From the NCBI RefSeq assembly GCF_001748285.1, contig NZ_BDGT01000001.1, positions 186,001 to 250,000 on the forward strand: DNA of 64,000 nucleotides. Reading direction: 5' to 3'. The translations under genes and the position numbers were made by a program. Within the stretch, counting starts at the first letter, position 1. Every line of letters begins with the position of its first letter. The notes below the pieces were generated by a model. That model saw only the letters and a list, made by a program, of their open reading frames with translations, searched no databases and had not been told where the DNA came from. Below are positions 1 to 64,000 of the stretch, one piece after another. The DNA comes from Thermogemmatispora onikobensis (lineage in GTDB: Bacteria > Chloroflexota > Ktedonobacteria > Ktedonobacterales > Ktedonobacteraceae).

Positions 1-948
1 ATCGCGCAGGAAGTTCACGATAAGGCGATCACCGGGCACATGGCGCCGCACAATGCGCTGCAGGTCGCGCGGCTCAGTGACTGGCTCACCGTCAGCAGCT
101 ACAATGATGTCGAGGCGGCGCAGACCAGCTCGCTCAGCAGGACTGTCGCGGTGGACCTCCAGCAGCTCCATAGCGCTGAGCTGATTGAGTTGGACACTGC
201 GGCGCAGGGCTGGATCAAGCTGGATGCGCATCCCTCCAACTCCCAAGGCGACGCTGCCCGCCCGCGCCGCGCCCTCCCGCGTGATGCGGGCAATAGCCCC
301 CTGAAGTGTCTCCAGCGGAATCGAGAAACCCAGTCCCTGGGCCAGCGCCACCATCGCGGTCGTCATGCCCACGACCCGCCCGGAGCTGTCCACCAGCGGG
401 CCGCCCGAGTTTCCTGGATTGATAGGGGTATCAGTCTGAATGAGATTGGTGAGGCGGCGCCCTCCACGCCCTTCCAGCGTCCGCCCGAGAGCGCTGACCA
501 CTCCCGCCGTCACAGTCCAGTTCAATCCGTAAGGATTGCCCACGGCAATCACCAGCTGGCCTACCCGCAGCTTCCCCCGTCCAAACTCGGCAACCGGCAG
601 ACGGTCGGCCCCGATGCGCAGGAGAGCCACATCGGCATCTGGATCGGTGCCGACCAGGCCGGCATCAAAGGAGCGTCCGTCGGCCAGCGTCACCCGAATG
701 CGCCGCGCTCCCTCGACAACGTGGGCATTGGTAAGCACCTGCCCATCGGAGGCAAAGAGAAAGCCTGAACCCAGCCCGGTTGCATCGAAACCGGGTCCCC
801 CATAGGCCGGGGAAAGGTATGGCCAGCGCAGCCCGCCGCGCTCAACGTCGATTCGCACGACCGCCGGCCCCACCCGCTCCGCTGCTGTTGTTACCGCTCG
901 CGAATAGGCATCGAGGGCCTGTGCATCACGTTCTTCTGTTTCCATCAT
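1..948 (-). CDS. HtrA/DegP-like serine protease with PDZ domain (3' end cut by window)
   Basis: S1C-family trypsin-like protease; such enzymes degrade or sense misfolded proteins. I translated 316 codons on the minus strand before the window edge. The catalytic triad is visible: His76 in TNAHVVEGA, Asp106 in DADVALLRI and Ser181 in NPGNSGGPL. A PDZ domain follows from about residue 235 (DSPAERAGLRRLDIIVAADG), and the end is missing. Two adjacent ATGs (948 and 945) are possible starts and neither has a good ribosome site. Most HtrA proteins have a signal peptide or N-terminal membrane anchor. This one begins with a charged sequence, MMETEERDAQ, and shows neither, so it may act in the cytoplasm unless the true start lies upstream. 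Family call is secure; location is inference. Confidence 0.93.
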   Translation of the reverse strand, partial: MMETEERDAQALDAYSRAVTTAAERVGPAVVRIDVERGGLRWPYLSPAYGGPGFDATGLGSGFLFASDGQVLTNAHVVEGARRIRVTLADGRSFDAGLVGTDPDADVALLRIGADRLPVAEFGRGKLRVGQLVIAVGNPYGLNWTVTAGVVSALGRTLEGRGGRRLTNLIQTDTPINPGNSGGPLVDSSGRVVGMTTAMVALAQGLGFSIPLETLQGAIARITREGAARAGSVALGVGGMRIQLDPALRRSVQLNQLSAMELLEVHRDSPAERAGLRRLDIIVAADGEPVTEPRDLQRIVRRHVPGDRLIVNFLRD

Positions 949-1002
949 CGCTGTAAGCTTTCTGACGTGGAACCCCATTTTTCGCCGAGCGTGCGAGGCC
1001 GC

Positions 1003-1029
1003 GAAGCAATGAGATTGCTTCCTATTGTA
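1003..1029 (-). promoter_or_regulatory. Possible HtrA promoter -10 and start-proximal hairpin
   Basis: On the minus strand a -10-like TACAAT (1029-1024) is preceded by TG-A, an extended -10 pattern. Just downstream is a perfect 8-bp hairpin with a 3-nt loop (GAAGCAAT at 1003-1010, ATTGCTTC at 1014-1021), within the presumed leader of the protease gene. No convincing -35 is visible. The rest of 949-1138 holds nothing I recognise. Confidence 0.3.
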
Positions 1030-1138
1030 TCACATACCTGCTTCAACAAGTAGCGCAGAGGAGGCACCCAGGCACCTGGGAGAGCCTTACATCGACTGGC
1101 TTTTCTCTCCCAGGGCAGGGCGCCCGTCCGATCGCTGG

Positions 1139-2128
1139 CTAGAGATTACCCAGTAGCTCCATGAGTCGCTCCAGCTCGCGCTGATCATCGACCAGGGGCA
1201 CCGGTGTCACGACCAGTTCATCAAGCCCCTGAGCCAGCAGCTCACGCAGGCGATCGGCCACCGTGGTCTCATCGCCCCACACAACCAGGTTCCTGATCAA
1301 TTCCTCTGGCAAGAGGCCGTCGGACCCCAGGGGATAGCCGGCATCAGCAAACATGTTGCGATAGAAGGGCGCGCGCCCATAAAAGCCGAGATGACTGCGC
1401 GCTGCCTCCAGGACTGGCTGCCAATCCGTTCCCAACGCCACCGGAACGTGGGCCAGCAAGGGTGGCACCGGGCGCCCGCGTGAGGCGGCGCCTTCGACCA
1501 GCGCTGGCCTGGCCTTCTCCAACAGATAGGGATGGGGACACATCCACGAAATGGCCCCATCTGCCACCTCGCCCGCCAGACGGAAGGCCCGTCTGCGCAG
1601 CGCGGAGACGAGTATTGGGACACGCATGGGCCGGGGGAAGGAGGCACGTGCCGTGTAGAAGCGCCCCTGAACGTCCACAGTGCCATCCCATAGCGCCGCT
1701 CGTAGAATGGTCACATACTCGCGGAGCTGCTCCAACGGCTCCACCATCGAGAAGCCATAGATGCCCTCAATCGAGTGGCGATGGCTGGTTCCTACGCCGA
1801 GGCGCAGGCGGCCCGGCCCCAGCTCCTCCAGCGTGTAAGCCTGCTGGGCCATGACCAGGGGATGCCGCGGGTAGGTCGGCACAATCGCCGTTCCCAGGCG
1901 GATGCGCTCCGTCTGCATCAGAGCCGCGGCAAACAGCGTCAGAGTATCCGGTGAGGTGGGCAGCTGCGTCATCCAGAACTGGCACACCCCAGCCTGCTCG
2001 GCCTGACGAAGCCTCTCTAGAAGATGAGGCACTCCAGCGCGCCCAAAGAGCGCCAGCCCAACACGCTCACGCACCGGCTGGGGGGCACTTCCCTGCCCGT
2101 GAGCCGAAACGGTGCTCTGTTGCTGCAT
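1139..2128 (-). CDS. LLM-class (luciferase-like) flavin/F420-dependent oxidoreductase
   Basis: A 329-residue TIM-barrel oxidoreductase of the luciferase-like monooxygenase class, using FMN or F420. Family features include the N-terminal VGLALFGRAGVPHLLERLRQAE, the segment LRLGVGTSHRHSIEGIYG around residues 115-132, and the conserved PILVSALRRRAFRLAGEVADG region where members bind the cofactor phosphate. The C-terminal 'WGDETTVADRLREL' is also typical. The ATG at 2128 is preferred because it follows GGAAGAAGGAAGA; an upstream in-frame GTG at 2149 has no ribosome site. It lies 193 nt beyond the sugar ABC ATPase gene on the same strand, so it may be the distal operon gene. Substrate and cofactor (FMN versus F420) cannot be told from sequence. 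Confidence 0.85.
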   Translation of the reverse strand: MQQQSTVSAHGQGSAPQPVRERVGLALFGRAGVPHLLERLRQAEQAGVCQFWMTQLPTSPDTLTLFAAALMQTERIRLGTAIVPTYPRHPLVMAQQAYTLEELGPGRLRLGVGTSHRHSIEGIYGFSMVEPLEQLREYVTILRAALWDGTVDVQGRFYTARASFPRPMRVPILVSALRRRAFRLAGEVADGAISWMCPHPYLLEKARPALVEGAASRGRPVPPLLAHVPVALGTDWQPVLEAARSHLGFYGRAPFYRNMFADAGYPLGSDGLLPEELIRNLVVWGDETTVADRLRELLAQGLDELVVTPVPLVDDQRELERLMELLGNL

Positions 2129-2321
2129 AAGTCTTCCTTCTTCCTTCACCTGGCACTGTCTGTGTGACAGCTACCAGCTGTTATACAAGAGGAGAGCAGC
2201 CTCAGCAGGCCCTCTCCTGCCGTGCAACATAGCCCCCAGCAAGCAGCCATGTCAAGCCAGGAGAGCGATCCCGGCGGACCGAAACCGCGCACGTAGATCA
2301 ATCGTTCAAGCCAGAAGCAGA

Positions 2322-3113
2322 CTAGCGACCAGCCAACGGCTGCTGACGCTGATTGGCCCCGGCCCGATACTCACGCATCACCAGCTCCGTCAGCTCCTCT
2401 ACCGACGTCTGCCCCACCGGCTTATCCAGGGCAATGCGCCCATGCTGCAGGAGATTGACGCGATCACAGATCTCCAGCACCTGGGCATAATTGTGGGCGA
2501 TCATAATGATCGAAACCTGACCCTCGCTCTTAAGCGTCCGAATCAGATTCATAATCAAACTGCCTTCCTTGGCCCCCATCGCCGCCAGCGGCTCATCCAA
2601 CAGCAAGATGCGCGCCCGCGAGTAGACCGCGCGCGCAATGGCAATCGACTGGCGCTGGCCCCCTGAGAGCTGGGCCACCTCCGTATCGACCGAAGGGATA
2701 TTGACCCCCATATGCCCCAGGCACTCGCGCGCCAGACGGCGCATCCGCTGATTATTGAGCAGCGGCAAAGGACTCAGCAGCGACTCACGTTTCAAGAACA
2801 TGTTATGATAAACGCTCAACTCGTTAATGAGAGCCAGATCCTGATAGACAGTCTCTATACCTAGAGAACGCGCATGGGAGACCGAACGCAGGCGGACCTC
2901 CTTACCGTCGATAAAGATGCGGCCCTCATCGGGCTGCAGGAAGCCCGTCAGGATCTTGATCAGCGTTGACTTGCCGGCCCCATTGTCGCCGACCAGGCCC
3001 AGGACCTCGCCCTGACGCAGATAGAGACTGACACCATTGAGAGCTGTCACCGCCCCAAAGCGCTTGATCAGTCCCTCCGTGCGAATCACCTCTGCCATTG
3101 TGGACTCACTCAT
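2322..3113 (-). CDS. Sugar ABC transporter ATP-binding protein (CUT2 type)
   Basis: The 263-residue ATPase of a ribose/xylose-type importer, powering uptake through the neighbouring permease. Walker A is GDNGAGKST (42-50), the signature LSGGQ is at 149-153, Walker B ILLLDEP at 169-175 and the switch His at 207 (IMIAHN). Classic RbsA/XylG proteins carry two ATPase halves (about 500 residues); this is a single half and probably dimerises. The D-loop region reads LAAMGAKEG, the form seen in single-domain CUT2 ATPases. The start ATG at 3113 overlaps the permease stop as ATGA, indicating translational coupling. A further ATG at 3098 and an upstream start at 3134 are less likely. Operon order is binding protein, permease, ATPase. 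Confidence 0.93.
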   Translation of the reverse strand: MSESTMAEVIRTEGLIKRFGAVTALNGVSLYLRQGEVLGLVGDNGAGKSTLIKILTGFLQPDEGRIFIDGKEVRLRSVSHARSLGIETVYQDLALINELSVYHNMFLKRESLLSPLPLLNNQRMRRLARECLGHMGVNIPSVDTEVAQLSGGQRQSIAIARAVYSRARILLLDEPLAAMGAKEGSLIMNLIRTLKSEGQVSIIMIAHNYAQVLEICDRVNLLQHGRIALDKPVGQTSVEELTELVMREYRAGANQRQQPLAGR

Positions 3114-4138
3114 TCGCGCCCTGCCTCTCGCCATAGTCGCAGGCGAACGTTCAAAATCATCGCCACCAGGATGGCTGCCCCCAGGATAATATCAAACGTG
3201 AAGGCGCTGACTCCGAGCAGCGTAAAGCCATCGCGCAGGATCGAGAGCACGAGCGTGCCCAAGAAGGCTCCGACAATCGTGCCCAGGCCGCCGGTCAAGG
3301 CTGTTCCCCCGATGACCGCGCCGGCTACCGCCATGAACATAATGTCGGTGCCCCCCGCCAGCGGATCAATCGAGGTGATGCGGAACGCCTCCAGGGTGCC
3401 AGCGAAGCCACCGAGCACGCTACAGAGCATGAAATTGCCAATCTTGATGCGGGCCACATTCACCCCCACCTCGCTGGCCCCCAGCAGGTTGCCACCGGTT
3501 GCCACTGTGTGGAGGCCCCAGCGCGTCCAGGAAAGCACGACTTGCATGACGATGGCGATGGCGATGGCCCAGATGATCTCAGCGTAGGCAGCGTGCCCAA
3601 AAATCTCATTGACCCAACCCTCTGAGGGCGTCAAGACTGGGAAGCCCTGGGAGATGGTAAGGGTCAGACCATTGATCAGGAAGAGGGTGCCCAGGGTCGT
3701 GATGAAGGAGGGCACCTTCAGTACGACGGTAATCAGGCCGTTGAAAAGGCCCACGAGCGCGCAGACAAGCAGTCCCAGGATGAGCCCCACCAGGAGGGGC
3801 AGGCCCGCCTGGTTGGCAAAGTACATGATGAACGGCGCCAGAGCGTAGACTTGACCCACCGAGAGGTCGATCTCACCACAAATCAAGAGCATAACCTCGC
3901 CGGCGGAAATGATGGCGGTCGCAGCCACAAACTGGGAGAGCGTCCTGATGTTTTGCGTTGAAAGAAAGGCTTGATTGGAGAACTGGAAGTAAATGATCAG
4001 GGCGATGGCCACGACCACAATGCTGGCTTCACGCTGCCGCAGGAAAAGACGGGCCACTCGGAGCCAGGGATTGGGCCGCTCCGGCATCGGTTCGGGCTCC
4101 GTCTTCACCGGCGGAGCAGAAAGCACATGTTCGGCCAT
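3110..4138 (-). CDS. Sugar ABC transporter permease (RbsC/XylH family)
   Basis: A 342-residue integral membrane permease of the CUT2 family (BPD_transp_2). A soluble proline-rich N-terminus precedes about nine or ten hydrophobic segments, starting near ASIVVVAIALIIYFQF. The hallmark EIDLSVGQVYAL at about residues 88-99 matches the conserved 'GIDLSVG' motif, and 'VGVNVARIKIGNFMLCSVLGGFAG' matches the coupling region that touches the ATPase. The ATG at 4138 has AAGGAG seven bases upstream. The gene follows the binding protein after a 419-nt spacer with a large inverted repeat, and overlaps the ATPase start by 4 nt. Substrate is likely a monosaccharide; the exact sugar is unknown. Confidence 0.94.
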   Translation of the reverse strand: MAEHVLSAPPVKTEPEPMPERPNPWLRVARLFLRQREASIVVVAIALIIYFQFSNQAFLSTQNIRTLSQFVAATAIISAGEVMLLICGEIDLSVGQVYALAPFIMYFANQAGLPLLVGLILGLLVCALVGLFNGLITVVLKVPSFITTLGTLFLINGLTLTISQGFPVLTPSEGWVNEIFGHAAYAEIIWAIAIAIVMQVVLSWTRWGLHTVATGGNLLGASEVGVNVARIKIGNFMLCSVLGGFAGTLEAFRITSIDPLAGGTDIMFMAVAGAVIGGTALTGGLGTIVGAFLGTLVLSILRDGFTLLGVSAFTFDIILGAAILVAMILNVRLRLWREAGRE

Positions 4139-4302
4139 TGCGATGCTCCTTCTTGTTGCGTGCTATCTACCTTCTGATTGCCCTCCGCCCCCTCAAGCTC
4201 CCCCCGGCCTGCGCACACGCCGCTGCGCCACCTCGCCGGGCAGCTGGTGCTCCTCACATCTTCGCTAAGGAGCGGACAGTAATAGTATGTCCTAAAGGAG
4301 AC

Positions 4303-4420
4303 GAATCTGTAAGTCTTTGCCGCTTTCTTGCCCCTCTTCTCTTGAGAGAAGCTATCACCCGTCAGACAGGCTCAGGGAGCCAGGCTAGAGGAGCAGCCAG
4401 CGCGCCAGACTTACAGATTC
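4303..4420 (-). repeat. Perfect 14-bp inverted repeat enclosing a hairpin between binding-protein and permease genes
   Basis: GAATCTGTAAGTCT (4303-4316) and its exact complement AGACTTACAGATTC (4407-4420) flank 90 nt. Inside is a second hairpin, CTTCTC-TTGA-GAGAAG. The whole sits in the 419-nt gap (4139-4557) between the binding-protein stop and the permease start. In ABC operons a structured RNA at this point commonly stabilises the binding-protein message or attenuates permease expression; that role is inferred here. I see no gene in the gap. Confidence 0.6.
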
Positions 4421-4557
4421 TTCGGCTGTCTACCCTCGTGCGAACGTGCTATCGGGCTGACTGCCCGCTGGCAGAACAGAGGGAGGCTAGTAGATGGTCA
4501 GCCCACGCTTGGTAGCGTCCCGGCTGGGCCTCTTCTGCTCGCACGCCTCTCTGCTCT

Positions 4558-5655
4558 TCACGAGCGTGGCACCAGCTGCTGCTTGGAGGAACTTCCCTCA
4601 AAGCGTGTCTGCGTGCGCAGATAAGGGCCAACGTTCTCCTTGGTAACAAAGAGCAGACCGGTGTCAGTGTCGGAAGGCGCCATCAGGCCACCCGAGAGCA
4701 GGTAGAGGAAGAGCTGAATCACCGGGTAGAAGCCCTGCAGGTAGGGCTGCTGATCAATCGTGAAATCGAGGTTGCCAGCCTGGATCTCCTGGAGGGTCTT
4801 GGTCAAGAGATCATAGCCACCACCGTGCACTCCCTTAGACGCCAGGCTGTATTTCTCCATCACCTGGGCAACGCCCTGGGTACTGCCCGCATCGACGGCA
4901 AACATGCCTTTGAGGTTGGAATGACCGAGATAGTAGGCTTCGATGCGCGACAGCTCCTCTTCCACCTGAGCCCCCGTCGCGACTTCAACAAAGTTGATCG
5001 GCGCCTTGGAGTCTAGAATGGCTTGCTTGGCCCCGTCGATCCGCGGCTGAATGTTGAGCGAGCCGGGGGTAGCAATGAAGCCCACGACGTCCCCGCTGCC
5101 GACGAGGGAGACAATACGCTGCCCCATGCGATAGCCCGACTGATAGAGGTCCTGACCGATGTAGGCCAGGCGCCGGTTCTTGCTTCCGGCTGGCGCATCG
5201 GCATTGTAGGCCACTACGGGAATACCCGCATCCAGAGCACGATTGACCGGATCGTCAAAGGCAGTGGGGTCAATGATGGAGACGGCAATGCCATCGGCCT
5301 TGGCAGCAATGGCTGCGTTGAAGGCATCTACCATTTCCTTGACAACGCTATTGGCCGAACCCGTCCATTGATAGGTGCAGCCGACGAGGGCGCAGGCATC
5401 CTGGATGCCATACTGGGTGGGGACGAAGAAGGGATTCGTGGTGACGTGATTGATGAAGACGAAGTTCCATTTCGGATGGTTGGGGAAGTTGCCCGCCACT
5501 CCCGTGGACGAGCTGCTGCTGGATGGCTGGCCACCACAGGCCGCCAGCGCCGAGGCAAGACTGGCCCCGGCTCCCCCGGCTAGCGCAGTCTGCAGCAGAC
5601 GCCGTCGTCTGAGAGGAAGACGCTCGAAATACGCTGAGAAGCTTGATCCTTCCAC
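4558..5655 (-). CDS. Sugar ABC transporter substrate-binding lipoprotein
   Basis: The 365-residue periplasmic-binding-protein-like component (Peripla_BP_4 type) that captures sugar for the permease/ATPase downstream. Its N-terminus combines a twin-arginine run (LPLRRRRLLQ), a hydrophobic segment and a lipobox ending in ALAAC, so export by Tat and lipid anchoring are likely. The mature domain begins WNFVFINHVTTNPFF, and family features such as GIAVSIIDPTAFDDPVN and DAGIPVVAYNADAP follow. The reading frame stays open to 5928, but GGAGGT sits six bases before a GTG at 5655 and that start gives a normal lipoprotein length. The 269 nt back to the GntR stop would then be leader. Substrate is not predictable. 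Confidence 0.92.
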   Translation of the reverse strand: MEGSSFSAYFERLPLRRRRLLQTALAGGAGASLASALAACGGQPSSSSSSTGVAGNFPNHPKWNFVFINHVTTNPFFVPTQYGIQDACALVGCTYQWTGSANSVVKEMVDAFNAAIAAKADGIAVSIIDPTAFDDPVNRALDAGIPVVAYNADAPAGSKNRRLAYIGQDLYQSGYRMGQRIVSLVGSGDVVGFIATPGSLNIQPRIDGAKQAILDSKAPINFVEVATGAQVEEELSRIEAYYLGHSNLKGMFAVDAGSTQGVAQVMEKYSLASKGVHGGGYDLLTKTLQEIQAGNLDFTIDQQPYLQGFYPVIQLFLYLLSGGLMAPSDTDTGLLFVTKENVGPYLRTQTRFEGSSSKQQLVPRS

Positions 5656-5924
5656 GGCTGGACCTCCAGTTCCTTCTAGTCGCCTGACAGACAGAGCGAT
5701 TGCCTGGGAAGGCTCACTCCGAGCGAGCGACGAAACTTGACAAGGAGAGCTTCCTCCTTGCACCTTGCTTGCTTTCCTCGCTTCAGTCGCTGTGCTTGCT
5801 GGTTGGCTTGCGCTCTCTTTCTCCCGGTTCCCTACGACCTCGTACGGGTGCTCGTCCTTCTCCATTCTCAACATCGATACTTGTCTATTTAGCGATGAGT
5901 GGAGATCGTTGCGTTGGTGCCGGG

Positions 5925-6722
5925 TCACCCACCTCCTTCCTTTGGAGCATTGAGCATCTCGCCCTGACCAGGGCAGGTGCTCGGCGGCAGGTCCGAGCCT
6001 GTGCCGCTATAGCCCAGTGCCCGGTGCACGTCCTCGGTTGTCAAGACAATGAGTTCGCGCATCGCCTCCTCAGCAGCCAGTTCCTGGCCCTGGCGAATGG
6101 CCTCGGCAACGCGCCGATGGAGCGGCATCGTACGCCGATTGGCTCCTGGCAGGCGCGCTGTCACGAGGCGGCTGGCGCGCAGAGGCGCTGCCAGTGTGGC
6201 CACAATGCGCTGTAACAGCTCGTTGTGAGCTGCGGCACAGATGGCGCTGTGAAAAGCCAGGTCGGCCTCAATATACGGCTCGGCCTCTTCAACCAGCTCC
6301 TCCAGCCGGCCACACGCTCGCTCAATGGTCTCTATCTCTTCGGCAGTCGCCCGTGAGGCCGCCAGTCGCGCCGTCATCGGCTCAAACATGAGGCGCACTT
6401 CACAGATCGCCTCCAAAAAGGCTGGATCGGGCCCCACCTCGTACTGCCAGGTCAGCACCTCTGGATCAAGCAAGTTCCAGTTGGCCCGGGGACGCACGCG
6501 AGTCCCCGTCCGTGGGCGCGCTTCAATTAACCCTTTCTCCGCCAGCACTTTGAGCGCTTCGCGCAACACTGGACGGCTGACGTTGAACTGCTGGCTCAGC
6601 TCAGGTTCGCTCAAAAGGGCATCCCCCGGTTGAAATTCCTTGCGCATGATACTCAGCCCGATCTCCCGCACGACCTGCGCAGACAGGTTTTGCCGCCTGA
6701 GCGAACGGAAGGTTCTTGCCAT
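5925..6722 (-). CDS. GntR-family (FadR/FCD subfamily) transcriptional regulator
   Basis: A 265-residue regulator. An N-terminal winged helix-turn-helix spans about residues 10-77 (SEPELSQQFNVSRPVLREAL with the wing RPRTGTRV). An FCD effector domain follows, with the metal-ligand pattern 'EADLAFHSAIC...HNELLQ' and a later 'LHRRVAEAI'. FCD regulators usually respond to sugar acids or other carboxylates and repress the adjacent catabolic genes. It is first in the minus-strand cluster with the ABC transporter and divergent from the dehydratase gene, so it probably controls both. ATG at 6722 follows GGAGG with an unusually short 3-nt gap. A matching operator lies directly upstream at 6734-6746. 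The last 25 residues are low-complexity. Confidence 0.92.
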   Translation of the reverse strand: MARTFRSLRRQNLSAQVVREIGLSIMRKEFQPGDALLSEPELSQQFNVSRPVLREALKVLAEKGLIEARPRTGTRVRPRANWNLLDPEVLTWQYEVGPDPAFLEAICEVRLMFEPMTARLAASRATAEEIETIERACGRLEELVEEAEPYIEADLAFHSAICAAAHNELLQRIVATLAAPLRASRLVTARLPGANRRTMPLHRRVAEAIRQGQELAAEEAMRELIVLTTEDVHRALGYSGTGSDLPPSTCPGQGEMLNAPKEGGG

Positions 6723-6733
6723 CTGCCTCCATA

Positions 6734-6762
6734 ATTGTCATACAATTTAACGGTATGATAAT
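6734..6762. promoter_or_regulatory. GntR/FCD operator and promoter between divergent gntR and dehydratase genes
   Basis: ATTGTCATACAAT (6734-6746) is a palindrome with a 3-nt centre that fits the TNGT-N3-ACNA pattern known for FadR/FCD regulators. A related half-site GTATGATAAT (6753-6762) pairs with ATTGTCATAC at 9 of 10 positions. A plus-strand promoter overlaps it: -35 TTGTCA (6735-6740), 16 nt, -10 GATAAT (6757-6762). Bound regulator would block the dehydratase promoter and its own gene. Assignment to this GntR is inferred from position. Confidence 0.65.
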
Positions 6763-6863
6763 ATAGGATAGGGTCTCTGTCAAGCCATCTGCTGGCTGAT
6801 GGAGTCCACTTGGTGGCGCCGTTCACTGTCGATCACCTCGAAGAGGAGCTAGCGGGTACCGGT

Positions 6864-8135
6864 ATGAAAATCGTTGATGTCAAGACCCATGTGATGGGCA
6901 CCGCCTGGCGTAATCTGACCTTTGTGCGCGTGATTACCGATGAGGGACTGGAGGGGGTCGGTGAGGTGCGTATGCTCAATCATACGGATGCCCTGTTGGG
7001 CTATCTGGCTGAGGCTGTGCCCAACCATGTGCTCGGCCATGATCCCTGCCGTATCGAGGATCTGGTGCAGCGCATGTATCGCAACGATTATGCCCGCGCC
7101 GGCGAGATCGCTATGTCGGCCATTGCGACTATCGAGATCGCTTGCTGGGATATCGTGGGCAAGGTCCTGGGGCGCCCGGTCTATGAGCTGCTGGGTGGCC
7201 CGGTCCGCGAGCGCATTAAGGCCTATGCCAATGGCTGGTATACGGTCGAGCGCACACCCGAGGAGTTCCACCGGGCAGCGCAGCGGGTGGTTGAGCGCGG
7301 CTATCGCGCCTTAAAGCTCGATCCCTTTGGCTCGGGTTTCTACGAGCTGGAGCCGGAGGAGAAGCGCAAGGCTGTGGCGCTGGTGGAGGCAGTGCGCGAT
7401 GCTGTCGGCCCAGATGTGGAGCTGCTGATCGAGATGCATGGACGCTTTAATCCAGCCACGGCGGTCGAAATGGCCCGGGAGCTGGCCCCCTTTCAGCCTT
7501 CCTGGATTGAGGAGCCGGTCCCTCCCGAAAATCTGGCGGCTCTCAAGAAGGTAGCCGAGCAGGTGACGCTTCCGGTCGCCACAGGCGAACGCTTGCATAC
7601 GCGCTACGATTTCCGCCCGCTCTTTGAGCTGCAGGCTGCCGATATTATTCAGCCCGACATTACGCACTGTGGCGGGCTGCTGGAGGTGCGGAAGCTGGCC
7701 GCCTGGGCCGAGTGCTACTATATGCTGGTAGCCCCTCATAATGTCGGTGGCCCGGTCTCGACAGCGGCGGCGCTCCATCTGGCCGCCGTGACGCCCAATT
7801 TTAAGATCCAGGAGCATTTTAACGATCTCAATGAAGAGTGGGTCAAGCAGGCTGCCCCTGGCAACCCCGAGGTGGTCGATGGCTATTTCTCTCTGCCGCA
7901 AGGGCCGGGCCTGGGGGTGACGCTCGATGAGGCTTTCGTAGCTGCCCACCCACGCCAGCGCATTTTCTTTAATCTCTTCGCGGAAAACTGGCATCTGCGC
8001 CAGGCGGTACAGCCGCCGGTGACAGGATCTGCCGCCGCCGCTCCTGCTTCTTCTTCTGGCGCTGGCGAGCAGCCCCCGTCACCGCCAGCCTCGCAATCGA
8101 TGGCCGAGGCGGATGGCAACGTCGAGGGCCTCTGA
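6864..8135 (+). CDS. Enolase-superfamily acid-sugar dehydratase (galactonate dehydratase-like)
   Basis: A mandelate racemase/muconate lactonizing enzyme family member, 423 residues. Such enzymes bind Mg2+ and dehydrate aldonic acids to 2-keto-3-deoxy acids. Metal ligands are Glu190 (IEMHGRF), Glu216 (SWIEEPVP) and Glu242 (VATGERLH); likely catalytic residues are His192 and His292 (VAPHNVGG). The arrangement resembles D-galactonate dehydratase, with Glu for the first Asp ligand. The ATG at 6864 matches the usual family start (MKI); starts at 6810 (TTG) or 6813 (GTG), behind GGAG, would add about 18 residues. The C-terminal 50 or so residues are Ala/Ser/Pro-rich and not part of the fold. It is divergent from gntR and probably acts with the ABC importer on one sugar-acid pathway; exact substrate unknown. 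Confidence 0.88.
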   Translation: MKIVDVKTHVMGTAWRNLTFVRVITDEGLEGVGEVRMLNHTDALLGYLAEAVPNHVLGHDPCRIEDLVQRMYRNDYARAGEIAMSAIATIEIACWDIVGKVLGRPVYELLGGPVRERIKAYANGWYTVERTPEEFHRAAQRVVERGYRALKLDPFGSGFYELEPEEKRKAVALVEAVRDAVGPDVELLIEMHGRFNPATAVEMARELAPFQPSWIEEPVPPENLAALKKVAEQVTLPVATGERLHTRYDFRPLFELQAADIIQPDITHCGGLLEVRKLAAWAECYYMLVAPHNVGGPVSTAAALHLAAVTPNFKIQEHFNDLNEEWVKQAAPGNPEVVDGYFSLPQGPGLGVTLDEAFVAAHPRQRIFFNLFAENWHLRQAVQPPVTGSAAAAPASSSGAGEQPPSPPASQSMAEADGNVEGL

Positions 8136-8153
8136 CCAGTCGACCCTCTGAGA

Positions 8154-8891
8154 TTAGATGGGCTGGAGCAGGACGGTCATGAGCAGGGCCGCGCCAGCTC
8201 CGGCCAGAGTCCACAGCAGTGACCATGGCTCGCCAGGGCGCTGACTCGCCGGCAAGAGATGGCTGGCCCCTAGATAGAGGAGGAAGCCGCTAAAGAAGCC
8301 AAGGTAGCGCGGCAGGAGCACGGTCGGCAGGCTGATCCAGATGGTCGCCAGGGTCCCCAGCAGGGGCGTGCAGGCGAAGAAGAGCAGCCAGGCAAATGCT
8401 TGTCGGCGACTGCTACGGTTGGCCAGTAAGAGGACGACAGCGTTGAGGCCCTCAACAAGATTGTGGAGGATGATGGCCCCGGCCAGGAGCAGCCCGGTGG
8501 CAGGGTTGACGACGAATCCCAGACTGATGGTCGCTCCTTCCAGGAGGCGATGCAGTGAGAAGAAGAGCACAGAGACCACTCCCAGCAGGGGCCGGGGCGC
8601 GCCGTTGGCCGAGGCCTCCTGCTGACCCGCTTGCCAGTGCAAGGCCAGCCTTTCGAGGAGATGAAAGGTGAAGAAACCGCTGGCCAGGGCCGCGAAGGCG
8701 GCAAAGCGCTCGCCCGGAAGAAGCGTTAGCACACTGAAGAGGCGCGGCAGCCATTGAAAGGTCGCCAGACCAACGAGGGCGCCAGCTGCGAAGGCTATAA
8801 CCTGCTGAAGCTGTTCCCGTTGCCTCAAGGCAACGATCCCCCCTGCGCAGGTGGAGCAGAAGGCGATAATCGAGAGCAGAATGGTGCTCAT
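8154..8891 (-). CDS. ZIP-family metal transporter
   Basis: A 245-residue membrane protein of the ZIP (ZupT-like) family, moving divalent metals such as zinc toward the cytoplasm. About seven or eight hydrophobic segments are visible. The signature metal-site helices read LHRLLEGATISLGF and IILHNLVEGLNA, the second being the family HNxxEG motif. The stretch between helices 3 and 4 is short, with only one or two His. The ATG at 8891 follows TGAGGA; the open frame extends to 9185 but the extension is not ZIP-like. It is convergent with the dehydratase gene, 18 nt away. Metal specificity cannot be judged. Confidence 0.85.
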   Translation of the reverse strand: MSTILLSIIAFCSTCAGGIVALRQREQLQQVIAFAAGALVGLATFQWLPRLFSVLTLLPGERFAAFAALASGFFTFHLLERLALHWQAGQQEASANGAPRPLLGVVSVLFFSLHRLLEGATISLGFVVNPATGLLLAGAIILHNLVEGLNAVVLLLANRSSRRQAFAWLLFFACTPLLGTLATIWISLPTVLLPRYLGFFSGFLLYLGASHLLPASQRPGEPWSLLWTLAGAGAALLMTVLLQPI

Positions 8892-9253
8892 CCAGGTCCT
8901 CACTCCTGAACTGGAAGATGCCGATTGAGAGGTCCGCCGCGCTGTCAACGCTGGCGCCAGCAGGAGGCCACATCGTCCTGGCCCCTCCCCTAACAGTGAT
9001 ACCATATTGTTCCTTTTCAAAGCAATGCATTTCTGATGCTGTTGCTCCTGAAAATAGCTTGCTTGCTTGTTGGGAACCACGGCCAGGGGACCAGCCTGCA
9101 GGCAGAGAGGCGAAGCCGGAGCTGGTGAAAACTGGGAGCGAGCGCAAGGGCCAGGGGAGTGCGCGGAGACGAGGAAGGGCGGCAAGACCGCTGGCGCCAG
9201 CGCCGTCGTGTCAGGCGCTGGGCCGGTTCGGTCGGGACTGCTCTGCCCTGCTC

Positions 9254-9676
9254 TCAGACAGCATTGGGGGCGCTCAGCAAGGCATCGATGGCCGCGGTCA
9301 GCGTCTGAAGCTTAAAGGGCTTTTCGACCACAATGGCCCGGGGTGCGATGCTTTTCGCTTGTTCAATCTCGCTGGCTGGCGCCGCGGTGCAGAGAATGAG
9401 CGGGAGATTGCGCGTGTGGGGATGGGCCCGCAGCTGACGGAGTACGTCTTCTCCTGCCATATCGGGCATGTAGAGGTCGAGAATGAGGAGATCGATCGGC
9501 AGCGGGTCAGAGACGTGCCCTTCAGCTTCTTCCCCAGCTGGCCCCTCAGCAAGGAGCGCCGCCAGGCACTCGCGGGGATGTCGATAATGTACCACGCGAT
9601 GACCAGCAAAGTCGAGAAAAGTTACGCAGAGCTTTGCAATGCGCGGATTATCTTCTAGCAGGCCAACCTGCGCCAT
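9254..9676 (-). CDS. Single-domain response regulator (CheY-like receiver)
   Basis: A stand-alone receiver domain of 140 residues. The acidic pocket is LLEDN at residues 6-10, the phospho-acceptor is Asp67 in LLILDLYMPDM, and the conserved Lys119 lies in VVEKPF. Thr at about residue 97 (LCTAAP) fills the switch position. There is no output domain, so it must act by protein contact, for example in a phosphorelay or on a polar complex. No histidine kinase is adjacent. A good sigma-70-type promoter lies about 120 nt upstream (9799-9828). A loop rich in Glu and Gly (residues 44-58) is longer than in CheY. Confidence 0.93.
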   Translation of the reverse strand: MAQVGLLEDNPRIAKLCVTFLDFAGHRVVHYRHPRECLAALLAEGPAGEEAEGHVSDPLPIDLLILDLYMPDMAGEDVLRQLRAHPHTRNLPLILCTAAPASEIEQAKSIAPRAIVVEKPFKLQTLTAAIDALLSAPNAV

Positions 9677-9798
9677 GTTGCTACCTTCTTACTGATGCAA
9701 GCAGAGCTGCTGCTCGCTCTTCGAAGAAACAAAGGGATACAGACAACACCCTGCAACTGTGGTGATGGTTCTCCTTTGCTTAACACATCCCGTTCAAG

Positions 9799-9828
9799 AT
9801 TGTAGTGTTCTTGATAGACGCATGTCAA
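9799..9828 (-). promoter_or_regulatory. Sigma-70 promoter for the response regulator
   Basis: On the minus strand a consensus -35 TTGACA (9828-9823) and -10 TACAAT (9804-9799) are separated by 18 nt. Transcription would start near 9792 and give a leader of about 115 nt. The remainder of the 456-nt gap 9677-10132 shows no gene or other signal I can support. Confidence 0.65.
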
Positions 9829-10132
9829 GATAGTGTTGCACTTGCGAGGGGGAGAAGATGGGGCAGGCCTTGTCTCGACGGGTCGGCCCCGATGCTGTAC
9901 AATGCCTTCAGACGAGGCAGTCCGCCGCTGCACTGCTGCCGTCCTGCCGCCCTGAAGCGCCGTTACCACGCTGTCCCTCGCTGGGTTCTGCTCTCACGCA
10001 GGAGAGCCTGCCCTACCCCGGTCGGCTCTTGTTGGGTGAGTGTGGTGTGGTCTGCCACCATAGGGCTGAGGGAGAGAGCCAGAGCGGCGCCGGGCGAGCC
10101 AGCAATCAGGATGCGAGTGTCACAAGGAACGT

Positions 10133-10597
10133 ATGAGCGAGAGCGAACAGGAACAGGGCCAATTGCACCCCGTGAGTGTGGTCCGCTTCGGCCTGGGGAA
10201 GGAAATTCAGCTCTATCCAGAGGAGCTGGCGGTGGTGAAACGCGAGGAGGGTGAGGAGACGCGCATCCCACTGGCGCAGATCCAGCGTCTGATTCTGATG
10301 CCGGGCGATCCGAATCCCGCCAGGTTGATCTTGTTGGCCGATCTTGACGAGAATGAGACCGTGATGCTGGCTGAGGGGATGAGTAATGTGCGCGATTTTC
10401 GGGCCATGCTGCCGCACTTGCGCGAGCTGGCCCCGCATATTCAGTTTGATCCTCCCGATATGGAGGAGCAGCTGCGCCAGGCGCTCAATACGCGCCGCGC
10501 CTGGACGTTGACCTGCTATGGCGCCATTCTCCTGGTCTGCATCTTACTCTATTTGATTTATTTGCTGGTGGCCTATATCGGCAGTCACCACCCATGA
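10133..10597 (+). CDS. Small C-tail-anchored membrane protein of unknown function
   Basis: I do not recognise this 154-residue protein. Residues 1-120 are acidic and soluble, and residues 125-150 form one strong membrane helix (LTCYGAILLVCILLYLIYLL), leaving the bulk on the cytoplasmic side as a tail-anchored protein. The region 'ELAVVKREEGEETRIPLAQIQRLIL' looks like a small beta-rich PH-like fold that reads and displays a value; this is only an impression. The ATG at 10133 has AAGGA seven bases upstream. It ends inside a perfect 11-bp stem-loop and is convergent with the beta-propeller gene. Confidence 0.75.
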   Translation: MSESEQEQGQLHPVSVVRFGLGKEIQLYPEELAVVKREEGEETRIPLAQIQRLILMPGDPNPARLILLADLDENETVMLAEGMSNVRDFRAMLPHLRELAPHIQFDPPDMEEQLRQALNTRRAWTLTCYGAILLVCILLYLIYLLVAYIGSHHP

Positions 10598-10668
10598 GGG
10601 CCTCGTATCCGGTACGAGGCCCTGCCCTGCCCTGCCCGCGAAGCGGAGCAGGCCGCAACAGGGCAGGG
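10597..10668. terminator. Two stacked stem-loops between convergent genes
   Basis: The first hairpin is a perfect 11-bp stem, AGGGCCTCGTA (10597-10607) and TACGAGGCCCT (10613-10623), loop TCCGG. The second pairs CCCTGCCCTG (10625-10634) with CAGGGCAGGG (10659-10668). Both lie between genes converging at 10597 and 10702, as expected for a bidirectional terminator, but no U-tract follows on either strand. Confidence 0.6.
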
Positions 10669-10701
10669 AGAGGCGCGGCCTGCTTCCCTCCTGACAGTGC
10701 G

Positions 10702-12024
10702 TTAGGGCTGGCCAGGAGCAGGAGGTCCGTCCTGCCGATACGGCGGGCGGGGAGACGATAGCGGTGGCTCTCGTTCCTCCTGCTGGGCAGGCGACTGAGA
10801 CTGCTTCCCCTCTCCCGCCGAGGTCCGTAGCGCACCGAGGAGTCCACGCCGATGACGGCGGTTGCTGCGCGTGAGCCAGTAGAGCAAGGCGAAAAAGGCA
10901 ACAGCCAGGAGGAGAGGGAGCAGGGCGTTGGTGTTCCAGCCACCGCTGCTGCCTGGGAAGAGATAGACGTCATCGACGGCGGCGTAGAGCTGACTGTAGT
11001 CGCTGGCTCCCAAAGCCAGGGCATAGACCTGGCGATTCTTGGGAAGATTGCCGCCGATTACCGCGCTCCAGATCTGCCCGCTGTCGTTGCTGCGTAGGAC
11101 TCCGATGCTGGTCCCCAGATAGAGAGTGGTCGGGCTGCGAAAGTCGATCAGGATGGCGCGCACGCTGACGCGCGCCAGACCTTCTTTGCTGCGCTGCCAG
11201 CTCGCGCCGCCGTTGTGCGAGAGGAAGATGCCCTGGTCGGTGCCGGCGAAGACCAGGTTCGGCTCTCCTCCGCTGAGGGCCGCGGGACGGACGCGATAGA
11301 CGGTGATCCCCTCTGGCAGGCCCCGGCTCAGCGGGCGCCAGCTCTGGCCACCATTGTCCGAGCGATAGATGCCGCCAACGGTGGCCGCCCAGAGTTGACC
11401 TTGATCGCTGACATAGGCCAGGTCATTGATAGGACGGGTCGCTGGCAGTCCCTGATTGGCCGCCCGCCAGTGCCCTCCTCCATCGCTGCTGACAAAAACA
11501 CCGTAGTGGGCCGTCCCAACATAGAGCATACTGGCATGCTCCAGGTCGATGGCCAGGGACGTACAGCTATCTGCCGGCAGCCCCTGATTGACCGCTTGCC
11601 AGTGCCCTCCTCCATCGCTGCTGACAAAAACACCGTGGTTGGTGGCCGCATAGAGGCGGCGCTCGCTGGCATCAAAGCTGAGGGCATTGACGGCCAGGGG
11701 CAGGGGTAAACCCTGGTTGCGAGGCTGCCAGTGCTGGCCGGCATCGCTGCTGGCAAAAATGCCATCCTGGGCGTCTCCCGCATAGAGCTGGGCAGGATCA
11801 GCCGGATTCACTACCAGCGCCCGGATGTGTTCGCGCTGCAGGCCCGTGGATTCCCAGGCGCCTCCAGCGAGAATGCCACTGCTCGGGGCACAGGCCGCCA
11901 GCAGCAGCAATAACCCCAACACCAGCCCTCGCAGGGGGAAGAAGCACAGCGCTCGCCGCCACCGTCCCTTATGAACGGCGGCGAATGACTCGCTCAACGT
12001 AGACAACCGTTTCGTGAATCTCAT
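10702..12024 (-). CDS. Asp-box beta-propeller lipoprotein (YCF48/BNR-like)
   Basis: A 440-residue secreted protein. A basic N-terminus and hydrophobic stretch end in a lipobox (LLLLAACAPS), so the protein is probably lipid-anchored outside. It then has at least six blades carrying Asp-box motifs such as SSDAGQHW, SSDGGGHW (twice), SDNGGQSW and SHNGGASW, the pattern of VPS10/BNR/YCF48 propellers. A C-terminal membrane helix (LLPLLLAVAFFALLYWL) is followed by a basic and then Pro/Ser-rich tail. Propellers of this sort bind proteins or sugars; the ligand is unknown. Two blades share an identical 39-bp segment. The ATG at 12024 overlaps the end of the upstream zinc-ribbon gene by 56 nt, suggesting coupling. 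Catalytic sialidase residues are not apparent. Confidence 0.85.
   Translation of the reverse strand: MRFTKRLSTLSESFAAVHKGRWRRALCFFPLRGLVLGLLLLLAACAPSSGILAGGAWESTGLQREHIRALVVNPADPAQLYAGDAQDGIFASSDAGQHWQPRNQGLPLPLAVNALSFDASERRLYAATNHGVFVSSDGGGHWQAVNQGLPADSCTSLAIDLEHASMLYVGTAHYGVFVSSDGGGHWRAANQGLPATRPINDLAYVSDQGQLWAATVGGIYRSDNGGQSWRPLSRGLPEGITVYRVRPAALSGGEPNLVFAGTDQGIFLSHNGGASWQRSKEGLARVSVRAILIDFRSPTTLYLGTSIGVLRSNDSGQIWSAVIGGNLPKNRQVYALALGASDYSQLYAAVDDVYLFPGSSGGWNTNALLPLLLAVAFFALLYWLTRSNRRHRRGLLGALRTSAGEGKQSQSPAQQEEREPPLSSPRPPYRQDGPPAPGQP
11466..11636. repeat. Identical 39-bp direct repeats inside the beta-propeller gene
   Basis: Positions 11466-11504 and 11598-11636 are identical over 39 bp and 132 bp apart, that is exactly 44 codons or one propeller blade. 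They encode the same Asp-box strand. The identity implies recent blade duplication or gene conversion. Confidence 0.85.
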
Positions 12025-12382
12025 AGCCCCGTGGCAGCTTGGGAGCCTTCCCAGATGCTACCGGCCCCAGCGGCTTCAGCTGACTCAGCAGCGGCAGGGC
12101 CTGGGCTGCCTGGTGCCCCACGCCGCTGGAGCGCGCCAGCAGCGCAATCAGGCGGCGCCGGAGCAGCTCCAGGCCGACTCCCACGGCCAGGGCGCCTACT
12201 CCGGCGGCTACTCCCTGGACCGGGCCGCGCAGAACCGCTGGCCACTGCCGCCGCCGCAGCTCCAGGGCTGGCCGTGACCTGGTTACCAGGCTGCGTGAGA
12301 CCGGTATAACCAGCTCAGCACCGCAGACCGGACAACGCTGGTCCTCCGGCGCACAGCTGGCATGACACTCAGGACAGACCAT
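11969..12382 (-). CDS. Zinc-ribbon protein of unknown function
   Basis: A 137-residue protein with an N-terminal Cys4 zinc ribbon (CPEC at residues 3-6 and CPVC at 17-20, of MVCPECHASCAPEDQRCPVC) and no recognised enzyme domain. Residues 50-85 are Gly/Ala/Leu-rich (GVAAGVGALAVGVGLELL) and could be a weak membrane segment or glycine-zipper helix. The C-terminus is basic. The ATG at 12382 is preceded by GGGAGGAG. It overlaps the start of the beta-propeller lipoprotein gene by 56 nt, so the two are probably co-translated. Similar short zinc ribbons joined to membrane or Gly-rich segments recur in this window (29430-30449), but no function is known to me. Confidence 0.75.
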   Translation of the reverse strand: MVCPECHASCAPEDQRCPVCGAELVIPVSRSLVTRSRPALELRRRQWPAVLRGPVQGVAAGVGALAVGVGLELLRRRLIALLARSSGVGHQAAQALPLLSQLKPLGPVASGKAPKLPRGYEIHETVVYVERVIRRRS

Positions 12383-12483
12383 CGCTCTCCTCCCTTACGT
12401 CCTTTGTGCTTGTCATGCTTGCTTGCCTCTTGCATACAGAAATATAACGAACCGCTGCAAGACCCGGTTTCGTCCCTCCCGCT

Positions 12484-13695
12484 CTAGCCCAGGCCGCTAC
12501 GGCGTCGCTCCTCTAGAATCTCTTCGAGCGCTGCGACCACAATAGCGTTCTCCTCGATGGTGTTGTAAAAATACGGGGAGATACGCACAAGGCCAGGCCG
12601 CGAATCGACGATGATATTGCGCTGGATCAGCTCGGCCACAACCTGCTCGGGCTGCTCCACCTCTAGCATGACGATCGAGCTGCGTCGCTCGGGCTCGCGG
12701 GGAGCATGCACCTGCCAACCATGCTCGCGCGCCCGCGCAATCAGGTCGTTGGTCAGGTAGCGTGTGCGCTCGCAGATGGTCTCAACGCCAATCTCGCGTA
12801 CAATCTCCATGCCAGCATTGGCAACGTAGACAGACGGGACCGCCGGCGTCCCTAGCTCGATCCGAGCCGCATCTGAGCGAAATTCCAGCTCGCGCGTCTT
12901 GAACTGGAATTGCTCGCGATGGCCAAACCAGCCAGCTATTGTCGGCTCTAACTGCGAGAGCAGCCCCTCACGGATATAGACGAAGGCCAGACCAGGGCCC
13001 CCCATCAACCATTTCAGGGTGCCGCTGACCAGAATATCGATGTCCATTGCTTCGACGTCGATGGGGATCTGCCCCGTGCCCTGGTAGTCATCGATCAGCA
13101 GGTAGGCCCCCTGCTTGTGAGCAATATCGGCCACCGCCCGTACGTCCTGGATGTAGCCGCTGGTATAGAAGACGCGCGAGGTGGCAACCAGGAGGGTACG
13201 CTCGTCTACTTTCTCTTCGAACAGCTCGGGGGGGGTGTAGATGCGGTCAGGGCTTTCGACAAAGACGCATTCGACGCCCAGGCGCCGCTTGGCCAGCCAT
13301 TGATAGGCCAGGGTTGGGAAATCCATGTCGGCCAGGACCACTTTGTTGCGCTGACGATAGTCAAAAGCGCTGGCAATGGCCCCAAGGGCCACGGAGACAT
13401 TGGGGGCAAGAGCAACCTCGTGTGGCTCCGCACCGATGATGGCCGCAAACTGACGCCGCGCCCGCTCTAGCTCGCCCAGCCAGATCTCATACCAGGCGTG
13501 GGCCCCCCATTCATTCCAGCGCTCCATGAATTCAGCCAGACGCGCCATCCCACGCTGCGAGAGGGCCCCCAGCGAGCAGCTATTGAGATAGGTCTTGCGC
13601 TGGAGAATGGGAAATTCCTTTCGGTAAGCCTCTAGCTCAGGATGCTCTACCGCAGACGGCGCCGGATACGGCACACGCGACGCATCCGTGGTCAT
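12484..13695 (-). CDS. PLP-dependent aminotransferase class V-fold enzyme
   Basis: A 403-residue fold-type I PLP enzyme of the class V group (cysteine desulfurase/kynureninase-like). The cofactor lysine is probably Lys228 in LVSGTLKWLMGGPG, with the Asp pair LLIDDYQGTGQ (about 200-209) that holds the pyridine ring. The expected desulfurase active-site Cys loop is not evident, so cysteine desulfurase activity is unlikely. The ATG at 13695 follows AAGGAG; an upstream extension to 13818 lacks a ribosome site. It is the last of three PLP enzyme genes on the minus strand (with 14078 and 15342). Reaction and substrate unknown; selenocysteine-lyase or isopenicillin-epimerase-like roles are alternatives. 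Confidence 0.85.
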   Translation of the reverse strand: MTTDASRVPYPAPSAVEHPELEAYRKEFPILQRKTYLNSCSLGALSQRGMARLAEFMERWNEWGAHAWYEIWLGELERARRQFAAIIGAEPHEVALAPNVSVALGAIASAFDYRQRNKVVLADMDFPTLAYQWLAKRRLGVECVFVESPDRIYTPPELFEEKVDERTLLVATSRVFYTSGYIQDVRAVADIAHKQGAYLLIDDYQGTGQIPIDVEAMDIDILVSGTLKWLMGGPGLAFVYIREGLLSQLEPTIAGWFGHREQFQFKTRELEFRSDAARIELGTPAVPSVYVANAGMEIVREIGVETICERTRYLTNDLIARAREHGWQVHAPREPERRSSIVMLEVEQPEQVVAELIQRNIIVDSRPGLVRISPYFYNTIEENAIVVAALEEILEERRRSGLG

Positions 13696-13975
13696 AGCTG
13701 CTTGCTCCTTGCTTGCTGGTATCGGTCTCTGTTTGCTCTTGTGCGGGCTGCCTCTGGGCAACAGTTGGGAAGCTTCAGCAGCGGACAAGCCTGCCTGCTC
13801 CGGCTCTGACCACAGCAAGAATGTGGCTTCGCCCGCACTGCTGTCTTTGCTCTTGCTCTCTTTCTATTCTAGCGAGGCTCCTGACACCCAGGAGTAGACT
13901 ACGCTGGCAGCGCCCTGTAGCCTTCCCACTTCCTCGAACAGGCCGGTGCAGGCTCTCTCTCCGCCGCCAGCCCAG

Positions 13976-14004
13976 AGTATACCAGATCCGTCTCTGCTTG
14001 TCTT
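13976..14004 (-). promoter_or_regulatory. Candidate promoter for the class V PLP gene
   Basis: On the minus strand AAGACA (14004-13999), 17 nt, then TATACT (13981-13976) preceded by TGG, an extended -10. It lies in the 382-nt gap 13696-14077 and would give a leader of roughly 270 nt. Nothing else in that gap is recognisable. Confidence 0.45.
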
Positions 14005-14077
14005 CCCACCTCTCGCCAGACCACGACCAGCGAGCGGGGGAGGGGGAGACGGAGCCAGCGATTGGCCTGCTCCAGTC

Positions 14078-15268
14078 CTAGGAGCGCATGTTGCGGGCCA
14101 GTGCGCGCATGCTACGCAGCAGTGAGACTGCCGCCCGCTCAACTTCGTCGACGCTGCTCCAGCGCCCGAGGGTGAGGCGCAGAGCGCCCAGAGCACGCGC
14201 GCGCCCCAGGCCCATCGCCAGGAGGACAGGCGACGGGTCGGTGCTCCCTTCGTGGCAGGCCGAGCCGGTGGAAGCAGCTACTTCCGGTGTGGCAGCCAGA
14301 ATCTCCTCGCCGCTGAGGCCACTGATGCTGACGTTCAGCGTGTTGGGCAGGCGCTCCTCGGGGTGGCCATTGAGCTGGACCTGCTCGCCCAGGCTTTCGC
14401 GCAGGCGCTGCCAGAGCAGATCTCGCAGACGTCGCAGTCGCGCGCTCTCCGACGGCAGACGCTCCGCCGCCAGGCGGCAGGCGGCGCCCAGGGCCACACA
14501 GGCCGCCACGCTCTCGGTCCCAGCCCGCAGGCCACGCTCCTGTCCTCCGCCATAGAGGACCGGCTCTAAGGTAAAGCCCAGACCACGGCGCACATAGAGC
14601 GCGCCGACACCTTTGGGGGCGTAGAGCTTGTGACCGGCCACCGTCAGCAAGTCTACCCCCAGGTCGGCTACAGAGGTGGTGATCTTGCCGACGCTCTGCG
14701 CAGCATCGCTATGCATGAGCGCGCCGTAGTGGTGTGCAATGGCGGCGATCTCAGCGAGCGGCTGCAGGGTGCCGGTTTCGTTGTTGGCATGCATGACGCT
14801 GACCAGCACCGTGCGTCGATCGATCGCCCGCTCAACCTGCTCCGGGGAGACCCGCCCGTACTCGTCGACCGGCAAATAGGTGACACGGAAGCCGTGGAGT
14901 CGTTCCAACGCGCGACAGGTGTTGAGAACAGCCGGATGCTCGGTGACCTGGGTGATGATGTGATCACCCTGGCCCTGCTCCCTGCACGCCAGGGCCACAC
15001 CCCGAATGGCCAGGTTGTCGCTCTCGGAACCGCCACCGGTGAAGATGATCTCCCCAGGGGAACAGCCGAGCAGGGTGGCAACATCAGCCCGCGAGCGTTC
15101 GAGGGCCTGATGGGCCGCCCAGCCATAGCTGTGGGCGCTGGAGGGATTGCCAAAATGCTCGCGCAGGTACGGGAGCATAGCCTCGACAACGACCGGGTCA
15201 ACCGGGGTGGTGGCATTGTAGTCCAGATAGAGCAGATCACTACGTAACCCTGGATGCCGCAAACTCAT
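14078..15268 (-). CDS. Cysteine desulfurase (NifS/IscS family)
   Basis: A 396-residue PLP enzyme that removes sulfur from L-cysteine as an enzyme persulfide for Fe-S clusters, thio-modified tRNA or other acceptors. The start YLDYNATTPVDPVV is the family hallmark. Lys214 in TVAGHKLYAPKG binds PLP, the His-Asn pair VMHANNETG is present, and the catalytic Cys338 sits in STGSACHEGS. The ATG at 15268 lies behind a purine-rich GGAGG stretch; the open frame to 15334 is not family-like. It has no iscU or iscR beside it, so it is a stand-alone copy. Neighbours are two other PLP enzymes and a glutaredoxin-like gene. In an organism with tRNA-Sec, delivery of selenium is another possibility. Confidence 0.94.
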   Translation of the reverse strand: MSLRHPGLRSDLLYLDYNATTPVDPVVVEAMLPYLREHFGNPSSAHSYGWAAHQALERSRADVATLLGCSPGEIIFTGGGSESDNLAIRGVALACREQGQGDHIITQVTEHPAVLNTCRALERLHGFRVTYLPVDEYGRVSPEQVERAIDRRTVLVSVMHANNETGTLQPLAEIAAIAHHYGALMHSDAAQSVGKITTSVADLGVDLLTVAGHKLYAPKGVGALYVRRGLGFTLEPVLYGGGQERGLRAGTESVAACVALGAACRLAAERLPSESARLRRLRDLLWQRLRESLGEQVQLNGHPEERLPNTLNVSISGLSGEEILAATPEVAASTGSACHEGSTDPSPVLLAMGLGRARALGALRLTLGRWSSVDEVERAAVSLLRSMRALARNMRS

Positions 15269-15341
15269 GCTGGCCTTCCGCCTCCTTCCTTCCTGTTCGC
15301 CTCTTATTCGTACAGCCTGGCGCTGGCCCCCCACCGGCAGT

Positions 15342-16841
15342 CTAGGGGCGCTGGGCTAGCTCGGCCTCCAGTCCCTCCTGCAGCTCTTGCCACAATCCCC
15401 GCACAGTCTCCTCGCAGGTGCGCAGATTGCCGATGGCGGCCCGCAAACTATATCTGCCGCGCAGCCTGGTATGCGAGAGGAAGTAGTGGCCCGCTCCATT
15501 GATGCGATTGAGCAGGCGCTCGTTGAGAGCGGCCAGCTGCTCCTCATCGTCGAGGCCGCGCGGATGGGCCCGGAAGCAGACCGTGCTGAAGGGCGTGGGC
15601 GCCAGGCGTTCAAAATCAGGCGCCTCGTCAATCCACTGGGCCAGGAGCTGCCCGAGGCGAATGTGCTCGCGCAGACGCGCCTGCAGCCCCTCCTGCCCAA
15701 AGTAACGCATGATCATCCACAGCTTCAGGGAGCGGAAGCGCCGCCCGAGCGAGATGCCATAATCCATGAGATTGGGAGCCTCCTCGTCGGTGCGCAGAAT
15801 CTCCAGTACCAGGCTGAAGGTGGCCTTGACAATCTCGGGCTTGCGGGTGAAGAAGACACTGCAGTCTAGCGGTGTAAAGAGCCACTTGTGGGGATTGACA
15901 ATAAAGCTGTCGGCTCGCTCGCAGCCGGCCAGGATGTGACGATACTCCGGCAGCAGGGCGGCAACACCTGCGTACGAGGCGTCGATATGCAACCAGAGGC
16001 CATAGCGCTCGCAGAGATCAGCAATAGCCGGGACCGGGTCGACACTGGTGGTCGAGGTTGTGCCCACAGTCGCCACAACAGCGAAGGGCCTCCAGCCCGC
16101 CGCCAGGTCCTCCTTAATCGCCCGCTCCAGAGCCGCAACATCCAGGCGATACTCGTCATCGACGGGGATCTTGCGCAAGCCCTCCAGCCCCACGCCCAGA
16201 ACGATGCCAGCCTTGTCTACGGCAGAGTGGGCCTCCTGCGAGGCATAATAACGCAGGCGCGGCACCTCGGGCCGCCCACTCATGCCCCGCTGACGAATCT
16301 GCAAATCGCTGAGGGCTTCGCGGGCCGCCGCCAGGGCGTAGAGCGTGCCGGCAGAGGCCGTATCGTTGATGACCCCAAAGAGCGGCTCGGGCAGGCCAAG
16401 CATCTGCCGCAACCAGTCGAGCGCCACTTGCTCTAGCTCAGTGGCCGCCGGAGAGGTGCGCCAGAGCATGGCATTCACGTTGAGGGCCGCGGTAAGCAGT
16501 TCGCCAAGGATGCCCGGGCCGGAGCCGGTAATGCCAAAGAAGCCCATGAAGCCAGGAGCATTCCAGTGGGTGATGCCGGGGAGAAGAATGCGCTCAAAGT
16601 CGGCAAGGATGGCTTGCATCGATTCGGGCTGCTGCGGCGGTTGAGCCGGCAAAGCCCGCCGGATATCGCCCGGCTGCGTGCGCGCAAGCACGGGATAGTC
16701 GCCGACCTGCTCCAGATAATCAGCGACCCAGTCGACCACCTGGTGAGCATAGAGGCGAAAGCTGGCCGGGTCCATATCACCGGTCGCTTGCTCCTGTTGG
16801 GCGGGATCAAGGGTTGCTCGTTTCTGCTCTTGTTCTTCCAT
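15342..16841 (-). CDS. PLP-dependent amino-acid decarboxylase (group II, aromatic-amino-acid decarboxylase-like)
   Basis: A 499-residue decarboxylase of the DDC family, converting an amino acid (often Trp, Tyr or Dopa) to its amine. The PLP lysine is Lys319 in VNPHKWLFTPLDCS, His205 (SQEAHSAVDKA) stacks on the cofactor and Asp287 (HIDASYAG) pairs with the ring nitrogen. The N-terminal THWNAPGFMGFFGI matches the family substrate region. Length is typical. ATG at 16841 has AGGAGCAGGA before it; an upstream ATG at 16868 lies ahead of that site. It is 74 nt upstream of the cysteine desulfurase gene on the same strand. Substrate cannot be read reliably from sequence. Confidence 0.93.
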   Translation of the reverse strand: MEEQEQKRATLDPAQQEQATGDMDPASFRLYAHQVVDWVADYLEQVGDYPVLARTQPGDIRRALPAQPPQQPESMQAILADFERILLPGITHWNAPGFMGFFGITGSGPGILGELLTAALNVNAMLWRTSPAATELEQVALDWLRQMLGLPEPLFGVINDTASAGTLYALAAAREALSDLQIRQRGMSGRPEVPRLRYYASQEAHSAVDKAGIVLGVGLEGLRKIPVDDEYRLDVAALERAIKEDLAAGWRPFAVVATVGTTSTTSVDPVPAIADLCERYGLWLHIDASYAGVAALLPEYRHILAGCERADSFIVNPHKWLFTPLDCSVFFTRKPEIVKATFSLVLEILRTDEEAPNLMDYGISLGRRFRSLKLWMIMRYFGQEGLQARLREHIRLGQLLAQWIDEAPDFERLAPTPFSTVCFRAHPRGLDDEEQLAALNERLLNRINGAGHYFLSHTRLRGRYSLRAAIGNLRTCEETVRGLWQELQEGLEAELAQRP

Positions 16842-17227
16842 CGCCAGATTTCCTGCTCCTCTCAACATCGATCGGCCCGCCTCTGCTGCCTGCCAGGTTC
16901 CCGCCTGGAGCGGTCGGTTCCGCGGGCGCCGGGGACCTTGCAGGTGAGCTGCAGCTAGCCTGCTGGCGCATCTCCAGAGCCGGCACTAGACTTCTGGAGA
17001 CGGCGAAGACCGGTCGTTTAGATCTTATCACATCTGGTCACCAGGTGGGACAGGCCCGCCCCCGTTCAGAGCGTAGAGGATGCAGGATGCAGGCAGCAGG
17101 CTAGCTGCCAGCGCCTTCTGTCGTGGAATCCTCGCGGTATCCGAATAGAATAGGGAGCAACGAGCAGATCCCAGAAACAGATGGCGCTGAGCAGCCAGCC
17201 CTGGCCTGGCTGCCTGACGAGTCGGCT
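16842..17227. other. Gap without recognised gene
   Basis: This 386-nt interval between the glutaredoxin stop and the decarboxylase start holds short overlapping reading frames with no family resemblance. I see no clear promoter or hairpin. Confidence 0.5.
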
Positions 17228-17503
17228 TTAGCTGAGGCCGAACTTCTGCGCCAGCTCGCGGTTCGAGGGTTCCACGAGGATGGAGCCGTCGGGGAAGACG
17301 ATGGTGGGGACGCTGCGCAGACCACCATTGACCTGGAGGACGTAGGCGGCAGCCTGCTCGTCTTTTTCTATATCGATGTAGTCATAGGAGATGTGGTGTT
17401 CGTCGAGCCAGCGCTTTGCTCTACGACAATCACCACACCAGCTTGTCGCATATACCTTGATTTGCTGTTGGGTAATAGTCGAAGCGGTAGCGTGTCTTTC
17501 CAC
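17228..17503 (-). CDS. Glutaredoxin-like protein (mycoredoxin/NrdH type)
   Basis: A 91-residue thioredoxin-fold redox protein. The active site is Cys23-Gly-Asp-Cys26 in YATSWCGDCRRAKRWL. A cis-proline loop SVPTIVFPDGS and the C-terminal PSNRELAQKFGL complete the fold. Mycoredoxins of actinobacteria have a similar Trp-Cys-x-x-Cys-x-x-x-K arrangement and work with low-molecular-weight thiols; the partner here is unknown, though a PIG-L deacetylase of the type used in such thiol pathways lies 3 kb away. Start is GTG at 17503 behind AAGGAG. It is monocistronic as far as I can see. Confidence 0.88.
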   Translation of the reverse strand: MERHATASTITQQQIKVYATSWCGDCRRAKRWLDEHHISYDYIDIEKDEQAAAYVLQVNGGLRSVPTIVFPDGSILVEPSNRELAQKFGLS

Positions 17504-17920
17504 AGAGATAGCTCCTTGGGAATGCGATGATAGTGGAGTGCAAAACCCCGGGTTACACTTTATAAAAACACAGCAGGGACAGGTCTCTATTCCTGAGTCT
17601 CCTTCCCTTGAACCTCAGTGCGACGCCATGCTGTCCTTACCTCGCGCCCTTGTTCAGGCATCTGAAGGACTGATGGCAGGCCGGGTGCTACCAGCTGTGA
17701 GTGAGGCTTTTGCTTGTAACCTTTTCTGTTGGCCAGCTGTTATAAGGAGCAGTGGCAGGAGCAAAAGCACACCTGCCAGGACAGGGGCAAGGCCCAAAGG
17801 AGAGGAGGCTAGTACAAGCAGTGAAGCCGGCTTTCACCTTCATTTCCCCAACTAGCAAAGATCTGAGAGGGGCCCTGTCGGGGCAGCAGTCCACAGGAGG
17901 CCAAAGTCAGGAGCAGGGCA
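17504..17920. other. Divergent intergenic region between glutaredoxin and ECF sigma factor
   Basis: 417 nt between divergently transcribed genes must hold both promoters. AT-rich patches occur near 17564 (TTTATAAAAACA) and near 17741 (TGTTATAAGGAG), but I could not fix either promoter with confidence. No gene is visible. Confidence 0.4.
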
Positions 17921-18544
17921 ATGCCCAAGAATCGTGCTGATGAGGTGGATCTCGATCAAGAGCAGGCGCTGCTAGATGGCCTGCTCGTCGACCTCGATCG
18001 CTGCTTCGAGCAGGTAGTGCTCCGCTATGAGCAGCGCCTCTTTGCCTTCGCTCTGCGGTTGAGCGGGAGTTACGAAGAGGCGCAGGAAATCACCCAGGAC
18101 GCCTTTGTGCGCGCCTATCACGCGCTTAGCGGCTATGCTGTCGAGCAGGTGCGTACTCTGGCTCTGCGTGCCTGGCTCTATCAGATTGTGCTCAATGTGG
18201 CGCGCAATCGACTGCGCAAGCTTCGCCGTCTGCCAGCCTGTCTCTCTCTGGAGCAGGCCAGCGCAGACCTGGACGAGGAACCGGAGAGCGCACCAGCCAA
18301 CGGTCCCGAGGCCCACCTGGAGGCGCGCGAGCGGCAGCGTCTGCTGCAACAGGCGCTGCTGATGCTACCGCTCCCCTATCGTGAGGTGATTGTGCTGCGC
18401 CACATCGAGGGGCTGAGCTATCCAGAACTGGCCCGCCTGCTCAATCAACCGATTGGGACGGTCAAAGCCAGAGTCCATCGTGGCCTGACGCAGCTACGCC
18501 AGGTACTTGCTAATCATCATGCTCGTGAGGTGCTCTATGACTGA
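17921..18544 (+). CDS. ECF-type RNA polymerase sigma factor
   Basis: A 207-residue group 4 sigma factor. Region 2 covers about residues 25-75 (YEQRLFAFALRLSGSYEEAQ, then ITQDAFVRAYHAL). An acidic linker (about 115-130) follows, and region 4 ends the protein with LPYREVIVLRHIEGLSYPEL and the recognition helix IGTVKARVHRGLTQLRQ. ATG at 17921 has AGGAG eight bases upstream. Its last 8 nt overlap the next gene, an alkyltransferase with an Ada-like metal domain, and that gene's ribosome site lies inside this one. ECF factors are usually co-transcribed with their anti-sigma factor; the coupled gene takes that position. No classical anti-sigma gene is present. Confidence 0.95.
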   Translation: MPKNRADEVDLDQEQALLDGLLVDLDRCFEQVVLRYEQRLFAFALRLSGSYEEAQEITQDAFVRAYHALSGYAVEQVRTLALRAWLYQIVLNVARNRLRKLRRLPACLSLEQASADLDEEPESAPANGPEAHLEARERQRLLQQALLMLPLPYREVIVLRHIEGLSYPELARLLNQPIGTVKARVHRGLTQLRQVLANHHAREVLYD

Positions 18545-19382
18545 GCAACAGTTTCGCAGCCTATCACAAGGGCGACAACTGGTCCGCGAGCTGCGCACTT
18601 TCCAGCAGGAAGCTTCACCCCCACCAGCCCTGCGCTCCCGCGTTTTGCTCCGCGTCGGGCTGGCTGACGGCTACCTGTGCTTCTCGTCGCCGATCGGACC
18701 GGTTTTCGTGGCACTGAATGTGCGCGGAATTTCCGCAGTGGATCGCGCAGAGGATGCAGCCAGCTTCGAGGCTCGCTTTCGCGCGGAGTTTGGACGGCCC
18801 ATCGTCGCCCTTGATCTCGCTGACGCTCCAGCCTGGGCCAGGCAGATCGAGTCTGCCCTACAGACCGGCCACGCGGCCAATCTGCCTTTTGACCTGCGGG
18901 GCCGCAGCCCCTTCGAACAGGCCGTCCTGTGCCGGACGCTGCTGATCCCCTTCGGCGAGGTGCGCCCCTACGCCTGGGTAGCGCGCGAGATTGGGCAGCC
19001 ACACGCCGTACGGGCCGTGGGCAACGCCCTGGCACGCAACCCCATCCCGCTGCTGATCCCCTGCCACCGGGTGGTGCGCAGCGATTGCCAGATCGGTAAC
19101 TACAGTCTGGGCGGCCCGCTCAATAAACGGGCATTGTTGCAAGCCGAAGGGATCGACCTGGACTTGCTCGAGCAGCTTGCCGCCAGGGGGGTGCGCTACA
19201 TCGGCAGTACGACTACCCATGTCTACTGCTTCCCGACCTGTCGCTACGCGCGCCGAATCTCCCCGGAACACCGCCAGCCCTTGCACTCGCCGAAGGAGGC
19301 GGCACGCCTCGGCTATCGCCCCTGCCAGCGCTGCCGTCCCGCCCCTCTCGCAAGTGCAGAGAGCAGCCTCGCCAGCGAGTAG
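18537..19382 (+). CDS. Methylated-DNA-cysteine methyltransferase fused to C-terminal Ada-type Cys4 domain
   Basis: A 281-residue DNA-alkylation repair/sensor protein. Residues 1-45 are unassigned and contain PPPALRSRVLLRV. Residues 45-205 form the Ogt/MGMT fold: helix-turn-helix region with the Asn hinge VGNALARNP, the acceptor Cys176 in IPCHRVVRS, and the ending SLGGPLNKRALLQAEG. Residues 218-268 match the Ada metal-binding domain, with Cys231 and Cys235 (VYCFPTC) and Cys263 and Cys266 (RPCQRC). In E. coli Ada this domain is N-terminal, detects methylphosphotriesters and drives an AraC helix; here it is C-terminal and no AraC helix exists. ATG at 18537 follows GAGGTG inside the sigma gene. 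Possible alkylation-responsive partner of that sigma factor (inference). Confidence 0.92.
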   Translation: MTEQQFRSLSQGRQLVRELRTFQQEASPPPALRSRVLLRVGLADGYLCFSSPIGPVFVALNVRGISAVDRAEDAASFEARFRAEFGRPIVALDLADAPAWARQIESALQTGHAANLPFDLRGRSPFEQAVLCRTLLIPFGEVRPYAWVAREIGQPHAVRAVGNALARNPIPLLIPCHRVVRSDCQIGNYSLGGPLNKRALLQAEGIDLDLLEQLAARGVRYIGSTTTHVYCFPTCRYARRISPEHRQPLHSPKEAARLGYRPCQRCRPAPLASAESSLASE

Positions 19383-19411
19383 CCCGCTAGCTGTGCGATA
19401 GCGCCCTGCCC

Positions 19412-20656
19412 TCAGCTGGCGCTGGCTCCCTGCGCCAGGCGTTTCAGGAGACGCTCTAGCAGGCGCCGGCCACCGCTGGCGACGAGGCGCGGGCTGTGGG
19501 CCATGATCCCCATGAGCAGGCCGGCGGTAAACTCGCCACGCATGGCCTGGGCCCACTGGGATGGAGTCAGGCGCCGGAGCAGGACCAAGGCATCGTCCCA
19601 TTGTTCATCACGGTAGGCCGCAATGTGACGATTGATCAGATAGGCCAGCTCCATCTCGCGCCCGAAGCGTGCCCGCCAGTGCTGATCGAAGCGCTCAAGG
19701 AAGGTTGCCGAGGTGTCGCCTTCCTTGACGGCCTCCGCCGCCACTTCACCGGCCAGACGCCCGGCATAGATGGCAAAGCGAATGCCCTCGCCCACCAGCG
19801 TCGACCCCTGACCGCCAGCATCACCCGCCAGCAGGAGACCAGCGGTGGAGAAACGTCCCGCCGGTCCTTCCGCCGGAAAGAGGCCCGTGTGATACTCCAG
19901 AGGACTGGCCCCGCGCAGCTTTTCACGCAGACGCGGCTCCTCGCGTAGCAGATACTCCAGATAAAGGCGTGCATCATCCTCACTGTCTGGATGAATGACC
20001 CCTACCCCAAGGCGAACCCGCCCCTGTCCGCGCGGGAAGACCCAGGCATAGCCGCTGGGCGCAACCTCGCTCCCCATCAGCAGATACAGCTCTTCCTGGG
20101 GATAGCGCGGCGCATAGAGATCGTACTCGGCCCCATAACCATAGCGCCGGAAGGCGCCGCCGAGTCCCGCTCGCACGGCTATATGACGAGCCATTCCGCT
20201 GGCATCGATCGTCACGCTGGCCCTGATCGTCCGGCGGAGCCCACGCTCATCACGCACCGTGATCCCACGCACGCCCCCCTCTTCAAGCAGGACCTGATCG
20301 ACCGCATGGCGCAGGCGCAGCTCCGCTCCTGCGGCAACGGCACGCGCCGCCAGGTACTGATAGAGACCCCGCACATCGAGAACACAGGCCACCGGTGGAT
20401 CATAGCGCAGCGCTACCTGCTGCCGGGGCGAGAGGAAAAACACCTGGGGGATCGGATGATAGAGCTGGGCAGGCACGCCCAGCTCTTGCATATCTTTGAT
20501 CCAGCTTCCGCCACTGGTATGGACCGGATAGCCGATCTCGCTCTGTCGCTCCAAGACCAGCACGTCCACCCCCTGACGCGCCACCGCCTCCGCGGCAGCC
20601 AGCCCCGCCGGCCCTCCCCCCACAACAAGAACGTCCCTGGACTCCTGCATAGGCAC
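19412..20656 (-). CDS. Geranylgeranyl-reductase-family FAD oxidoreductase
   Basis: A 414-residue flavoprotein. The dinucleotide-binding motif is VVGGGPAGLAAAEAVARQG near residue 11, a short motif ERQSEIGYPVHTSGG follows, and the second FAD motif reads GLLLAGDAGGQGSTLVGEGI at about 280-299. The pattern DASGMARH is typical of the family. These enzymes saturate isoprenoid chains (archaeal lipids, chlorophyll, menaquinone side chains) or act as related oxidases. Two starts are close: GTG at 20656, six bases after GGAAG, and ATG at 20650. It is 66 nt downstream of the PIG-L gene on the same strand, possibly an operon. Substrate unknown; a menaquinone or terpenoid role is inference. Confidence 0.88.
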   Translation of the reverse strand: MPMQESRDVLVVGGGPAGLAAAEAVARQGVDVLVLERQSEIGYPVHTSGGSWIKDMQELGVPAQLYHPIPQVFFLSPRQQVALRYDPPVACVLDVRGLYQYLAARAVAAGAELRLRHAVDQVLLEEGGVRGITVRDERGLRRTIRASVTIDASGMARHIAVRAGLGGAFRRYGYGAEYDLYAPRYPQEELYLLMGSEVAPSGYAWVFPRGQGRVRLGVGVIHPDSEDDARLYLEYLLREEPRLREKLRGASPLEYHTGLFPAEGPAGRFSTAGLLLAGDAGGQGSTLVGEGIRFAIYAGRLAGEVAAEAVKEGDTSATFLERFDQHWRARFGREMELAYLINRHIAAYRDEQWDDALVLLRRLTPSQWAQAMRGEFTAGLLMGIMAHSPRLVASGGRRLLERLLKRLAQGASAS

Positions 20657-20722
20657 CGTCCACTTCCTTTCTGATCAGCTTCACTGCTCCGCCGCGCCGG
20701 CCAGCCTAGCCAGCCGGGAGCG

Positions 20723-21484
20723 CTAGCGAGCATTCTCTGTGCGGTGAAACTCCTCGGCGTAGGCCAGCTGATGACGCGCCCCACACTCCTGAGCCCCACG
20801 ACGCACACGCTCCGCCACCTGCTCGAAATGATCCCCAACCTGGCTAGCATGAGCCTGCAGCGCCTGCAGCTTCAGCTCAATGGTCTCGGAGATATCTTCG
20901 GCATGATTAAGCACGGGCGCTCCCACAATGTAGACCTCGCGCACCCGATGCGGCTGCAGTCCCTCGGCTAGTAGCTCGGGGAAGTCCCAGGCATTCTGCG
21001 AGGCGGGATAGATCGCCTCCAGCGCCATCCGCCCGGCAGTCAGATGATCGGGATGATAGCGCCCCAACATGAGAGCCGGCGACCAGGAGCGCTCTGGTGA
21101 TTGACAGACCACGCGCGTGGGACGGTACATGCGCAGGAGACGCACCAGCTCGCGCTTCAGGTCGCGCGTCGGCTGCAGCTGTCCATCAGGATGGCCAAGG
21201 AAAATTACCTCTTTGACTCCCAGAATCTGACAGGCGGCCCGCTGTTCAGCCTGGCGCGTCTCGATCGTACGCTGCCGCGCCTCCGCACTGACATCCTGAG
21301 CCTCATCCGGTCCACCACCTCCTCCATCGGTGCAGATCACATAATAGACCTCCCACCCCTCGCGCACCCAACGCGCCACGCTCCCACCACAGCCGAATTC
21401 TGCGTCATCGGGATGGGCCACAATCACCATTGCACGCCTGGTTTGCTCTCTCGATGTCTCAACTACTTCTTGTTGTCCCTGCAT
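20723..21484 (-). CDS. PIG-L family deacetylase (LmbE-like)
   Basis: A 253-residue Zn-dependent N-deacetylase. The metal motif AHPDD (IVAHPDDAEFGCGGS) is near residue 23 and the second site is GRYHPDHLTAG. Family members remove acetyl from N-acetylglucosamine conjugates, as in mycothiol (MshB), bacillithiol (BshB) or antibiotic biosynthesis. With a mycoredoxin-like protein 3 kb away, a thiol-cofactor role is possible but unsupported by other thiol genes. ATG at 21484 follows GAGGAG; a TTG one codon upstream is also open. Length is typical. Confidence 0.9.
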   Translation of the reverse strand: MQGQQEVVETSREQTRRAMVIVAHPDDAEFGCGGSVARWVREGWEVYYVICTDGGGGGPDEAQDVSAEARQRTIETRQAEQRAACQILGVKEVIFLGHPDGQLQPTRDLKRELVRLLRMYRPTRVVCQSPERSWSPALMLGRYHPDHLTAGRMALEAIYPASQNAWDFPELLAEGLQPHRVREVYIVGAPVLNHAEDISETIELKLQALQAHASQVGDHFEQVAERVRRGAQECGARHQLAYAEEFHRTENAR

Positions 21485-21821
21485 CAAAAGACACGCTCCT
21501 CTCAGACCGTAAACGGCATTGGAGAAACCGGCCCTATTGTACCACGTCCGCCTCTTTCTGCCTATTGTTGAGCCGCTTCGCGCCCCTTCTCGTCGGCAAC
21601 GAGCGCCCTCTCCTGAGAGACCCCACAGTGAGAGGGGCCGCTGTCAAAAAAAGCCTGCATCCTATCCCCCAAGAGGGCAGCGAGCGTCACAGGCCAGGTG
21701 GTACTTTCCTGCTAGAGAGGGCCGGGGGCCACAAAAATCTATTAACATGAAAGCATCCTATTTCAATGCTATCTCGCCTTAACGGTCAAAATCTGTGGAA
21801 GGGAAGTACACAAAAAGACGT
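21485..21821. other. Divergent intergenic gap before the dynamin-like gene
   Basis: 337 nt between divergently transcribed genes. An AT-rich stretch near 21735-21775 (CTATTAACATGAAAGC) probably contains the plus-strand promoter, but I could not define boxes. No gene seen. Confidence 0.4.
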
Positions 21822-24656
21822 ATGCAGTTTACTAGACAGGCCCAACAGCAACCACAACAATTAATGACCTGTCCCCAGTGCGATAACGTCGTGCCCATTG
21901 GTGCACCCTTCTGCAATATCTGCGGGACACGTCTCTATCCGCCGCCCACGACCACGCAGGCCCCAGCAGGAGCTGCTGCCACCGGTGCCGCAGCTCCTGC
22001 CAATGCTACTCCTGCTCAGCCTGGCGCGGCTCCAACTGCCCCAACGTCGCCCGATACCTACGACGAGGAGGAAGACGAAGAGGAAGAAGACTACGACTAT
22101 GAAGAAGAGGAAGGGGAGGAGGGCGAGGAGGAAGGGGAGAGCGGCAAGGCCTCCCAGACCGCGGCCCCCCCTCCAGCTCCGGGAGAGATCCATAGTCTGC
22201 TCCAGCGCCTGGAGGAGCAGGTTGGGCAGATCGATATTTATTTCCCGGCCAACCTCCCCGATAAAGCGCAAAAAATCAATGCCTGGAAAAAGCAGCTCCA
22301 GCGCGCTTCGGCCTGCGCTCGCTTGCTGGAACGCCCCCAGATCCAGCAGATTGAGTCGCAGCAGGCCCTGCGCCTGCGCCACCACATCGCCGAGGCGGCC
22401 CGCGCCCTGGACTATACGCGCGAGTATACTGTCAAGCTGGTCGGGCACGCCGGCGCCGGTAAGAGCACGCTGCTGGCGGCCCTGATCGGGCGGGATATCT
22501 TCCCTCGCCTGGCCGGCGGCGCCGTTACCGGAGTACGCACCCGCGTGCGCCTCTGCCGCGATGACGAGCCAGAGGAGATGCACGTCCATTTTCTGACGCG
22601 GGCCGCCTTCGGCCACCTGCTCAGCCAGACGCAGCAGGCCATCAAGACGGCGCCAACGCAGAAGATGCGCGAGGCCCTGGCCGCCGAGCTCACGATCCTG
22701 CTCAAAGCCAGCGAAGCCTTCGGCGATACCTATTTGAAGGATGACCAGCCCCATGTGGAGGTCGTGCCGCGCGAGCGCTGGAAAACGGAAAGCCGCCGCT
22801 ATATCGAGGAACCAGCCCGCGACAGCGAAGAGCCACGCCTGACACGCATCATCGACTATGTGGAGTACCGCGTCCACGCCGGACCCCGCTCGGTGCTGCC
22901 CCCCAACAGCGTGCTGGTCGATTTGCCCGGCGGCGCCGCCGGCCAGATCTATCACGACCTGATGCTGCGCGAGGAGCTGAAGCAGGTCGATGCCTTGCTG
23001 CTGGTGATCGGCAATAACCGCTTCGGCGACGACGAGCGCATTCAGCGCATCTTCGAGGAGGTACGCCAGGCCGTCCTGCAAAACCGCGCCTTCGACGTGG
23101 CAAGCCGCATGCTCTTCCTGGTGGTGACGCATTGGGACGAGATCAACTCTCCTGCCAGCCAGGAGAAAGCCCTCGGCAGCCTGCGCCCCTTCCTGCGCGA
23201 GCTGCCCCCCGGCTACGCCAGCTATCACCGCCACGGCTCACGCCATACCTATTTCTTCTATCCGCTGCGCGCCCTCGACGCCCTGCTGGCCACCCTGGGC
23301 CTGGCTGGCACCTCCCTGGACGAGGAACGCCTGCAGGAGGGTCGCGAGTACGCCGGTCGCCTCTTGGGCATCTACCCCGAGCTGCTGAAGATGGCTCCCT
23401 CGCTGCCGCCAACCACCAGCGCCCAGGAGTTCGAGCAGGTGACACGCGAGCAGCATGAGGCTATGCTGCAGTACAGCGGCCTGCCCGAGCTGACGCATGA
23501 TCTGCAGGTCTTTCTGACAGAGAACCGCTATGAGGTGCAGCTGCGCCATGCAGAGACGCAACTGGCAATGGCGTTGCAACTGACGGAAGATCTGTGCTGG
23601 GAGCAGATGAGCCAGCTCGGCGTCGAAAGCCATGATCTGCAGGAGCTGCAGCAGGAGATGCGCTCGCGCCAGGCCCGCCGCAGCGCCGCTCGCTTCGAGC
23701 ACCTGCAGCGCCGCACCAACGCCATGCTGGATGCCTGGAATGACGCCCTGCGCCAGTTCGATTCAGCGATCAGCAGCGAGAAGAGCGTCTTCCAGCGCGT
23801 GCTGCAAACGGCCCACGAGCGCGCCGCCCAGCGCGTTAAGATCCGCATCACTCAGGGCCACTTCGATCACTATATTAAGGTCGGTAATCGCCGCCCCGAA
23901 GATTCCCCGGCGATGGAGATCGGCAATCGCTGGACGGATATCGACGGCTGGGGCTTGATTAAGGCCCTGCGCCAGAGCCTGTGCATGGCCCTGGAGCGCG
24001 AGCTGAATGATCCCGCCCGCACACTGGCCGAAGCCTTCTTGATGCCGATTGCTTACAAGGAGGAGGTCGACGGCTCGCTCGATATCAATCGGGTGGCTCT
24101 CGGTGAGTTCGGCGGCGAGCTGGATGAGATCCAAAAGGCGTACAATAAGCTAAAGCGCAGTATTCGCGAGAAGGCCCGCGATATCTGCCTCTATGTGACC
24201 CTCGGCGAACTGCTCAACGAGGAGAAATACGCCCCCACTCGCGAGAATCCAGCTGTGGGCGCGCTCTATCGCCTGACGAACGCTCAGGGAAAGGCCGAGG
24301 AGATCATTCAGCAGGCACGCCGGCTGATGGCGCCAATCCTTGATACGATCTGCAACGGCCTGGCCCGCAGCACCGAGCAGCGCATCGCGCGTCTCTTCCG
24401 CTACGAGCTGGATAAGCTCCAGGAACGCCAGGTCTACGATAGCGATCGCCTGGAGGCTCAACCGGTGTCGCAGAATGGAACCTTCTCGGATATCGTAACG
24501 CGCCTCTACAGCCACCTGACCGAGCGCGTGCATACTTCGGACGCCCTGCGTCAGCAGCTCGATAACCTGCAGGCACAGCGCGAGGCCGCGCTGGATCAGT
24601 GGGTTGACCTGATTCAGGAGGTGGAGGCCCTCAAAACAATCCACCGCCAGGAGTAA
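21822..24656 (+). CDS. Dynamin-like GTPase with N-terminal zinc ribbon and acidic linker
   Basis: A 944-residue large GTPase. Order of parts: a zinc ribbon with Cys17, Cys20, Cys31, Cys34; an Ala/Pro/Thr linker; a nearly pure Glu/Asp stretch at about 81-106; a helix; and the GTPase with P-loop GHAGAGKST (208-216), switch Thr236, G3 motif DLPG (367-370) and G4-like THWD (436-439). The remainder is long and helical, like the stalk of bacterial dynamin-like proteins that remodel membranes. A 110-residue insert follows the switch region. Membrane-inserting hydrophobic paddles are not obvious. Starts at 21795 (GTG) and 21864 (ATG) are also in frame and no ribosome site decides. No second dynamin partner gene is adjacent. 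GTPase call is firm; membrane function is inference. Confidence 0.85.
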   Translation: MQFTRQAQQQPQQLMTCPQCDNVVPIGAPFCNICGTRLYPPPTTTQAPAGAAATGAAAPANATPAQPGAAPTAPTSPDTYDEEEDEEEEDYDYEEEEGEEGEEEGESGKASQTAAPPPAPGEIHSLLQRLEEQVGQIDIYFPANLPDKAQKINAWKKQLQRASACARLLERPQIQQIESQQALRLRHHIAEAARALDYTREYTVKLVGHAGAGKSTLLAALIGRDIFPRLAGGAVTGVRTRVRLCRDDEPEEMHVHFLTRAAFGHLLSQTQQAIKTAPTQKMREALAAELTILLKASEAFGDTYLKDDQPHVEVVPRERWKTESRRYIEEPARDSEEPRLTRIIDYVEYRVHAGPRSVLPPNSVLVDLPGGAAGQIYHDLMLREELKQVDALLLVIGNNRFGDDERIQRIFEEVRQAVLQNRAFDVASRMLFLVVTHWDEINSPASQEKALGSLRPFLRELPPGYASYHRHGSRHTYFFYPLRALDALLATLGLAGTSLDEERLQEGREYAGRLLGIYPELLKMAPSLPPTTSAQEFEQVTREQHEAMLQYSGLPELTHDLQVFLTENRYEVQLRHAETQLAMALQLTEDLCWEQMSQLGVESHDLQELQQEMRSRQARRSAARFEHLQRRTNAMLDAWNDALRQFDSAISSEKSVFQRVLQTAHERAAQRVKIRITQGHFDHYIKVGNRRPEDSPAMEIGNRWTDIDGWGLIKALRQSLCMALERELNDPARTLAEAFLMPIAYKEEVDGSLDINRVALGEFGGELDEIQKAYNKLKRSIREKARDICLYVTLGELLNEEKYAPTRENPAVGALYRLTNAQGKAEEIIQQARRLMAPILDTICNGLARSTEQRIARLFRYELDKLQERQVYDSDRLEAQPVSQNGTFSDIVTRLYSHLTERVHTSDALRQQLDNLQAQREAALDQWVDLIQEVEALKTIHRQE

Positions 24657-24678
24657 GGCACCTGGCTTGCCAGAGTGG

Positions 24679-24751
24679 AGACGCCCCGCGCCGAGGCCGG
24701 TCCCGCCCGGCCCGGCAGCAGATCCCTCTTCGCTGGGGGAACGGGGCGTCT
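24679..24751 (+). terminator. Stem-loop after the dynamin-like gene
   Basis: AGACGCCCCG (24679-24688) pairs perfectly with CGGGGCGTCT (24742-24751). The 53-nt loop is very GC-rich and can fold further. It begins 22 nt past the stop codon at 24656. There is no long U-run, so intrinsic termination is likely but not certain. Confidence 0.5.
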
Positions 24752-24812
24752 TCGCTCTTCATCGTTCAGCCTCCAGCCAGTAAGAAACCGTCCACATCCC
24801 CAGCTCCCAAGC

Positions 24813-24860
24813 AGAAAAAAAGAGGGAGGGAGAGCGCTCAGGGCCGCGCCTCTCCCTCCC
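24813..24860 (-). terminator. Intrinsic terminator oriented on the minus strand, with no minus-strand gene in sight
   Basis: GGGAGGGAGAG (24824-24834) and CTCTCCCTCCC (24850-24860) form a perfect 11-bp stem; on the minus strand it is followed by a run of Us (plus-strand A run 24814-24821). This is a textbook terminator for leftward transcription, yet the nearest genes on either side are plus-strand. The rest of the 726-nt gap 24657-25382 contains an AT-rich stretch (25140-25260) and no recognised gene. Confidence 0.65.
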
Positions 24861-25382
24861 CTTCCCCTAGTTTCCACGACCAACCCGTCTACAGGATCAC
24901 GTCACATCTCAGTCCCCCCAGGGTCTGCCTCCCATTGTCACCTCCCCAGCCATTACGATAGCGACGACCGGCTCCGATCCCGGTGAATATCGTGTTGAGA
25001 TGTAATGAAGATCTAGCGGAAGTCGCGCTTCGAAGTTGAGAAATATTCATATGAGGTTCCCAGACTCGCAGCCCCTCCTTCTTATCTGGCCCGAGAGACT
25101 CCCCGGCTGCCTCCTTCCCTCACAATAAGGCAGAGTTAGCAGCATAGCTTCATTTCCGATGATGCTTCTACTATCTGTCAATCATCAATCACATAAAAAA
25201 TGTTAGTACTTGTGGCCCATCTATTCATCCACATAGCAAGCATACTGCGTACCAGGTTTACAGAGTCCAGCCCCTGCCAGGTGCCCACCAGTTGGGGAGG
25301 TCGGACAGGCCCACCTTGATTTTTGCGAAGAAGGTGGCAGGACTGGACCAGGTACTGGAGAGAGAAGGAGCCAGATACAGAG

Positions 25383-26258
25383 ATGCACGGTCTCATTTTT
25401 ACTACCTGGGAAAAGTATTTGGGTGAGCGTTTCGGCGGTGGCTTGTTGAGTGCCTACCGGGACACCATCGGTGAGCCTCCGAGCGCCACCCCTCTGGTGA
25501 GCCGCTTCTACGATGATGGAGTGCTCTTAGAGGGTGTGGCAGCGGCCAGCCGTCTCAGCGGCCTGTCTCCTGAGCAGCTGCTGCGCGAATATGGGCGCTA
25601 CTTTATCCTGAACAGCCTCACCGGCCATCTTTGCAAGTATATCCTCTCGGGCGTCAGCAGTGCCTATGATCTGTTGCTGACGATGCGCGATGTCCATAGT
25701 CGCCTGCGCAAGACTGCTGCGGGACTGACCCCACCGCTTTTCAACTATGAGTTCGCCCCGCATGAGCGCAGTGTTGTCCTGATCTACGACAGCCCACGAC
25801 AGCTCTGTCCGGTCCTGCTGGGAGCTATCGAGGGCGCCGCCGAGCGCTATGGCGAGGAGGTGGTAGTCTACGAGCAGAGCTGTATGAAGCGCGGTGATCC
25901 CGTCTGCCGCATCGAAGCCACCTTCGCCCGCGGCACACGAAGCGCAGAGCAGCTTTCGGAGCAGGAGCGCGCGAACGCCTTCGAGCAGCAGGCACACCAG
26001 AATGCAATGCGCGAGCTAGGACAGCGCATTCTGACGATTCTGCCCACGGAGCAGGCTCAGGCGCTGACCCTACGCGAGGTTCGCCAGACGCTGGTGCAGC
26101 ACTACCGCCTGAGTCCTGCCTACCAGCGCCCGGCAGTCCTCCTGCAGGCTCTGCGCCATTTGCAGTTTGCCGGCTACGTGGCCGCGACGAGCGGGGAGCT
26201 GGATGACAACCTGACGACCCGCCGCTACTGGCGCGTCAGTACCTACTGGGAGCGTTAA
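25383..26258 (+). CDS. H-NOX (HNOB) heme sensor with C-terminal winged-helix-like region
   Basis: A 291-residue protein. Residues 1-182 are a heme-nitric-oxide/oxygen-binding domain: the typical opening MHGLIFTTWEKYLGERFG, the proximal heme ligand His105 (RDVHSRLRK) and the heme-propionate motif YxSxR at Tyr135-Ser137-Arg139 (IYDSPRQ). Three cysteines (141, 168, 175) might bind zinc. Bacterial H-NOX proteins are generally stand-alone partners of kinases or cyclases, or fused to chemoreceptors. Here residues 200-291 form a helical and winged-helix-like module (LTLREVRQTLVQHYRL, then VLLQALRHLQFAGYV, ending TTRRYWRVSTYW), suggesting direct DNA or partner binding. ATG at 25383 is chosen for homology; the frame opens at 25323. 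No kinase or cyclase gene lies nearby. Confidence 0.88.
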   Translation: MHGLIFTTWEKYLGERFGGGLLSAYRDTIGEPPSATPLVSRFYDDGVLLEGVAAASRLSGLSPEQLLREYGRYFILNSLTGHLCKYILSGVSSAYDLLLTMRDVHSRLRKTAAGLTPPLFNYEFAPHERSVVLIYDSPRQLCPVLLGAIEGAAERYGEEVVVYEQSCMKRGDPVCRIEATFARGTRSAEQLSEQERANAFEQQAHQNAMRELGQRILTILPTEQAQALTLREVRQTLVQHYRLSPAYQRPAVLLQALRHLQFAGYVAATSGELDDNLTTRRYWRVSTYWER

Positions 26259-26328
26259 GATAGGCTGACTCCTCGCCTTGGCTTGCCGGCGCCCAGCGAG
26301 CGACTAGCGCTCCCGGCTGCAGCCTCGC

Positions 26329-26832
26329 CTAGAGCTCGGGTGTCGGCAGGCCATGAGCACCAAGGGTAAAGAAAAGCTCTCCTCCATGATGCACATCGTG
26401 CTCAATCAGGTGCCAGATGATTTCCTGACACGTATAGCTGTAGGGTTTGTCGCGCCAGACACCCGAGAAGGTGGTCTCCAGGTCGGCGAGCGTCCATTGC
26501 CCAAGTTGCTCATCGATGATCTGCCAGGTGGTCTCTAAGCCTTCGATAAGTACGGTCACCGGTCCATCAGGAACTTCTATGCTCCAAGATGTGTAAGGCA
26601 ACAGCAGCTCCGGCTTTATTTCCATGACTCCCCCAAACCAGCGAGCCCGCGCCGCGGCAATATGGGCGGCAAGCTGGCGGATGTTGCGCAGGTGAGGAGC
26701 GATACGTAGCTCCAGCTGCGCCTCGCTGAGTGGGGTCAGTACCTCGACCAGGAGCTGCTGATAGCGGTCCCAGCCACGATAGATCTCTGTCAGCGTTCTC
26801 CCTCGGGGTTGGATTTGCTCGGCCTCTGTCAT
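26329..26832 (-). CDS. DinB/YfiT-like putative metal-dependent hydrolase
   Basis: A 167-residue four-helix-bundle protein of the DinB superfamily. The three-His metal site is visible: His57 (LRNIRQLAAHIAAAR), and His145 and His149 (WHLIEHDVHHGGELF). Related enzymes are thiol transferases for bacillithiol, mycothiol or similar thiols, while others have unknown roles. ATG at 26832 is preceded by AAGGAG. It converges with the H-NOX gene with 70 nt between them. No partner gene gives a specific function. Confidence 0.88.
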   Translation of the reverse strand: MTEAEQIQPRGRTLTEIYRGWDRYQQLLVEVLTPLSEAQLELRIAPHLRNIRQLAAHIAAARARWFGGVMEIKPELLLPYTSWSIEVPDGPVTVLIEGLETTWQIIDEQLGQWTLADLETTFSGVWRDKPYSYTCQEIIWHLIEHDVHHGGELFFTLGAHGLPTPEL

Positions 26833-27241
26833 GCTTTGCTCCTTCTCTCTGATGATTCATCCGTTGTTTGTGAAGCTCGCTCCCCGCCCCGCAAGCAGGG
26901 TGAAGGAGGAGCGTACAAACTCCAGATTAGCAGGAATAGCGGACAGTATCGAACCTACAATCTGCCAATCTCAGACGAGCAAGGCGCTCACCAAACGGCG
27001 AGAAGCCGAAGGAGTGAAGCTGCAGGGTAGCGGTCTTTCTTCCTTTCAACCTTCTTTCAGGTCCGGCGCTTTGCTCTGCTCCAGCCCACCACCGGGCTGA
27101 AACGCTTCCCCGGCAGAAGGGCGTGATAGGGATGGACAGGATCAAGCAGATCACGAGAAAGGCACAGAGAAAAATCTCAAGCAATCTCCGTAGTAGTGCC
27201 TTATCTCACCAGCTGTCGCCTGGAGAGGAGCAGAGTGTTTC
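26833..27241. other. Divergent gap before the DUF2171-like gene
   Basis: 409 nt between divergent genes. A short hairpin (CAGCCC near 27081, GGGCTG near 27093) is present. The ribosome site GAGAGGAG of the next gene is at the right end. No gene or convincing promoter seen. Confidence 0.4.
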
Positions 27242-27571
27242 ATGGCAACCTGGAGCGCAGCCAATATTGAGAAGGGCCTGAGCGTCTATAGCGCTGACCA
27301 GCGCCGCCTGGGCCGGGTGGTCGCCGTCTACCCTGAGAGTGTGCGAGTGCGTCGTGGACCATTGTTCTTCTGGACGGACCGGTTTTACCCCTATACCGCG
27401 ATTGCCGAGCGCCAGGGCCAGCGCCTGACGCTGACAATGCGGGCCTCGGAAGCCGAGGATCAGCAGTGGCGTAAACGCCCAGCCTATGAGAAGCATCCGG
27501 GCGATGTCCTGCAAACCTTCTACGACCGCGGGCACGGCGTCGAGGACCCCCTTGATCCCGACGAGGACTGA
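27242..27571 (+). CDS. Small DUF2171/PRC-barrel-like protein
   Basis: A 109-residue protein with the beta-strand pattern of the DUF2171 group: 'GLSVYSADQRRLGRVVAVYPE', then VRRGPLFFWTDRFYPYTAI, then a strand 'GQRLTLTM'. Such domains are related to PRC barrels, small scaffolds often involved in RNA or photosystem assembly or stress response, with no known catalytic activity. The C-terminus is acidic. ATG at 27242 follows GAGAGGAG. A perfect GC-rich stem-loop sits 77 nt after the stop. The next gene is a sigma factor on the same strand. Function is unknown. Confidence 0.75.
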   Translation: MATWSAANIEKGLSVYSADQRRLGRVVAVYPESVRVRRGPLFFWTDRFYPYTAIAERQGQRLTLTMRASEAEDQQWRKRPAYEKHPGDVLQTFYDRGHGVEDPLDPDED

Positions 27572-27647
27572 GCTAGCGCTCTCACCTGATCGCGCTGACG
27601 TCTGCTACCTGTTTTGGCCTCGCCGGGCGTCTTTAGAGGGTGCGTCT

Positions 27648-27675
27648 GCCAGCCTGGCGAGGCCGCCAGGCTGGC
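27648..27675 (+). terminator. Perfect 12-bp GC hairpin
   Basis: GCCAGCCTGGCG (27648-27659), loop AGGC, CGCCAGGCTGGC (27664-27675). It lies between the DUF2171-like gene and the sigma factor, with no U-tract after it. Likely end of the upstream transcript. Confidence 0.5.
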
Positions 27676-27890
27676 GAAGGAAGCAAGCGGTCAAGAAGAA
27701 GATACGGTTAGAACCTGAGAGAATTTAAGGTAAACACCTGATGTAGGCTAACCTGGGTCCCGGGTAGAATAGAAGCCGCTGGATGGATGCCAGGAATGGG
27801 CCTACCCGGCACCAAATGCCGACCACGAGGCCGTACGGAGGCCGGCAAGCTGGTTTTTGTCGGTGAGTTTCCCGAAGGGAGCGTGGAATC

Positions 27891-29009
27891 ATGGCTATAG
27901 CTGCTGCAGATCCTGTACGCGATGGCCGCAGGATGCGACCGGCCAGCCAGTCAGCGAGGCGGCGCGCAGGCCGGAAAGCGGCCACGCTGGAGATAGAAGG
28001 CGAGGCCGCTCTTCTGGCCCCGGGCGAGGACGAAGCTGCCCTCCCCACGAGCGAGACCGTTGCCGACCTGGCCCTTGATCCGTTGCTGGAGAGCAGCGAT
28101 GAGCTAGAAGAGATGGAGAGCGCTGAGGCCGACCTGACGGATGAGGTTGCCGAGCGCCGACCTTCGACTGTGCGCCAGGCTCTCGGCTCTGAAGATGCTT
28201 TTCAGAGCTACCTGCGCGATATCCGTGGCCTGGGGCTGCTGACCCACGAGGAAGAGCTTGAGCTGGCACGACGTGCCGCTGAGGGCGATGAGCTGGCGCG
28301 TCGGAAACTGATCGAGTCAAATCTGCGTCTGGTCATTGCTATTGCCCGTCGTTATACAAGCACCGGCGTTCCCCTGGTCGATCTGATCCAGGAGGGTAAC
28401 CTCGGGCTGATGCGCGCCGCCGAGAAGTTTGATTATCGTCGCGGCTGCCACTTTGGCACGTATGCAACCTGGTGGATTCGTCAGGCCGTGAGCCGCGCCG
28501 CTGGCGAGCAGTCTCGCCTGATCCATTTGCCTGAACATGTCGCCACCCGCTTGCGTAAAGTACGCCGCGTTGCCGCCCAGCTCTCTCAGGAGAATGGGCT
28601 GGACCCCGAGCCTGAGCAGATCGCTGCGGCCTGCAATATTGACGTCGATGAAGTCATCGATCTCCTCAGTGTGATTGAGCAACCCGTCTCTCTGGATGCC
28701 CCCGTTGACGATGAGGCTCGCCATTCGCTGGCCGATACGCTGGAGGATAGTACTGCCCCCGCTCCCGCTGAGACCGCCTCACAGCACTTGCTCGGCGAGG
28801 AGTTGCACCGCGCTCTCTCAACCCTCACCCCGCGCGAGCGCGCTGTGATTACGCTCCGTTACGGCATCGGCGATGGACGGAGCCGCACACTGCTGGAAGT
28901 CGGTAAGGAATTGGGCATTTCACGCGAACGTGTCCGCCAGCTTGAGGTGGTGGCCCTGATGAAACTGCGCAATTTCAGTGGCAATACTTCTTTGCGCGAG
29001 TGCGTGTGA
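27891..29009 (+). CDS. RpoD/SigA-like sigma-70 factor (group 1 or 2)
   Basis: A 372-residue sigma factor. After a 100-residue acidic Ala/Glu-rich N-terminus (no true region 1.1 recognisable) come region 1.2 ([20 protein letters not shown]), region 2 with [40 protein letters not shown] and the DNA-melting [14 protein letters not shown], region 3, and region 4 with [16 protein letters not shown] and recognition helix [21 protein letters not shown] primary sigma factor is usually longer and often begins region 2 with a conserved basic run. This may be the housekeeping factor or a close alternative. ATG at 27891 has GGAG nine bases upstream. It is monocistronic. Confidence 0.9.
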
Positions 29010-29429
29010 GCATCTGGCTGGCTGGCTGCCCTGACTGGAATGGAACAGCTGGGCTTGCCCGGTAATGATGTCGGTAGGATGAGCCTGACGCGCTGCAAAG
29101 CGAGCAGATAGATCCTTCCCTTTGCCCGCTCAAGGGGGCATGGGCCGGCTCGCTGGCTGACCCATGCCCTTCGCGGTCCCTCTTTCTCTTTCCGTTTCGT
29201 TTTCTGTCTTTCTCCCCCACTGCCCACGTTTCTGCCGCTCAGGTCGCCTGACTTCTCCGCCCTCCTCGCTTTTAGGCGATCGGCCCCCCATAAAGGCTGT
29301 GACTTCTCCTCCCACTCTCGACGAAAAGACTGGCCCTGTGGTAGACTGCGGAAGAGTGAGAAGAGTGACAGGAAGAGATGAGAATTTGCTACGAAGCGCT
29401 TGCTTCTGTCTGAGAGGAGATTTCGGCAC
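29010..29429. other. Gap after the sigma factor
   Basis: 420 nt without a gene. GGGCATGGG (29136-29144) and CCCATGCCC (29161-29169) can form a 9-bp hairpin that may end the sigma transcript. A GGCT-rich run is near 29014-29027. Confidence 0.4.
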
Positions 29430-30449
29430 ATGCAACCTTGTGCAACCTGTGGTACTGATGTGAGCGGTAAGCGTTTCTGCCCGCAGTGTGGTGCACCCGT
29501 GCCACAGGCTCAGCCTCTGCAGCCGCAGCCGCCGACCGTAGCTCCAGGCGGGGCAGCGGCGGCCAATGGGGAATGGTGTCCACGCTGCGGCGGCCAGGTG
29601 CGAGCTGGGGCAGCTTTTTGCTCCCATTGCGGGCAGGCACTGCGCCCAGCGCCATCCACCGCCTCGACAGGGCCGACCCTGCGGCTCTGTCCCCAATGTC
29701 ACGCGCAGGTGGCTGCTCATTATGCCTTCTGCACGAACTGCGGCGTTGCTCTGGCCGAGCCAGTCACGCCACGCTTCTGCCCACGCTGTGGCCAGCCCCA
29801 GCAGAGCGGAGCCCGTTTCTGCAGCGCCTGTGGCGCGGATCTGAACGCCGCGGCGGCAGCTTCCGCCCCAGCGGCCACCACGGCAGGCCCCTACCCTGTG
29901 CCACCACCACCAGCTACCAGCAGCGCGCCCGGAGCCAGCCCCTACCCCGCACCCACTCCCGGGTCGCCCGCCTATGCTCCTCCCGTGGCACAGACACCGG
30001 TCCAGTATGGGGGAGCTTACCCCGTTGCCGGGCAGCCAGCCCCCGGACCCATCAATGCAGTTCCTGCTGGTTCCTATCCCCCACAGACACCGCTGGTACT
30101 GCGTTGTCCGGTCTGCTGGGCAATCTCTCCCATTGGGACAAGCAATTGCCCAGGCTGCCGCACGAGCCTGGTCGGCGTAGCCCCTATCCCCGCCACCACT
30201 GCGCAGCAGCCACCTAACCAGCAGGGCGGCGGCCCCGGTGGTCTGTTCCAGGGAGACGGCGGCAAACTGGCTATGGGCGCCCTGGGTGGGGCCGCGGCAG
30301 TCATCGGCGGCGAGATGCTCCTGCATGGTCTGGAGCGCTCCCTGGAGGGCAATGACTACGGCTACCCACACCACCGCCATCATCATGAGGATGAGGGTGG
30401 CGTCTTGGGTGACCTGGGTCGCCTGGCAGATGACGTGGGCTTGATTTGA
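29430..30449 (+). CDS. Protein with five zinc ribbons, proline-rich linker and His-rich tail
   Basis: A 339-residue protein I cannot name. Four Cys4 zinc ribbons lie in tandem (Cys4/7/17/20, 50/53/64/67, 87/90/101/104, 117/120/131/134), then a Pro/Ala/Tyr-rich linker (140-225), a fifth ribbon (227/230/241/244), a Gln/Gly-rich stretch, a glycine-rich hydrophobic segment (MGALGGAAAVIGGEMLL), and a tail with YPHHRHHHEDE that could bind metal. Zinc ribbons of this kind (double zinc-ribbon families) mediate protein contacts. ATG at 29430 follows GAGGAG; the open frame starts at 29400. It sits between the sigma factor and the M16 peptidase promoter on the same strand. Confidence 0.8.
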   Translation: MQPCATCGTDVSGKRFCPQCGAPVPQAQPLQPQPPTVAPGGAAAANGEWCPRCGGQVRAGAAFCSHCGQALRPAPSTASTGPTLRLCPQCHAQVAAHYAFCTNCGVALAEPVTPRFCPRCGQPQQSGARFCSACGADLNAAAAASAPAATTAGPYPVPPPPATSSAPGASPYPAPTPGSPAYAPPVAQTPVQYGGAYPVAGQPAPGPINAVPAGSYPPQTPLVLRCPVCWAISPIGTSNCPGCRTSLVGVAPIPATTAQQPPNQQGGGPGGLFQGDGGKLAMGALGGAAAVIGGEMLLHGLERSLEGNDYGYPHHRHHHEDEGGVLGDLGRLADDVGLI

Positions 30450-30619
30450 ACTGCCCACCCTACCTATCCAGCCAGCATGTCTCTTTGCCAACAAGCACGA
30501 GCACCGCAAAGATCGAGGGCCGGGCAGGGCCAAAGGGAGGCCGCCCGGCCCGCCTGCTGGCACACCACTCCCGACTGTACCCAGATGGGCTAGTCCGCCT
30601 GATTTCTTCTATTGCCTTG

Positions 30620-30648
30620 TTGCGACACACCCGTAAAGGGTCTATAAT
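30620..30648 (+). promoter_or_regulatory. Sigma-70 promoter for the M16 peptidase/TPR operon
   Basis: TTGCGA (30620-30625), exactly 17 nt, then a consensus TATAAT (30643-30648). Transcription would start near 30655, giving a leader of about 105 nt before the peptidase ATG. The rest of the 310-nt gap 30450-30759 shows nothing else. Confidence 0.75.
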
Positions 30649-30759
30649 GTCTGGCAACAGGGGGTATCATTCTCAAGAGAAGCCGCTCGGGCGTGCCTCA
30701 CCTGCCTGTTTTCTAACTGGCTCATTAGCGGCTGAATTCATGAAGAAACGCTTGCATCG

Positions 30760-32037
30760 ATGCAATACGAGCGAACTACGCTGCCAAATGGCTTGCGCCT
30801 GCTGACGATGTGCGTGCCGGGCATCCGCTCGGCCAGCATCGCTTTTTTCTTTGCCGCCGGCTCGCGCTACGAACCGGATCACCTGGCCGGCATATCCCAT
30901 TTTATTGAGCATATGCTGTTTAAAGGCTCAAAAAATTATCCAAGCGCACGTATTCTCTCGGAAACAATCGAGGGGGTAGGGGGGGCCTTCAACGGCAGCA
31001 CAGGGAAGGAGCTGACCAGTTATACCGCGCGCGTCCCCTACGAGCACCTGCCCACAGTGATCGAGGTGCTCGCCGATATGATCCGTTATCCACTCTTCGA
31101 TCCCCACGAGATCGAGAAGGAGCGGCAGGTGATCATCGAGGAGCTGAGCGCGACGCGCGATGACCCGCAAGAGTGGTCGGGCCTTTTGCTGGACCAGATT
31201 ATGTGGCCCGATTTGCCGCTGGGGCGCGACGACGCGGGACGCGATGAGACAGTGGCCGCGATTAGCCGCCAGGATATGCTGACGTACCTGGAGCAGTCCT
31301 ATTGCCCTAACGCCCTGGTGGTGGGCGTCGTGGGCAATATTCACCATGCCCAGGTGCGGGAGCTGATCGAGTGGCTCTTCCACGACTGGGAAGCGCGCCC
31401 GCTACGAACCTGGACGCCCTGCCCGCCGCCGCGGGATGTGCCGCCCGTGGCCGTGGTCTATAAGGAGACGGAGCAGACAAATCTTTCGCTCGGTACCCTG
31501 GGGGTTGCTCATTCTTCTCCTGATTATTATGCACTGATGCTCTTGAATGCCATCCTGGGCGAGGGGATGAGCTCGCGCCTCTTCCAGAGTATTCGTGAGG
31601 AGCGCGGGCTGGCTTACGATATCGGCAGTTACACAAGCAGTTACTATGAAACAGGCAATCTGGTGGTCAGCGCTGGGGTCGATCCTTCTCAGACGGAGGC
31701 CGCTGTACGGGCCATCGTGCAGGAGCTGAATACCCTCCGCGAAGTACCTGTCTCTGAGGCGGAGCTGGAGCGCTTTAAGGCCTACGTATGCGGCGGCCTG
31801 ATCCTTGGTCTGGAGAGCACCCAGCAGGTCGCCAGTTGGCTCGCCAGTCATGAATGCCTGCTTGGCCAGGTGGTCGATGTGGATGAGATGATCCGCCAGA
31901 TTCAGGCTGTCACCCCCCAGGATCTCCAACGGGTGGCGCGCACGTGCTTCGCTCCCGAATGGCGCCGCCTGGCGTTGATTGGCCCCGAGAACCCTCGACA
32001 GATCGATCATTTTCAGAAGTTGCTCACAGCTGCCTAA
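30760..32037 (+). CDS. M16-family zinc metallopeptidase (mitochondrial processing peptidase-like)
   Basis: A 425-residue inverzincin. The inverted zinc motif HxxEH is at His47-Glu50-His51 (ISHFIEHMLFKGS) and the third ligand is Glu127 (RQVIIEELS). The opening TLPNGLRLLTM and the second, inactive domain with GEGMSSRLFQSIREERGLAYDI are typical of the bacterial PqqL/MPP-beta-like branch. It has no signal peptide, so it is probably cytoplasmic and degrades peptides. ATG at 30760 lacks a good ribosome site. It starts an apparent operon: the TPR gene follows after 24 nt. Confidence 0.93.
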   Translation: MQYERTTLPNGLRLLTMCVPGIRSASIAFFFAAGSRYEPDHLAGISHFIEHMLFKGSKNYPSARILSETIEGVGGAFNGSTGKELTSYTARVPYEHLPTVIEVLADMIRYPLFDPHEIEKERQVIIEELSATRDDPQEWSGLLLDQIMWPDLPLGRDDAGRDETVAAISRQDMLTYLEQSYCPNALVVGVVGNIHHAQVRELIEWLFHDWEARPLRTWTPCPPPRDVPPVAVVYKETEQTNLSLGTLGVAHSSPDYYALMLLNAILGEGMSSRLFQSIREERGLAYDIGSYTSSYYETGNLVVSAGVDPSQTEAAVRAIVQELNTLREVPVSEAELERFKAYVCGGLILGLESTQQVASWLASHECLLGQVVDVDEMIRQIQAVTPQDLQRVARTCFAPEWRRLALIGPENPRQIDHFQKLLTAA

Positions 32038-32061
32038 CGCGGGAAGAGGAGACCAGGTTCT

Positions 32062-35000
32062 ATGCTGAAAACGATGTCTACGCTGCGTGAGTATTTGCAG
32101 TATACGGAGGATGCCCTGAGCGCCGGGCGCATCGAGGAGGCTCTCGAACATTGCCAGTATGTGCTCTCGCACTTCCCTCACTCTCTCGAGGCTCATCGCC
32201 TCCTCGGAGAGATCTATCTGGCTCAGAACCGTCTGGCCGAGGCCCAGCAGACCTTCGATTGGGTCCTGACCAACGATCCCGAAAATGTGCTCGCTTACTG
32301 CAACCGCGCGCTGACAAGCGAACGCCTGGGGGATGTGGAAACCGCACTCGATTGCTATCAGCAGGCTTATGAGTTGAGCCGGGGCAATAGCCAGATCCGT
32401 CAGGAGTTTAATAAGCTGAGTGCTCGCAGCGGCCAGCCGGGCTTTATGCTCTCTCGCGCCGGCCTGGCCCGCCTCTATATGCGTGGCGACCTGCTCTTTC
32501 AGGCCATTCAGGAATGGGAGGCGGTGCTCGCCGCTACCCCCGATCGCCTGGATGCCCGCACGGGCTTACTCGAAGCCTGCTGGCGCGATGGCGATTTTGA
32601 GCGCGCTGAGCAGATCGCGACCAGCTTGCTGGAGGAGATCCCTGGCTGTCTGAAGGCTCTGCTGCTCCTGGCCCATATGACGTTTCCTCACAATCCGGCT
32701 CGCGCTCGCGAGTTGCTCCAGCGCGCCGAGGCGCTTGATCCCGAGATGACAATGGCTCGCGAGCTGTTCAGCGATCTGTTGACGGCTTCCTCCAATGACC
32801 CCTTCCTGACCCTTGTGCGTAAGGATGCCGTCTTGATGCCACCTCCTGGACGACCCGCGGCTCCTGCTGCTGAGTCAACCTTGTCCCGCCCCAGCCCGAC
32901 TTTGGCTGAAGCGCAGGAAGCAGCCAGCGATGAGAGCGAGCCGATCTTCGGCTGGACTACGCCCGACCCCTATCCGCTGGCTTTGACGACTACGCCTGCT
33001 CCCTCCCCCACACCTGCACCGCCTTCTTCGATGGCTTCACAGCCGCCAGAGGCACCTGTGCCCAGCAGCAGCGAGGCGTATCATTCCAGCTCTCCTTCCT
33101 GGTCTCTCTCTGGCAGCGATTTCTCTTTCGGAGAACAGGGTCCTTCGTGGGAGGAGCAGCCGGCCTGGCCACCCGCCCCAGCAGCTGGCTCCGAGGAAGA
33201 CCTGGGTCTGCCTGCCAGCCAGTCTTCTACTCACCCCGCCTGGCTCGATGCCCTCGATTCAACGCTCTATCGCCAGCCATCCGGTTCCCTCGCCACGCCA
33301 GCCTCCTCGCCTGAGCCGGCGGCCTCCGCCGCTGAAGGGGCCGCGGCTGCCGCGACGCCTGAGCTGGAGTCGCTGGACCTTTCCCCCCATAAAGAGGAGG
33401 CTGCAGCCCTGCCAGAGATCGCCTGGTCCCAGCCTCCCACCGCTAAGGAAGAGTCGCCCGCTGAGCGGCAGGAGGCAGAAGAAGAGATCTTCCCGTTTAT
33501 GCAGGAGGGAGCCGACCCAGAGGAGGGCTGGCCAGAATGGCTGAAGTCTCTGGGAGCGGAGACTATGGAGGAGTCCGCCGAGGAGCCACCGGCCTCTTCC
33601 CTATCCAGCTCTGGCTCACGCGGAGCAGTTTGGGGCGAACCAGAGGAGGTGCAAGAGCCAAAGCAGGAACGAGAGGCGGCCTGGCCAGCAGACCAGGGAG
33701 CACAGGATTCCCCGGTAACGCCAGTTTCTGCGGAGGTCGATGGCTATGCCCGTCTGGAACGAGGCTGGCCAGGCGAGCCAGCCGCTCACCCCACGGAGGA
33801 CTATATCGCGTCGGAGCCGGCTTACTCTGCCCCGGCAACCTGGGATGAGCTGACAGGTGAGGAGTTCTCTGCCCCTCCGGGAAAGCCGGCCTGGCTGGAG
33901 CAGCTGCAGGCCAGCCACAGCGCATTTGAGGAACAGGAGGCGGCGGTTGGTCCGCTCTGGCCACCCTCTGCTCCAACAGACTCCTCTAGCACTGGCACGC
34001 CCCCCACACCGCCGGCAGCTTCGATCTGGGGCGAGGAGTCTCCCGCTCCCTCTGCCCCCGCTCCCGCTACGCCTGCCGCCTCCCCACAAAGTTCCTCCCA
34101 CCCGGAGGCCGGAATTCCCTGGCTTGAGCAACTGGCCGGCTGGTCGACAGGCCCGGAGGTGGCCGCAGGCTCGTCGACGAGTAACCCGTCTTCGCCCATC
34201 CACGAGAGTCAGATCACGCGCCCTGAGCCTGAGCCAGCTCCCGCCCCTTCAGCTCAATCCCAGGAGCTGCCTGCTTCGTCATGGCTGGCAGAGCTGGCCG
34301 CCGGAGCTGGACAACGTCCCGCCGAGCAGAGTAGGCCGCCAGCCGCCGCTGAGCAACGACTGCTGACAACTTTGGAGGACCTCGAACAGCAGCTGTATGC
34401 CCAGGGCTTCGTGCCGCTGCAGCCAGGCGAGCTGGCAGCCTTTGCCCAGCAAGGGCAGGGGACGCCCCCCTCGCCCGCGGTGCCTGAACAGCCACAGCCA
34501 CCACGGACCGCCTATGCCCCCCAGCAGCAGCCAGCGTTTTCTCCAGGGCCGACACCACCCTCCGAGCTGGAGGAAACGGTACGCGCCCCACTGGGCCAGC
34601 CGCCACTTCAGCCTCCTCGCTATGAGGAGCCAAGGCACGCGCCTGAACCGCTCTGGCCCGGCCCAGGGTCCAATCCGTCCTTAGCACAAGGCCCTGCTCA
34701 GGGTCCCTCGCTGCCCAGCTATCGACCCGATGCTCTGCTGGAGGACGAGCTGGAGACAACCATGAAACGCCCAGTCTTCCGCCTCCAGCCAGCTCAGAAT
34801 CGTCCTTCGGCCCCTGGCGGACGCCCCTCCTCTCCAGCTCCTCGCCCCGCCAGCCGCGAGACTCCTGGCCCTGGCCCAAGTGGCCCCAGCGTCGGCACGG
34901 GCAGAAGCTCAGAAGGCGGCGAGGCGAATTACAAGGAGCACCTGATCCGCGGCTATCAGTATCAGCTCGCTGGCGCTTACGACGAGGCAATGCAAGAGTA

Positions 35001-35211
35001 TCGCATTGTGATCCGCAATCAGCCGGAACTGCTGGGCGAGGTGATCAGCAATACCCGCGCGCTGCTCAAGCTGGCACCAAAATATGCACCCGGGTACCGC
35101 GTGCTTGGTGACGCCTACATGCGCCAGGGCGAGTATCTCCAGGCCATGGAGGCTTATAATAAGGCGCTGACTATGACGCGCCGCGCCAGGGGTCAGGGCG
35201 CTTCTTCCTAG
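32062..35211 (+). CDS. Large TPR protein with long disordered Pro/Ser/Glu linker
   Basis: A 1049-residue protein. Residues 1-245 contain TPR repeats (RIEEALEHCQYVLSHFPHSL, 'YLAQNRLAEAQQTFDWVLTNDPENV', 'DLLFQAIQEWEAVLAATPDRL'). Residues 270 to about 950 are Pro/Ser/Ala/Glu-rich and mostly disordered, punctuated by short WL motifs (HPAWLDALD, WPEWLKSL, KPAWLEQLQ, IPWLEQLAG, SWLAELAAG) that look like repeated docking peptides. Residues 960-1040 return to TPR (AYDEAMQEYRIVIRNQPELL). No enzyme domain or signal peptide is seen. ATG at 32062 follows GAGGAG. It is 24 nt after the M16 gene. A scaffold role is inferred; partners may be the Roadblock protein downstream. Confidence 0.88.
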   Translation: MLKTMSTLREYLQYTEDALSAGRIEEALEHCQYVLSHFPHSLEAHRLLGEIYLAQNRLAEAQQTFDWVLTNDPENVLAYCNRALTSERLGDVETALDCYQQAYELSRGNSQIRQEFNKLSARSGQPGFMLSRAGLARLYMRGDLLFQAIQEWEAVLAATPDRLDARTGLLEACWRDGDFERAEQIATSLLEEIPGCLKALLLLAHMTFPHNPARARELLQRAEALDPEMTMARELFSDLLTASSNDPFLTLVRKDAVLMPPPGRPAAPAAESTLSRPSPTLAEAQEAASDESEPIFGWTTPDPYPLALTTTPAPSPTPAPPSSMASQPPEAPVPSSSEAYHSSSPSWSLSGSDFSFGEQGPSWEEQPAWPPAPAAGSEEDLGLPASQSSTHPAWLDALDSTLYRQPSGSLATPASSPEPAASAAEGAAAAATPELESLDLSPHKEEAAALPEIAWSQPPTAKEESPAERQEAEEEIFPFMQEGADPEEGWPEWLKSLGAETMEESAEEPPASSLSSSGSRGAVWGEPEEVQEPKQEREAAWPADQGAQDSPVTPVSAEVDGYARLERGWPGEPAAHPTEDYIASEPAYSAPATWDELTGEEFSAPPGKPAWLEQLQASHSAFEEQEAAVGPLWPPSAPTDSSSTGTPPTPPAASIWGEESPAPSAPAPATPAASPQSSSHPEAGIPWLEQLAGWSTGPEVAAGSSTSNPSSPIHESQITRPEPEPAPAPSAQSQELPASSWLAELAAGAGQRPAEQSRPPAAAEQRLLTTLEDLEQQLYAQGFVPLQPGELAAFAQQGQGTPPSPAVPEQPQPPRTAYAPQQQPAFSPGPTPPSELEETVRAPLGQPPLQPPRYEEPRHAPEPLWPGPGSNPSLAQGPAQGPSLPSYRPDALLEDELETTMKRPVFRLQPAQNRPSAPGGRPSSPAPRPASRETPGPGPSGPSVGTGRSSEGGEANYKEHLIRGYQYQLAGAYDEAMQEYRIVIRNQPELLGEVISNTRALLKLAPKYAPGYRVLGDAYMRQGEYLQAMEAYNKALTMTRRARGQGASS

Positions 35212-35571
35212 CCGTTCGTTGACCAGGAGCAGGAACCGGCTCGCTTGCGCGCCGCCGACAGGAAGCAAGTGGACTGGCACGGCCCAGGTGAATAGAAGAC
35301 GGCTCGCCCGACGATCAGGAAGAGAGGTGGACAGGTGAAGGAAGACGTCAGGAGAGCACACCGGTGCTCGCCTGGTCGGCCTCAGCTGGCCCGGCCTCCC
35401 GGCCACCAGATGTGTCGACCAGGTCAGGTTGGGCCAAGCAGCCTCATACACTCTGATCAATCAGGTCGGGCTGGTCCACAAATCGGGCCGGCTCAGGCTG
35501 GCTGCACTCTGGCGTTGAGGTGAGCGACGCTCAGCTCAGAAGAATCTAGCTACCATCCAAAGGAGTCATCA
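35212..35571. other. Gap between TPR and Roadblock genes
   Basis: 360 nt on the same strand, with GGTCGG/GGTCAGG-rich short repeats around 35370-35510. No gene or promoter could be defined; the Roadblock ribosome site AGGAG is at 35561-35565. Confidence 0.4.
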
Positions 35572-35925
35572 GTGGAGACGATTCTACAGCGGTTGACCGA
35601 GCTTGATGAGGTCACAGGCGTCATCCTGGTGGGTAAGGACGGGCTGATCGTCAGTGGAACATTGCATAGCGAGGATGAGGAAATGATCGGCGCCCTGTCC
35701 GCTACCGCCTTTGGCTCCCTCAGCACCTATACCAAGCAAGTAAACCAGGGCGAGATTCGCCATGCTATAATTGAAACGCAACAGGGGACGATCCAGATGG
35801 CGGAAGTGGGTGACCTGATCCTCGTCGTGACAACTCAGCAGACCCGCTCTCCCAATCTCGGACGTGTGCGCCTGGAGATGAAGAAGGCCTGTCGCCAGAT
35901 TCTCCCTCTGGTGACGAGCCAGTAG
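35572..35925 (+). CDS. Roadblock/LC7-domain protein
   Basis: A 117-residue single-domain Roadblock/LC7 protein. The fold shows as METILQRLTELDEVTGVILV (helix and strand), GKDGLIVSG, then a helix with FGSLSTYTKQV, and strands ETQQGTIQMAEVGDLILVVTTQQ. Bacterial Roadblock proteins bind Ras-like GTPases of the MglA type, as activating factors, or act as scaffolds for signalling. No MglA gene is in this window, although a dynamin-like GTPase and a TPR scaffold are. Start is GTG at 35572, six bases after AGGAG. Regulatory function is inferred from the family. Confidence 0.88.
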   Translation: METILQRLTELDEVTGVILVGKDGLIVSGTLHSEDEEMIGALSATAFGSLSTYTKQVNQGEIRHAIIETQQGTIQMAEVGDLILVVTTQQTRSPNLGRVRLEMKKACRQILPLVTSQ

Positions 35926-35969
35926 GTAGGAGCCTCTCCCTCCTGCGCCTTGATCAAAGCGTTGGTCTG

Positions 35970-35975
35970 TATAAT
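35970..35975 (+). promoter_or_regulatory. -10 element upstream of ndk
   Basis: A perfect TATAAT lies 31 nt before the ndk ATG. The -35 region (GCCTTG at 18 nt spacing) is poor. The leader would be about 25 nt. Confidence 0.45.
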
Positions 35976-36005
35976 TTGGTGGAAAGGAAGTTTTAGCTGC
36001 AAGCG

Positions 36006-36470
36006 ATGGAACGAACATTGATCATTATTAAGCCCGAGGGGGTCCAGCGCGGCCTCATCGGGCAGATTCTTGCCCGCTTCGAGCAGCGGGGTTTGAAGTT
36101 TGTTGGCCTGAAGATGCTGCAGATGTCTGCCGCGCTGGCAGAAGAGCACTACGCCGTCCATAAAGGGAAACCCTTCTATGCCGGCTTGGTGAAGCATATT
36201 ACCTCTGGCCCCGTGGTGGTTGGCGTGGTCGAGGGCCGCGGCGCGATCAAAATGGTGCGGACGATGATGGGGGCAACGAATGCGGCGGAGGCCACTCCTG
36301 GTACGATCCGTGGCGATTTCGCTCTGGAGATTGGCTACAATATCATTCACGGCTCCGATGGGCCCGAGACGGCAGCTCGGGAGATCAGCCTCTTCTTCAA
36401 GCCAGAGGAGCTGCTCGATTACCGGCTGGCCAGCGAGTCCTGGCTCTATGAGGAGGAAGCGAACCAGTAA
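36006..36470 (+). CDS. ndk: Nucleoside diphosphate kinase
   Basis: A 154-residue enzyme that transfers the gamma phosphate from ATP to other nucleoside diphosphates through a phosphohistidine. The catalytic His115 lies in YNIIHGSDGPETA. Family motifs include RTLIIIKPEGVQRGLIGQIL and ATNAAEATPGTIRGDF. Length and sequence are typical of bacterial Ndk. ATG at 36006 follows a consensus -10 at 35970-35975, so it is probably transcribed on its own as well as from upstream. It could supply GTP to neighbouring GTPase systems, but Ndk is a housekeeping gene and that is speculation. Confidence 0.97.
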   Translation: MERTLIIIKPEGVQRGLIGQILARFEQRGLKFVGLKMLQMSAALAEEHYAVHKGKPFYAGLVKHITSGPVVVGVVEGRGAIKMVRTMMGATNAAEATPGTIRGDFALEIGYNIIHGSDGPETAAREISLFFKPEELLDYRLASESWLYEEEANQ

Positions 36471-36993
36471 GCAAGCTCTCGCGACTGGCTGGTAGCGCCT
36501 ACCCTCTCTCTCGTTGGGCCTGCTGGCCGCTAAGCCGGCTGGCAAGGTCCAGGTCCACGGCCCGGCCCTCTGCCCGCTTGCTGGAGGTGCTGCGCCGCCA
36601 CCCTCCTTCCCCACCTGGCTCTCGTGCATGCCTCGCGCTTTCTCTCTACCTGCCCTGTTCTCTATGGCCGGGCGGCTGCTCGCTCAGCACCGCCCGCCGG
36701 CTGGGCCGCTCGCCAGGGTAGAAACCGCCGCCACCCTCCTTCGCACGCTAAGCCCTGGCCCTGTTGTCCTGCATAGCTGGCAGGTCTTCCGGTCAGTCAC
36801 ACAGACACCCAACCCCCGCTTATACGGCTCATACAGCACACCAGAGGGGAAGGAATAGCAAGCAGGCAGGTAGAGAGGAAGACAAGACAGGACAAGAGGC
36901 GGAGGCGGGCCGCTTCACTCGGCCTGGAGCCGGCACGGGCCACCCGCTGAGGGAGCAAGGTGCCAGGATAGTTATCAGCTCGCGACTGGCTGA
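36471..36993. other. Gap after ndk
   Basis: 523 nt with only short frames on both strands that have skewed Pro/Arg/Ala composition and no family resemblance. A small stem, GGTAG-CGC-CTACC near 36490-36502, follows ndk. No other signal. Confidence 0.45.
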
Positions 36994-37272
36994 TCAGTCG
37001 GGGTTGCTCCTCTGGCCCCCTTTTCCTTTGACTGCTTCTTTCTTCTCTGCCTTCTCCGCAAGGCGCCAACAGCATGTTTTGCTACGCAAGCAGCGATTCT
37101 GCTCTTCAAGCGTGAGCGGGGGCGTGCCTTTCATGCAGAATACCTGATACAGCGGCTCCCCCGCTTCTATATCGCTGTCAGAAAACCAGCGCTCGCGATA
37201 GAATGGGCAGCCATTGCGGTGCTTTCGCCAGTTTGGACTGTTCGCCGGGTTACTTTCAAGTGTACCTGCCAA
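36994..37272 (-). CDS. Small cysteine-rich protein (possible zinc binder)
   Basis: A 92-residue protein of unknown function. The core runs NGCPFYRERWFSDSD, then YQVFCMKGTPPL, then EEQNRCLRSKTCCWRLAEK: five cysteines spaced in two clusters, with the Pro-Pro-Leu-x-x-x-x-Gln-x-x-Cys-Leu pattern that I associate with small Cys-rich proteins in Chloroflexota. The basic C-terminal tail is Lys/Glu/Gly-rich. A TTG start at 37272 has GGAAGG seven bases upstream; other TTGs at 37296 and 37293 lie ahead of that site. Composition is unlike the surrounding spurious frames. Confidence is moderate because no homologue can be checked. Confidence 0.5.
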   Translation of the reverse strand: MAGTLESNPANSPNWRKHRNGCPFYRERWFSDSDIEAGEPLYQVFCMKGTPPLTLEEQNRCLRSKTCCWRLAEKAEKKEAVKGKGGQRSNPD

Positions 37273-37805
37273 GAATCCCTTCCTTCCTCTCAACAAACGC
37301 GCTTTCGCTTCTTCTACTCGCTCACTGTACTGGCAAGATGCGCGACAAGCGTTCTGCTCACTGAGGCCGACGAGAAGCTGGTACCTTCTCCCTGCTCATC
37401 TGCTTCTGAGTTGCCTCTCAAGGCCCGGTACGGATGAGGTGGCTGCTCCCTGCCGACAAGCTTTTCCCTCGCCGGTCTAGTGGTCTCATCCTACTGCGCA
37501 AAGGGTTGCTATGTCAAGGTGATGATGCTCCAAAGATCCATCAAAGATAATGAGAATCGCTTTTGTCTGAATAGTCATAAAGAGAGGCGATCGTTCTTTT
37601 CCACCTGTCTTTTGAGGGCCGGAGCGAGCCGCGCTTGCAGAACAGGGCAGGCATCCGCTATACTGGCGCGAGAGGCCGGGAGGTTTGTTCGCCGGCGAGC
37701 GTCAGGCATCCGCCCAGCTCCTGGAGGGGTGGGCGGGTCCTTACCCTCTCAGCTTCCCGACAAGATTGGCGATGTCACACCGACCTGGTTTGGTTGGAGG
37801 ATCTG
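37273..37805. other. Divergent gap, partly AT-rich
   Basis: 533 nt between the Cys-rich gene and the CPBP gene. A more AT-rich patch at 37500-37600 contrasts with the surrounding GC and may hold promoters. GGAGG at 37796-37800 is the CPBP ribosome site. Nothing else recognised. Confidence 0.4.
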
Positions 37806-38717
37806 GTGAGTTTATTGTCACATCCCGACAGGGGCCCGCAGTCAGATCGCCCATCCCAGAGAAGAGAGGAAGCGCCCGTTCCCTGGTCATTTCGTGAGAC
37901 CTGGCTGGCGATCTTTATTCCTCTAGTGCCCTGGCTGCTGCTCTCGCTGCTGCTCTCGCTCGGCGCCCAGCTCCAGGGAAATCGCCTGCCTGGGCCAAAG
38001 GCGCCGCTCTCGCTCCAGCAAGATCTGGAGGGGGCGCTGGCGGCGGCGCTCTCGACGCTGGTCGTGGAAGGAGCTTTCTTGCTCGTGGCGCTCTTCTTTG
38101 CTCGCCGCGCTTTGCGCCGCCAGAGTGCGCCTAGGGCTGCTGAGCCAGCACAGACCGGCGCTGGTGACGAGATCAGGTCGTCCTCTACGCTGGCAGCGGC
38201 CAAAGAAGAGCGCGTTTCTCTAGGGAGTGTGTTGCAAGCTCTTGGCCTGCGCCGCTTCCGACCGCACTTTCTCTGGCTGGTAGTAGCCTTCCTGGCGCTG
38301 CTCTATGTGGTCAACAGCCTCTACTCGGCACTGCTGGAGGGCCTCCACCTGCCGCTACAGACCAATGATCAGGTCATCCTGGAAAGCAGTCGCCTGGAGC
38401 CGCTTACAACCGTGACTCTGCTGGTGCTGGCAGTGATCGTAGCTCCACTCTGTGAGGAGATCTTCTTTCGCGGCTTTGTCTTTCCCGGCTTACGTCGCGG
38501 CCTGGCTACAGGCTGGGCCGTGCTGGCGAGCGCCCTGGTCTTCGGTCTGGCTCATGCCGACCTCGGCTCGTTGCCGGTGCTGATTGTCATTGGCCTGCTC
38601 CTGGCCTTGCTACGCTGGTGGAGCGGCTCCGTTTATCCCGGTTTGCTGCTGCACATGCTCAATAACGGGATCAGCGCTACGGTGATTCTGCTCTATATGC
38701 TGGGCCGGCTGCACTAA
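37806..38717 (+). CDS. CPBP-family intramembrane metalloprotease (CAAX protease/Rce1-like)
   Basis: A 303-residue membrane protease. The signature motifs are EEIFFRGFVFPGL (Glu-Glu pair and Arg), FGLAHADLG (first metal His), and the terminal LHMLNNGISA (second His and Asn). About six to eight membrane segments are visible, with a Pro/Ser/Ala-rich cytosolic loop near residues 100-135. CPBP proteases cleave prenylated or signal-like peptides and often give bacteriocin self-immunity. GTG at 37806 is chosen because GGAGG ends five bases before it; the frame opens upstream at 37635. No bacteriocin genes are nearby. Confidence 0.9.
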   Translation: MSLLSHPDRGPQSDRPSQRREEAPVPWSFRETWLAIFIPLVPWLLLSLLLSLGAQLQGNRLPGPKAPLSLQQDLEGALAAALSTLVVEGAFLLVALFFARRALRRQSAPRAAEPAQTGAGDEIRSSSTLAAAKEERVSLGSVLQALGLRRFRPHFLWLVVAFLALLYVVNSLYSALLEGLHLPLQTNDQVILESSRLEPLTTVTLLVLAVIVAPLCEEIFFRGFVFPGLRRGLATGWAVLASALVFGLAHADLGSLPVLIVIGLLLALLRWWSGSVYPGLLLHMLNNGISATVILLYMLGRLH

Positions 38718-38731
38718 CTTTCCAGTCTGCG

Positions 38732-38848
38732 AGCGGCAGGCGCGCCAGCGGTCTGGCTGGCTGGCTGGCTGGCAGTGGAGCGCCGGGGAGCGTTTTCCCC
38801 CAGAGGGGAAGACGGGACCTGCAGACCGCAAGCGGGGCGCCTGCCGCT
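38732..38848. terminator. Long stem-loop between convergent genes with a CTGG microsatellite
   Basis: AGCGGCAGGCGC (38732-38743) pairs exactly with GCGCCTGCCGCT (38837-38848). The loop carries five CTGG units in tandem (38753-38772) and a smaller CCCC...GGGG stem. It separates the CPBP gene from the convergent ligase gene. No U-tract is present. Confidence 0.5.
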
Positions 38849-38870
38849 CCGCTGACCTGGCTTGGGCTTG

Positions 38871-40226
38871 CTAGGCGCCAGCGCGCAGCTTGCGCCGGTC
38901 CTCTACCCGTGCGCTGGCCGTCTTCGATTCGCCGCCGGTAGCGCGCGGCAGGCTATCGGGCGGCACCAACTCTACCTTGGGCGTATTGCCCGTGATCGAT
39001 TTGACCGCCTCCGCCATCGCGCGGGCCAGCTCCTGGCAGCGCTCGCTCTGCTCTAGCAGTGGCCGCTCCTTGACCTCGACCTTGAGCAAGAAGGTGTCCA
39101 GCCCATCGTGGCGATCGACAATGATGCGGAAGTTCGTGCCAGTCTCGGGAAAGCGCAGCAGGGCCGCCTCTACCTGGCTGGGGAAGACCAGCAGACCGCG
39201 GATGGAGACCGCGTCATCGGTTCGCCCTTTGATGGCTCCGATTTTCGGATGGGTGCGCCCGCAGGAGCAGCGCTCTTCCCACCAGAGACGCGAGAGATCG
39301 CGGCTGCGGTAGCGAATCATGGCTGTTCCATCGCCCGTGAGCCAGGTCCAGACGAGCTCTCCCTCCTGGCCTTCTTCAACCCATTCGCCGGTTTCGGGAT
39401 CGATGCATTCGACCAGGAAGGCATCGGCCCAGGCATGCATGCCGTTGCGTTCCTCACATTCGCAGGTCATGCCTGGCCCGAGAAACTCGGTCATGCCAAA
39501 TTCGTCATAGGCCGTAATGTGAAAGTATTCTTCCAGCTTCAGGCGGGTCTCCCAGGGCCAGGGTTCGGCGCCGAAGAGGCCGATGCGCAGTCTGGTACGA
39601 GAGAAGTCGATGCCCAGCTCGCGCGCCTTGCGCCCCAGATACAGACCAACAGAGGGCGTCATGCACATGGCCGTGACGCCGAAATCTGTGATGAATTCAA
39701 AGATACGTTCGTACTGGCGCGCATCCGAACCCATCGGGATGACCATGACGCCCATTTCCAGGGCCCCATAGTGGAAGCCAAAGCCTCCCGTTGGAAGCCC
39801 ATAGCCATAGCAGTTCAAGAGGATATCGCCGGGTCGCAAACCGACCATCCACAGCTCGCGGGCGTTCAGCTCGGCCCAGCTCTGCAGATCGCGCCGGGTG
39901 GCAAAGACAGGTACGCTCTTGCCAGTGGTGCCACTGGTGGCGTGCACCTCTAAGGCCCCTTGCTCGCCTCCGGGCGGTACCATCGCCATACCATAGGGGT
40001 ACGCCGTGCGCACGCTCTTTTTCTCAAGAAAAGGTAGCTTCTGAATATCTTCCAGGCTTTTAATATCTTCTGGCTTGACGCCAGCTTCATCATAGAGTTG
40101 ACGATAGAATGGATTCTGTCTATAGGCCCGAGCGACAAGCGCCTGCAGACGTTCCAGTTGGAGCGCGCGCAGGCGTTCGCGGGGCAGGGTTTCGATCTCT
40201 TCGTTGAAATATTTCCGATCGCTCAT
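38871..40226 (-). CDS. Phenylacetate-CoA ligase-like AMP-forming enzyme
   Basis: A 451-residue ANL-superfamily ligase of the PaaK branch, activating a carboxylic acid (phenylacetate or another aryl or acyl acid) to its CoA thioester through an adenylate. The opening NPFYRQLYDEAGVKPEDI is typical; the phosphate loop is ATSGTTGKSVPVFATR, the core motif is YDEFGMTEFLG, and the hinge region YRSRDLSRLWW precedes a small C-terminal domain with 'GRTDDAVSIRGLLVFPSQVE'. Four Cys (TCECEERNG, CSCGRTH) may hold zinc as in some PaaK proteins. ATG at 40226 follows GGAGGT by seven bases. No phenylacetate ring-epoxidase genes are nearby, so the substrate is open. Confidence 0.92.
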   Translation of the reverse strand: MSDRKYFNEEIETLPRERLRALQLERLQALVARAYRQNPFYRQLYDEAGVKPEDIKSLEDIQKLPFLEKKSVRTAYPYGMAMVPPGGEQGALEVHATSGTTGKSVPVFATRRDLQSWAELNARELWMVGLRPGDILLNCYGYGLPTGGFGFHYGALEMGVMVIPMGSDARQYERIFEFITDFGVTAMCMTPSVGLYLGRKARELGIDFSRTRLRIGLFGAEPWPWETRLKLEEYFHITAYDEFGMTEFLGPGMTCECEERNGMHAWADAFLVECIDPETGEWVEEGQEGELVWTWLTGDGTAMIRYRSRDLSRLWWEERCSCGRTHPKIGAIKGRTDDAVSIRGLLVFPSQVEAALLRFPETGTNFRIIVDRHDGLDTFLLKVEVKERPLLEQSERCQELARAMAEAVKSITGNTPKVELVPPDSLPRATGGESKTASARVEDRRKLRAGA

Positions 40227-40293
40227 GGGCAGCACCTCCGCCACTATTCTACCATTGCTCTCTGCAGGCGTCTATGCGAGCGAGAGGGCTGGC

Positions 40294-40318
40294 CTACCTG
40301 GCTTGCTTGGCCAGGTAG
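40294..40318. repeat. Perfect 9-bp hairpin upstream of the ligase gene
   Basis: CTACCTGGC (40294-40302) and GCCAGGTAG (40310-40318) flank a 7-nt loop in the 229-nt gap between divergent genes. It could be a regulatory palindrome; no regulator can be assigned. Confidence 0.4.
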
Positions 40319-40455
40319 CTGATATGGTATCATGTCTGGCGGAACGCTAACGCTACCGGGGAAGAGGTCAAGCCAAGCAAGCAGAACCACGTTTGGTGCA
40401 CGCTTCCCCCTTTTTATTCCACCTGTTTTTGCGAGGAAGGAGTAGGGGTCTTTCT

Positions 40456-41127
40456 ATGGCTGAACAGGGCCTTCTGGCCGTGATCTGGGACCTGGATGGG
40501 GTGATTATCGATAGCGCGCAGGCTCATTTCCGGGCCTGGCAGCGCCTGGCTCAAGAGGAGGGGTGGACGCTGAGCGAGGAGGATTTCCGCGCGACCTTTG
40601 GGATGCGCAACGATCGCATTCTCCCGCTGCTCTGGGGAGAGATGCCTCCCGAGCGAATTCGCGCGCTCTCGGAGCGCAAGGAAGCTTATTTTCGGGAGCT
40701 GGTGCGCCAGAACCCTCAGAGTTTGGCGCTGCCGGGAGCGTTAGAGCTGCTCCAGGCCGTGCATGAGGCCGGCATCGCGCAGGCGCTGGCCTCGTCCACG
40801 CCACCTGAGAATATCGCGCTGATCAGCGAGCTGTTGGGGCTGCAGCGCTATCTGCAGGTCCTGATTTCGGGAGAAATGGTGGAGCGCGGCAAGCCAGCCC
40901 CAGATATCTTTTTGAAGGCCGCCGAGGCATTACAGGTGCCCCCCTCCGCTTGTGTGGTCATTGAAGATGCGGTAGCCGGTATTGAAGCGGCCCATGCCGC
41001 GGGCATGCGCTGCCTGGCGGTCGCGACCACGCGCGAGCCGGAGGCTTTGGACGAGGCCGACCTGGTAGTGCGCTCGCTCTCCGAGGTGAACGTAGAGCGC
41101 CTGCGCGCTTTGATTCCTGCCTCTTGA
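40456..41127 (+). CDS. HAD-family phosphatase (beta-phosphoglucomutase-like)
   Basis: A 223-residue haloacid-dehalogenase hydrolase. Motif I is WDLDGVIIDS with nucleophile Asp12 and acid/base Asp14; motif II is SSTPPEN; the lysine of motif III is in GKPAPDIFLKAAE; and motif IV is VIEDAVAGIEAAHAAGM. The cap domain (residues 18-85) is helical as in beta-phosphoglucomutase and small phosphatases of sugar phosphates. ATG at 40456 is favoured over the open frame from 40393; AGGAGTAGGGG lies before it. Likely substrate is a sugar or nucleotide monophosphate. It is followed by tRNA-Sec. Confidence 0.92.
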   Translation: MAEQGLLAVIWDLDGVIIDSAQAHFRAWQRLAQEEGWTLSEEDFRATFGMRNDRILPLLWGEMPPERIRALSERKEAYFRELVRQNPQSLALPGALELLQAVHEAGIAQALASSTPPENIALISELLGLQRYLQVLISGEMVERGKPAPDIFLKAAEALQVPPSACVVIEDAVAGIEAAHAAGMRCLAVATTREPEALDEADLVVRSLSEVNVERLRALIPAS

Positions 41128-41198
41128 GAGTCCAGCCCCTTGGAGGCGCTGGACCCGCTCGCCCGATCCGCTGGCGGGCCTTCAAGCCCAAGACGGGC

Positions 41199-41227
41199 TT
41201 GCGGCTCATGGCGCAATCGGCTATACT
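41199..41227 (+). promoter_or_regulatory. Sigma-70 promoter for tRNA-Sec
   Basis: TTGCGG (41199-41204), 17 nt, TATACT (41222-41227). Predicted start near 41234 leaves about 63 nt before the tRNA. The -35 overlaps the end of a small hairpin (AAGCCC-AAGAC-GGGCTT, 41184-41200) that may terminate the HAD transcript. Confidence 0.65.
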
Positions 41228-41296
41228 CTCACTCAGGTGGGGCGAGGTTTCTTCCTCGTCTCTCCTGGCTTTCTTCAGTCAGCGCCTGACGACTAC

Positions 41297-41402
41297 GGAG
41301 GTGTAGGGGTCCCGGTGGGCCTCGCCGTCTTCAAAACGGTTGGGGGGTCGCTGCGCGCGGTCCCTGGTGGGTTCGACTCCCATACACCTCTGCCTCCCTG
41401 TT
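41297..41402 (+). tRNA. selC: tRNA-Sec (anticodon TCA)
   Basis: A selenocysteine tRNA. The parts fold as in bacterial tRNA-Sec: 8-bp acceptor GGAGGTGT/ACACCTCT (G1-U closing), 6-bp D stem GGGGTC/GGCCTC with loop CCGGTG, anticodon arm GCCGT-CTTCAAA-ACGGT with anticodon TCA, a long GC-rich variable arm, and a 5-bp T stem GTGGG/CCCAT around loop TTCGACT, so the 8/5 geometry is met. The discriminator is G at 41402, and CCA is not encoded. It implies UGA read as selenocysteine. No selA, selB or selD gene is in the window. A consensus-like promoter sits upstream. Confidence 0.93.
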
Positions 41403-41610
41403 CCCCTCGCTCTGCAGCCTCATGTCGCTCTGCGTCTGCCCTGCCCTGATGGAAGTGCCCTTCGACTGAACGCTCTACTGATCTGGTCTGCTCTGCTCCT
41501 TCCCCTTCCTGGCTATCTTTACCATCTTCTGATGCCATCCTCCCTACAAGTCGTTCTGAATCCTGTGGAGGAACATTTACCCCTTTCCAAGCGTCTCTCT
41601 ATCTACGGAA

Positions 41611-43833
41611 ATGCTTGCAAGAAGAAAGGCGCAGAAAGCAATGGACTATCTCCAGCTATCTTTACGGTATCTGCAGCAAGCATCGAGGAGAGTTAGCAAA
41701 CTCGGGCCGAGGCTAAAGCGCTGGCTGGTTGGCGCCGGTCAGGTGGCGCTACTGCTGCTGGTGGCGCTGTTGATCCAGTGGCCCGCCCCGGTGAGTGACG
41801 ATCAGCTGGTGGCCGCCTGGCCTGGCAGCGATCTCGTGGTGAGCCACTGGCCGATGGTTCTGGAGCTACAGCGTACAGTTGCTCAGGCGCACCGCCTTCC
41901 ACTGTGGAATCCCTATTTCGGCGGTGGCCTGCCTCTGGGTGCCGATCCCCTGGCGGCTCTCTTCTATCCACCCACACAACTGGTGTATTTCTTCTCGCTG
42001 CGCCACTACTTCTTTCTATTGATGACGCTGCATTTCTTCTGGGCTGGTTTGGGAACACTGCTGCTGGCGCGCCGCGTTCTCGCGCTGCCGCGCTGGCCGG
42101 CGCTGGTGGCGGCGGTTAGCTATATGGCCACGCCACGCCTGATCAGCCATCTGGGAGCCGGTCATGTGACAATTATGCAGACGGTCTGCTGGTACCCCTG
42201 GTTGGCGCTGGCTGCCTGGGCCACCGTGCGCCAGCCGCTGCGCTGGGGTCCGGCCCTGGCCATCTGCGTGGCTATGACCTTGCTGGCCGGCCATCCGCAG
42301 ATGGCCTACTACGGCCTGCTGATGCTGGCCGCTGTCTCTCTCTGGTTCCTGCTGCAGCGTCTCAGGCAGGCCGGCAGGCGTCCGGCCCTGCTTTCTGCCA
42401 GCTGCCTCCTGGCAGCCTGCGGTCTGGGCGTGGCTCTGGCCGGCGTCCACCTTTTGCCTCTGCAGGAACTGATGCGCTACTCAACGCGGGCTTACGCCCT
42501 GCACCCCCATGATCAGATTACGCTGACACAGTTCCTTCAGGCGCTGGTGAATACCCCACCGCCGGGCTGGCTCACCTGGGAGGGCATGATTGCCCCGGGC
42601 CTGAGCGTGCTCTGCCTGGCGGCCTTCGGCACGGCCAGCCGCACGCGCCAAGCCTGGCTGCTGGTGCTGGCCGTGATGCTGGTCGCCAGTCTGGCAATGG
42701 GGCAGTCCTCGAAGGTCTACCATGTGGTCCAGCATCTTCTGCCAGACTTCGACCGCTTCCGTGGCCTGGCACGCATCTGGTTCCTGGGCCTGTTGGGGAT
42801 CGCGCTGCTGGCCGGTCTGGGCACCAGTACCGTGACAGAAGCTCTGCGGCGACTGAGCCGAGCCGCGAGTCTGGGCGCAGGAGCACTCTTGCTGGCTCTG
42901 GTGGTCACCAACCTGGTGCTGCTCGATCAGCACTACTCGCAGGTTGGCTCCGTGAGCCTCATCACGACACCCTCGCGCCTCGCTCTGGCGGCGCAGCAGC
43001 TGGCCGGCGATGGACGCATCTATGGCGTGCAGGAGAATATTCCACAGCTGACCGCTGCTGAGCTGGAGTTACGCCTGGCCGACGGAGCTGATCCGCTGCT
43101 GGTCGGCGCTTACGTCCAGTATATGGACCGCGCCGGTGGGTACTACGGGACTGGCTATCAGCAGCGGATTCCCTACGATGCCCCCTGGGTCCACCCTGAC
43201 CCGCGTCTACTCGGCCTGCTGCACGTCACAGTACTGGTTTCAAAGCGCCCGCTTCACGATAGTCATCTGCTTCTCGTCGGCGAGATCGACGGGACCTTCC
43301 TCTACCGCAATAGTCTTGACGCCGGGCCGGCTTACCTGCTGCGCCCCGGACCGGATGGCCAACCGCCAAGCCTGGCCCATTACCAGCCTCTGCCAGCGAC
43401 GGTCCAGCTGCTGCGCCTGCAGGACGATGAACAGAGCTTCCGCGTGACCAGCGCCACAGGCGGCTACCTGGTGGTGGCTACGACAGCTTACCCAGGCTGG
43501 ATAGCCATACTCGACGGGCAGCGCGTGCCCGTGCAGAGTTTCGCCAGTCTGATGCCGGCCATTCGCGTCGGACCGGGGACACACACCCTCAGTTATCTCT
43601 ATCGTCCCGCCTCGGTGCTGAGAGGCGCGGCCCTTTCTGCGCTCGGCCTGCTGACGCTGCTGTTCTGGCTGGCCGGCTGGCAACTCTATCGACGGGGGCG
43701 CCTCCCGCGCATTGTCCCGCGCTGGCCAGACAGATCGCGCGCTGCTCCGATCGGTTCAGCATCCAGCGCGGCTTCGCCCGAGCAGGCTCCTTCGTCAGAA
43801 GGCGAGATCGCCGCATCGCTCGGCCAGGAGTAA
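41611..43833 (+). CDS. YfhO-like polytopic membrane protein (putative GT-C glycosyltransferase)
   Basis: A 740-residue membrane protein with roughly ten to twelve hydrophobic segments. After the first helix comes the outer loop DLVVSHWPMVLEL and 'LWNPYFGGGLPLGADP', which resembles the active-site region of YfhO and other GT-C transferases that use lipid-linked sugars. The C-terminal third (residues 440-650) is mostly extracytoplasmic and beta-rich, with 'YPGWIAILDGQRVPVQSF', another YfhO hallmark, and is closed by a last helix. Likely role is decorating teichoic or cell-surface glycans. ATG at 41611 is uncertain; ATG 41641 is an alternative. A perfect 16-bp hairpin follows. Confidence 0.85.
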   Translation: MLARRKAQKAMDYLQLSLRYLQQASRRVSKLGPRLKRWLVGAGQVALLLLVALLIQWPAPVSDDQLVAAWPGSDLVVSHWPMVLELQRTVAQAHRLPLWNPYFGGGLPLGADPLAALFYPPTQLVYFFSLRHYFFLLMTLHFFWAGLGTLLLARRVLALPRWPALVAAVSYMATPRLISHLGAGHVTIMQTVCWYPWLALAAWATVRQPLRWGPALAICVAMTLLAGHPQMAYYGLLMLAAVSLWFLLQRLRQAGRRPALLSASCLLAACGLGVALAGVHLLPLQELMRYSTRAYALHPHDQITLTQFLQALVNTPPPGWLTWEGMIAPGLSVLCLAAFGTASRTRQAWLLVLAVMLVASLAMGQSSKVYHVVQHLLPDFDRFRGLARIWFLGLLGIALLAGLGTSTVTEALRRLSRAASLGAGALLLALVVTNLVLLDQHYSQVGSVSLITTPSRLALAAQQLAGDGRIYGVQENIPQLTAAELELRLADGADPLLVGAYVQYMDRAGGYYGTGYQQRIPYDAPWVHPDPRLLGLLHVTVLVSKRPLHDSHLLLVGEIDGTFLYRNSLDAGPAYLLRPGPDGQPPSLAHYQPLPATVQLLRLQDDEQSFRVTSATGGYLVVATTAYPGWIAILDGQRVPVQSFASLMPAIRVGPGTHTLSYLYRPASVLRGAALSALGLLTLLFWLAGWQLYRRGRLPRIVPRWPDRSRAAPIGSASSAASPEQAPSSEGEIAASLGQE

Positions 43834-43846
43834 GGAGTAGCGTAGC

Positions 43847-43923
43847 GCAAAGGAAGAGCGACAGGGCAAGCTCCAGCGGCCCCCACAGCACAGCACAGCT
43901 CAGCGCAGTCGCTCTTCCTTTGC
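43847..43923. terminator. Perfect 16-bp stem-loop between convergent genes
   Basis: GCAAAGGAAGAGCGAC (43847-43862) and GTCGCTCTTCCTTTGC (43908-43923) are exact complements around a 45-nt loop. It lies between the YfhO-like gene and the convergent SDR gene. The final CCTTTGCC has only a short T run. Confidence 0.6.
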
Positions 43924-43970
43924 CTTTGCCAGGATCGGATAGGGTCAGGGAAGTTCCACTTCCAGCCAGC

Positions 43971-44825
43971 TCAGTGCGCTTGTGGTTCGGGCGTCGAGGA
44001 GAGTGAGCGGCCACCAACGGCAGATCTGCCGGGCTGCGTGCGACGAGGCAGGAAGCTGCCAGCGACGCGCGCTCCCAGCGTCCGCGGTACCAGATGCGTG
44101 CTGAAGGCCATCAGCTTGTTGAGCAGGCCCGGGACAACCTGACTGCGTCCCCGTTCCAGAGCGCGGAGACTGGCGGTTACCACCTGTTCAGGGGAGAGAA
44201 TCCCGCCAGGCATGTCTTCCTGTGAGGTGCCTATGACCGCAAAGAAGTTGGTGGCGACAGGGCCAGGACAGACGGCCAGAACCCGCAGTCCCTGGCGCCG
44301 ATACTCGACCCACAACGCCTGGCTGAAAGAGAGCACGAAAGCTTTGGTAGCAGCATAGACAGCCATATGGGGAATGGGCAGGAAGGCCGCCAGCGAGGCC
44401 AGATTAATGACAGCTCCCTCACCCCTGGCCAGCATCGCGGGGAGCAGCGCATGGGTGAGGTCAACAAGAGCGGTCACGTTGAGCATGATCTCCTCATGTT
44501 CACGCTCGGCAGCTTGCTCAGCGAAGGGACCATAGGTGCCGAAGCCGGCGTTGTTGATGAGCAGGTCAACGGTGAGACCACGCTCCCGTACAAGGCTGGC
44601 CAGCTGGGCCGCCGCCCCCTCACGGCTGAGGTCACTGGCGATGACCTCAGCCTGGATACCATGCCGCTCCTGCAGCTCACTGGCAAGCTGCTGCAGACGC
44701 TCCTCCGAGCGCGCCACGAGGATAAGATGCATGCCGCGCGCCGCCAGGGCCTGGGCAAACGCGCGCCCAATACCCGATGAGGCCCCTGTAATCAGGGCAG
44801 TCTTGCCACGATAGTGGTATGTCAA
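43971..44825 (-). CDS. Short-chain dehydrogenase/reductase (SDR)
   Basis: A 284-residue classical SDR. The cofactor motif TGASSGIG is at residues 13-20, NNAG is at about 90-93, and the catalytic Ser and Tyr-Lys appear as INLASLAAF and VYAATKAF. Arg at the end of the second strand (VARSEERLQQL) suggests NADP(H). The C-terminal 45 residues are extra, basic and Pro/Ser-rich. A TTG start at 44825 is chosen because AGGAGGA sits eight bases before it; a GTG at 44846 also opens the frame. Substrate not predictable; members of this branch often reduce ketones or acyl chains. Confidence 0.9.
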   Translation of the reverse strand: MTYHYRGKTALITGASSGIGRAFAQALAARGMHLILVARSEERLQQLASELQERHGIQAEVIASDLSREGAAAQLASLVRERGLTVDLLINNAGFGTYGPFAEQAAEREHEEIMLNVTALVDLTHALLPAMLARGEGAVINLASLAAFLPIPHMAVYAATKAFVLSFSQALWVEYRRQGLRVLAVCPGPVATNFFAVIGTSQEDMPGGILSPEQVVTASLRALERGRSQVVPGLLNKLMAFSTHLVPRTLGARVAGSFLPRRTQPGRSAVGGRSLSSTPEPQAH

Positions 44826-45181
44826 GAGAACTCTCCTCCTCTTCACCTTTCACAAGATCATAGCCGCTTCGCTTACTCGTCTCGCCCCCGCTCCCTTGGA
44901 CCATCTGCTGGGCCATCTGCTCGCCCTCGCCATTCAGGCGCCGTTCATCTTGACAGCACTCCCCTCGCTGTGACAGGCTGTAGAGAAGAGACCCGCAAGC
45001 AGATGGAGAGCAGAGGCAGCTGAGAAGCCAGCAGCGGTAGCTCGCGAGCCAGGGCCGGCGCCATAGGGCACCTGCACCCTCTCGCTTTCTTTCTGTAAGA
45101 GAATAGTAGCACTGGCATGCGGGGCTAATTCAAGAGCATCCTTCTCCCCCAGCACGACCGGCCTGATTATCATGACTGTCG
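44826..45181. other. Divergent gap between SDR and MFS genes
   Basis: 356 nt between divergent genes. It contains no recognised family-like frame and I could not place promoters confidently. Confidence 0.4.
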
Positions 45182-46540
45182 ATGAAAGTCCTGACCAATC
45201 GCAATTTCGCTCTGCTCTGGCTCGGCCAGGCCATCTCTAACCTGGGCGACGTGATTCTAGGAGCAGCGCTTGTACTTTGGATCGCTAACGACCTGGGGCG
45301 GGGGCATTCGTGGGCACCAGTGGCGGTCAGTGGGGTCTTCATGGCAGAGTACGCGCCGGTGGCAATTATCGGCCCACTGGCTGGCGTCTTCGTCGATCGC
45401 TGGTCACGGCGGCTGACTATGCTGCGTACCGATGGCTTGCGCATGGCGCTCACGGGCTGCCTGGCCTGGGCCCTTGCTCCAACCGTGCCATTCTTCGGTG
45501 AACTGGAGCTACCGCTTGGCTGGCAGCTCGGCGCTGTCTATACCGTAGTGCTACTCGACCAAAGCTGCGGCCAGTTTTTTAATCCCGCACGCCTGGCCCT
45601 GATCGGCGACATCGTTGAACCAGAGGACCTGGCCCGGGCCACGAGTCTCAGCCAGGCTACGATGGGACTCTCCGTCATCCTTGGGCCGGCCATCGGCTCG
45701 CTGCTGGTCTTCAACCTCGGCATCCAGTGGGCCGTGATCGCCGATGCCCTCTCCTTCGGCATCTCCTTTCTGACGATCGCCCTGATCCGCGCCCCAGGCG
45801 AGAAGCGTCTGGAGAGCGATCACAGTAGCTTCAGCCAGGACTTCCGTGCCGGACTGCGTGTTTTGTTCGGCAGTCGGGGGCTATTGGCCGTGCTCTTGGC
45901 CAGCTTGCTGAGCATGAGCGCCTTCGGAGCGCTCAATGCTCTGGCCATCTTTTTTGTAACCGACAATCTGCAGGCCCAGCCGAATCTCTATGGTCCGCTG
46001 GGCACGGTGCTTGGCCTGGGAGCCATTGCCGGCGCCTTGATCACCGGTCTGATCGCCAATCGGCTGGGCCTGCCACGCCTGCTGTGGGGAGCCACCTTTG
46101 CGCTGGGGCTGACCACACTGCTGTTGGCGCGCATGTCCAGCGTTGGCCCAGCCTTCGGGCTGATCTTTCTGGTGGGTGCGACCTGGATCGCCGTAAATGT
46201 GGCCGTCGAGCCGCTGGTGCTGCGGCTGACGGCCCGTGAATTTGTGGGTCGCGTGACAGCAGTGCTCACGCCGGCGGGCAGCCTGGCCTCGGTCCTGAGC
46301 GCCGCTCTGGCCGGGTCCCTGGTGAGCACTGTGCTGCACGGCTTCCGGGGCACAGTATTCGGCCTGGCTTTTGGCCCGGTGGACACCTTCTTCTGTGGCA
46401 TCGGGGCTTTGGTGCTGCTGGGCAGCACGGCAGTACACCTGCTGATGCACGATGTGCGTTTCCTGGATGAGCAGCCGAAGCCCGAGACCCCAACGCTGGC
46501 CTCTCCCAGCGGCGAGCAGGCCGAGACTCCCGATGCCTAG
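45182..46540 (+). CDS. MFS transporter (MFS_3/macrolide-efflux-like)
   Basis: A 452-residue transporter with about twelve membrane helices. The N-terminus NRNFALLWLGQAISNLGDV and the loop VDRWSRRLTMLRTDGLRM match the enterobactin/macrolide exporter-like group (Gly-x-x-x-Asp-Arg-x-Gly-Arg-Arg motif A variant). Members export drugs, siderophores or peptides. The C-terminal 40 residues are hydrophilic and disordered. ATG at 45182 has no clear ribosome site. No regulator or biosynthetic genes flank it, so the substrate is unknown. Confidence 0.9.
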   Translation: MKVLTNRNFALLWLGQAISNLGDVILGAALVLWIANDLGRGHSWAPVAVSGVFMAEYAPVAIIGPLAGVFVDRWSRRLTMLRTDGLRMALTGCLAWALAPTVPFFGELELPLGWQLGAVYTVVLLDQSCGQFFNPARLALIGDIVEPEDLARATSLSQATMGLSVILGPAIGSLLVFNLGIQWAVIADALSFGISFLTIALIRAPGEKRLESDHSSFSQDFRAGLRVLFGSRGLLAVLLASLLSMSAFGALNALAIFFVTDNLQAQPNLYGPLGTVLGLGAIAGALITGLIANRLGLPRLLWGATFALGLTTLLLARMSSVGPAFGLIFLVGATWIAVNVAVEPLVLRLTAREFVGRVTAVLTPAGSLASVLSAALAGSLVSTVLHGFRGTVFGLAFGPVDTFFCGIGALVLLGSTAVHLLMHDVRFLDEQPKPETPTLASPSGEQAETPDA

Positions 46541-46547
46541 TCCGGCC

Positions 46548-47102
46548 TCACTCGCTGCTGCCTTCCTCCAATTTCGCCAGCTCTTCTTCGAGTTTCTGCA
46601 TCCGTTGGCGGCGCAGGCGGGCCCGCTCGATGATGGCGCGCTCCTCATCGTTGCCAGGGACAAGCGGAGGGACCGGCGTGGGTTTGCCATGCTCATCGAG
46701 AGCAACGTAGATCACCCGGCTGCTGGCGACATGCCGCACTTCGCCAGTCAGGGGGTCCTCCGCTGTGACACGCACGCCGACCTCCATGCTGCTGCGCCCC
46801 ACATACTGCAGCTCGCAGTGCACTGAGACAACATCTCCTAGATAGGCCGGCTCCAGGAAGTCAAAGCGCTCAACACGTGCAGTGACTACATTGCGGTGCG
46901 AGTGCTTGATGGCGACCACCGCCGCCGCCTCGTCGACCATGCGCATGATGACGCCGCCGTGGACATTGCCATTGGCATTGGCGTCGAGAACTCCCATGAG
47001 ACGGCTGCTGGTGGTACGCGAGTAGGCGATGGTATGCCCCTGGCTACTGTCGATCGCCGGGAACGAGGTTGCTCGCTCTTTCGCCTTGTCGAACAGCTCC
47101 AT
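46548..47102 (-). CDS. Acyl-CoA thioesterase (hotdog fold, YciA/ACOT type)
   Basis: A 184-residue hotdog enzyme that hydrolyses acyl-CoA. The hallmark pattern is LMGVLDANANGNVHGGVIMR followed by MVDEAAAV, where the Asp and Asn line the active site. The strand 'VVTARVERFDFLEPAYLGDVV' is typical. The last 40 residues form a charged helix that looks like a coiled coil and is longer than in YciA. ATG at 47102 follows AAGGAG with a short spacer. Next on the same strand is a lipoprotein gene 84 nt upstream. Physiological chain length unknown. Confidence 0.9.
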   Translation of the reverse strand: MELFDKAKERATSFPAIDSSQGHTIAYSRTTSSRLMGVLDANANGNVHGGVIMRMVDEAAAVVAIKHSHRNVVTARVERFDFLEPAYLGDVVSVHCELQYVGRSSMEVGVRVTAEDPLTGEVRHVASSRVIYVALDEHGKPTPVPPLVPGNDEERAIIERARLRRQRMQKLEEELAKLEEGSSE

Positions 47103-47186
47103 GCGCTCCTTTCACTCCGTACGTTGGTGACCGACGATGAGGCCCTTGCGCCCGCCCCGCCCGGTGATGGCCCCTTGCCCCTGCCT

Positions 47187-47831
47187 TCAGCTCGTGAAGG
47201 CGAAGGAGTGCAGCATCGGCTGAAATTCTCCTTCATCAGCCAGATCGAAGATCTCCTGGGCAGTAGCGTAGGCAATGGTAAAACCCTGGGTTTGGGGCGA
47301 GTTCGCCGGATGGTTGGCGGCCAGAACAACGATTTTGACCGTGACTGGATTCGGTTGGCCCTCGACACGCAGGTCACCGGTGGCCGCTCCCTGGTTCCAA
47401 GACTCGCCAGCCACGGTCGCGGTCGGGGCGACGCTGACCGGCTGGTAGTGAGTGACCTGCGAGCGGAAGAGCTGCAGACCCACCGAGACCTGGTCTTGTG
47501 CCGAGATGATACCGTTCGGATTGGGCTGGACATGCACCGAGAGATAGGCGATGCCCTGCGGATCAGAAAAGGTGACAAAGCCTGGCTTGCTGGTGTCTAC
47601 TTTCCAGCCGCGGGGATAGCTGATGACATAGCCATCACCCCGATAGCTGACGAGATTGCCCGCCGGAGCCGTGCTAGAGGCCACGCTCGGCTTGCTCGTT
47701 GGGGTCGGTGTCGGCGTCGGGGTACCACCTGTGCCCCCAAAGAGGTTGCAGGCTCCTAAGAGACTCATCAAGATCAGAGAGCAACCGACGCCCAAGAAGA
47801 GGCGCGTAAGCTGCTGAATCGGGTGCTTCAT
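47187..47831 (-). CDS. PsbP/DUF1795-like lipoprotein
   Basis: A 214-residue secreted lipoprotein. The signal peptide ends in the lipobox SLLGAC and a Thr/Pro repeat (GTPTPTPTPTSKP) forms a linker. The globular part, VSYRGDGYVISYPRGWKVDT and 'VTFSDPQGIAYLSVHVQPN', has the PsbP/DUF1795 fold pattern found in many Chloroflexota lipoproteins. It likely sits on the outer face of the membrane; ligand and role are unknown. ATG at 47831 follows GGAGGG by about ten bases; the frame opens at 47864 without a better site. Confidence 0.82.
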   Translation of the reverse strand: MKHPIQQLTRLFLGVGCSLILMSLLGACNLFGGTGGTPTPTPTPTSKPSVASSTAPAGNLVSYRGDGYVISYPRGWKVDTSKPGFVTFSDPQGIAYLSVHVQPNPNGIISAQDQVSVGLQLFRSQVTHYQPVSVAPTATVAGESWNQGAATGDLRVEGQPNPVTVKIVVLAANHPANSPQTQGFTIAYATAQEIFDLADEGEFQPMLHSFAFTS

Positions 47832-48117
47832 TATTGGGCAGCCCTCCACAGTCGATATTTGCATGCCACTGATCGGCGTGCAAACTGCTCAGCTTGTGCG
47901 CCGCCTATTATAGCAGCCGCTGGCAGCACGGACCAGGCACGTGGCCCATTTGTGCCCGCCCTGGTCCTGTCCCATGCCGATGATAACGCCCCTTCCTGGG
48001 CTTTTTACGGGTCGGTTCCTTCCAGGTAGCCAAAGCTGCTGGCCGGAGCCAGCTCAGGCTCGACTGTGGCCGGCTTCTCGTTCACCTTTGACTTGAGCCA
48101 GGCTCAGCCAGAAAGGA

Positions 48118-48627
48118 TCAGGCAAGCTGCAGCTCCTCGATGGCACGCAGCACCTCTTGCGCATGCCCATCTGGCTTGACACTGCGCCAGACCTTGCGAA
48201 TGAGGCCATCCCGATCGATGAGGAAGGTCATGCGCTGAACGCCGAGATACTTGCGACCGTAGAGAGTCTTTTCCCCATAAGCCCCATACTGGCGCGCGAC
48301 TACAGCCCCCACATCGGCAAGCAAAGGGAAAGGCAGATGGTATTTTTCAGCAAAGTCGCGATGCGAGTCCACCTCATCGGCACTGATGCCAAGCACAACG
48401 ATGCCGCGCCGACGGAACTCGGGATGCATGTCGCGGAAATTGCAGGCCTCTGTCGTGCAGCCAGGAGTATTATCTCTTGGATAGAAGTAGAGGACAACGA
48501 CACGCCCGCGTAGATCGGCCAGATGCAACTGATCACCGCTGGTCTCGTCGCCGCCTACGACAGGCAGCGTGAAGTCGGGGGCCGGCTGGCCCTCCTCTAA
48601 CACAACACGCTCTATTGTTTCGCTCAT
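48118..48627 (-). CDS. bcp: Thioredoxin-dependent peroxiredoxin (Bcp/PrxQ)
   Basis: A 169-residue peroxiredoxin that reduces hydrogen peroxide and organic peroxides. Peroxidatic Cys57 and resolving Cys62 lie in NTPGCTTEACNFRD, the PrxQ arrangement five residues apart. The preceding VVLYFYPRD and the later 'RMTFLIDRDGLIRKVW' are typical. No UGA replaces the catalytic Cys codons, so it is not a selenoprotein. ATG at 48627 has AAAGGA upstream. It is monocistronic. Confidence 0.95.
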   Translation of the reverse strand: MSETIERVVLEEGQPAPDFTLPVVGGDETSGDQLHLADLRGRVVVLYFYPRDNTPGCTTEACNFRDMHPEFRRRGIVVLGISADEVDSHRDFAEKYHLPFPLLADVGAVVARQYGAYGEKTLYGRKYLGVQRMTFLIDRDGLIRKVWRSVKPDGHAQEVLRAIEELQLA

Positions 48628-48791
48628 CGCTGGTCCTTTCGTTGCATAGAAAGTCTGACCCGGCGTCCGCAGGAGGCGGCGCGGCGGGTTAGCGCCCGAG
48701 GCGCTGCTTACACAGTATCACCACCACCCTTCCGCTGACAAGGCCAGCCGCTCCCTCTCGCTGCTCCCAAGTTGGCAACAGCTATGCCAGG

Positions 48792-49778
48792 CTAGGCCCT
48801 GGACTGGAGCTTGAGCAGCCGCTCGGCATTGCCGTGGGCGATCTTCTCACGGTCGGCAGGGCTGAGCGGTGCCTGCTCAAGAAAAGCCCGCGCCTGCCTG
48901 TCCTGGATATAGGGGTAGTCCACAGAGTAGAGAATGCGATCGGCCCCCACGATCTGCAGCGTCAGTAGAAAAGGCGGCAAGGTGAAGAGGCCGCTGGGCG
49001 TCACGTAGAAATGCTCCAGGAAGTAGTCGGCCACGGGCCGCTGCAGATGCGTGGCCGCAGGAGTTAGCGTCTGATTGATGCGTGCCAGGTAGAAGGGGAT
49101 CATCTCGCCCCAGTGCCCGAGAATCATCTGCAAGCGCGGATGGCGATCGAAGACGCCAGCCAGGATCAGATGTAAAGCATGAATGCCGGTCTCCAGATGC
49201 CAGCCCCAGCCCGCCGTGGCGAAGACGGTCGTGACGTTGGGGGGGAGTCCCGCGTAGCAGGCGGCAATCACCGGCTCCGGCGGCGGAGCTGGATGTAGAT
49301 AGATGGGCACGTCCAGAGCTTCAGCAGCCTCTAGCAGAGGGCGGAAGCGGGGATCATCCAGGAAAAGGCCCTCGACCCGCCCGTTGATCATGGCTCCTTT
49401 GAAGCCTAGCCTGGAGACAGTTCGCTCTAGCTCGCGGGCCGCCGCCTCGGGATCAGTCAACGGCAAGGTGGCAAAGCCGGCAAAGCGCTCAGGATGGGCC
49501 TGGATGGCAGCGGCCAGGCGATCATTGACCTCTCGCATGAGCGCGACAGCCTCCGCAGGCGGGATGGCCGGAAGAGCCATAGCCGTGTAGGAAAGAATCT
49601 GCATATCGATGCCCATGCTGTCCATAGCGCGTAGCCGCCCCTCGCCAAGATCTTCCAGCTCTCGCTCAGGCGGGGGATAGCCAACGGGACGGAAGCCCAC
49701 TTCCTGGGGCTGCCACCGCGCAGCAGCTCGATTAATCTCTGCAATTTGAAAATGCTCTTCGAGTGCGATAATGCGCAT
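48792..49778 (-). CDS. Amidohydrolase-family decarboxylase/hydrolase (gamma-resorcylate decarboxylase-like)
   Basis: A 328-residue metal-dependent TIM barrel of the amidohydrolase_2 group. The N-terminal MRIIALEEHF has the Glu-x-His pattern of gamma-resorcylate and 2,3-dihydroxybenzoate decarboxylases. Further ligands are probable in PIYLHPAPPPEP (His), MILGHWGEMIPFYLARI (His) and ILYSVDYPYI (Asp). These enzymes remove CO2 from aromatic acids, while relatives act on ACMS or are hydrolases. ATG at 49778 fits the family start; GTG at 49787 adds three residues. Substrate unknown. Confidence 0.88.
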   Translation of the reverse strand: MRIIALEEHFQIAEINRAAARWQPQEVGFRPVGYPPPERELEDLGEGRLRAMDSMGIDMQILSYTAMALPAIPPAEAVALMREVNDRLAAAIQAHPERFAGFATLPLTDPEAAARELERTVSRLGFKGAMINGRVEGLFLDDPRFRPLLEAAEALDVPIYLHPAPPPEPVIAACYAGLPPNVTTVFATAGWGWHLETGIHALHLILAGVFDRHPRLQMILGHWGEMIPFYLARINQTLTPAATHLQRPVADYFLEHFYVTPSGLFTLPPFLLTLQIVGADRILYSVDYPYIQDRQARAFLEQAPLSPADREKIAHGNAERLLKLQSRA

Positions 49779-49933
49779 ACCTTTCACCTTCTCCTTCGAT
49801 CAACGGGCTGGTCGCGGCTTTCAGCTGCGCAACCAGCGAGAGCAGGAGAGGCCGGCCAGCGCTCTCTGGCCAGCACTCTTCTCTTTTGATGATAGGGCAG
49901 ACCTGCCAGAGCCTGCTACCAACAGCGCAGGCC

Positions 49934-49977
49934 GCAGCTCATAGCTCACAGCCCGCAGCTCACAGCTCACAGCTCAC
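49934..49977. repeat. Short CAGCTCA tandem repeats
   Basis: Five to six imperfect copies of a 7-9 base unit (CAGCTCAcA, ATAGCTCACA) occupy this intergenic stretch before the amidohydrolase gene on the minus strand. Units are too short and too close for CRISPR; slippage product is likely. Confidence 0.7.
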
Positions 49978-50014
49978 TTCCTCGTCCCTCTGCTGGCAGG
50001 TGCTGACCAGTAGC

Positions 50015-50659
50015 TCAGTGCCGTTGCCTGGGCTGCCTGCGTCCGATGAAGCGCGTCAGGCCACTGACCGCAGGAATCAGCAACCAGCAGACCATCACTG
50101 GCAGTGTGGTGCGTGTGAACAAGAGCAGCAGCAAAGAAGAGAGGAGCAGAAGCGAGGTGGGGAGACCGTAATAGAGGGCGTGCTCCCAGATCTGCCGCCC
50201 CATCGCACGCTCAAGCAGTCCACGATGAAAGACGGCATACCAGGTCAGCACTACGAGTGCCAGGCCGCAGCAGGCCAGATTAAGTGTATAGAATGCAATC
50301 GCCAGGGGTATGGTTGGATAGCGGCCAAAACTGTTCATAGCCACTGGCAAGAGGGTGATGAAAAAGAGAAAGAGCAGGCAGAGCGCAGAGAAGCCTCCAT
50401 CTACCACGGTCATCCGATCCATCAAGCGATGTTGACCGTACCAGTAAGAGGAGCACAAGGCGAAGGTCATAATATAAATCAAGAAACGCGGGAGCAGAGT
50501 AAGAAATGCATCGGGAATGGCTGCTGATCCGAGGCCATCCGGCAGGCGGATATCGAGGACCAGGAGGGTCATGGCGACTGCAAAGATCCCGTCGCTCAGT
50601 GCGCTCAAGCGGTCTTTGCTCGCCAGAAGATCGTTGCTGGCTGCGTGTCTCTGCTGCAT
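50015..50659 (-). CDS. TMEM175-family (DUF1211) putative potassium channel
   Basis: A 214-residue protein with six hydrophobic segments. The first helix carries the family filter signature RLSALSDGIFAVAMTLLVLD, matching the (R/K)xxxFSDGxFAxAxTLLxL pattern in which the conserved helix lines a potassium pore. Bacterial TMEM175 proteins carry one six-helix repeat and assemble as tetramers. ATG at 50659 follows GGGAGGATAG. No partner genes are adjacent. Selectivity may differ because FSDG is LSDG here. Confidence 0.9.
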   Translation of the reverse strand: MQQRHAASNDLLASKDRLSALSDGIFAVAMTLLVLDIRLPDGLGSAAIPDAFLTLLPRFLIYIMTFALCSSYWYGQHRLMDRMTVVDGGFSALCLLFLFFITLLPVAMNSFGRYPTIPLAIAFYTLNLACCGLALVVLTWYAVFHRGLLERAMGRQIWEHALYYGLPTSLLLLSSLLLLLFTRTTLPVMVCWLLIPAVSGLTRFIGRRQPRQRH

Positions 50660-51035
50660 GCTATCCTCCCTTGACAGAAGACAATCCGGCTTGAGTCCGA
50701 TGCTCTCTCTCCCTGGAGGCAGCTACCACAAGTGTCTCTCCAGAGTCAGAGCAGGAGAGAAGACAGCTTTACCTCCTTGATTGGAGCCGAACAGCTCCAG
50801 GAAGAGTACACCGTTTTTACTTCTTCAGAAGCATAGCAGTCAGCACTTTTCCCTGGCAAGTGCAGAGAGAGAAAGAGCGGAGTGGAGCGAAGCGGGGTAT
50901 CCGAGAGCGATCAGCAGGCCATCGTGAATCAGAGCCAGCAGGGAACGGCGCGCGGGCGAGTCCTCTGCAGAGCAGCGTCCTGCGCGCCGTCGCTGGCGCG
51001 GCCACCCTGGCATGGTGGTCGCTCTAGCCCGGTCT
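50660..51035. other. Gap between nadA stop and TMEM175 gene
   Basis: 376 nt. Both flanking genes read leftward, so this should contain the end of nothing and the promoter of the TMEM175 gene. No hairpin or promoter boxes stand out. Confidence 0.4.
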
Positions 51036-52220
51036 TTATTTCAGCGCCAGCATGCGGTCAAGGGCCACCCGGGCCCAATGGGCCACCTCGGGGTCTACCT
51101 TCACCTGGTTGATCACCTGGCCGTCGACGAGGGCCTCCAGGACCCAGGCCAGGTACGCCGGATGGATACGGTACATGGTCGAGCAAGGGCAGACGATCGG
51201 GTCGAGGCAGAAGATCAGCTTGTCGGGATGCTCCTGGGCCAGGCGATGAACCAGGTTGATCTCGGTTCCCACCGCCCACTTGCTGCCCGTCGGCGCCCGC
51301 TCGATCTGCTGAATGATGTACTCGGTCGAGCCGTAGAGATCGGCAGCCTCGACCACTTCACGCCGGCACTCGGGATGGACGATGACCGTGATGTCGGGGT
51401 GCTCGGCGCGTGCCTTGGCAATCTGCTGCACGGTGAAGCGCATATGGGTCGAACAATAGCCTTTCCACAGGATAAGGCGTGCGCGTTGCAGCCGCTCCTC
51501 ATCGTCGAGGGTCTCCTGGGGATTCTTGGGATTCCAGACGACCATCTCCTCCTCGGCGATACCGTAGGCGTGGCCAGTATTGCGCCCGAGATGCTCATCC
51601 GGGAAGAAGAGGAGTCGTCGCCCCCGACTGAAGGCCCATTCCATCACCTTGAAAGCATTGCTGGAGGTGCAAACGATACCACCGTGCTGGCCACAGAAGG
51701 CTTTGAGACTGGCCGCCGAGTTGATGTAGGTGATCGGCACGAGGCTGGCCTCTTCTCCCAGGGCCTCGTTGAGCGTCTCCCAACATTCTTCGACCTCAGC
51801 GATGCTGGCCATATCGGCCATTGAGCAGCCGGCGGTCGGATTAGGCAGGATGACTTGCTGATGAGGGGCGCTCAGAATGTCGGCACTCTCGGCCATGAAG
51901 TGCACGCCGCAGAAGACGATGTAGTCGGCTTCGGGCCGCGCCGCCGCCTGCTGAGCGAGCTTGAAGGAGTCACCGCGCAGGTCGGCGTATTTGATGATCT
52001 CGTCGCGCTGGTAGTGGTGCCCCAGGATCAGCAGGCGCTGGCCAAGAGCCGCTTTGGCCTGACTGATGCGCCGATCAAGCTCGGCTCCATCCATCTCAGC
52101 ATAGCGACGCGGGATGTGGTCGGCGCGCCCTCCGTGCGCATACTGGTCGCGCGTGGCAGGATGCAGCAAGGGTAGAATGCGACTCTCCTGGCTGGCTTCA
52201 CAGGCTGTTTGCAGAGCCAT
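51036..52220 (-). CDS. nadA: Quinolinate synthase
   Basis: The 394-residue 4Fe-4S enzyme that condenses iminoaspartate (from NadB) with dihydroxyacetone phosphate to quinolinate. The three cluster Cys are in VFCGVHFMAE, GGIVCTSSNAF and DPIVCPCSTMY. Substrate-binding elements LGHHYQRDEI and NPTAGCSMADM are present. The length, longer than the minimal form, fits the E. coli/Bacillus type. ATG at 52220 follows GGAGGAG. It is last in the nadB-nadC-nadA operon, 65 nt after nadC. Confidence 0.97.
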   Translation of the reverse strand: MALQTACEASQESRILPLLHPATRDQYAHGGRADHIPRRYAEMDGAELDRRISQAKAALGQRLLILGHHYQRDEIIKYADLRGDSFKLAQQAAARPEADYIVFCGVHFMAESADILSAPHQQVILPNPTAGCSMADMASIAEVEECWETLNEALGEEASLVPITYINSAASLKAFCGQHGGIVCTSSNAFKVMEWAFSRGRRLLFFPDEHLGRNTGHAYGIAEEEMVVWNPKNPQETLDDEERLQRARLILWKGYCSTHMRFTVQQIAKARAEHPDITVIVHPECRREVVEAADLYGSTEYIIQQIERAPTGSKWAVGTEINLVHRLAQEHPDKLIFCLDPIVCPCSTMYRIHPAYLAWVLEALVDGQVINQVKVDPEVAHWARVALDRMLALK

Positions 52221-52285
52221 GAGACTTCGCTCCTCCTTTCTTGTTTTGGCTTCGCGGGCTGCAATAACGCTCCCGCCGGTAAGCG

Positions 52286-53131
52286 CTAGGCGAGAAACTC
52301 CAGGGCAACGTCCAGACTGGGAGCCGAGTGTGTCAGCGCCCCCAGGGAGATGAAGTCGACCCCCGTGGCCGCCACAGCCGCCAGGCGCTCTGGATCTGGG
52401 CCGATACCACCCGAGGCTTCCAGGAGGATGCCGGGCGCCTTGGTCCGCACGAGGGCGACGGCCTGACGCAACTGCTCCAGGCCCATGTTGTCGAGCAGGA
52501 TGACATCAGCCCCAGCCTGGACAGCGGCCCGCACCTCCTCAAGGGTCTCGCACTCGACTTCGATTTTGAGGAGATGGGGGACCTGGCGACGCACCGCGTC
52601 GATGGCGGCGGCCAGACCACCAGCGGCCTTGATATGGTTGTCTTTGATGAGAATGCCGTCACTGAGACCGAAGCGGTGGTTGTAGCCCCCTCCCAGACGC
52701 ACGGCCTCCTTTTCGAGGGACCGCAGACCAGGGGTGGTTTTGCGCGTGTCAAGAATGCGCACGCTGGTGCCAGCTACCGCCTGGACACAGCGCGCAGTCA
52801 GGGTGGCAATGCCGGAGAGGTGGCCGAGGAAGTTGAGGGCCACGCGCTCGGCACTCAGGAGGGCGCGCGCCGGCCCGCGAAGATCCGCTAACGGCTGACC
52901 GGCGGCGACGGCCTCCCCGTCTTTGACGTGCGCCTCTCCCTGGACACGCTCGTCGAGCAGGCGAAAGGCGGCCAGGGCAAGAGCAAGGCCGGCAATGACG
53001 CCCTCGCGCCGCGCCAGCAGGACAGCCCGAGCCTGGGCTTCGGCGGGCACTGTACACAGCGTGGTGAGATCGCGATAGGCTCCGTCTTCGATCAGGGCCT
53101 GTCTGAGCAGGTCAAGCGGGAGTTCAGACAT
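52286..53131 (-). CDS. nadC: Nicotinate-nucleotide pyrophosphorylase (quinolinate phosphoribosyltransferase)
   Basis: A 281-residue enzyme converting quinolinate and PRPP to nicotinate mononucleotide. Family features: 'EDGAYRDLTTLCTVP', ILDTRKTTPGLRSLEK (substrate Arg/Lys), VRLGGGYNHRFGLSDGILIK and VILLDNMGLEQLRQA, ending EASGGIGPDPERL. ATG at 53131 overlaps the nadB stop by 8 nt and follows AAGGAAG, so coupling with nadB is likely. The frame extends upstream to 53308 inside nadB but that is not coding. Confidence 0.97.
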   Translation of the reverse strand: MSELPLDLLRQALIEDGAYRDLTTLCTVPAEAQARAVLLARREGVIAGLALALAAFRLLDERVQGEAHVKDGEAVAAGQPLADLRGPARALLSAERVALNFLGHLSGIATLTARCVQAVAGTSVRILDTRKTTPGLRSLEKEAVRLGGGYNHRFGLSDGILIKDNHIKAAGGLAAAIDAVRRQVPHLLKIEVECETLEEVRAAVQAGADVILLDNMGLEQLRQAVALVRTKAPGILLEASGGIGPDPERLAAVAATGVDFISLGALTHSAPSLDVALEFLA

Positions 53132-54839
53132 ACGGTCTTCCTTTGTGCTGAAGAGCAAGACTGCTCGTGGCCTCGGCGCCCGGAAGAGCGGGACGCAGGA
53201 CCAGGCTGACGCCAGCCAGGGCTGGATCAGGCTGAGGATAGTCCCTACGCCAGTGGCTGCCTCGACTTTCGCGCCGCGCCAGGGCAGCCTGCACGACGAG
53301 AGCAGCACTATCGAGCATGTTGGCGGTCTCTAGCCAGATGCACCCAACTGCCTCGTGAGGTGCACGTGGCCGGGCCGCCTCAGCGAAGCGGGCGCGCAGC
53401 TGTAGCAACTGGCTCCAGGCGGTGCGCAGTCCCTCCTCGTCGCGGCAGAGCGAGACGAAGCGCCACATCAGCTCTCGCAGCTCCTGCTGAAGCGCGCGCG
53501 CCAGCTCCTCTGGTCCGACCCAGTCCGGCGGCAGCGGCCACTGGCGGGCCTGCTCCTGGGCGGCAACAAGCGAGAGCCTTAGCTCGCGCTGCCGCCGTCC
53601 GGCAGCATGGGGTGCCTGCTCAGAACGCGCTCCATGCAAGGCTGCAGCAAGGCGGCGCCCAAAGACCAGTCCTTCAAGCAAGGAGTTGCTGGCGAGGCGA
53701 TTGGCGCCGTGCACGCCAGTACAGGCGACTTCGCCAACGGCATAGAGATGGGGCAGACTGCTACGCCCCTGCAGATCGACCTGTATCCCGCCCATGCAGT
53801 AATGAGCTGCCGGCGCAACAGGCAGCAGGTCGTGGGCCAGATCGAGGCCGTAACGACGGCAGAGGGCCGCGATGGTTGGAAAGCGGGCATACATCCGCTC
53901 ATCAGGAAGATGGGTCAGGTCGAGGTATTGGCAATCCACCCCTTCAGCCTGCATCTCGCTGAGGATGGCACGCGCCACCACGTCGCGCGGGGCCAGCTCG
54001 GCCAGGGGATGATAGCGCAGCATGAAGCGCTCGCCGGCATGGTTGCGCAGATAGGCCCCTTCGCCGCGGACGGCCTCCGAGATGAGATGGCTGGCCCCAT
54101 TGACCTTGAGTACCGTCGGGTGGAACTGGACAAATTCAAGGTCGGCCAGAGCAGCCCCGGCGCGCCAGGCCAGGGCCAGACCGTCAGCAGTAGCGCCGGC
54201 AGGGTTGGAGGTGTATGCCCAAAGGCTGCCCGTACCGCCACAGGCCAGCACTGTCTCACGCGCCTCGATGACAAAGGGCTGCCCGCGCTCATCAAGAGCC
54301 TGCAGACCATAGCAGCCAGCCTCGCCAACGAGGAGGGAGCAGACAGGAGTGTCGGCGTAGATGGAGATGTGGGAACGGGCCTTGAGGGCGGCCAGAAGGG
54401 CGCGCTCGATTTCGGCCCCCGTGGCGTCGCCACCCGCGTGGAGAATGCGCCGCCGGCCATGAGCCGCTTCCTGACCCAGGAGCAGACCTTCGGCAGTCGT
54501 GGCCTCAACGCTCTCGCCAGGGGCCGCCCGGTCAAAATGGACACCCAGCTCGATCAGCCAGCGCACGGCTGCCGGCGCTTCTTCGACGAGGATGCGTACG
54601 GCTTCCGTGTCGCAGAGGCCAGCCCCCGCCGCCAGGGTGTCCCCGTAATGAAGTGCGGGACTGTCGTCCGGCCCCAATGCCGCCGCCAGCCCTCCCTGCG
54701 CGTAGCGCGTGTTGCTCTCCCCCAGCCGCCCTTTGGTCAGAAGGGCTACGCGCCAGTCAGGCGGCAGGCTGAGAGCGACGGTCAGGCCGGCGATGCCAGC
54801 GCCCACAATGGCTACGTCAAATCTCTGGCAGCTCGCCAT
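53124..54839 (-). CDS. nadB: L-aspartate oxidase
   Basis: A 571-residue FAD enzyme oxidising aspartate to iminoaspartate, the first step of de novo NAD synthesis. Motifs: GAGIAGLTVALSL (FAD binding), NTRYAQGGLAAALGPDDSP, the catalytic region HAGGDATGAEIERAL, 'GGTGSLWAYTSNPAGATADG' and CMGGIQVDLQGR, then the GANRLASNSLLEGLVFG motif. The C-terminal domain is helical as usual. ATG at 54839 is preceded by AAGGGA; the open frame begins at 54902 and would run through an operator. It starts the operon nadB-nadC-nadA. Confidence 0.96.
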   Translation of the reverse strand: MASCQRFDVAIVGAGIAGLTVALSLPPDWRVALLTKGRLGESNTRYAQGGLAAALGPDDSPALHYGDTLAAGAGLCDTEAVRILVEEAPAAVRWLIELGVHFDRAAPGESVEATTAEGLLLGQEAAHGRRRILHAGGDATGAEIERALLAALKARSHISIYADTPVCSLLVGEAGCYGLQALDERGQPFVIEARETVLACGGTGSLWAYTSNPAGATADGLALAWRAGAALADLEFVQFHPTVLKVNGASHLISEAVRGEGAYLRNHAGERFMLRYHPLAELAPRDVVARAILSEMQAEGVDCQYLDLTHLPDERMYARFPTIAALCRRYGLDLAHDLLPVAPAAHYCMGGIQVDLQGRSSLPHLYAVGEVACTGVHGANRLASNSLLEGLVFGRRLAAALHGARSEQAPHAAGRRQRELRLSLVAAQEQARQWPLPPDWVGPEELARALQQELRELMWRFVSLCRDEEGLRTAWSQLLQLRARFAEAARPRAPHEAVGCIWLETANMLDSAALVVQAALARRESRGSHWRRDYPQPDPALAGVSLVLRPALPGAEATSSLALQHKGRPYV

Positions 54840-54873
54840 GTTGGTCCCTTCTTGTCTCGGTCCATAGCCATTA

Positions 54874-54929
54874 AGTGTAAAATTTACACTAACTGGCCTC
54901 AAAAAAGAAAAAGGTGTATCAAGTACACC
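54874..54929. promoter_or_regulatory. Twin palindromic operators upstream of nadB (RGTGTA-N5-TACACY)
   Basis: Two 17-bp palindromes share one pattern: AGTGTA-AAATT-TACACT (54874-54890) and GGTGTA-TCAAG-TACACC (54913-54929), centres 39 bp apart. The first has perfect 8-bp arms. On the minus strand TTGAGG, 17 nt, TACACT can be read as a promoter whose -10 is in the first palindrome. The pair probably binds a dimeric repressor of NAD synthesis. It resembles in form the NiaR/NadR-type operators, but I cannot assign a regulator. Confidence 0.65.
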
Positions 54930-55067
54930 AATCGTATTGCTAACAAGTATACCAGCGATCTGTCAGGAAAACAAGGGGCCGGGGAAGCGCTGCCCGGAGA
55001 GCACGAGCGCGCTTGCTGTCCAGGCCCAGCCCCTTAGCGCCTGCGCAAGTGAGTTTGTGTGGTCAAG

Positions 55068-55481
55068 TTATTCGCCGATCACTTTCACAATGACGCGCTT
55101 ATCGCGCTGGCCGTCGAACTCAACGTAAAAGAGGCGCTGCCAGGGACCGGCGTCGAAGCGCCCGCGCGTGATAGGAATAACGACCTGCAGATGCATCAAG
55201 AGGTTCTTGAGGTGAGCATCGCCGTTATCCTCGCCGGTGCGATGGTGGTGATAGTCGGGCCGCTCGGGGGCCACCTGCTCGGCCCACTCCATGATGTCGC
55301 GCCAGAGGCCAGACTCCTCATCCTGGATAATGACGCTGGCCGTCAGATGCATCGAAGAGACCAGGGCCAGGCCCTCCTGGATGCCGCTCTCACGAATAAT
55401 GCGCTCGACCTGATCAGTGATAGGAATGATCTCCTTGCGTTTCCTGGTATGAAAGGTGAGATAGGCCGTATGAGATTTCAC
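55068..55481 (-). CDS. YjbQ-family (UPF0047) protein
   Basis: A 137-residue protein of the YjbQ family. The family pattern is visible: '[21 protein letters not shown]' and [19 protein letters not shown], then [15 protein letters not shown]. Some members were reported to have weak thiamine-phosphate synthase activity; the general role is unclear. GTG at 55481 is chosen because AGGAGG ends five bases before it, and the resulting length matches the family. The frame opens at 55586. It lies upstream of nadB on the same strand, across the operator region. Confidence 0.92.
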
Positions 55482-55689
55482 AGTAACCTCCTGCGATAGG
55501 ATCTTTTCGGGACCCGCCATCTGGCCCGTGGGACCAGATAGAGAGCGTTTCCCTTCAAGGATAGTGCCGGCTCCGGCGCTGGACAATTCAGGCGTTCGGG
55601 CCAGGCTCTTCCTTTTGGGGTCTGAAATATGGTACGCTCTGAAACAAAGTGGTTCAGCTCTTCAGCAGTGGCAACAGCGAGGACATTCC

Positions 55690-56949
55690 ATGCAGCAGAG
55701 CAGACGCGGCGTGCTGACCGGTCTCTTGCTCATCGCCCTGGCCATTGTGCTGGCCCTCTTGATGGGCGTGGCGCGTGCACACGCTCCCCTTGGCTTTCTG
55801 TGGTCTGGCAACAATGTGTCACTCCAACAACAGGGACAGGGAACGCCCCAGACGCCCCACTTGCTCAATGGCAGGCTGGCCTCTCTTGGCTGGATCGTTG
55901 GGCGCGACTGCCAGCGCGGTATCCAGGCCTATCTGCAGACTGCCGACATCAACCCTGATGCTGCGCTGGTTGGCAGCGGCTGGGTCAATCCCTTGACAGG
56001 GCAGCTGATGGACGGCGAGAGCAACAACTGCCAGTCAGGCACGCTCAGCATGGAGAACGTGGTCCGCCTGATCCACAGCAAGGGAGGCAAAGCCTACCTG
56101 ACGGTCACAATGGAGACCGACGCCAACGGCTGGACGGCCCAGCAGCAGTCGGACTATATCAAGGCGGCCACCCAGAAGCCGGCCTATATTCAGGCAATCG
56201 TCAACGTCGTTCAGCAGGGCGGCTACGACGGGGTCATTATGGACCTGGAGGGAGCGGACCGCACCTATCCCCAGATCCAGCAGCTCTTCGCCGACTACAA
56301 CCGCCTGGTCTGGAAGGCCATGCAGGCCCTCAATAAGCCCTACGGCATCGCCCTCATCCACAAGGTGGCCGACCAGGACGACTACTATAATCTGAACGGC
56401 TTTGAAAACTGGTCGCTGCTCGGACACTGCGCCGATTTTATGGTCATCATGTCGTTGGACCAGTCCTATTTCACGCCGGGGCCGACCGTGAGCGTGCCCT
56501 GGCTCAAGCAGATTCTGGCCTACGCCCTCAAGACCATGCCCCAGATGCTGCCGCACCTGGTCTGGGAGTTTCCCCTCTACGGAGCACGCTGGCATCAGGC
56601 CGCCGACGGGCACTGGATCTTTGATGGCGGAATCAACTACGCCGACGCGGTGGCCCTGGTCAAGAGCATTCCCACCAACGAGGTCGACCAGGAGGCCAGC
56701 AATCTGAACGACCCCTACGCCGCCCACCTGGTCTACACGGACAGCAGCGGGACCAGGCACGCCGTCTGGTACCATACCGCCGAGAACTTGCTGCGCATCA
56801 TCCGTGAATTTCGCGACCTGCTGAAGCAGACGCCGCAGTTCAGCAAGGCTCAGGCTCTTTTGCAAATCGCTGTCTGGTACCGGGCCACCTGGGAGCCGGG
56901 CACGCTCTGGCGCGCGCTGCTGCCGATCCTCCCCAATGCCACAGCCTAG
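55690..56949 (+). CDS. Membrane-anchored GH18-like glycosidase
   Basis: A 419-residue protein with an N-terminal hydrophobic segment (GLLLIALAIVLALLMGVA) that is either an uncleaved anchor or signal peptide. The barrel strand GYDGVIMDLEGADRTY matches the GH18 motif DxxxDxE, with the final Glu as proton donor. Before it, 'GGKAYLTVTME' fits the second barrel strand. GH18 proteins cut chitin-like or peptidoglycan glycans, and some are non-catalytic binders. ATG at 55690 follows GAGGA. Its 3' end converges on the TetR gene with a 110-nt gap. Substrate not determined. Confidence 0.78.
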   Translation: MQQSRRGVLTGLLLIALAIVLALLMGVARAHAPLGFLWSGNNVSLQQQGQGTPQTPHLLNGRLASLGWIVGRDCQRGIQAYLQTADINPDAALVGSGWVNPLTGQLMDGESNNCQSGTLSMENVVRLIHSKGGKAYLTVTMETDANGWTAQQQSDYIKAATQKPAYIQAIVNVVQQGGYDGVIMDLEGADRTYPQIQQLFADYNRLVWKAMQALNKPYGIALIHKVADQDDYYNLNGFENWSLLGHCADFMVIMSLDQSYFTPGPTVSVPWLKQILAYALKTMPQMLPHLVWEFPLYGARWHQAADGHWIFDGGINYADAVALVKSIPTNEVDQEASNLNDPYAAHLVYTDSSGTRHAVWYHTAENLLRIIREFRDLLKQTPQFSKAQALLQIAVWYRATWEPGTLWRALLPILPNATA

Positions 56950-57059
56950 ACCTGGCGCCCCGTCCGTCACTGGACAGTAGAGCCCTGGCCCCCTGGCCCG
57001 GGCATACTTTCCGCCCCTGGCCGTCTGCGGCAGACAGCAGGAGGCCAGGCTGGCCAGCC

Positions 57060-57704
57060 TCACTCTTCCAGTCCAGGAACCAGACGACGCGTGCCCTCCA
57101 CAAGGATACGCAGCACCAGCTCACTCATCTCCCCTGCCGTCAGTTTCCCCTCTTCACGCTTGCTCCACTGGGCGGCACAGCCAAAGATGGCCCAGCTCAT
57201 GACCTCTGCCAACGTCTCCAGAGGCACCGGGCGCGACGACCATCGATGAGCTGAGCTACTCGCTGGAGCTTGCCACAGCCACTGAAGCAAGATGCGCGCC
57301 AGCTCTTGCTGGACCGCCCGCTCCATCAAGGGATCAAACTGCCCTCCCGCCGGTGAGCAGTACTCATGCAACCCGCCAAGGAATTCAAAGACAGCACTGA
57401 TGAGCAGGCGCAGACTCTCCAGCTGCCAGCTACCCCAGGCTGGCAGCTTGCTGGTAACAGCCTCCAGAAAGCGTTCGCGGATCACCGCATCAGCCAGGGC
57501 ATATTTATCGCTAAAATGGGCGTAGAACGTAGTACGATTAACAGTTGCCTTCTCAGCTATATCCTGAATACTGATATCGGAGAAGCTCTTCTCTTGCAAG
57601 AGTTCTAGAAACGCCTGCTGCAGCAGCCGCCGGGTACGGCGGACGCGCGGATCAACGTGTCCACCTGCTGATTCTCCCAAAGGCTGCCCTTCCGCTGTAC
57701 TCAT
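57060..57704 (-). CDS. TetR-family transcriptional regulator
   Basis: A 214-residue repressor. The HTH region is RVRRTRRLLQQAFLELLQEK, FSDISIQDIAEKATVNRTTF, YAHFSDKYALADAVI, the standard TetR_N pattern. The C-terminal ligand domain is helical and resembles the TetR_C_7-like group. ATG at 57704 follows GAGGAACAG. It is divergent from a DoxX gene, and two near-identical palindromes lie in between, so self-regulation and control of doxX are likely. Ligand unknown; regulators paired with DoxX often sense oxidative or hydrophobic compounds. Confidence 0.93.
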   Translation of the reverse strand: MSTAEGQPLGESAGGHVDPRVRRTRRLLQQAFLELLQEKSFSDISIQDIAEKATVNRTTFYAHFSDKYALADAVIRERFLEAVTSKLPAWGSWQLESLRLLISAVFEFLGGLHEYCSPAGGQFDPLMERAVQQELARILLQWLWQAPASSSAHRWSSRPVPLETLAEVMSWAIFGCAAQWSKREEGKLTAGEMSELVLRILVEGTRRLVPGLEE

Positions 57705-57810
57705 AACTGTTCCTCACAGCCTCCTGTGTAGACTAACTCGACGCTCGGCGCCCAACGGCCTGCTCCAAGTCGTTGCGATCACGACTTTGCCAACAGAGGG
57801 CAGCCCCCTG

Positions 57811-57899
57811 TTGCCTAGACAACAGAGAGGCTGGATTGTCTCTTGCCCAGCAGTTCCAGGGCACAGTAGTATGATAAGCAACAACTATTGCTTAGGCAA
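57811..57899. promoter_or_regulatory. Two TetR operator copies between divergent tetR and doxX
   Basis: TTGCCTAGACAA (57811-57822, inside CTGTTG-N6-CAACAG) and TTGCTTAGGCAA (57888-57899, inside ATTGC-TTAG-GCAAT) match at ten of twelve positions and are each palindromic around a CTAG-like centre. Consensus TTGCYTAGRCAA. Spacing of 77 bp centre to centre allows looping. Identity of the binder is inferred. Confidence 0.6.
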
Positions 57900-57948
57900 T
57901 AGCCGATGCTTTCAGGATAGCTGTTGTTTAAGAAAAGGAGGGAGAACA

Positions 57949-58323
57949 ATGAGCAACTGGTTTCTCTGGATCGTGCAGAGTCTGCTAGCCCTCGCCTTTC
58001 TGACAGCAGGAATCATGAAGAGTGTTCGCCCATTAGAGCAGCTCAAGCAGAGCATGGCCTGGGTAGGCAGGGTGCCCCCAATGCTGGTGCGCTTTATCGG
58101 TATCTGCGAGCTTCTAGGAGCTATAGGGCTTGTCCTCCCCCTGGCTACCGGCATTCTCCCCGGGCTGACGGTGGCCGCTGCCAGTGGTCTGGCCCTCATC
58201 ATGATCTTTGCTGCCATTTTCCACGCCAGGCAAGGCGAATATCGCGAGATTGGCCTCAACTTGATCTTGCTTCTGCTGGCGCTAGTTGTCGCTCTCGGGC
58301 GACTGCCAAGCGCCCATTTCTAA
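57949..58323 (+). CDS. DoxX-family membrane protein
   Basis: A 124-residue protein with four hydrophobic helices, typical of DoxX-like proteins: 'LALAFLTAGIMKSVRPLEQLKQ' and 'LVRFIGICELLGAIGLVLPL' carry the family signature. DoxX proteins take part in quinone- or thiol-linked redox and in tolerance to toxic compounds. ATG at 57949 follows AAGGAGGGAG. Expression is probably controlled by the divergent TetR regulator. A terminator hairpin follows 42 nt after the stop. Confidence 0.92.
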   Translation: MSNWFLWIVQSLLALAFLTAGIMKSVRPLEQLKQSMAWVGRVPPMLVRFIGICELLGAIGLVLPLATGILPGLTVAAASGLALIMIFAAIFHARQGEYREIGLNLILLLLALVVALGRLPSAHF

Positions 58324-58364
58324 AAACGCTGCCGGTCCTCTTTGTGGGGATACTGTAATTAGCA

Positions 58365-58403
58365 GAAGGAGCCTCCTCAACTCAAGAGCGATGAGGCTCC
58401 TTC
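58365..58403. terminator. Perfect 11-bp stem-loop between convergent doxX and GH35 genes
   Basis: GAAGGAGCCTC (58365-58375) and GAGGCTCCTTC (58393-58403), 17-nt loop. Convergent genes end on both sides (58323 and 58468). No U-run. Confidence 0.6.
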
Positions 58404-58467
58404 CAGGCAAGGAAGCAATGCCAGGCGGTCGGGCAGAGGGAAGAAACCGGAGCTGGGCCACAGCAGC

Positions 58468-60873
58468 TCAGCGATGCAGCCCCACCTGGACCCTATACTC
58501 TGGCACCAGATGGATCGCCTGCAGCGTCACCGGCAGGGTCCCATCGCTGGCGGGCAACGGCAGGCGTTCGCGGGAGAAGTAACGCAGCACTGGTGCCTCA
58601 GCCCGTAAGGGTGTAAAGCGCAGGATCAGCTCCAGGTCCTGACCCTGGCGTAGAAAGCGCTTCAGCCCGATCACCCAGGGATACTCAGAGCCAAAGTAAT
58701 CGGCTACCAGCTGCCCATCGAGAAAGGCCTGGCCCACATCGGCCACACAATCCACATGCAGAAAGAGGTCGTGCACCCCCTCCAGAGCCTCCGCCGCCAG
58801 CCGCAGGCGCACCACCTGGGGCTCCGGCTGCTCCAGCGACCAGCGCGCTGCCCAGGGTGCGCGCTCCAAACGATAGCGCTGGAACAGCCCTGTCTGGCCA
58901 CATTCTTCCAGAGAGCCAGAGGCCACGATCGCGGCGGGCAGAGCTGGATAGCTCAGCACATCAAGCTGCGGCTCGCCCTGCCAGCAGATTCTCAGTCCCT
59001 CCTCCTCATCAGCATCCACCCAGGCCGCGCCTTTGTCCTCAGTAAGCAGCAGGTACTCGTCGCCGGCCAGCTGGACCTTCCAGCAGCGCAGGGCCTGCTC
59101 CTGAGACAAGACGAGCAGCTCCACAGTCTCGCCGGCGATGCTGGTCATCTCTAGCCGCGTCCCCAGACCCGGCTCCGGCCAGGCGTAGAGTGTCTCTTGC
59201 TCCTCCATGAACCTGCCGCCCTGGAGCGTCACAGCACGGCACCCCTCGCGTGCCAGAGCAAACTCTGCCTGGAGTCCCTCGGGAGCAAAAAAGACCATCC
59301 TCGTCCGTCCAGCGGACCGCAGGGCTGTCAGCGGCTGGGCTGTCGCATAGCGCAGGTGCAACCCGGAACCAAGCTCCAGCCCAACAGGCAAGATTGCGCT
59401 CAGCCCACGATGCAGCCGCAGACCACCCTCACGCGGCACGCGCAGTCTCCCCGCTGGCAGCAGCAGCTCCAGGCTGATCCCCTCCAGATCCTGGGCCTCG
59501 ACATGATCCTGATAGGTATTGACAAAGAGAAAGCCCTGGCCCTGACGAGCGCGCGCCGCGTAGCGCAGCAGTCCGGTCGTCTGCGGCTTCACGGCAGAGG
59601 TTCCGGGCGGCAGCACCACGGGCAAAGGAGCCAACCGACTGCCAAACTCCTCCAGGAAGAGATGAAGCAAGCGCAGACGGTGATAAGAGGCATGCAGCTG
59701 GCCATACTCTCCTAAAGGAGCCTGGAAATCATAAGAGAGACGAGGCACCGTAAACTCATGGAAGAAGCCGTGGCGACCGACAGGATTCGTGCCCCCGTGG
59801 TACATATAATAGCCCAGCCAGTTGCAGCCGCTGCCCAGAGCCACCACGGCCAGGGCCTGCGTGCACTCAGGCGGCACCTGGGGACGGTGGAGATAGGTCA
59901 TCTGGATGCCGGCCCCCAACTCACAGTAAGCATACGGATAGCGATCGACGGGATAATGGAAAGCTCCGGCCCGCCACCAGTCATTTTCAGGCTGCTGCGG
60001 CGAGCGAAAGAGAAATTCGCGGCTGGGCAAGGGATCAAAGGCGGGATCAGGCTCCCAGGGCGTAAAGGGATAGGCGGCATGCATGGGCAAAAAGCCCTCC
60101 GCAGGCACGGCAGCCCCTCCCCAGGCCGTGCAGGTGTAGAGGGGAGCCACCAGGCCCACCTCGTTGGCCAGAGCCCGCAGGCGCTCCAGATGGGCCGGCC
60201 CGTCGCTGCCTCGCGGCACCCATTCGCTGCCGGGCCGGAAGGTCAGCTCCCAGGGCGCCCCGGCATGCATATACTCGTTCTCTAGCTGCACACCGAGAAT
60301 CGGCCCCCCGTCCTGAAAAAAGAGGCCCCGCACCTGACGAGCGATCTCGGCAAAGTAGCGCCGCACATAGAACAAATAGCGCTCATCGTTCGAGCGCACG
60401 GCCACCGCCCGCCCGTAGAGCCAGTCGGGCAACCCACCGTTACGACACTCGCCATGCACAAACGGCCCTACACGTAGCAGAATCTCCATTTCCATCTCTC
60501 TGCAGAGCTGCACAAAGGCACGCAGATCGCGATTATCCGCCCAATCAAAGCACCCCTCCTCTTCTTCGACATGAATCCAGAAGACGTAGATGGAGACCAG
60601 AGTCAGACCGCCGGCGCGCATCTTCTGCAGCGCTTCACGCCAGTAACGACGCGGATAGCGCGAGGGATGGAACTCGCCCATGACAGGAATCCAGGGCTGC
60701 CCGTTGCGGAGCAGATAGCTCTGCGCCAGAGCCAGTGTCTCCCCCTGCGGCGAGCGTGCCAGGAGCCGCGGCTCCGGCAGCCCCCCCTCCGCCTCCTCCG
60801 CAGCGCGCAGATCGAGTCGATAGTAGGAACGATCATCAGCAGGTAGATGTGGCTGCAATGATGTGGCGGACAA
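58468..60873 (-). CDS. GH35 family beta-galactosidase
   Basis: An 801-residue glycoside hydrolase, retaining mechanism. The TIM barrel begins about residue 50: 'GQPWIPVMGEFHPSRYPRRYW', then RVGPFVHGECRNGGLPDWLY, GGPILGVQLENEYMHAG with the likely acid/base Glu, and AYCELGAGIQMTYLHRP with the likely nucleophile Glu. C-terminal domains are beta-rich, including a galactose-binding-like module (VHDLFLHVDCVADVGQAFLDG). No signal peptide, so the enzyme is probably cytoplasmic and acts on imported oligosaccharides. The start is TTG at 60873, after GGAGGA. It lies downstream of lacI on the same strand; the divergent binding protein gene suggests one sugar regulon. Confidence 0.92.
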   Translation of the reverse strand: MSATSLQPHLPADDRSYYRLDLRAAEEAEGGLPEPRLLARSPQGETLALAQSYLLRNGQPWIPVMGEFHPSRYPRRYWREALQKMRAGGLTLVSIYVFWIHVEEEEGCFDWADNRDLRAFVQLCREMEMEILLRVGPFVHGECRNGGLPDWLYGRAVAVRSNDERYLFYVRRYFAEIARQVRGLFFQDGGPILGVQLENEYMHAGAPWELTFRPGSEWVPRGSDGPAHLERLRALANEVGLVAPLYTCTAWGGAAVPAEGFLPMHAAYPFTPWEPDPAFDPLPSREFLFRSPQQPENDWWRAGAFHYPVDRYPYAYCELGAGIQMTYLHRPQVPPECTQALAVVALGSGCNWLGYYMYHGGTNPVGRHGFFHEFTVPRLSYDFQAPLGEYGQLHASYHRLRLLHLFLEEFGSRLAPLPVVLPPGTSAVKPQTTGLLRYAARARQGQGFLFVNTYQDHVEAQDLEGISLELLLPAGRLRVPREGGLRLHRGLSAILPVGLELGSGLHLRYATAQPLTALRSAGRTRMVFFAPEGLQAEFALAREGCRAVTLQGGRFMEEQETLYAWPEPGLGTRLEMTSIAGETVELLVLSQEQALRCWKVQLAGDEYLLLTEDKGAAWVDADEEEGLRICWQGEPQLDVLSYPALPAAIVASGSLEECGQTGLFQRYRLERAPWAARWSLEQPEPQVVRLRLAAEALEGVHDLFLHVDCVADVGQAFLDGQLVADYFGSEYPWVIGLKRFLRQGQDLELILRFTPLRAEAPVLRYFSRERLPLPASDGTLPVTLQAIHLVPEYRVQVGLHR

Positions 60874-60939
60874 TGGGCTTCTTCCTCCTGCTCTTCTCTC
60901 TTACAGAGTCGCTTGCTCGGCCTCGCCGATCGCTCAGGC

Positions 60940-60954
60940 CCTGATGCCATCAGG
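60940..60954. promoter_or_regulatory. 15-bp palindrome upstream of the GH35 gene
   Basis: CCTGATG-C-CATCAGG is a perfect 7-1-7 palindrome 67 nt before the GH35 start. It does not match the LacI operator at 62353. Role unknown. Confidence 0.35.
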
Positions 60955-61155
60955 AGCACAGTCACAAGGGCACCCTTTTATCAGGTTGAGCTGTTGTCAG
61001 GAGCTATCGTCGTCCGAGAGCCGACCGACCAACCAGCCAGACTCAGGGCAGCGACCACAGGCATGGGTAGAGGCTCCGGAGGCCTGGACGGAGTCGGCCA
61101 GCGTGACGACGGGTTGGGAGCGAACAGTATGCCCGGTCAGGACGCCCAATCAGGA

Positions 61156-62313
61156 TCAGGAAAGCGACCAGGACGAAGCGGGGGCCGCGGTGGACTGGCG
61201 TATCACCAGGGAAGGTGGGACCAGACGCAGCGGAGCCATCACCCCCTGGCGCTGAGCCGTGCCATCGCTGCTCTCACCAGGCGGCAGCGACTCGCGTCCC
61301 TGCTCCTGGCTCGCGGCCTCAATCTGGGCCAGCAGCAGCTCTGTCGCCTCCTGAGCCAGGCGCGTTTTGGGAATAGCGATGGTCGTCAGGGGCGGACGCA
61401 GATGGGCAGAGACCACAATATCGTCGAGGCCGACGATCGAGATATCCTCGGGGACACGCAGCCCGCGGTCAAGAACCAGCTCCATTGCCCCGAGGGCCAT
61501 CCAATCGTTCGTCGCGAAGATTGCCGTTGGCGGCGTCAGCTCCTGCCCGGTGCTCAACAACTGGCGCGCCGCCGCATAGCCGCTCTCCAGCGAGGAGTCT
61601 CCCAGAGCGATGCGGCCTGGAGACAGCTCCAGGCCAGCCTGCCGCAGTGTCGTGCGAAAGCCCTCTAGCCGCAGATGCTGCTGAGGCTCGTCGACAATGA
61701 CAGCAATGCGCCGGTGCCCCAGCGCCAGCAAGTGCTCGGCAGCCAGCTGTCCCGCCCGGAAGAAATCTACCGTCACCTGGGGGATGTCCGACGGCGACTC
61801 ATTTTCTTGCCAGTCGCAGAGCACAATGGGCACCCCCTGACGGAAGTAGTGCGTGATGTCAGCAATGTCCATGCTCGACCCCATGATGATGTAGCCATCA
61901 ACCCAGCGGCTCATCAGCCGCTCCATCTGCTGCCTCCCCAGAGCAAAATCACCGTGCGTGTTGCAGAAGAGGGTCTGGTAGTCGCGCTGGCGGAGAATGT
62001 TCTCGATGGCCTCCATGATCTCGGGATAGAAGGGGTTGGCAACGGTGGGCAGGATCAGGGCCACGGTAAAGGTCCGGTGCTGCGAGAGATTGCGCGCCAA
62101 CAGATTGGGCCGATACCCTAGCTCGCGGGCATAGTAGAGCACACGCTGGCGTGTGGCTTCGCTAACTTTGCCTTTGCCGCTCAGCACATTGGCAACGGTG
62201 CTTTTGGCAACCCCCGCCGCCCGCGCAATATCGTAAATCGTGACCATGTGCCCCTTCTTGACCGCCGCAGGCTGTTCTTGCGGCGGCTGCTGCTGAAAGC
62301 GAGATTCCTTCAT
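61156..62313 (-). CDS. LacI-family transcriptional regulator
   Basis: A 385-residue LacI repressor. The HTH and hinge are [20 protein letters not shown] and [16 protein letters not shown] (residues 24-60), then the sugar-binding domain: [20 protein letters not shown], '[15 protein letters not shown]', '[21 protein letters not shown]', [20 protein letters not shown] and [11 protein letters not shown]. It probably senses a galactoside or related sugar and controls the divergent ABC importer, GH35 and itself. ATG at 62313 lies 23 nt after the predicted transcription start; ATG 62247 ([10 protein letters not shown]) is an alternative. The last 40 residues are low-complexity. Operators sit just upstream. 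Confidence 0.95.
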
Positions 62314-62342
62314 CGAAAGCGTATCCTCATCCCTTCGCTTAG

Positions 62343-62417
62343 AGTATAGAAGATGGACCGGTCCATGTCAAGTAATAGCCTTTCACCCTTGACATGGACC
62401 GGTCCATCTTCTATACT
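62343..62417. promoter_or_regulatory. Perfect 30-bp inverted repeat: mirrored promoters each with a LacI operator in the spacer
   Basis: Positions 62343-62372 and 62388-62417 are exact reverse complements around a 15-nt centre. Each arm contains TTGACA, a 17-nt spacer and TATACT: on the plus strand -35 62389-62394 and -10 62412-62417, on the minus strand -35 62371-62366 and -10 62348-62343. The spacer is almost filled by ATGGACCGGTCCAT (62353-62366 and 62394-62407), a palindrome with the central CG of LacI-family operators. One regulator can therefore shut both divergent promoters identically. Confidence 0.85.
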
Positions 62418-62425
62418 TTTCGCGT

Positions 62426-62439
62426 GTGGACCGTTCCAC
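62426..62439 (+). promoter_or_regulatory. Third, weaker LacI operator copy
   Basis: GTGGACCGTTCCAC is a degenerate version of ATGGACCGGTCCAT. Its centre is 32 bp, about three helical turns, from the plus-promoter operator, just downstream of the predicted transcription start. It may act as an auxiliary site. Confidence 0.55.
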
Positions 62440-62858
62440 TTCCCCCTTGCCGGAGCAGGAAGAGCAGTCAGCTCCCAGGAGTCCAGATAGAGGGCAGACA
62501 GGCTGGCTGGTAGGTAGAGAGTCCGGCGAGCGGCGGTCCAGGCAGGCAAGGAAAGCGGTCAGGTCGGTCGGCCAGGCAGGAAGCCGGTGCCCCGTACCAG
62601 TGAGCAGCTGGAAGGAAGAGCGCGATCCGTGAAGGGATGAACGGACGGGCGGACGAACGAATGGGCAGATGGGACTAGGCGGATGAAGAGATGACTGGGC
62701 AGGGAGATGGGAGGGAGATGGCAGACCGAGTCAACGCCGAGAGGGCGAACAAGGCAACGAACTAACGTCGCCGGGTCAATCGGTCACTCGGTTAAGTGCG
62801 TCTGCGGTGCCTTCAGCAGGCGTCAGCTCCTACAGTGCAGTCAAGGAGGAAACGAGAG
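62440..62858 (+). other. Long untranslated leader of the sugar-binding protein gene
   Basis: About 420 nt separate the predicted start (near 62424) from the ATG at 62859. The stretch is rich in GGAC/GGGCGG/GATGGG purine runs (62630-62760) and contains a 68-codon frame (62426-62632) with unnatural composition. I see no gene and no known riboswitch. Confidence 0.45.
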
Positions 62859-64000
62859 ATGAACCGCGGTCTCCTATTTTGCCATGCCAGGGGGATGGCC
62901 AAGGCCGGCCTGCTGCTGCTCCTGGCGATCAGCATCAGCAGCTATCTCGTGGCCTGTGGTGGGACGCCCGCCAGCTCGGGACCCGTCACCCTCACTTTTT
63001 GGTCCTGGGTGCCCAACCTCCAGCAAGCGATTGACCTCTTCGAGAAGAGTCACCCCAACATCAAGATTAAGTGGCAGAACGTCGGTTCGGGCGGCACGGA
63101 GTACACCAAACTGACGACGGCCCTGAAGGCTGGCTCAGGCGCTCCCGATGTGGTGCAAATCGAGTACGCGTATCTTCCCCAGTACATCCTGAGCGGGAAG
63201 CTGGTCGACCTTTCGCAATACGGGGCCAACGATGTGAAGGATCAGTTCATCCCTTGGACCTGGGCCCAGGTCACCAGCGGCGGTAAGGTGTATGCCATTC
63301 CCCAGGATACCGGCCCGATGGGCCTGCTCTACCGCGAGGATATCTTTAAGAAATATAACCTCCCCGTCCCCACCACCTGGGACCAGTACGCCCAGGAAGC
63401 CATTCAGCTGCATAAGGCCAATCCCAAGATTTATATCACTGACTTCTCTCCCAGCGATGGCCCCTGGTTCTTCTCGCTGCTCTGGCAGGCCGGTTCCCAG
63501 CCTTTCGTGGTCAATGGGACGACGCTCAAGATCCATCTGGATGACGCCGCCGCGCTTAAGGTGGCGAACTACTGGGGGAACCTGGTCAAGAGTGGGGCGG
63601 TGAGCACCGCCGCCGATTGGAACAACGACTGGTACGCTGCGCTCCAGAATGGGACCCTGGCTACGTGGATCACTGCCGCCTGGGCGCCGTCCGATCTGGA
63701 GGGATTCGCGCCAAAATCCGCCGGCCTGTGGCGTGTGGCGCCGCTGCCCCAGTGGACTGCTGGAGAGCAGGCCTCGGCCAACTGGGGCGGCTCGACCGAT
63801 GCGGTGACGACCCAATGCCAGCACCCCGCGGAGGCTGCGGAGTTCGTCAAGTGGCTCAACACGAACCCCGAGGCTGTCAAGATCTTGACCCAGAAGCTCT
63901 ACCTCTTCCCCTCTCAGAAGAGCGCTCTGCAAGATCCCAGCTTCGATACGGCTAACGCCTTCTATGGCGGCCAGCAGGTCAACCGCATCTTTGTGGAGTC
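62859..64000 (+). CDS. Sugar ABC transporter substrate-binding lipoprotein (family 1; 3' end cut by window)
   Basis: I translated 380 codons before the edge. A basic start (MNRGLLFCHARGMAKAG) and hydrophobic segment end in a lipobox (SYLVAC), followed by VTLTFWSWVPNLQQAIDLFE, the usual opening of family 1 extracellular solute-binding proteins. Later features are APDVVQIEYAYLPQYI, YAIPQDTGPMGLLYREDIFK and WGGSTDAVTTQC. ATG at 62859 follows AAGGAGG by several bases. It is the first gene of a rightward operon, presumably with permeases beyond the window, driven by the mirrored LacI-controlled promoter. With GH35 on the other side, galactoside uptake is likely. Confidence 0.93.
   Translation, partial: MNRGLLFCHARGMAKAGLLLLLAISISSYLVACGGTPASSGPVTLTFWSWVPNLQQAIDLFEKSHPNIKIKWQNVGSGGTEYTKLTTALKAGSGAPDVVQIEYAYLPQYILSGKLVDLSQYGANDVKDQFIPWTWAQVTSGGKVYAIPQDTGPMGLLYREDIFKKYNLPVPTTWDQYAQEAIQLHKANPKIYITDFSPSDGPWFFSLLWQAGSQPFVVNGTTLKIHLDDAAALKVANYWGNLVKSGAVSTAADWNNDWYAALQNGTLATWITAAWAPSDLEGFAPKSAGLWRVAPLPQWTAGEQASANWGGSTDAVTTQCQHPAEAAEFVKWLNTNPEAVKILTQKLYLFPSQKSALQDPSFDTANAFYGGQQVNRIFVE

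Follow-up and report, generated by a model that had tools for sequence, protein, structure and literature searches.

Locus and gene pair

We analysed a 64,000-nucleotide stretch of the Thermogemmatispora onikobensis genome (hereafter the window), in which an ECF sigma factor gene overlaps the gene for an alkyltransferase. The features of the locus, with the basis for each in brackets, are as follows.

17715–17745, + strand: predicted ECF promoter of the operon, TGTAACC-N15-CTGTTATAA (de novo motif, genus alignment, shuffles)
17746–17920, + strand: leader of about 175 nucleotides that separates the promoter from the sigma gene and is conserved in part across the genus (upstream regions of six Thermogemmatispora, aligned)
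17921–18544, + strand: ECF sigma factor gene, 207 amino acids, ATG start (Pfam, NCBIfam, tree of related sigmas)
18537–19382, + strand: alkyltransferase gene, 281 amino acids, ATG start (open reading frame, Pfam)
18537–18544, + strand: 8-nucleotide overlap ATGACTGA of the sigma stop and the alkyltransferase start (sequence)
18537–18668, + strand: N-terminal extension of the alkyltransferase, residues 1–44, with two predicted helices and the motif PPALRSRVLLRVGLAD; proposed sigma-binding (anti-sigma) module (AlphaFold, profile tests)
18669–19154, + strand: O6-alkylguanine-DNA alkyltransferase domain, residues 45–206 (Pfam PF01035, fold match)
19062–19064, + strand: codon of the active-site Cys176, in PCHR (alignment of homologs)
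19182–19340, + strand: C-terminal Ada-type Cys4 zinc domain, residues 216–268, with Cys231, Cys235, Cys263 and Cys266 (Pfam PF02805, alignment, fold match)

The product of the sigma gene has only the sigma2 and sigma4 domains (Pfam Sigma70_r2, 6e-13, and r4_2, 5e-16) and the length of about 200 amino acids that mark an ECF factor, and it scores above the cut-off of the NCBIfam model TIGR02937. The original prediction, made from the letters of this DNA, had described an 8-nucleotide overlap between the two genes, and the reading-frame coordinates confirm it. The identical overlap is present in the other Thermogemmatispora, and the arrangement suggests that the sigma and alkyltransferase genes are co-transcribed. 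A glutaredoxin-like gene lies at 17228–17503 on the − strand, divergent from the sigma operon, and a strongly conserved block near 17530–17575 may be its promoter.

Reactive cysteines of the alkyltransferase

The alkyltransferase matches DNA_binding_1 at residues 125–206 (4.5e-27) and Ada_Zn_binding at residues 216–268 (2.2e-10), and Pfam finds no AraC domain in it. These results bear out the earlier description of a C-terminal Ada-type Cys4 domain without AraC, and Cys176 of PCHRV and the four Cys4 residues (231, 235, 263 and 266) are at the positions first given for them. In the AlphaFold model (mean pLDDT 88), the best PDB match to the alkyltransferase fold is 1sfe, the C-terminal domain of Escherichia coli Ada, and the C-terminal domain matches 1u8b, the methylated N-terminal part of Ada with DNA.

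PCHR is invariant across all complete aligned homologs, and in complete sigma-linked long forms the four Cys4 cysteines are invariant as well. The Cys4 domain is absent altogether from a few sigma-linked forms (loci L083 and L092–L094), which makes the PCHR cysteine the universal reactive residue. The suggestion that the Cys4 domain is a sensor thus keeps its footing in the conservation of complete long forms, but the domain itself is dispensable. Similarly, the label ‘domain-swapped Ada’ is apt for the C-terminal Cys4 domain and the missing AraC part, but it describes just one among several architectures.

Conservation of the pair

An ECF sigma gene lies directly upstream of most homologs of the alkyltransferase, in Chloroflexota, in Actinomycetota, in one Rokubacteria metagenome-assembled genome (MAG) and in one MAG labelled Proteobacteria. 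The pair is widespread in Chloroflexota and Actinomycetota; among 346 sampled actinomycetotal genomes, 26 have the long form, with a sigma gene directly upstream in 23 of the 25 loci read. Among the MGMT homologs whose upstream sequence was long enough to judge, 83 have a sigma gene and 17 do not. The partner sits directly downstream of the sigma gene in an order that most relatives conserve, and L027 is the only locus in which the two genes share one frame. No relatives were found in viral contigs. Given the same gene order in most close homologs and 25 ECF-like sigma matches in the 5.56 Mb of the window’s genome, the pairing is not a matter of chance. The idea that sigma factor and repair protein are partners survived this comparison, the pair being kept across phyla and the Cys4 and PCHR residues being invariant in complete long forms.

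A short N-terminal module accompanies the sigma factor

Sigma-linked alkyltransferases start with 25–60 residues that end in a motif like APPxLxxxVLxRVGLADxY; in alkyltransferases without a sigma gene, the N terminus is mostly the start of the repair domain. We scored each lineage with a profile built without that lineage. In this held-out test, the extension was present in 68 of 83 sigma-linked proteins versus 2 of 17 unlinked ones (p=6e-8), a p-value that, like the others for the extension, overstates independence because the sequences are related and the counts are not phylogenetically independent. Among proteins with the Cys4 domain, the same test found it in 63 of 68 sigma-linked versus 1 of 7 unlinked cases. 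Presence of the Cys4 domain is tied to the sigma gene less strongly than the extension is (p=0.001).

AlphaFold predicts helices at residues 3–25 and 32–39 of the extension (pLDDT 66–81), the first of them with moderate confidence (pLDDT 66–79). A profile search of the PDB with the extension returned no relevant match, and no solved anti-sigma domain or chain. The extension has the form of a class II anti-sigma domain, that is, a short two-helix domain of under about 50 amino acids; as no solved class II domain matches it in sequence, we file it as class II-like in its working and not as a member of the class. The HxxxCxxC motif that defines zinc anti-sigma (ZAS) factors is absent from the window’s protein.

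The same module on other partners

In the window’s family, the genes of sigma factors 40–45% identical to that of the window have downstream neighbours that encode HEAT-repeat proteins (Pfam HEAT_2) with a membrane segment, and several of these sigma genes are preceded by the same promoter motif (see below). Many of the HEAT/membrane partners start with the extension motif, for example VPPSLLPTVLQRLGL (L221), APATLLPALLQRLQL (L233) and APASLLPGVLSRLE (L228). When the HEAT/membrane partners were kept out of its training, the alkyltransferase-extension profile matched 9 of 18 of them at a threshold reached by 5 of 504 background open reading frames (p=1e-11). In the sigma tree, a quick tree with many weak forks, the HEAT-linked sigmas form one branch nested in the MGMT-linked clade (support of 99 for the HEAT group). 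The sigma factor and the short N-terminal module thus remain a unit, and it is the sensor that changes. Sigma genes of this clade paired with HEAT/membrane genes occur in Ktedonobacteraceae at L219–L233, L235 and L241, with several paralogs per genome, and by their sequences are probably a new family of ECF/anti-sigma pairs.

In another arrangement, an ECF sigma gene is followed by an alkyltransferase that carries an N-terminal domain of the zinc anti-sigma type, with HxxxCxxC (L103, L101 and L048–L050). The fusion at L103 matches zf-HC2 (1.8e-8) and the RsrA model (5.9e-6); zinc anti-sigma matches at L101 and L048–L050 are weaker, and those of L101 and L048 fall below the cut-off. In an AlphaFold model of the L048 fusion, the helices are in the expected places but with low confidence in the zinc anti-sigma part (pLDDT of about 45–55), and we do not count the model as proof. 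The L048 sigma belongs to the main clade, near Thermogemmatispora, and the L101 and L103 sigmas to a separate lineage (quick tree). From these sequences, alkyltransferases seem to have become ECF partners on more than one occasion, and the fusions are apparently a second, independent architecture. At L086, L088 and L091, an MGMT–Ada protein with a low extension score follows an unrelated sigma, with an AlkA gene further downstream at two of the three loci; this is possibly another independent recruitment.

Residues 20–45 had at the outset been likened to anti-sigma proteins, a likeness that the swapping of HEAT/membrane sensors and the zinc anti-sigma/alkyltransferase fusions both strengthen. 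The accompanying idea, that the repair protein occupies the slot of an anti-sigma factor, holds for the slot; the anti-sigma part, however, would be the N-terminal extension and not the repair domains.

Promoter and candidate regulon

A de novo search of the regions in front of 79 sigma genes gave GCAA/CAAC with TGTT as its strongest pair of spaced words, present in 50–52 regions versus about one in shuffles, and the consensus promoter is TGCAACC-N15-GTGTT. With a weight matrix, 67 of 82 upstream regions score above 9; the remainder come largely from other sigma lineages but include the window (L001) and a few members of the main clade. The window’s promoter (TGTAACC, CTGTT) departs from the consensus at two positions and has a low score of 4.7. 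It is the only match to the motif in the window, and 100 shuffles gave none. Five other Thermogemmatispora keep both boxes, with a spacer that drifts. These observations are those expected of an autoregulated ECF promoter, of which the window would hold a weak copy. The leader carries a GTGAAGCCGGCTTTCAC inverted repeat that is found in most Thermogemmatispora and is absent from isolate HOG45.

Exact copies of the motif elsewhere in sigma-bearing genomes are few, at about 20 distinct non-self sites. Seven of these lie within 100 nucleotides of EamA, Oxygenase-NA or AlkA genes, for which a rough estimate gives an expectation of well under 0.1. The motif precedes unlinked EamA exporter genes (L135, L138, L245 and L247), unlinked Oxygenase-NA genes (L243 and L246) and one unlinked AlkA gene (L152), and in many loci EamA or AlkA genes lie downstream of the alkyltransferase on the same strand. 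Oxygenase-NA is a 2OG-Fe(II) dioxygenase that, by its Pfam annotation, acts on damaged DNA. In Pseudonocardiaceae (L040 at 2668–4285, L243 and L246), an Oxygenase-NA gene has the ECF motif upstream or adjoins the sigma operon. We regard Oxygenase-NA as a candidate DNA-repair enzyme of the regulon.

Regulation of AlkA as a general rule was rejected, as a single AlkA homolog among the loci inspected (G084, L152/L153) has a strong motif upstream. That homolog, the only such case in the 28 genomes searched for AlkA, makes AlkA an occasional target. A motif search of five Thermogemmatispora genomes recovered the sigma operon in the four in which an exact match is possible; among the five there was no clear additional target, the other sites being recurrent or single. 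Beyond the operon, the regulon predicted from the motif has few members and varies with lineage. One near-identical copy of the promoter motif recurs at G000:C59:13874, at G050:C4:628506 and at G140:C2:222858 and 352460 (L130, L132, L133 and L145). The sequence that holds it is present twice in one genome, is shared between Thermogemmatispora and has no clear downstream gene; this sequence is perhaps a mobile element.

Apparent replacement of canonical Ada

Alkylation sensing in bacteria is, in the textbook case, the work of Ada, in which a methylated Cys4 domain is combined with an AraC part. The window’s protein shares with Ada the MGMT domain with PCHR and lacks the N-terminal Cys4 domain and AraC helix-turn-helix, and against the full-length Ada model of NCBIfam it scores 97, relative to a cut-off of 345.

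An Ada Cys4 domain was found in 18 of 21 relatives searched. In eight of the 18 it is high scoring (95–116 bits) and lies in an open reading frame of 371–538 amino acids; we read two of these eight frames, and both are canonical Cys4-AraC-MGMT. The other ten relatives have solely the lower-scoring Cys4 domain typical of the sigma-linked architecture. The canonical Ada-AraC-MGMT type and the short form never occur in the same genome (0 of 18), and three families of the order each contain both kinds of Cys4 domain. In all six Thermogemmatispora genomes searched, no Ada-type Cys4 domain was found other than the C-terminal one of the alkyltransferase, and in the window’s genome the protein is the only alkyltransferase match.

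Proposed mechanism and alternatives

On these comparisons of sequence, we consider it likely that the ECF sigma factor of this locus is autoregulated and that its partner is an anti-sigma factor which senses DNA alkylation; binding, release, the signalling cysteine and the sign of regulation are what we infer. The N-terminal two-helix module of the alkyltransferase would hold the sigma factor inactive. Repair would transfer the alkyl group of O6-alkylguanine irreversibly to Cys176, and that of a methylphosphotriester probably to a cysteine of the C-terminal Cys4 domain. The alkylated partner would lose its hold, and the freed sigma factor would switch on the TGCAACC-N15-GTGTT promoter of its operon and also, according to lineage, transcribe the EamA exporter, the Oxygenase-NA dioxygenase or AlkA. 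Once the damage has cleared, newly made unalkylated protein would re-capture the sigma factor, so that the circuit would count unrepaired lesions.

Alternatively, the alkylated MGMT–Ada protein could act as a co-activator that binds the sigma factor or the promoter and stimulates transcription, with the N-terminal module as its tether to the sigma factor. The Cys4 domain does resemble the methylation-activated DNA-binding domain of Ada, and E. coli Ada methylated at Cys4 activates transcription and induces its own gene (PMC6818145). We think this unlikely, as zinc anti-sigma domains, and HEAT/membrane proteins with the same motif, also take this slot, which is the layout of an inhibitor, and as some sigma-linked forms (L083 and L092–L094) have no Cys4 domain. 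The two proteins might instead have no contact, the sigma factor being controlled through its own synthesis and the alkyltransferase being the first target gene in its operon. The gene overlap and the common promoter would account for co-transcription, it is ordinary for ECF sigmas to target themselves, and a review lists ECF122, which has MGMT neighbours, with the groups that have no cognate anti-sigma factor (PMC8999054). Such an account is rather improbable, because it leaves unexplained the presence of the extension mainly alongside sigma genes, its presence on unrelated HEAT/membrane partners of the same sigmas, and the fusions of zinc anti-sigma domains to MGMT.

A further reading accepts an anti-sigma partner but assigns it another signal, such as zinc or thiol stress at the Cys4 domain, with repair as a separate activity. 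The glutaredoxin-like gene that diverges from the window’s operon would suit it. We rate this reading as the least probable: PCHR is invariant and the Cys4 domain is missing from some sigma-linked forms, the neighbouring and motif-linked genes are those of alkylation repair (AlkA and Oxygenase-NA) and exporters, and the pair and canonical Ada are mutually exclusive.

Returning to an alkylation-sensing anti-sigma factor, we hold a broader proposal with somewhat less assurance, although we still favour it. It is that a suicide repair enzyme serves as the anti-sigma factor in a widespread, unrecognised adaptive response that replaces Ada-AraC in Thermogemmatispora, in many other Chloroflexota and in part of the Actinomycetota, by means of a short portable module that is also fitted to HEAT/membrane sensors. 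If so, Ada-type chemistry would be read out by the freeing of a sigma factor, a single molecule would both repair and signal, and a very short anti-sigma module would come to light. An alkylation regulon of EamA exporter, Oxygenase-NA and AlkA would be predicted in phyla that are missing canonical Ada, and the published, unexplained link between ECF sigmas and methylguanine methyltransferases would gain a mechanism. Such an irreversible, self-contained switch would also offer a clean component for biosensors of alkylation.

Comparison with known systems

The papers searched contained nothing that joins O6-methylguanine, anti-sigma factors and ECF sigmas. The passage on ECF122 in PMC8999054, citing Casas-Pastor 2021, notes 6-O-methylguanine DNA methyltransferases in the neighbourhood of these sigma genes, with an example from Cellulomonas, and places the group among those without a cognate anti-sigma factor or known mechanism. 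Judged by that published description, ECF122 is alike in having an ECF sigma next to an MGMT gene, which means that the association of the two genes is new only in part. In the papers searched, where ECF122 is covered by the review, we found no description of the anti-sigma module, of the fusions, of sensor swapping, of the promoter or of the exclusion of canonical Ada.

Among anti-sigma factors, one close in form is CnrY, a class II factor of Cupriavidus metallidurans, whose helices 1 and 2 wrap the sigma factor by binding sigma4 and sigma2, respectively (PMC7406223). It is likewise a very short two-helix domain, of the same size and helix count as the modelled extension, but CnrY has no repair domain and the extension has no sequence match to solved chains. 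Domains of under 50 amino acids were left out of a published survey of class I anti-sigma factors (PMC7406223). The ZAS (zf-HC2) anti-sigmas RsrA and ChrR are soluble and sense through cysteines, as the window’s protein would, and L103, L101 and L048–L050 carry a domain of this type; the window’s protein differs in having no HxxxCxxC motif.

A close functional parallel is E. coli Ada (Cys4-AraC-MGMT; regulon ada-alkB-alkA-aidB). Both proteins have the two alkyl-accepting domains, and the window’s system would share with Ada a suicide repair protein as the sensor, autoregulation and related target functions, namely itself, AlkA and a DNA-repair dioxygenase. Canonical Ada occurs in relatives that lack the sigma–alkyltransferase pair. 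The window’s protein, unlike Ada, has its Cys4 domain at the C terminus, has no AraC part and starts with an N-terminal module that Ada lacks, and its output would be the ECF sigma factor of the same operon.

Follow-up and report, generated by a model that had tools for sequence, protein, structure and literature searches.

The GanR/ganSPQAB system of Bacillus subtilis, as described in the cited passages, combines a LacI-family repressor with genes for a binding protein, permeases, a beta-galactosidase and an endo-galactanase; of its GanR operators, two belong to the importer promoter and one to that of the regulator itself (PMC5472308). In the cited excerpts on local LacI-family regulons, the operators are even palindromes with a central CG, which is typical of the family, and occur as several sites per regulon. 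Three peaks of intersite distance are named there, one of which, at 32 bp, the authors read as two dimers binding cooperatively, and autoregulation is given for 72% of the studied regulators (PMC4052901). Short inverted repeats are described as sites of template switching, by which arms are homogenised and spacers inverted, the cases in the passages cited being yeast coding genes and RNA genes (PMC8604942, PMC8794818). Finally, in the portion of the report cited here, symmetrical DNA at the pseudo-symmetrical bidirectional promoters of E. coli is transcribed in divergent directions, RNA polymerases may compete for it, and one sequence engages the polymerase in two orientations (PMC12825309).

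A divergent LacI-family locus and its described counterparts

The window, i.e. the whole stretch of 64,000 nucleotides that was analysed (G000:C1:186001-250000, G000 being the window genome), contains a locus with the gene content of a GanR-like galactan divergon. Thermogemmatispora, the source of the window, is a genus of Ktedonobacteria in the phylum Chloroflexota. The leftward genes encode a LacI-family regulator (61156-62313, minus strand; other possible start ATG at 62245-62247) and, downstream of it, a GH35 beta-galactosidase-like protein (58468-60873, minus strand). The first rightward gene encodes a sugar-binding protein (62859-64000, plus strand) and runs past the window; outside the window it is followed by two BPD_transp_1 permease genes and a GH53 endo-galactanase gene (PF07745, 361 bits). 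The divergent LacI switch proposed in the initial annotation is supported. Domain and structure-chain matches identify the regulator, in which a LacI-type HTH (PF00356, 61 bits) and a periplasmic-binding-protein-like core (PF13377, 128.4 bits) both score above cut-off; among NCBIfam models the best scores were obtained with RbsR, yet below every cut-off.

The stretches retrieved from T. tikiterensis T81 (G001), T. aurantia A1-2 (G005) and one MAG (G002) have the full six-gene order. Five of the genes are present in T. carboxidivorans PM5 (G003), with extra DNA between the binding-protein and permease genes and no GH53 gene within the stretch searched, and the 4.7-kb contig of a second MAG (G004) carries lacI and the binding-protein gene only. 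The extra DNA in T. carboxidivorans amounts to about 8 kb (L104:9881-17849) in front of the first permease gene, and the importer operon may be interrupted there; the binding-protein match in this genome stops at residue 390 of 440.

As in the gan system, the importer promoter has two operators and the regulator promoter one. However, the GanR operator is AGTAAA-(4-7 nt)-TTTACT whereas that of Thermogemmatispora is TGGACCGGTCCA, both GanR sites at the importer lie upstream of the -35 element, unlike those described below, and the cited passages on the gan system describe no perfect inverted promoter pair (PMC5472308). Since its operator differs from the GanR motif, the regulator is not called GanR here. 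The even palindrome TGGACCGGTCCA with its central CG fits the operator rule for LacI-family regulators, and the locus shares with the local regulons several sites, a 32-bp interval and probable autoregulation, but identical promoter-operator arms or inversion of a loop find no mention in the excerpts cited (PMC4052901). Likewise, the single sequence of the E. coli pseudo-symmetrical promoters (PMC12825309, portion cited) contrasts with two complete promoters in Thermogemmatispora. In the literature searched, TGGACCGGTCCA as a string gave no match, none of the papers listed for the genus in combination with LacI regulators, galactan or promoters dealt with this locus, and the titles listed for divergent or bidirectional promoters with inverted repeats include no identical inverted promoter pair. 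The switch itself is of an ordinary, well-known kind; what sets it apart is the unusual exactness of the inverted promoter pair, accompanied by an instructive mutational trace. With considerable confidence, the locus can be read as a local, autoregulated LacI-family divergon that would serve the uptake and breakdown of galactan or galactosides, and template switching may have helped to make its arms identical.

Predicted promoters and operators of the inverted repeat

A 15-bp loop (62373-62387) separates 62343-62372 from 62388-62417, two arms of 30 bp that are perfect inverted copies of one another; when extended to 37 bp, the identity is 92%. No other inverted repeat with arms of at least 18 bp and loops of 6-80 bp was found in the 76 kb examined. 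The repeat had initially been annotated as a perfect 30-bp mirror pair, and its exactness over 30 bp was borne out, though strictly speaking it is a reverse-complement repeat and not a mirror repeat. Both arms read as near-consensus promoters (TTGACA-17-TATACT), each scoring 11/12 in the promoter scan, in agreement with the two identical, oppositely facing promoters of that annotation. The left arm (minus strand) points towards lacI, with its -35 hexamer at 62366-62371 and its -10 hexamer at 62343-62348, and the right arm (plus strand) points towards the importer, with the corresponding hexamers at 62389-62394 and 62412-62417. The -35 hexamers of these back-to-back promoters are 17 bp apart. 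In total, the scan of the 2.2-kb region gave three promoter-like sites, compared with a mean of 0.3 in shuffles.

The left and right arms carry the operators O1 (62353-62366) and O2 (62394-62407), respectively, both with the sequence ATGGACCGGTCCAT. In both arms the first base of ATGGACCGGTCCAT is the last base of the -35 hexamer, so that the operators, placed inside the spacer by the initial annotation, lie there mostly but not wholly. A third site, O3 (62426-62439, GTGGACCGTTCCAC), is located at the predicted importer start and is conserved in the six congeners; it does lie 32 bp further on, as had been noted, but is an imperfect copy that differs from ATGGACCGGTCCAT at 3 of 14 positions, one of them in the 12-bp core. 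The start-to-start distances of 41 bp (O1-O2) and 32 bp (O2-O3), also given correctly for the window, amount to 3.9 and 3.05 helical turns of 10.5 bp, the former being 42 bp in three of the six congeners. The notion of a helix-phased pair agrees, for O2 and O3, with the 32-bp peak for LacI-family sites, while 41 bp is absent from the intersite peaks named in the cited excerpts (PMC4052901).

In the mechanism that these features suggest, a LacI-family dimer would bind O1 and O2, each across the -35 end of one promoter, and occupancy of the two sites would block RNA polymerase in both directions. O3 would add phased, probably cooperative repression on the importer side only, and a galacto-oligosaccharide would release the repressor. 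Equal repression of lacI and the importer, as expected in the initial annotation, is not favoured: the start-site operator is present at the importer promoter only and none was seen in the lacI leader, so that repression of the two is probably unequal. Alignments of the regulator to full-length lac repressor chains, among them 1lbg and 1efa, stop at chain residue 320-321, which we take to precede the C-terminal tetramerisation helix of E. coli LacI, and only a short tail follows LVIRQST in the regulator. In these alignments the regulator gives no sign of this helix, so that DNA looping by a tetramer of the E. coli type would not be expected.

The predicted importer leader (62424-62858, about 435 nt), which precedes the binding-protein gene, is long and rich in GGACGGGCGGACGAACG-like runs. 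It is highly variable among the congeners, with 249 variable columns of 419 in the six, and more conserved over its last 60 nt, AAGGAGG included.

Conservation of the arms and designs in relatives

Not one of the 82 columns that cover the arms and 62418-62439 varies among the six Thermogemmatispora genomes, while the fourfold sites of their lacI genes differ by 21/210 to 88/192, i.e. 10-46%. Invariant arms next to a lacI that has diverged to this extent point to long-term constraint and not to recent duplication, and the latter was rejected on these grounds. The loop has 6 variable columns of 15 among the congeners, T. tikiterensis being left out as its loop is inverted.

The search for the operator elsewhere in the genome and in relatives, proposed as a check in the initial annotation, gave the following for the congeners: the exact 12-bp core occurs twice per genome in all six, only as the O1/O2 pair, and a wider regulon was accordingly rejected as far as exact sites are concerned. 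Copies of the core with one mismatch are rarer elsewhere than matches of a reversed control pattern; they are thus regarded as background and supply no independent target that would back the motif. Similarly, the other TGGACCGTTCCA-type sites of the window genome, at C51:18153 and C25:24882, were not accepted as regulon targets in view of their contexts: one has a LacI gene on one side and an ABC ATPase gene on the other, and one falls within a coding frame. Exact cores in G014, G022 and G007 appear chance-like, since they are placed inside listed frames or at their borders. Of 400 Chloroflexota genomes, 7 contain the longer string TTGACATGGACCGGTCCA without mismatch, in 13 copies altogether, namely both arms in the six congeners and one lacI promoter in Ktedonobacter sp. 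SOSP1-85 (G024); with up to two mismatches the full list comprises 50 matches in 39 genomes. Virus contigs gave no match to the promoter-operator string.

The lacI promoter of this Ktedonobacter keeps the register of the operator and has a further copy 31 bp downstream of it, and the importer genes, at 27-34% identity to those of the window, run in the same direction as lacI. In Tengunoibacter (L062) the importer follows lacI on the same strand. Palindromes of the TTTATCGATAAA and TTTACCGGTAAA types begin on the last base of the -35 element at its two promoters, which stand apart. The importer promoter (L062:4071-4122) repeats the layout seen in Thermogemmatispora, one operator in the spacer and a second 32 bp further on, with other operator letters. 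The recognition helix reads VSQTTVAN in Tengunoibacter, VAKSTVAN in Thermogemmatispora and LAKSTVAN in the Ktedonobacter; recognition helix and operator letters thus vary in concert, in support of a pairing of the LacI protein with the operator. As evidence on the other side, the region upstream of lacI yielded no palindrome of the TGGACC type in the homologues L063, L065, L066 and L067, although in Dictyobacter (L065) palindromes of the Tengunoibacter type precede the importer gene.

Inversion of the loop and identity of the arms

The 16-bp loop of T. tikiterensis is the exact reverse complement of that of T. aurantia: written with lacI on the left, the sequences are GGTGAATGGACTATTA and TAATAGTCCATTCACC, respectively. 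Compared with the five other loops, the T. tikiterensis loop has scores of 3-5 directly and of 10-16 as reverse complement, with 16/16 for T. aurantia, whereas the best of 20,000 shuffles reached 11 against the same loop. If the T. tikiterensis assembly is right, the arms must have been involved in one or more events of the inversion type. Five genomes, all but G004, were surveyed for inverted repeats (arms of at least 8 bp, loops of 5-60 bp) over collinear regions of 76-80 kb, or 16 kb in the case of G002. Most repeats fell outside the survey, their arms being lost in the other genome. Flips were present in 15 of the 461 ordered comparisons possible, at four distinct inverted repeats (62343, 57421, 30517 and a weaker one in T. 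aurantia), and in none of 1,273 length-matched random segments. As the control segments have no inverted arms, the comparison ties the flips to inverted repeats and says nothing on their rate. Judged by these four repeats, the survey shows that the inversion process is not confined to the site at 62343.

A reverse-complemented loop between unchanged perfect arms is a template-switch signature and has the form of the published cases as far as these are described in the cited passages, although here it concerns a 16-bp loop between two bacterial promoters (PMC8604942, PMC8794818). The flip thus probably arose by template switching in replication. An error of assembly in T. tikiterensis is improbable: perfect inverted arms can mislead short-word assemblers, but the whole 76-bp structure is shorter than one ordinary read, and the flip at 57421, inside a coding frame, is just as exact although its arms of 10 bp are too short to mislead an assembler. 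Even less credit is given to a phase-variable switch, in which frequent flips of the loop would swap the upstream sequences and alter the balance of lacI and importer. The loop is flipped in one of six genomes, and random orientation would give a 5:1 split or a more uneven one in 22% of cases, so that it is not improbable and six genomes cannot bound the flip rate; in the lacI tree, by which the flip might be dated, one internal branch has a support of 0.080. However, flips at unrelated repeats indicate that no dedicated system is needed, and the arms are the promoters themselves. Least plausible of all is a palindrome that acts mainly as a DNA cruciform or RNA hairpin and not through operators. 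The long arms and short loop would suit such a structure, and Rfam returned microRNA hairpin families, but with matches far below the cut-offs, and an RNA element was rejected. Furthermore, the hairpin is upstream of both predicted starts and would be transcribed by neither promoter, and the 14-bp operator is found alone at O3 and at the Ktedonobacter lacI promoter.

The closest contender is selection alone, under which the two promoters would have converged independently on one operator and consensus without any copying of arms, and to which we would give slightly less than an even chance. Operator or promoter hexamers fill most of the 30 positions, 62418-62439 is equally invariant with no duplicate in the left arm, and Tengunoibacter holds the same register at two separate promoters; given invariant arms, selection by itself could explain the identity. 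Conversely, in all six genomes both arms agree at the four positions that separate operator and -10, which differ in the Ktedonobacter, the two Tengunoibacter promoters are alike at only about 20 of 30 positions (counted by eye), and the loop inversion shows exchange involving the arms. In the preferred reading, arm identity would come partly from the same conserved design, with the operator beginning on the last -35 base, and partly, we infer, from template switching at the close inverted pair, a process able to overwrite one arm with its partner and to turn the loop round, as the loop did in the T. tikiterensis lineage. Where perfect identity was first attributed to selection or recent duplication, selection stands, duplication falls, and the inverted loop points to a further, mutational route. 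That template switching keeps both promoter-operator units identical in the long term (concerted evolution), with the T. tikiterensis loop as its trace, is a tentative and rather doubtful extension; correction of an arm by its partner was not observed in the six genomes, where the arms do not vary and correction would not be visible. The flip record offers a clean case in which to ask whether replication errors, beyond selection, keep paired promoters alike, and, as a flip swaps the sequences upstream of each promoter, whether upstream sequence matters.

The inverted repeat at 57421-57448 (10-bp arms, 8-bp loop) lies inside a TetR-like frame (57060-57704, minus strand). Once reverse-complemented, its loop in the window genome is identical to that of T. 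carboxidivorans, with which T. aurantia agrees; the flip was therefore probably on the window's own lineage, where it would have changed the coding sequence. At 30517-30551, a repeat with 9-bp arms has a 17-bp loop that is mostly reversed, with partial identity, in T. carboxidivorans and T. aurantia.
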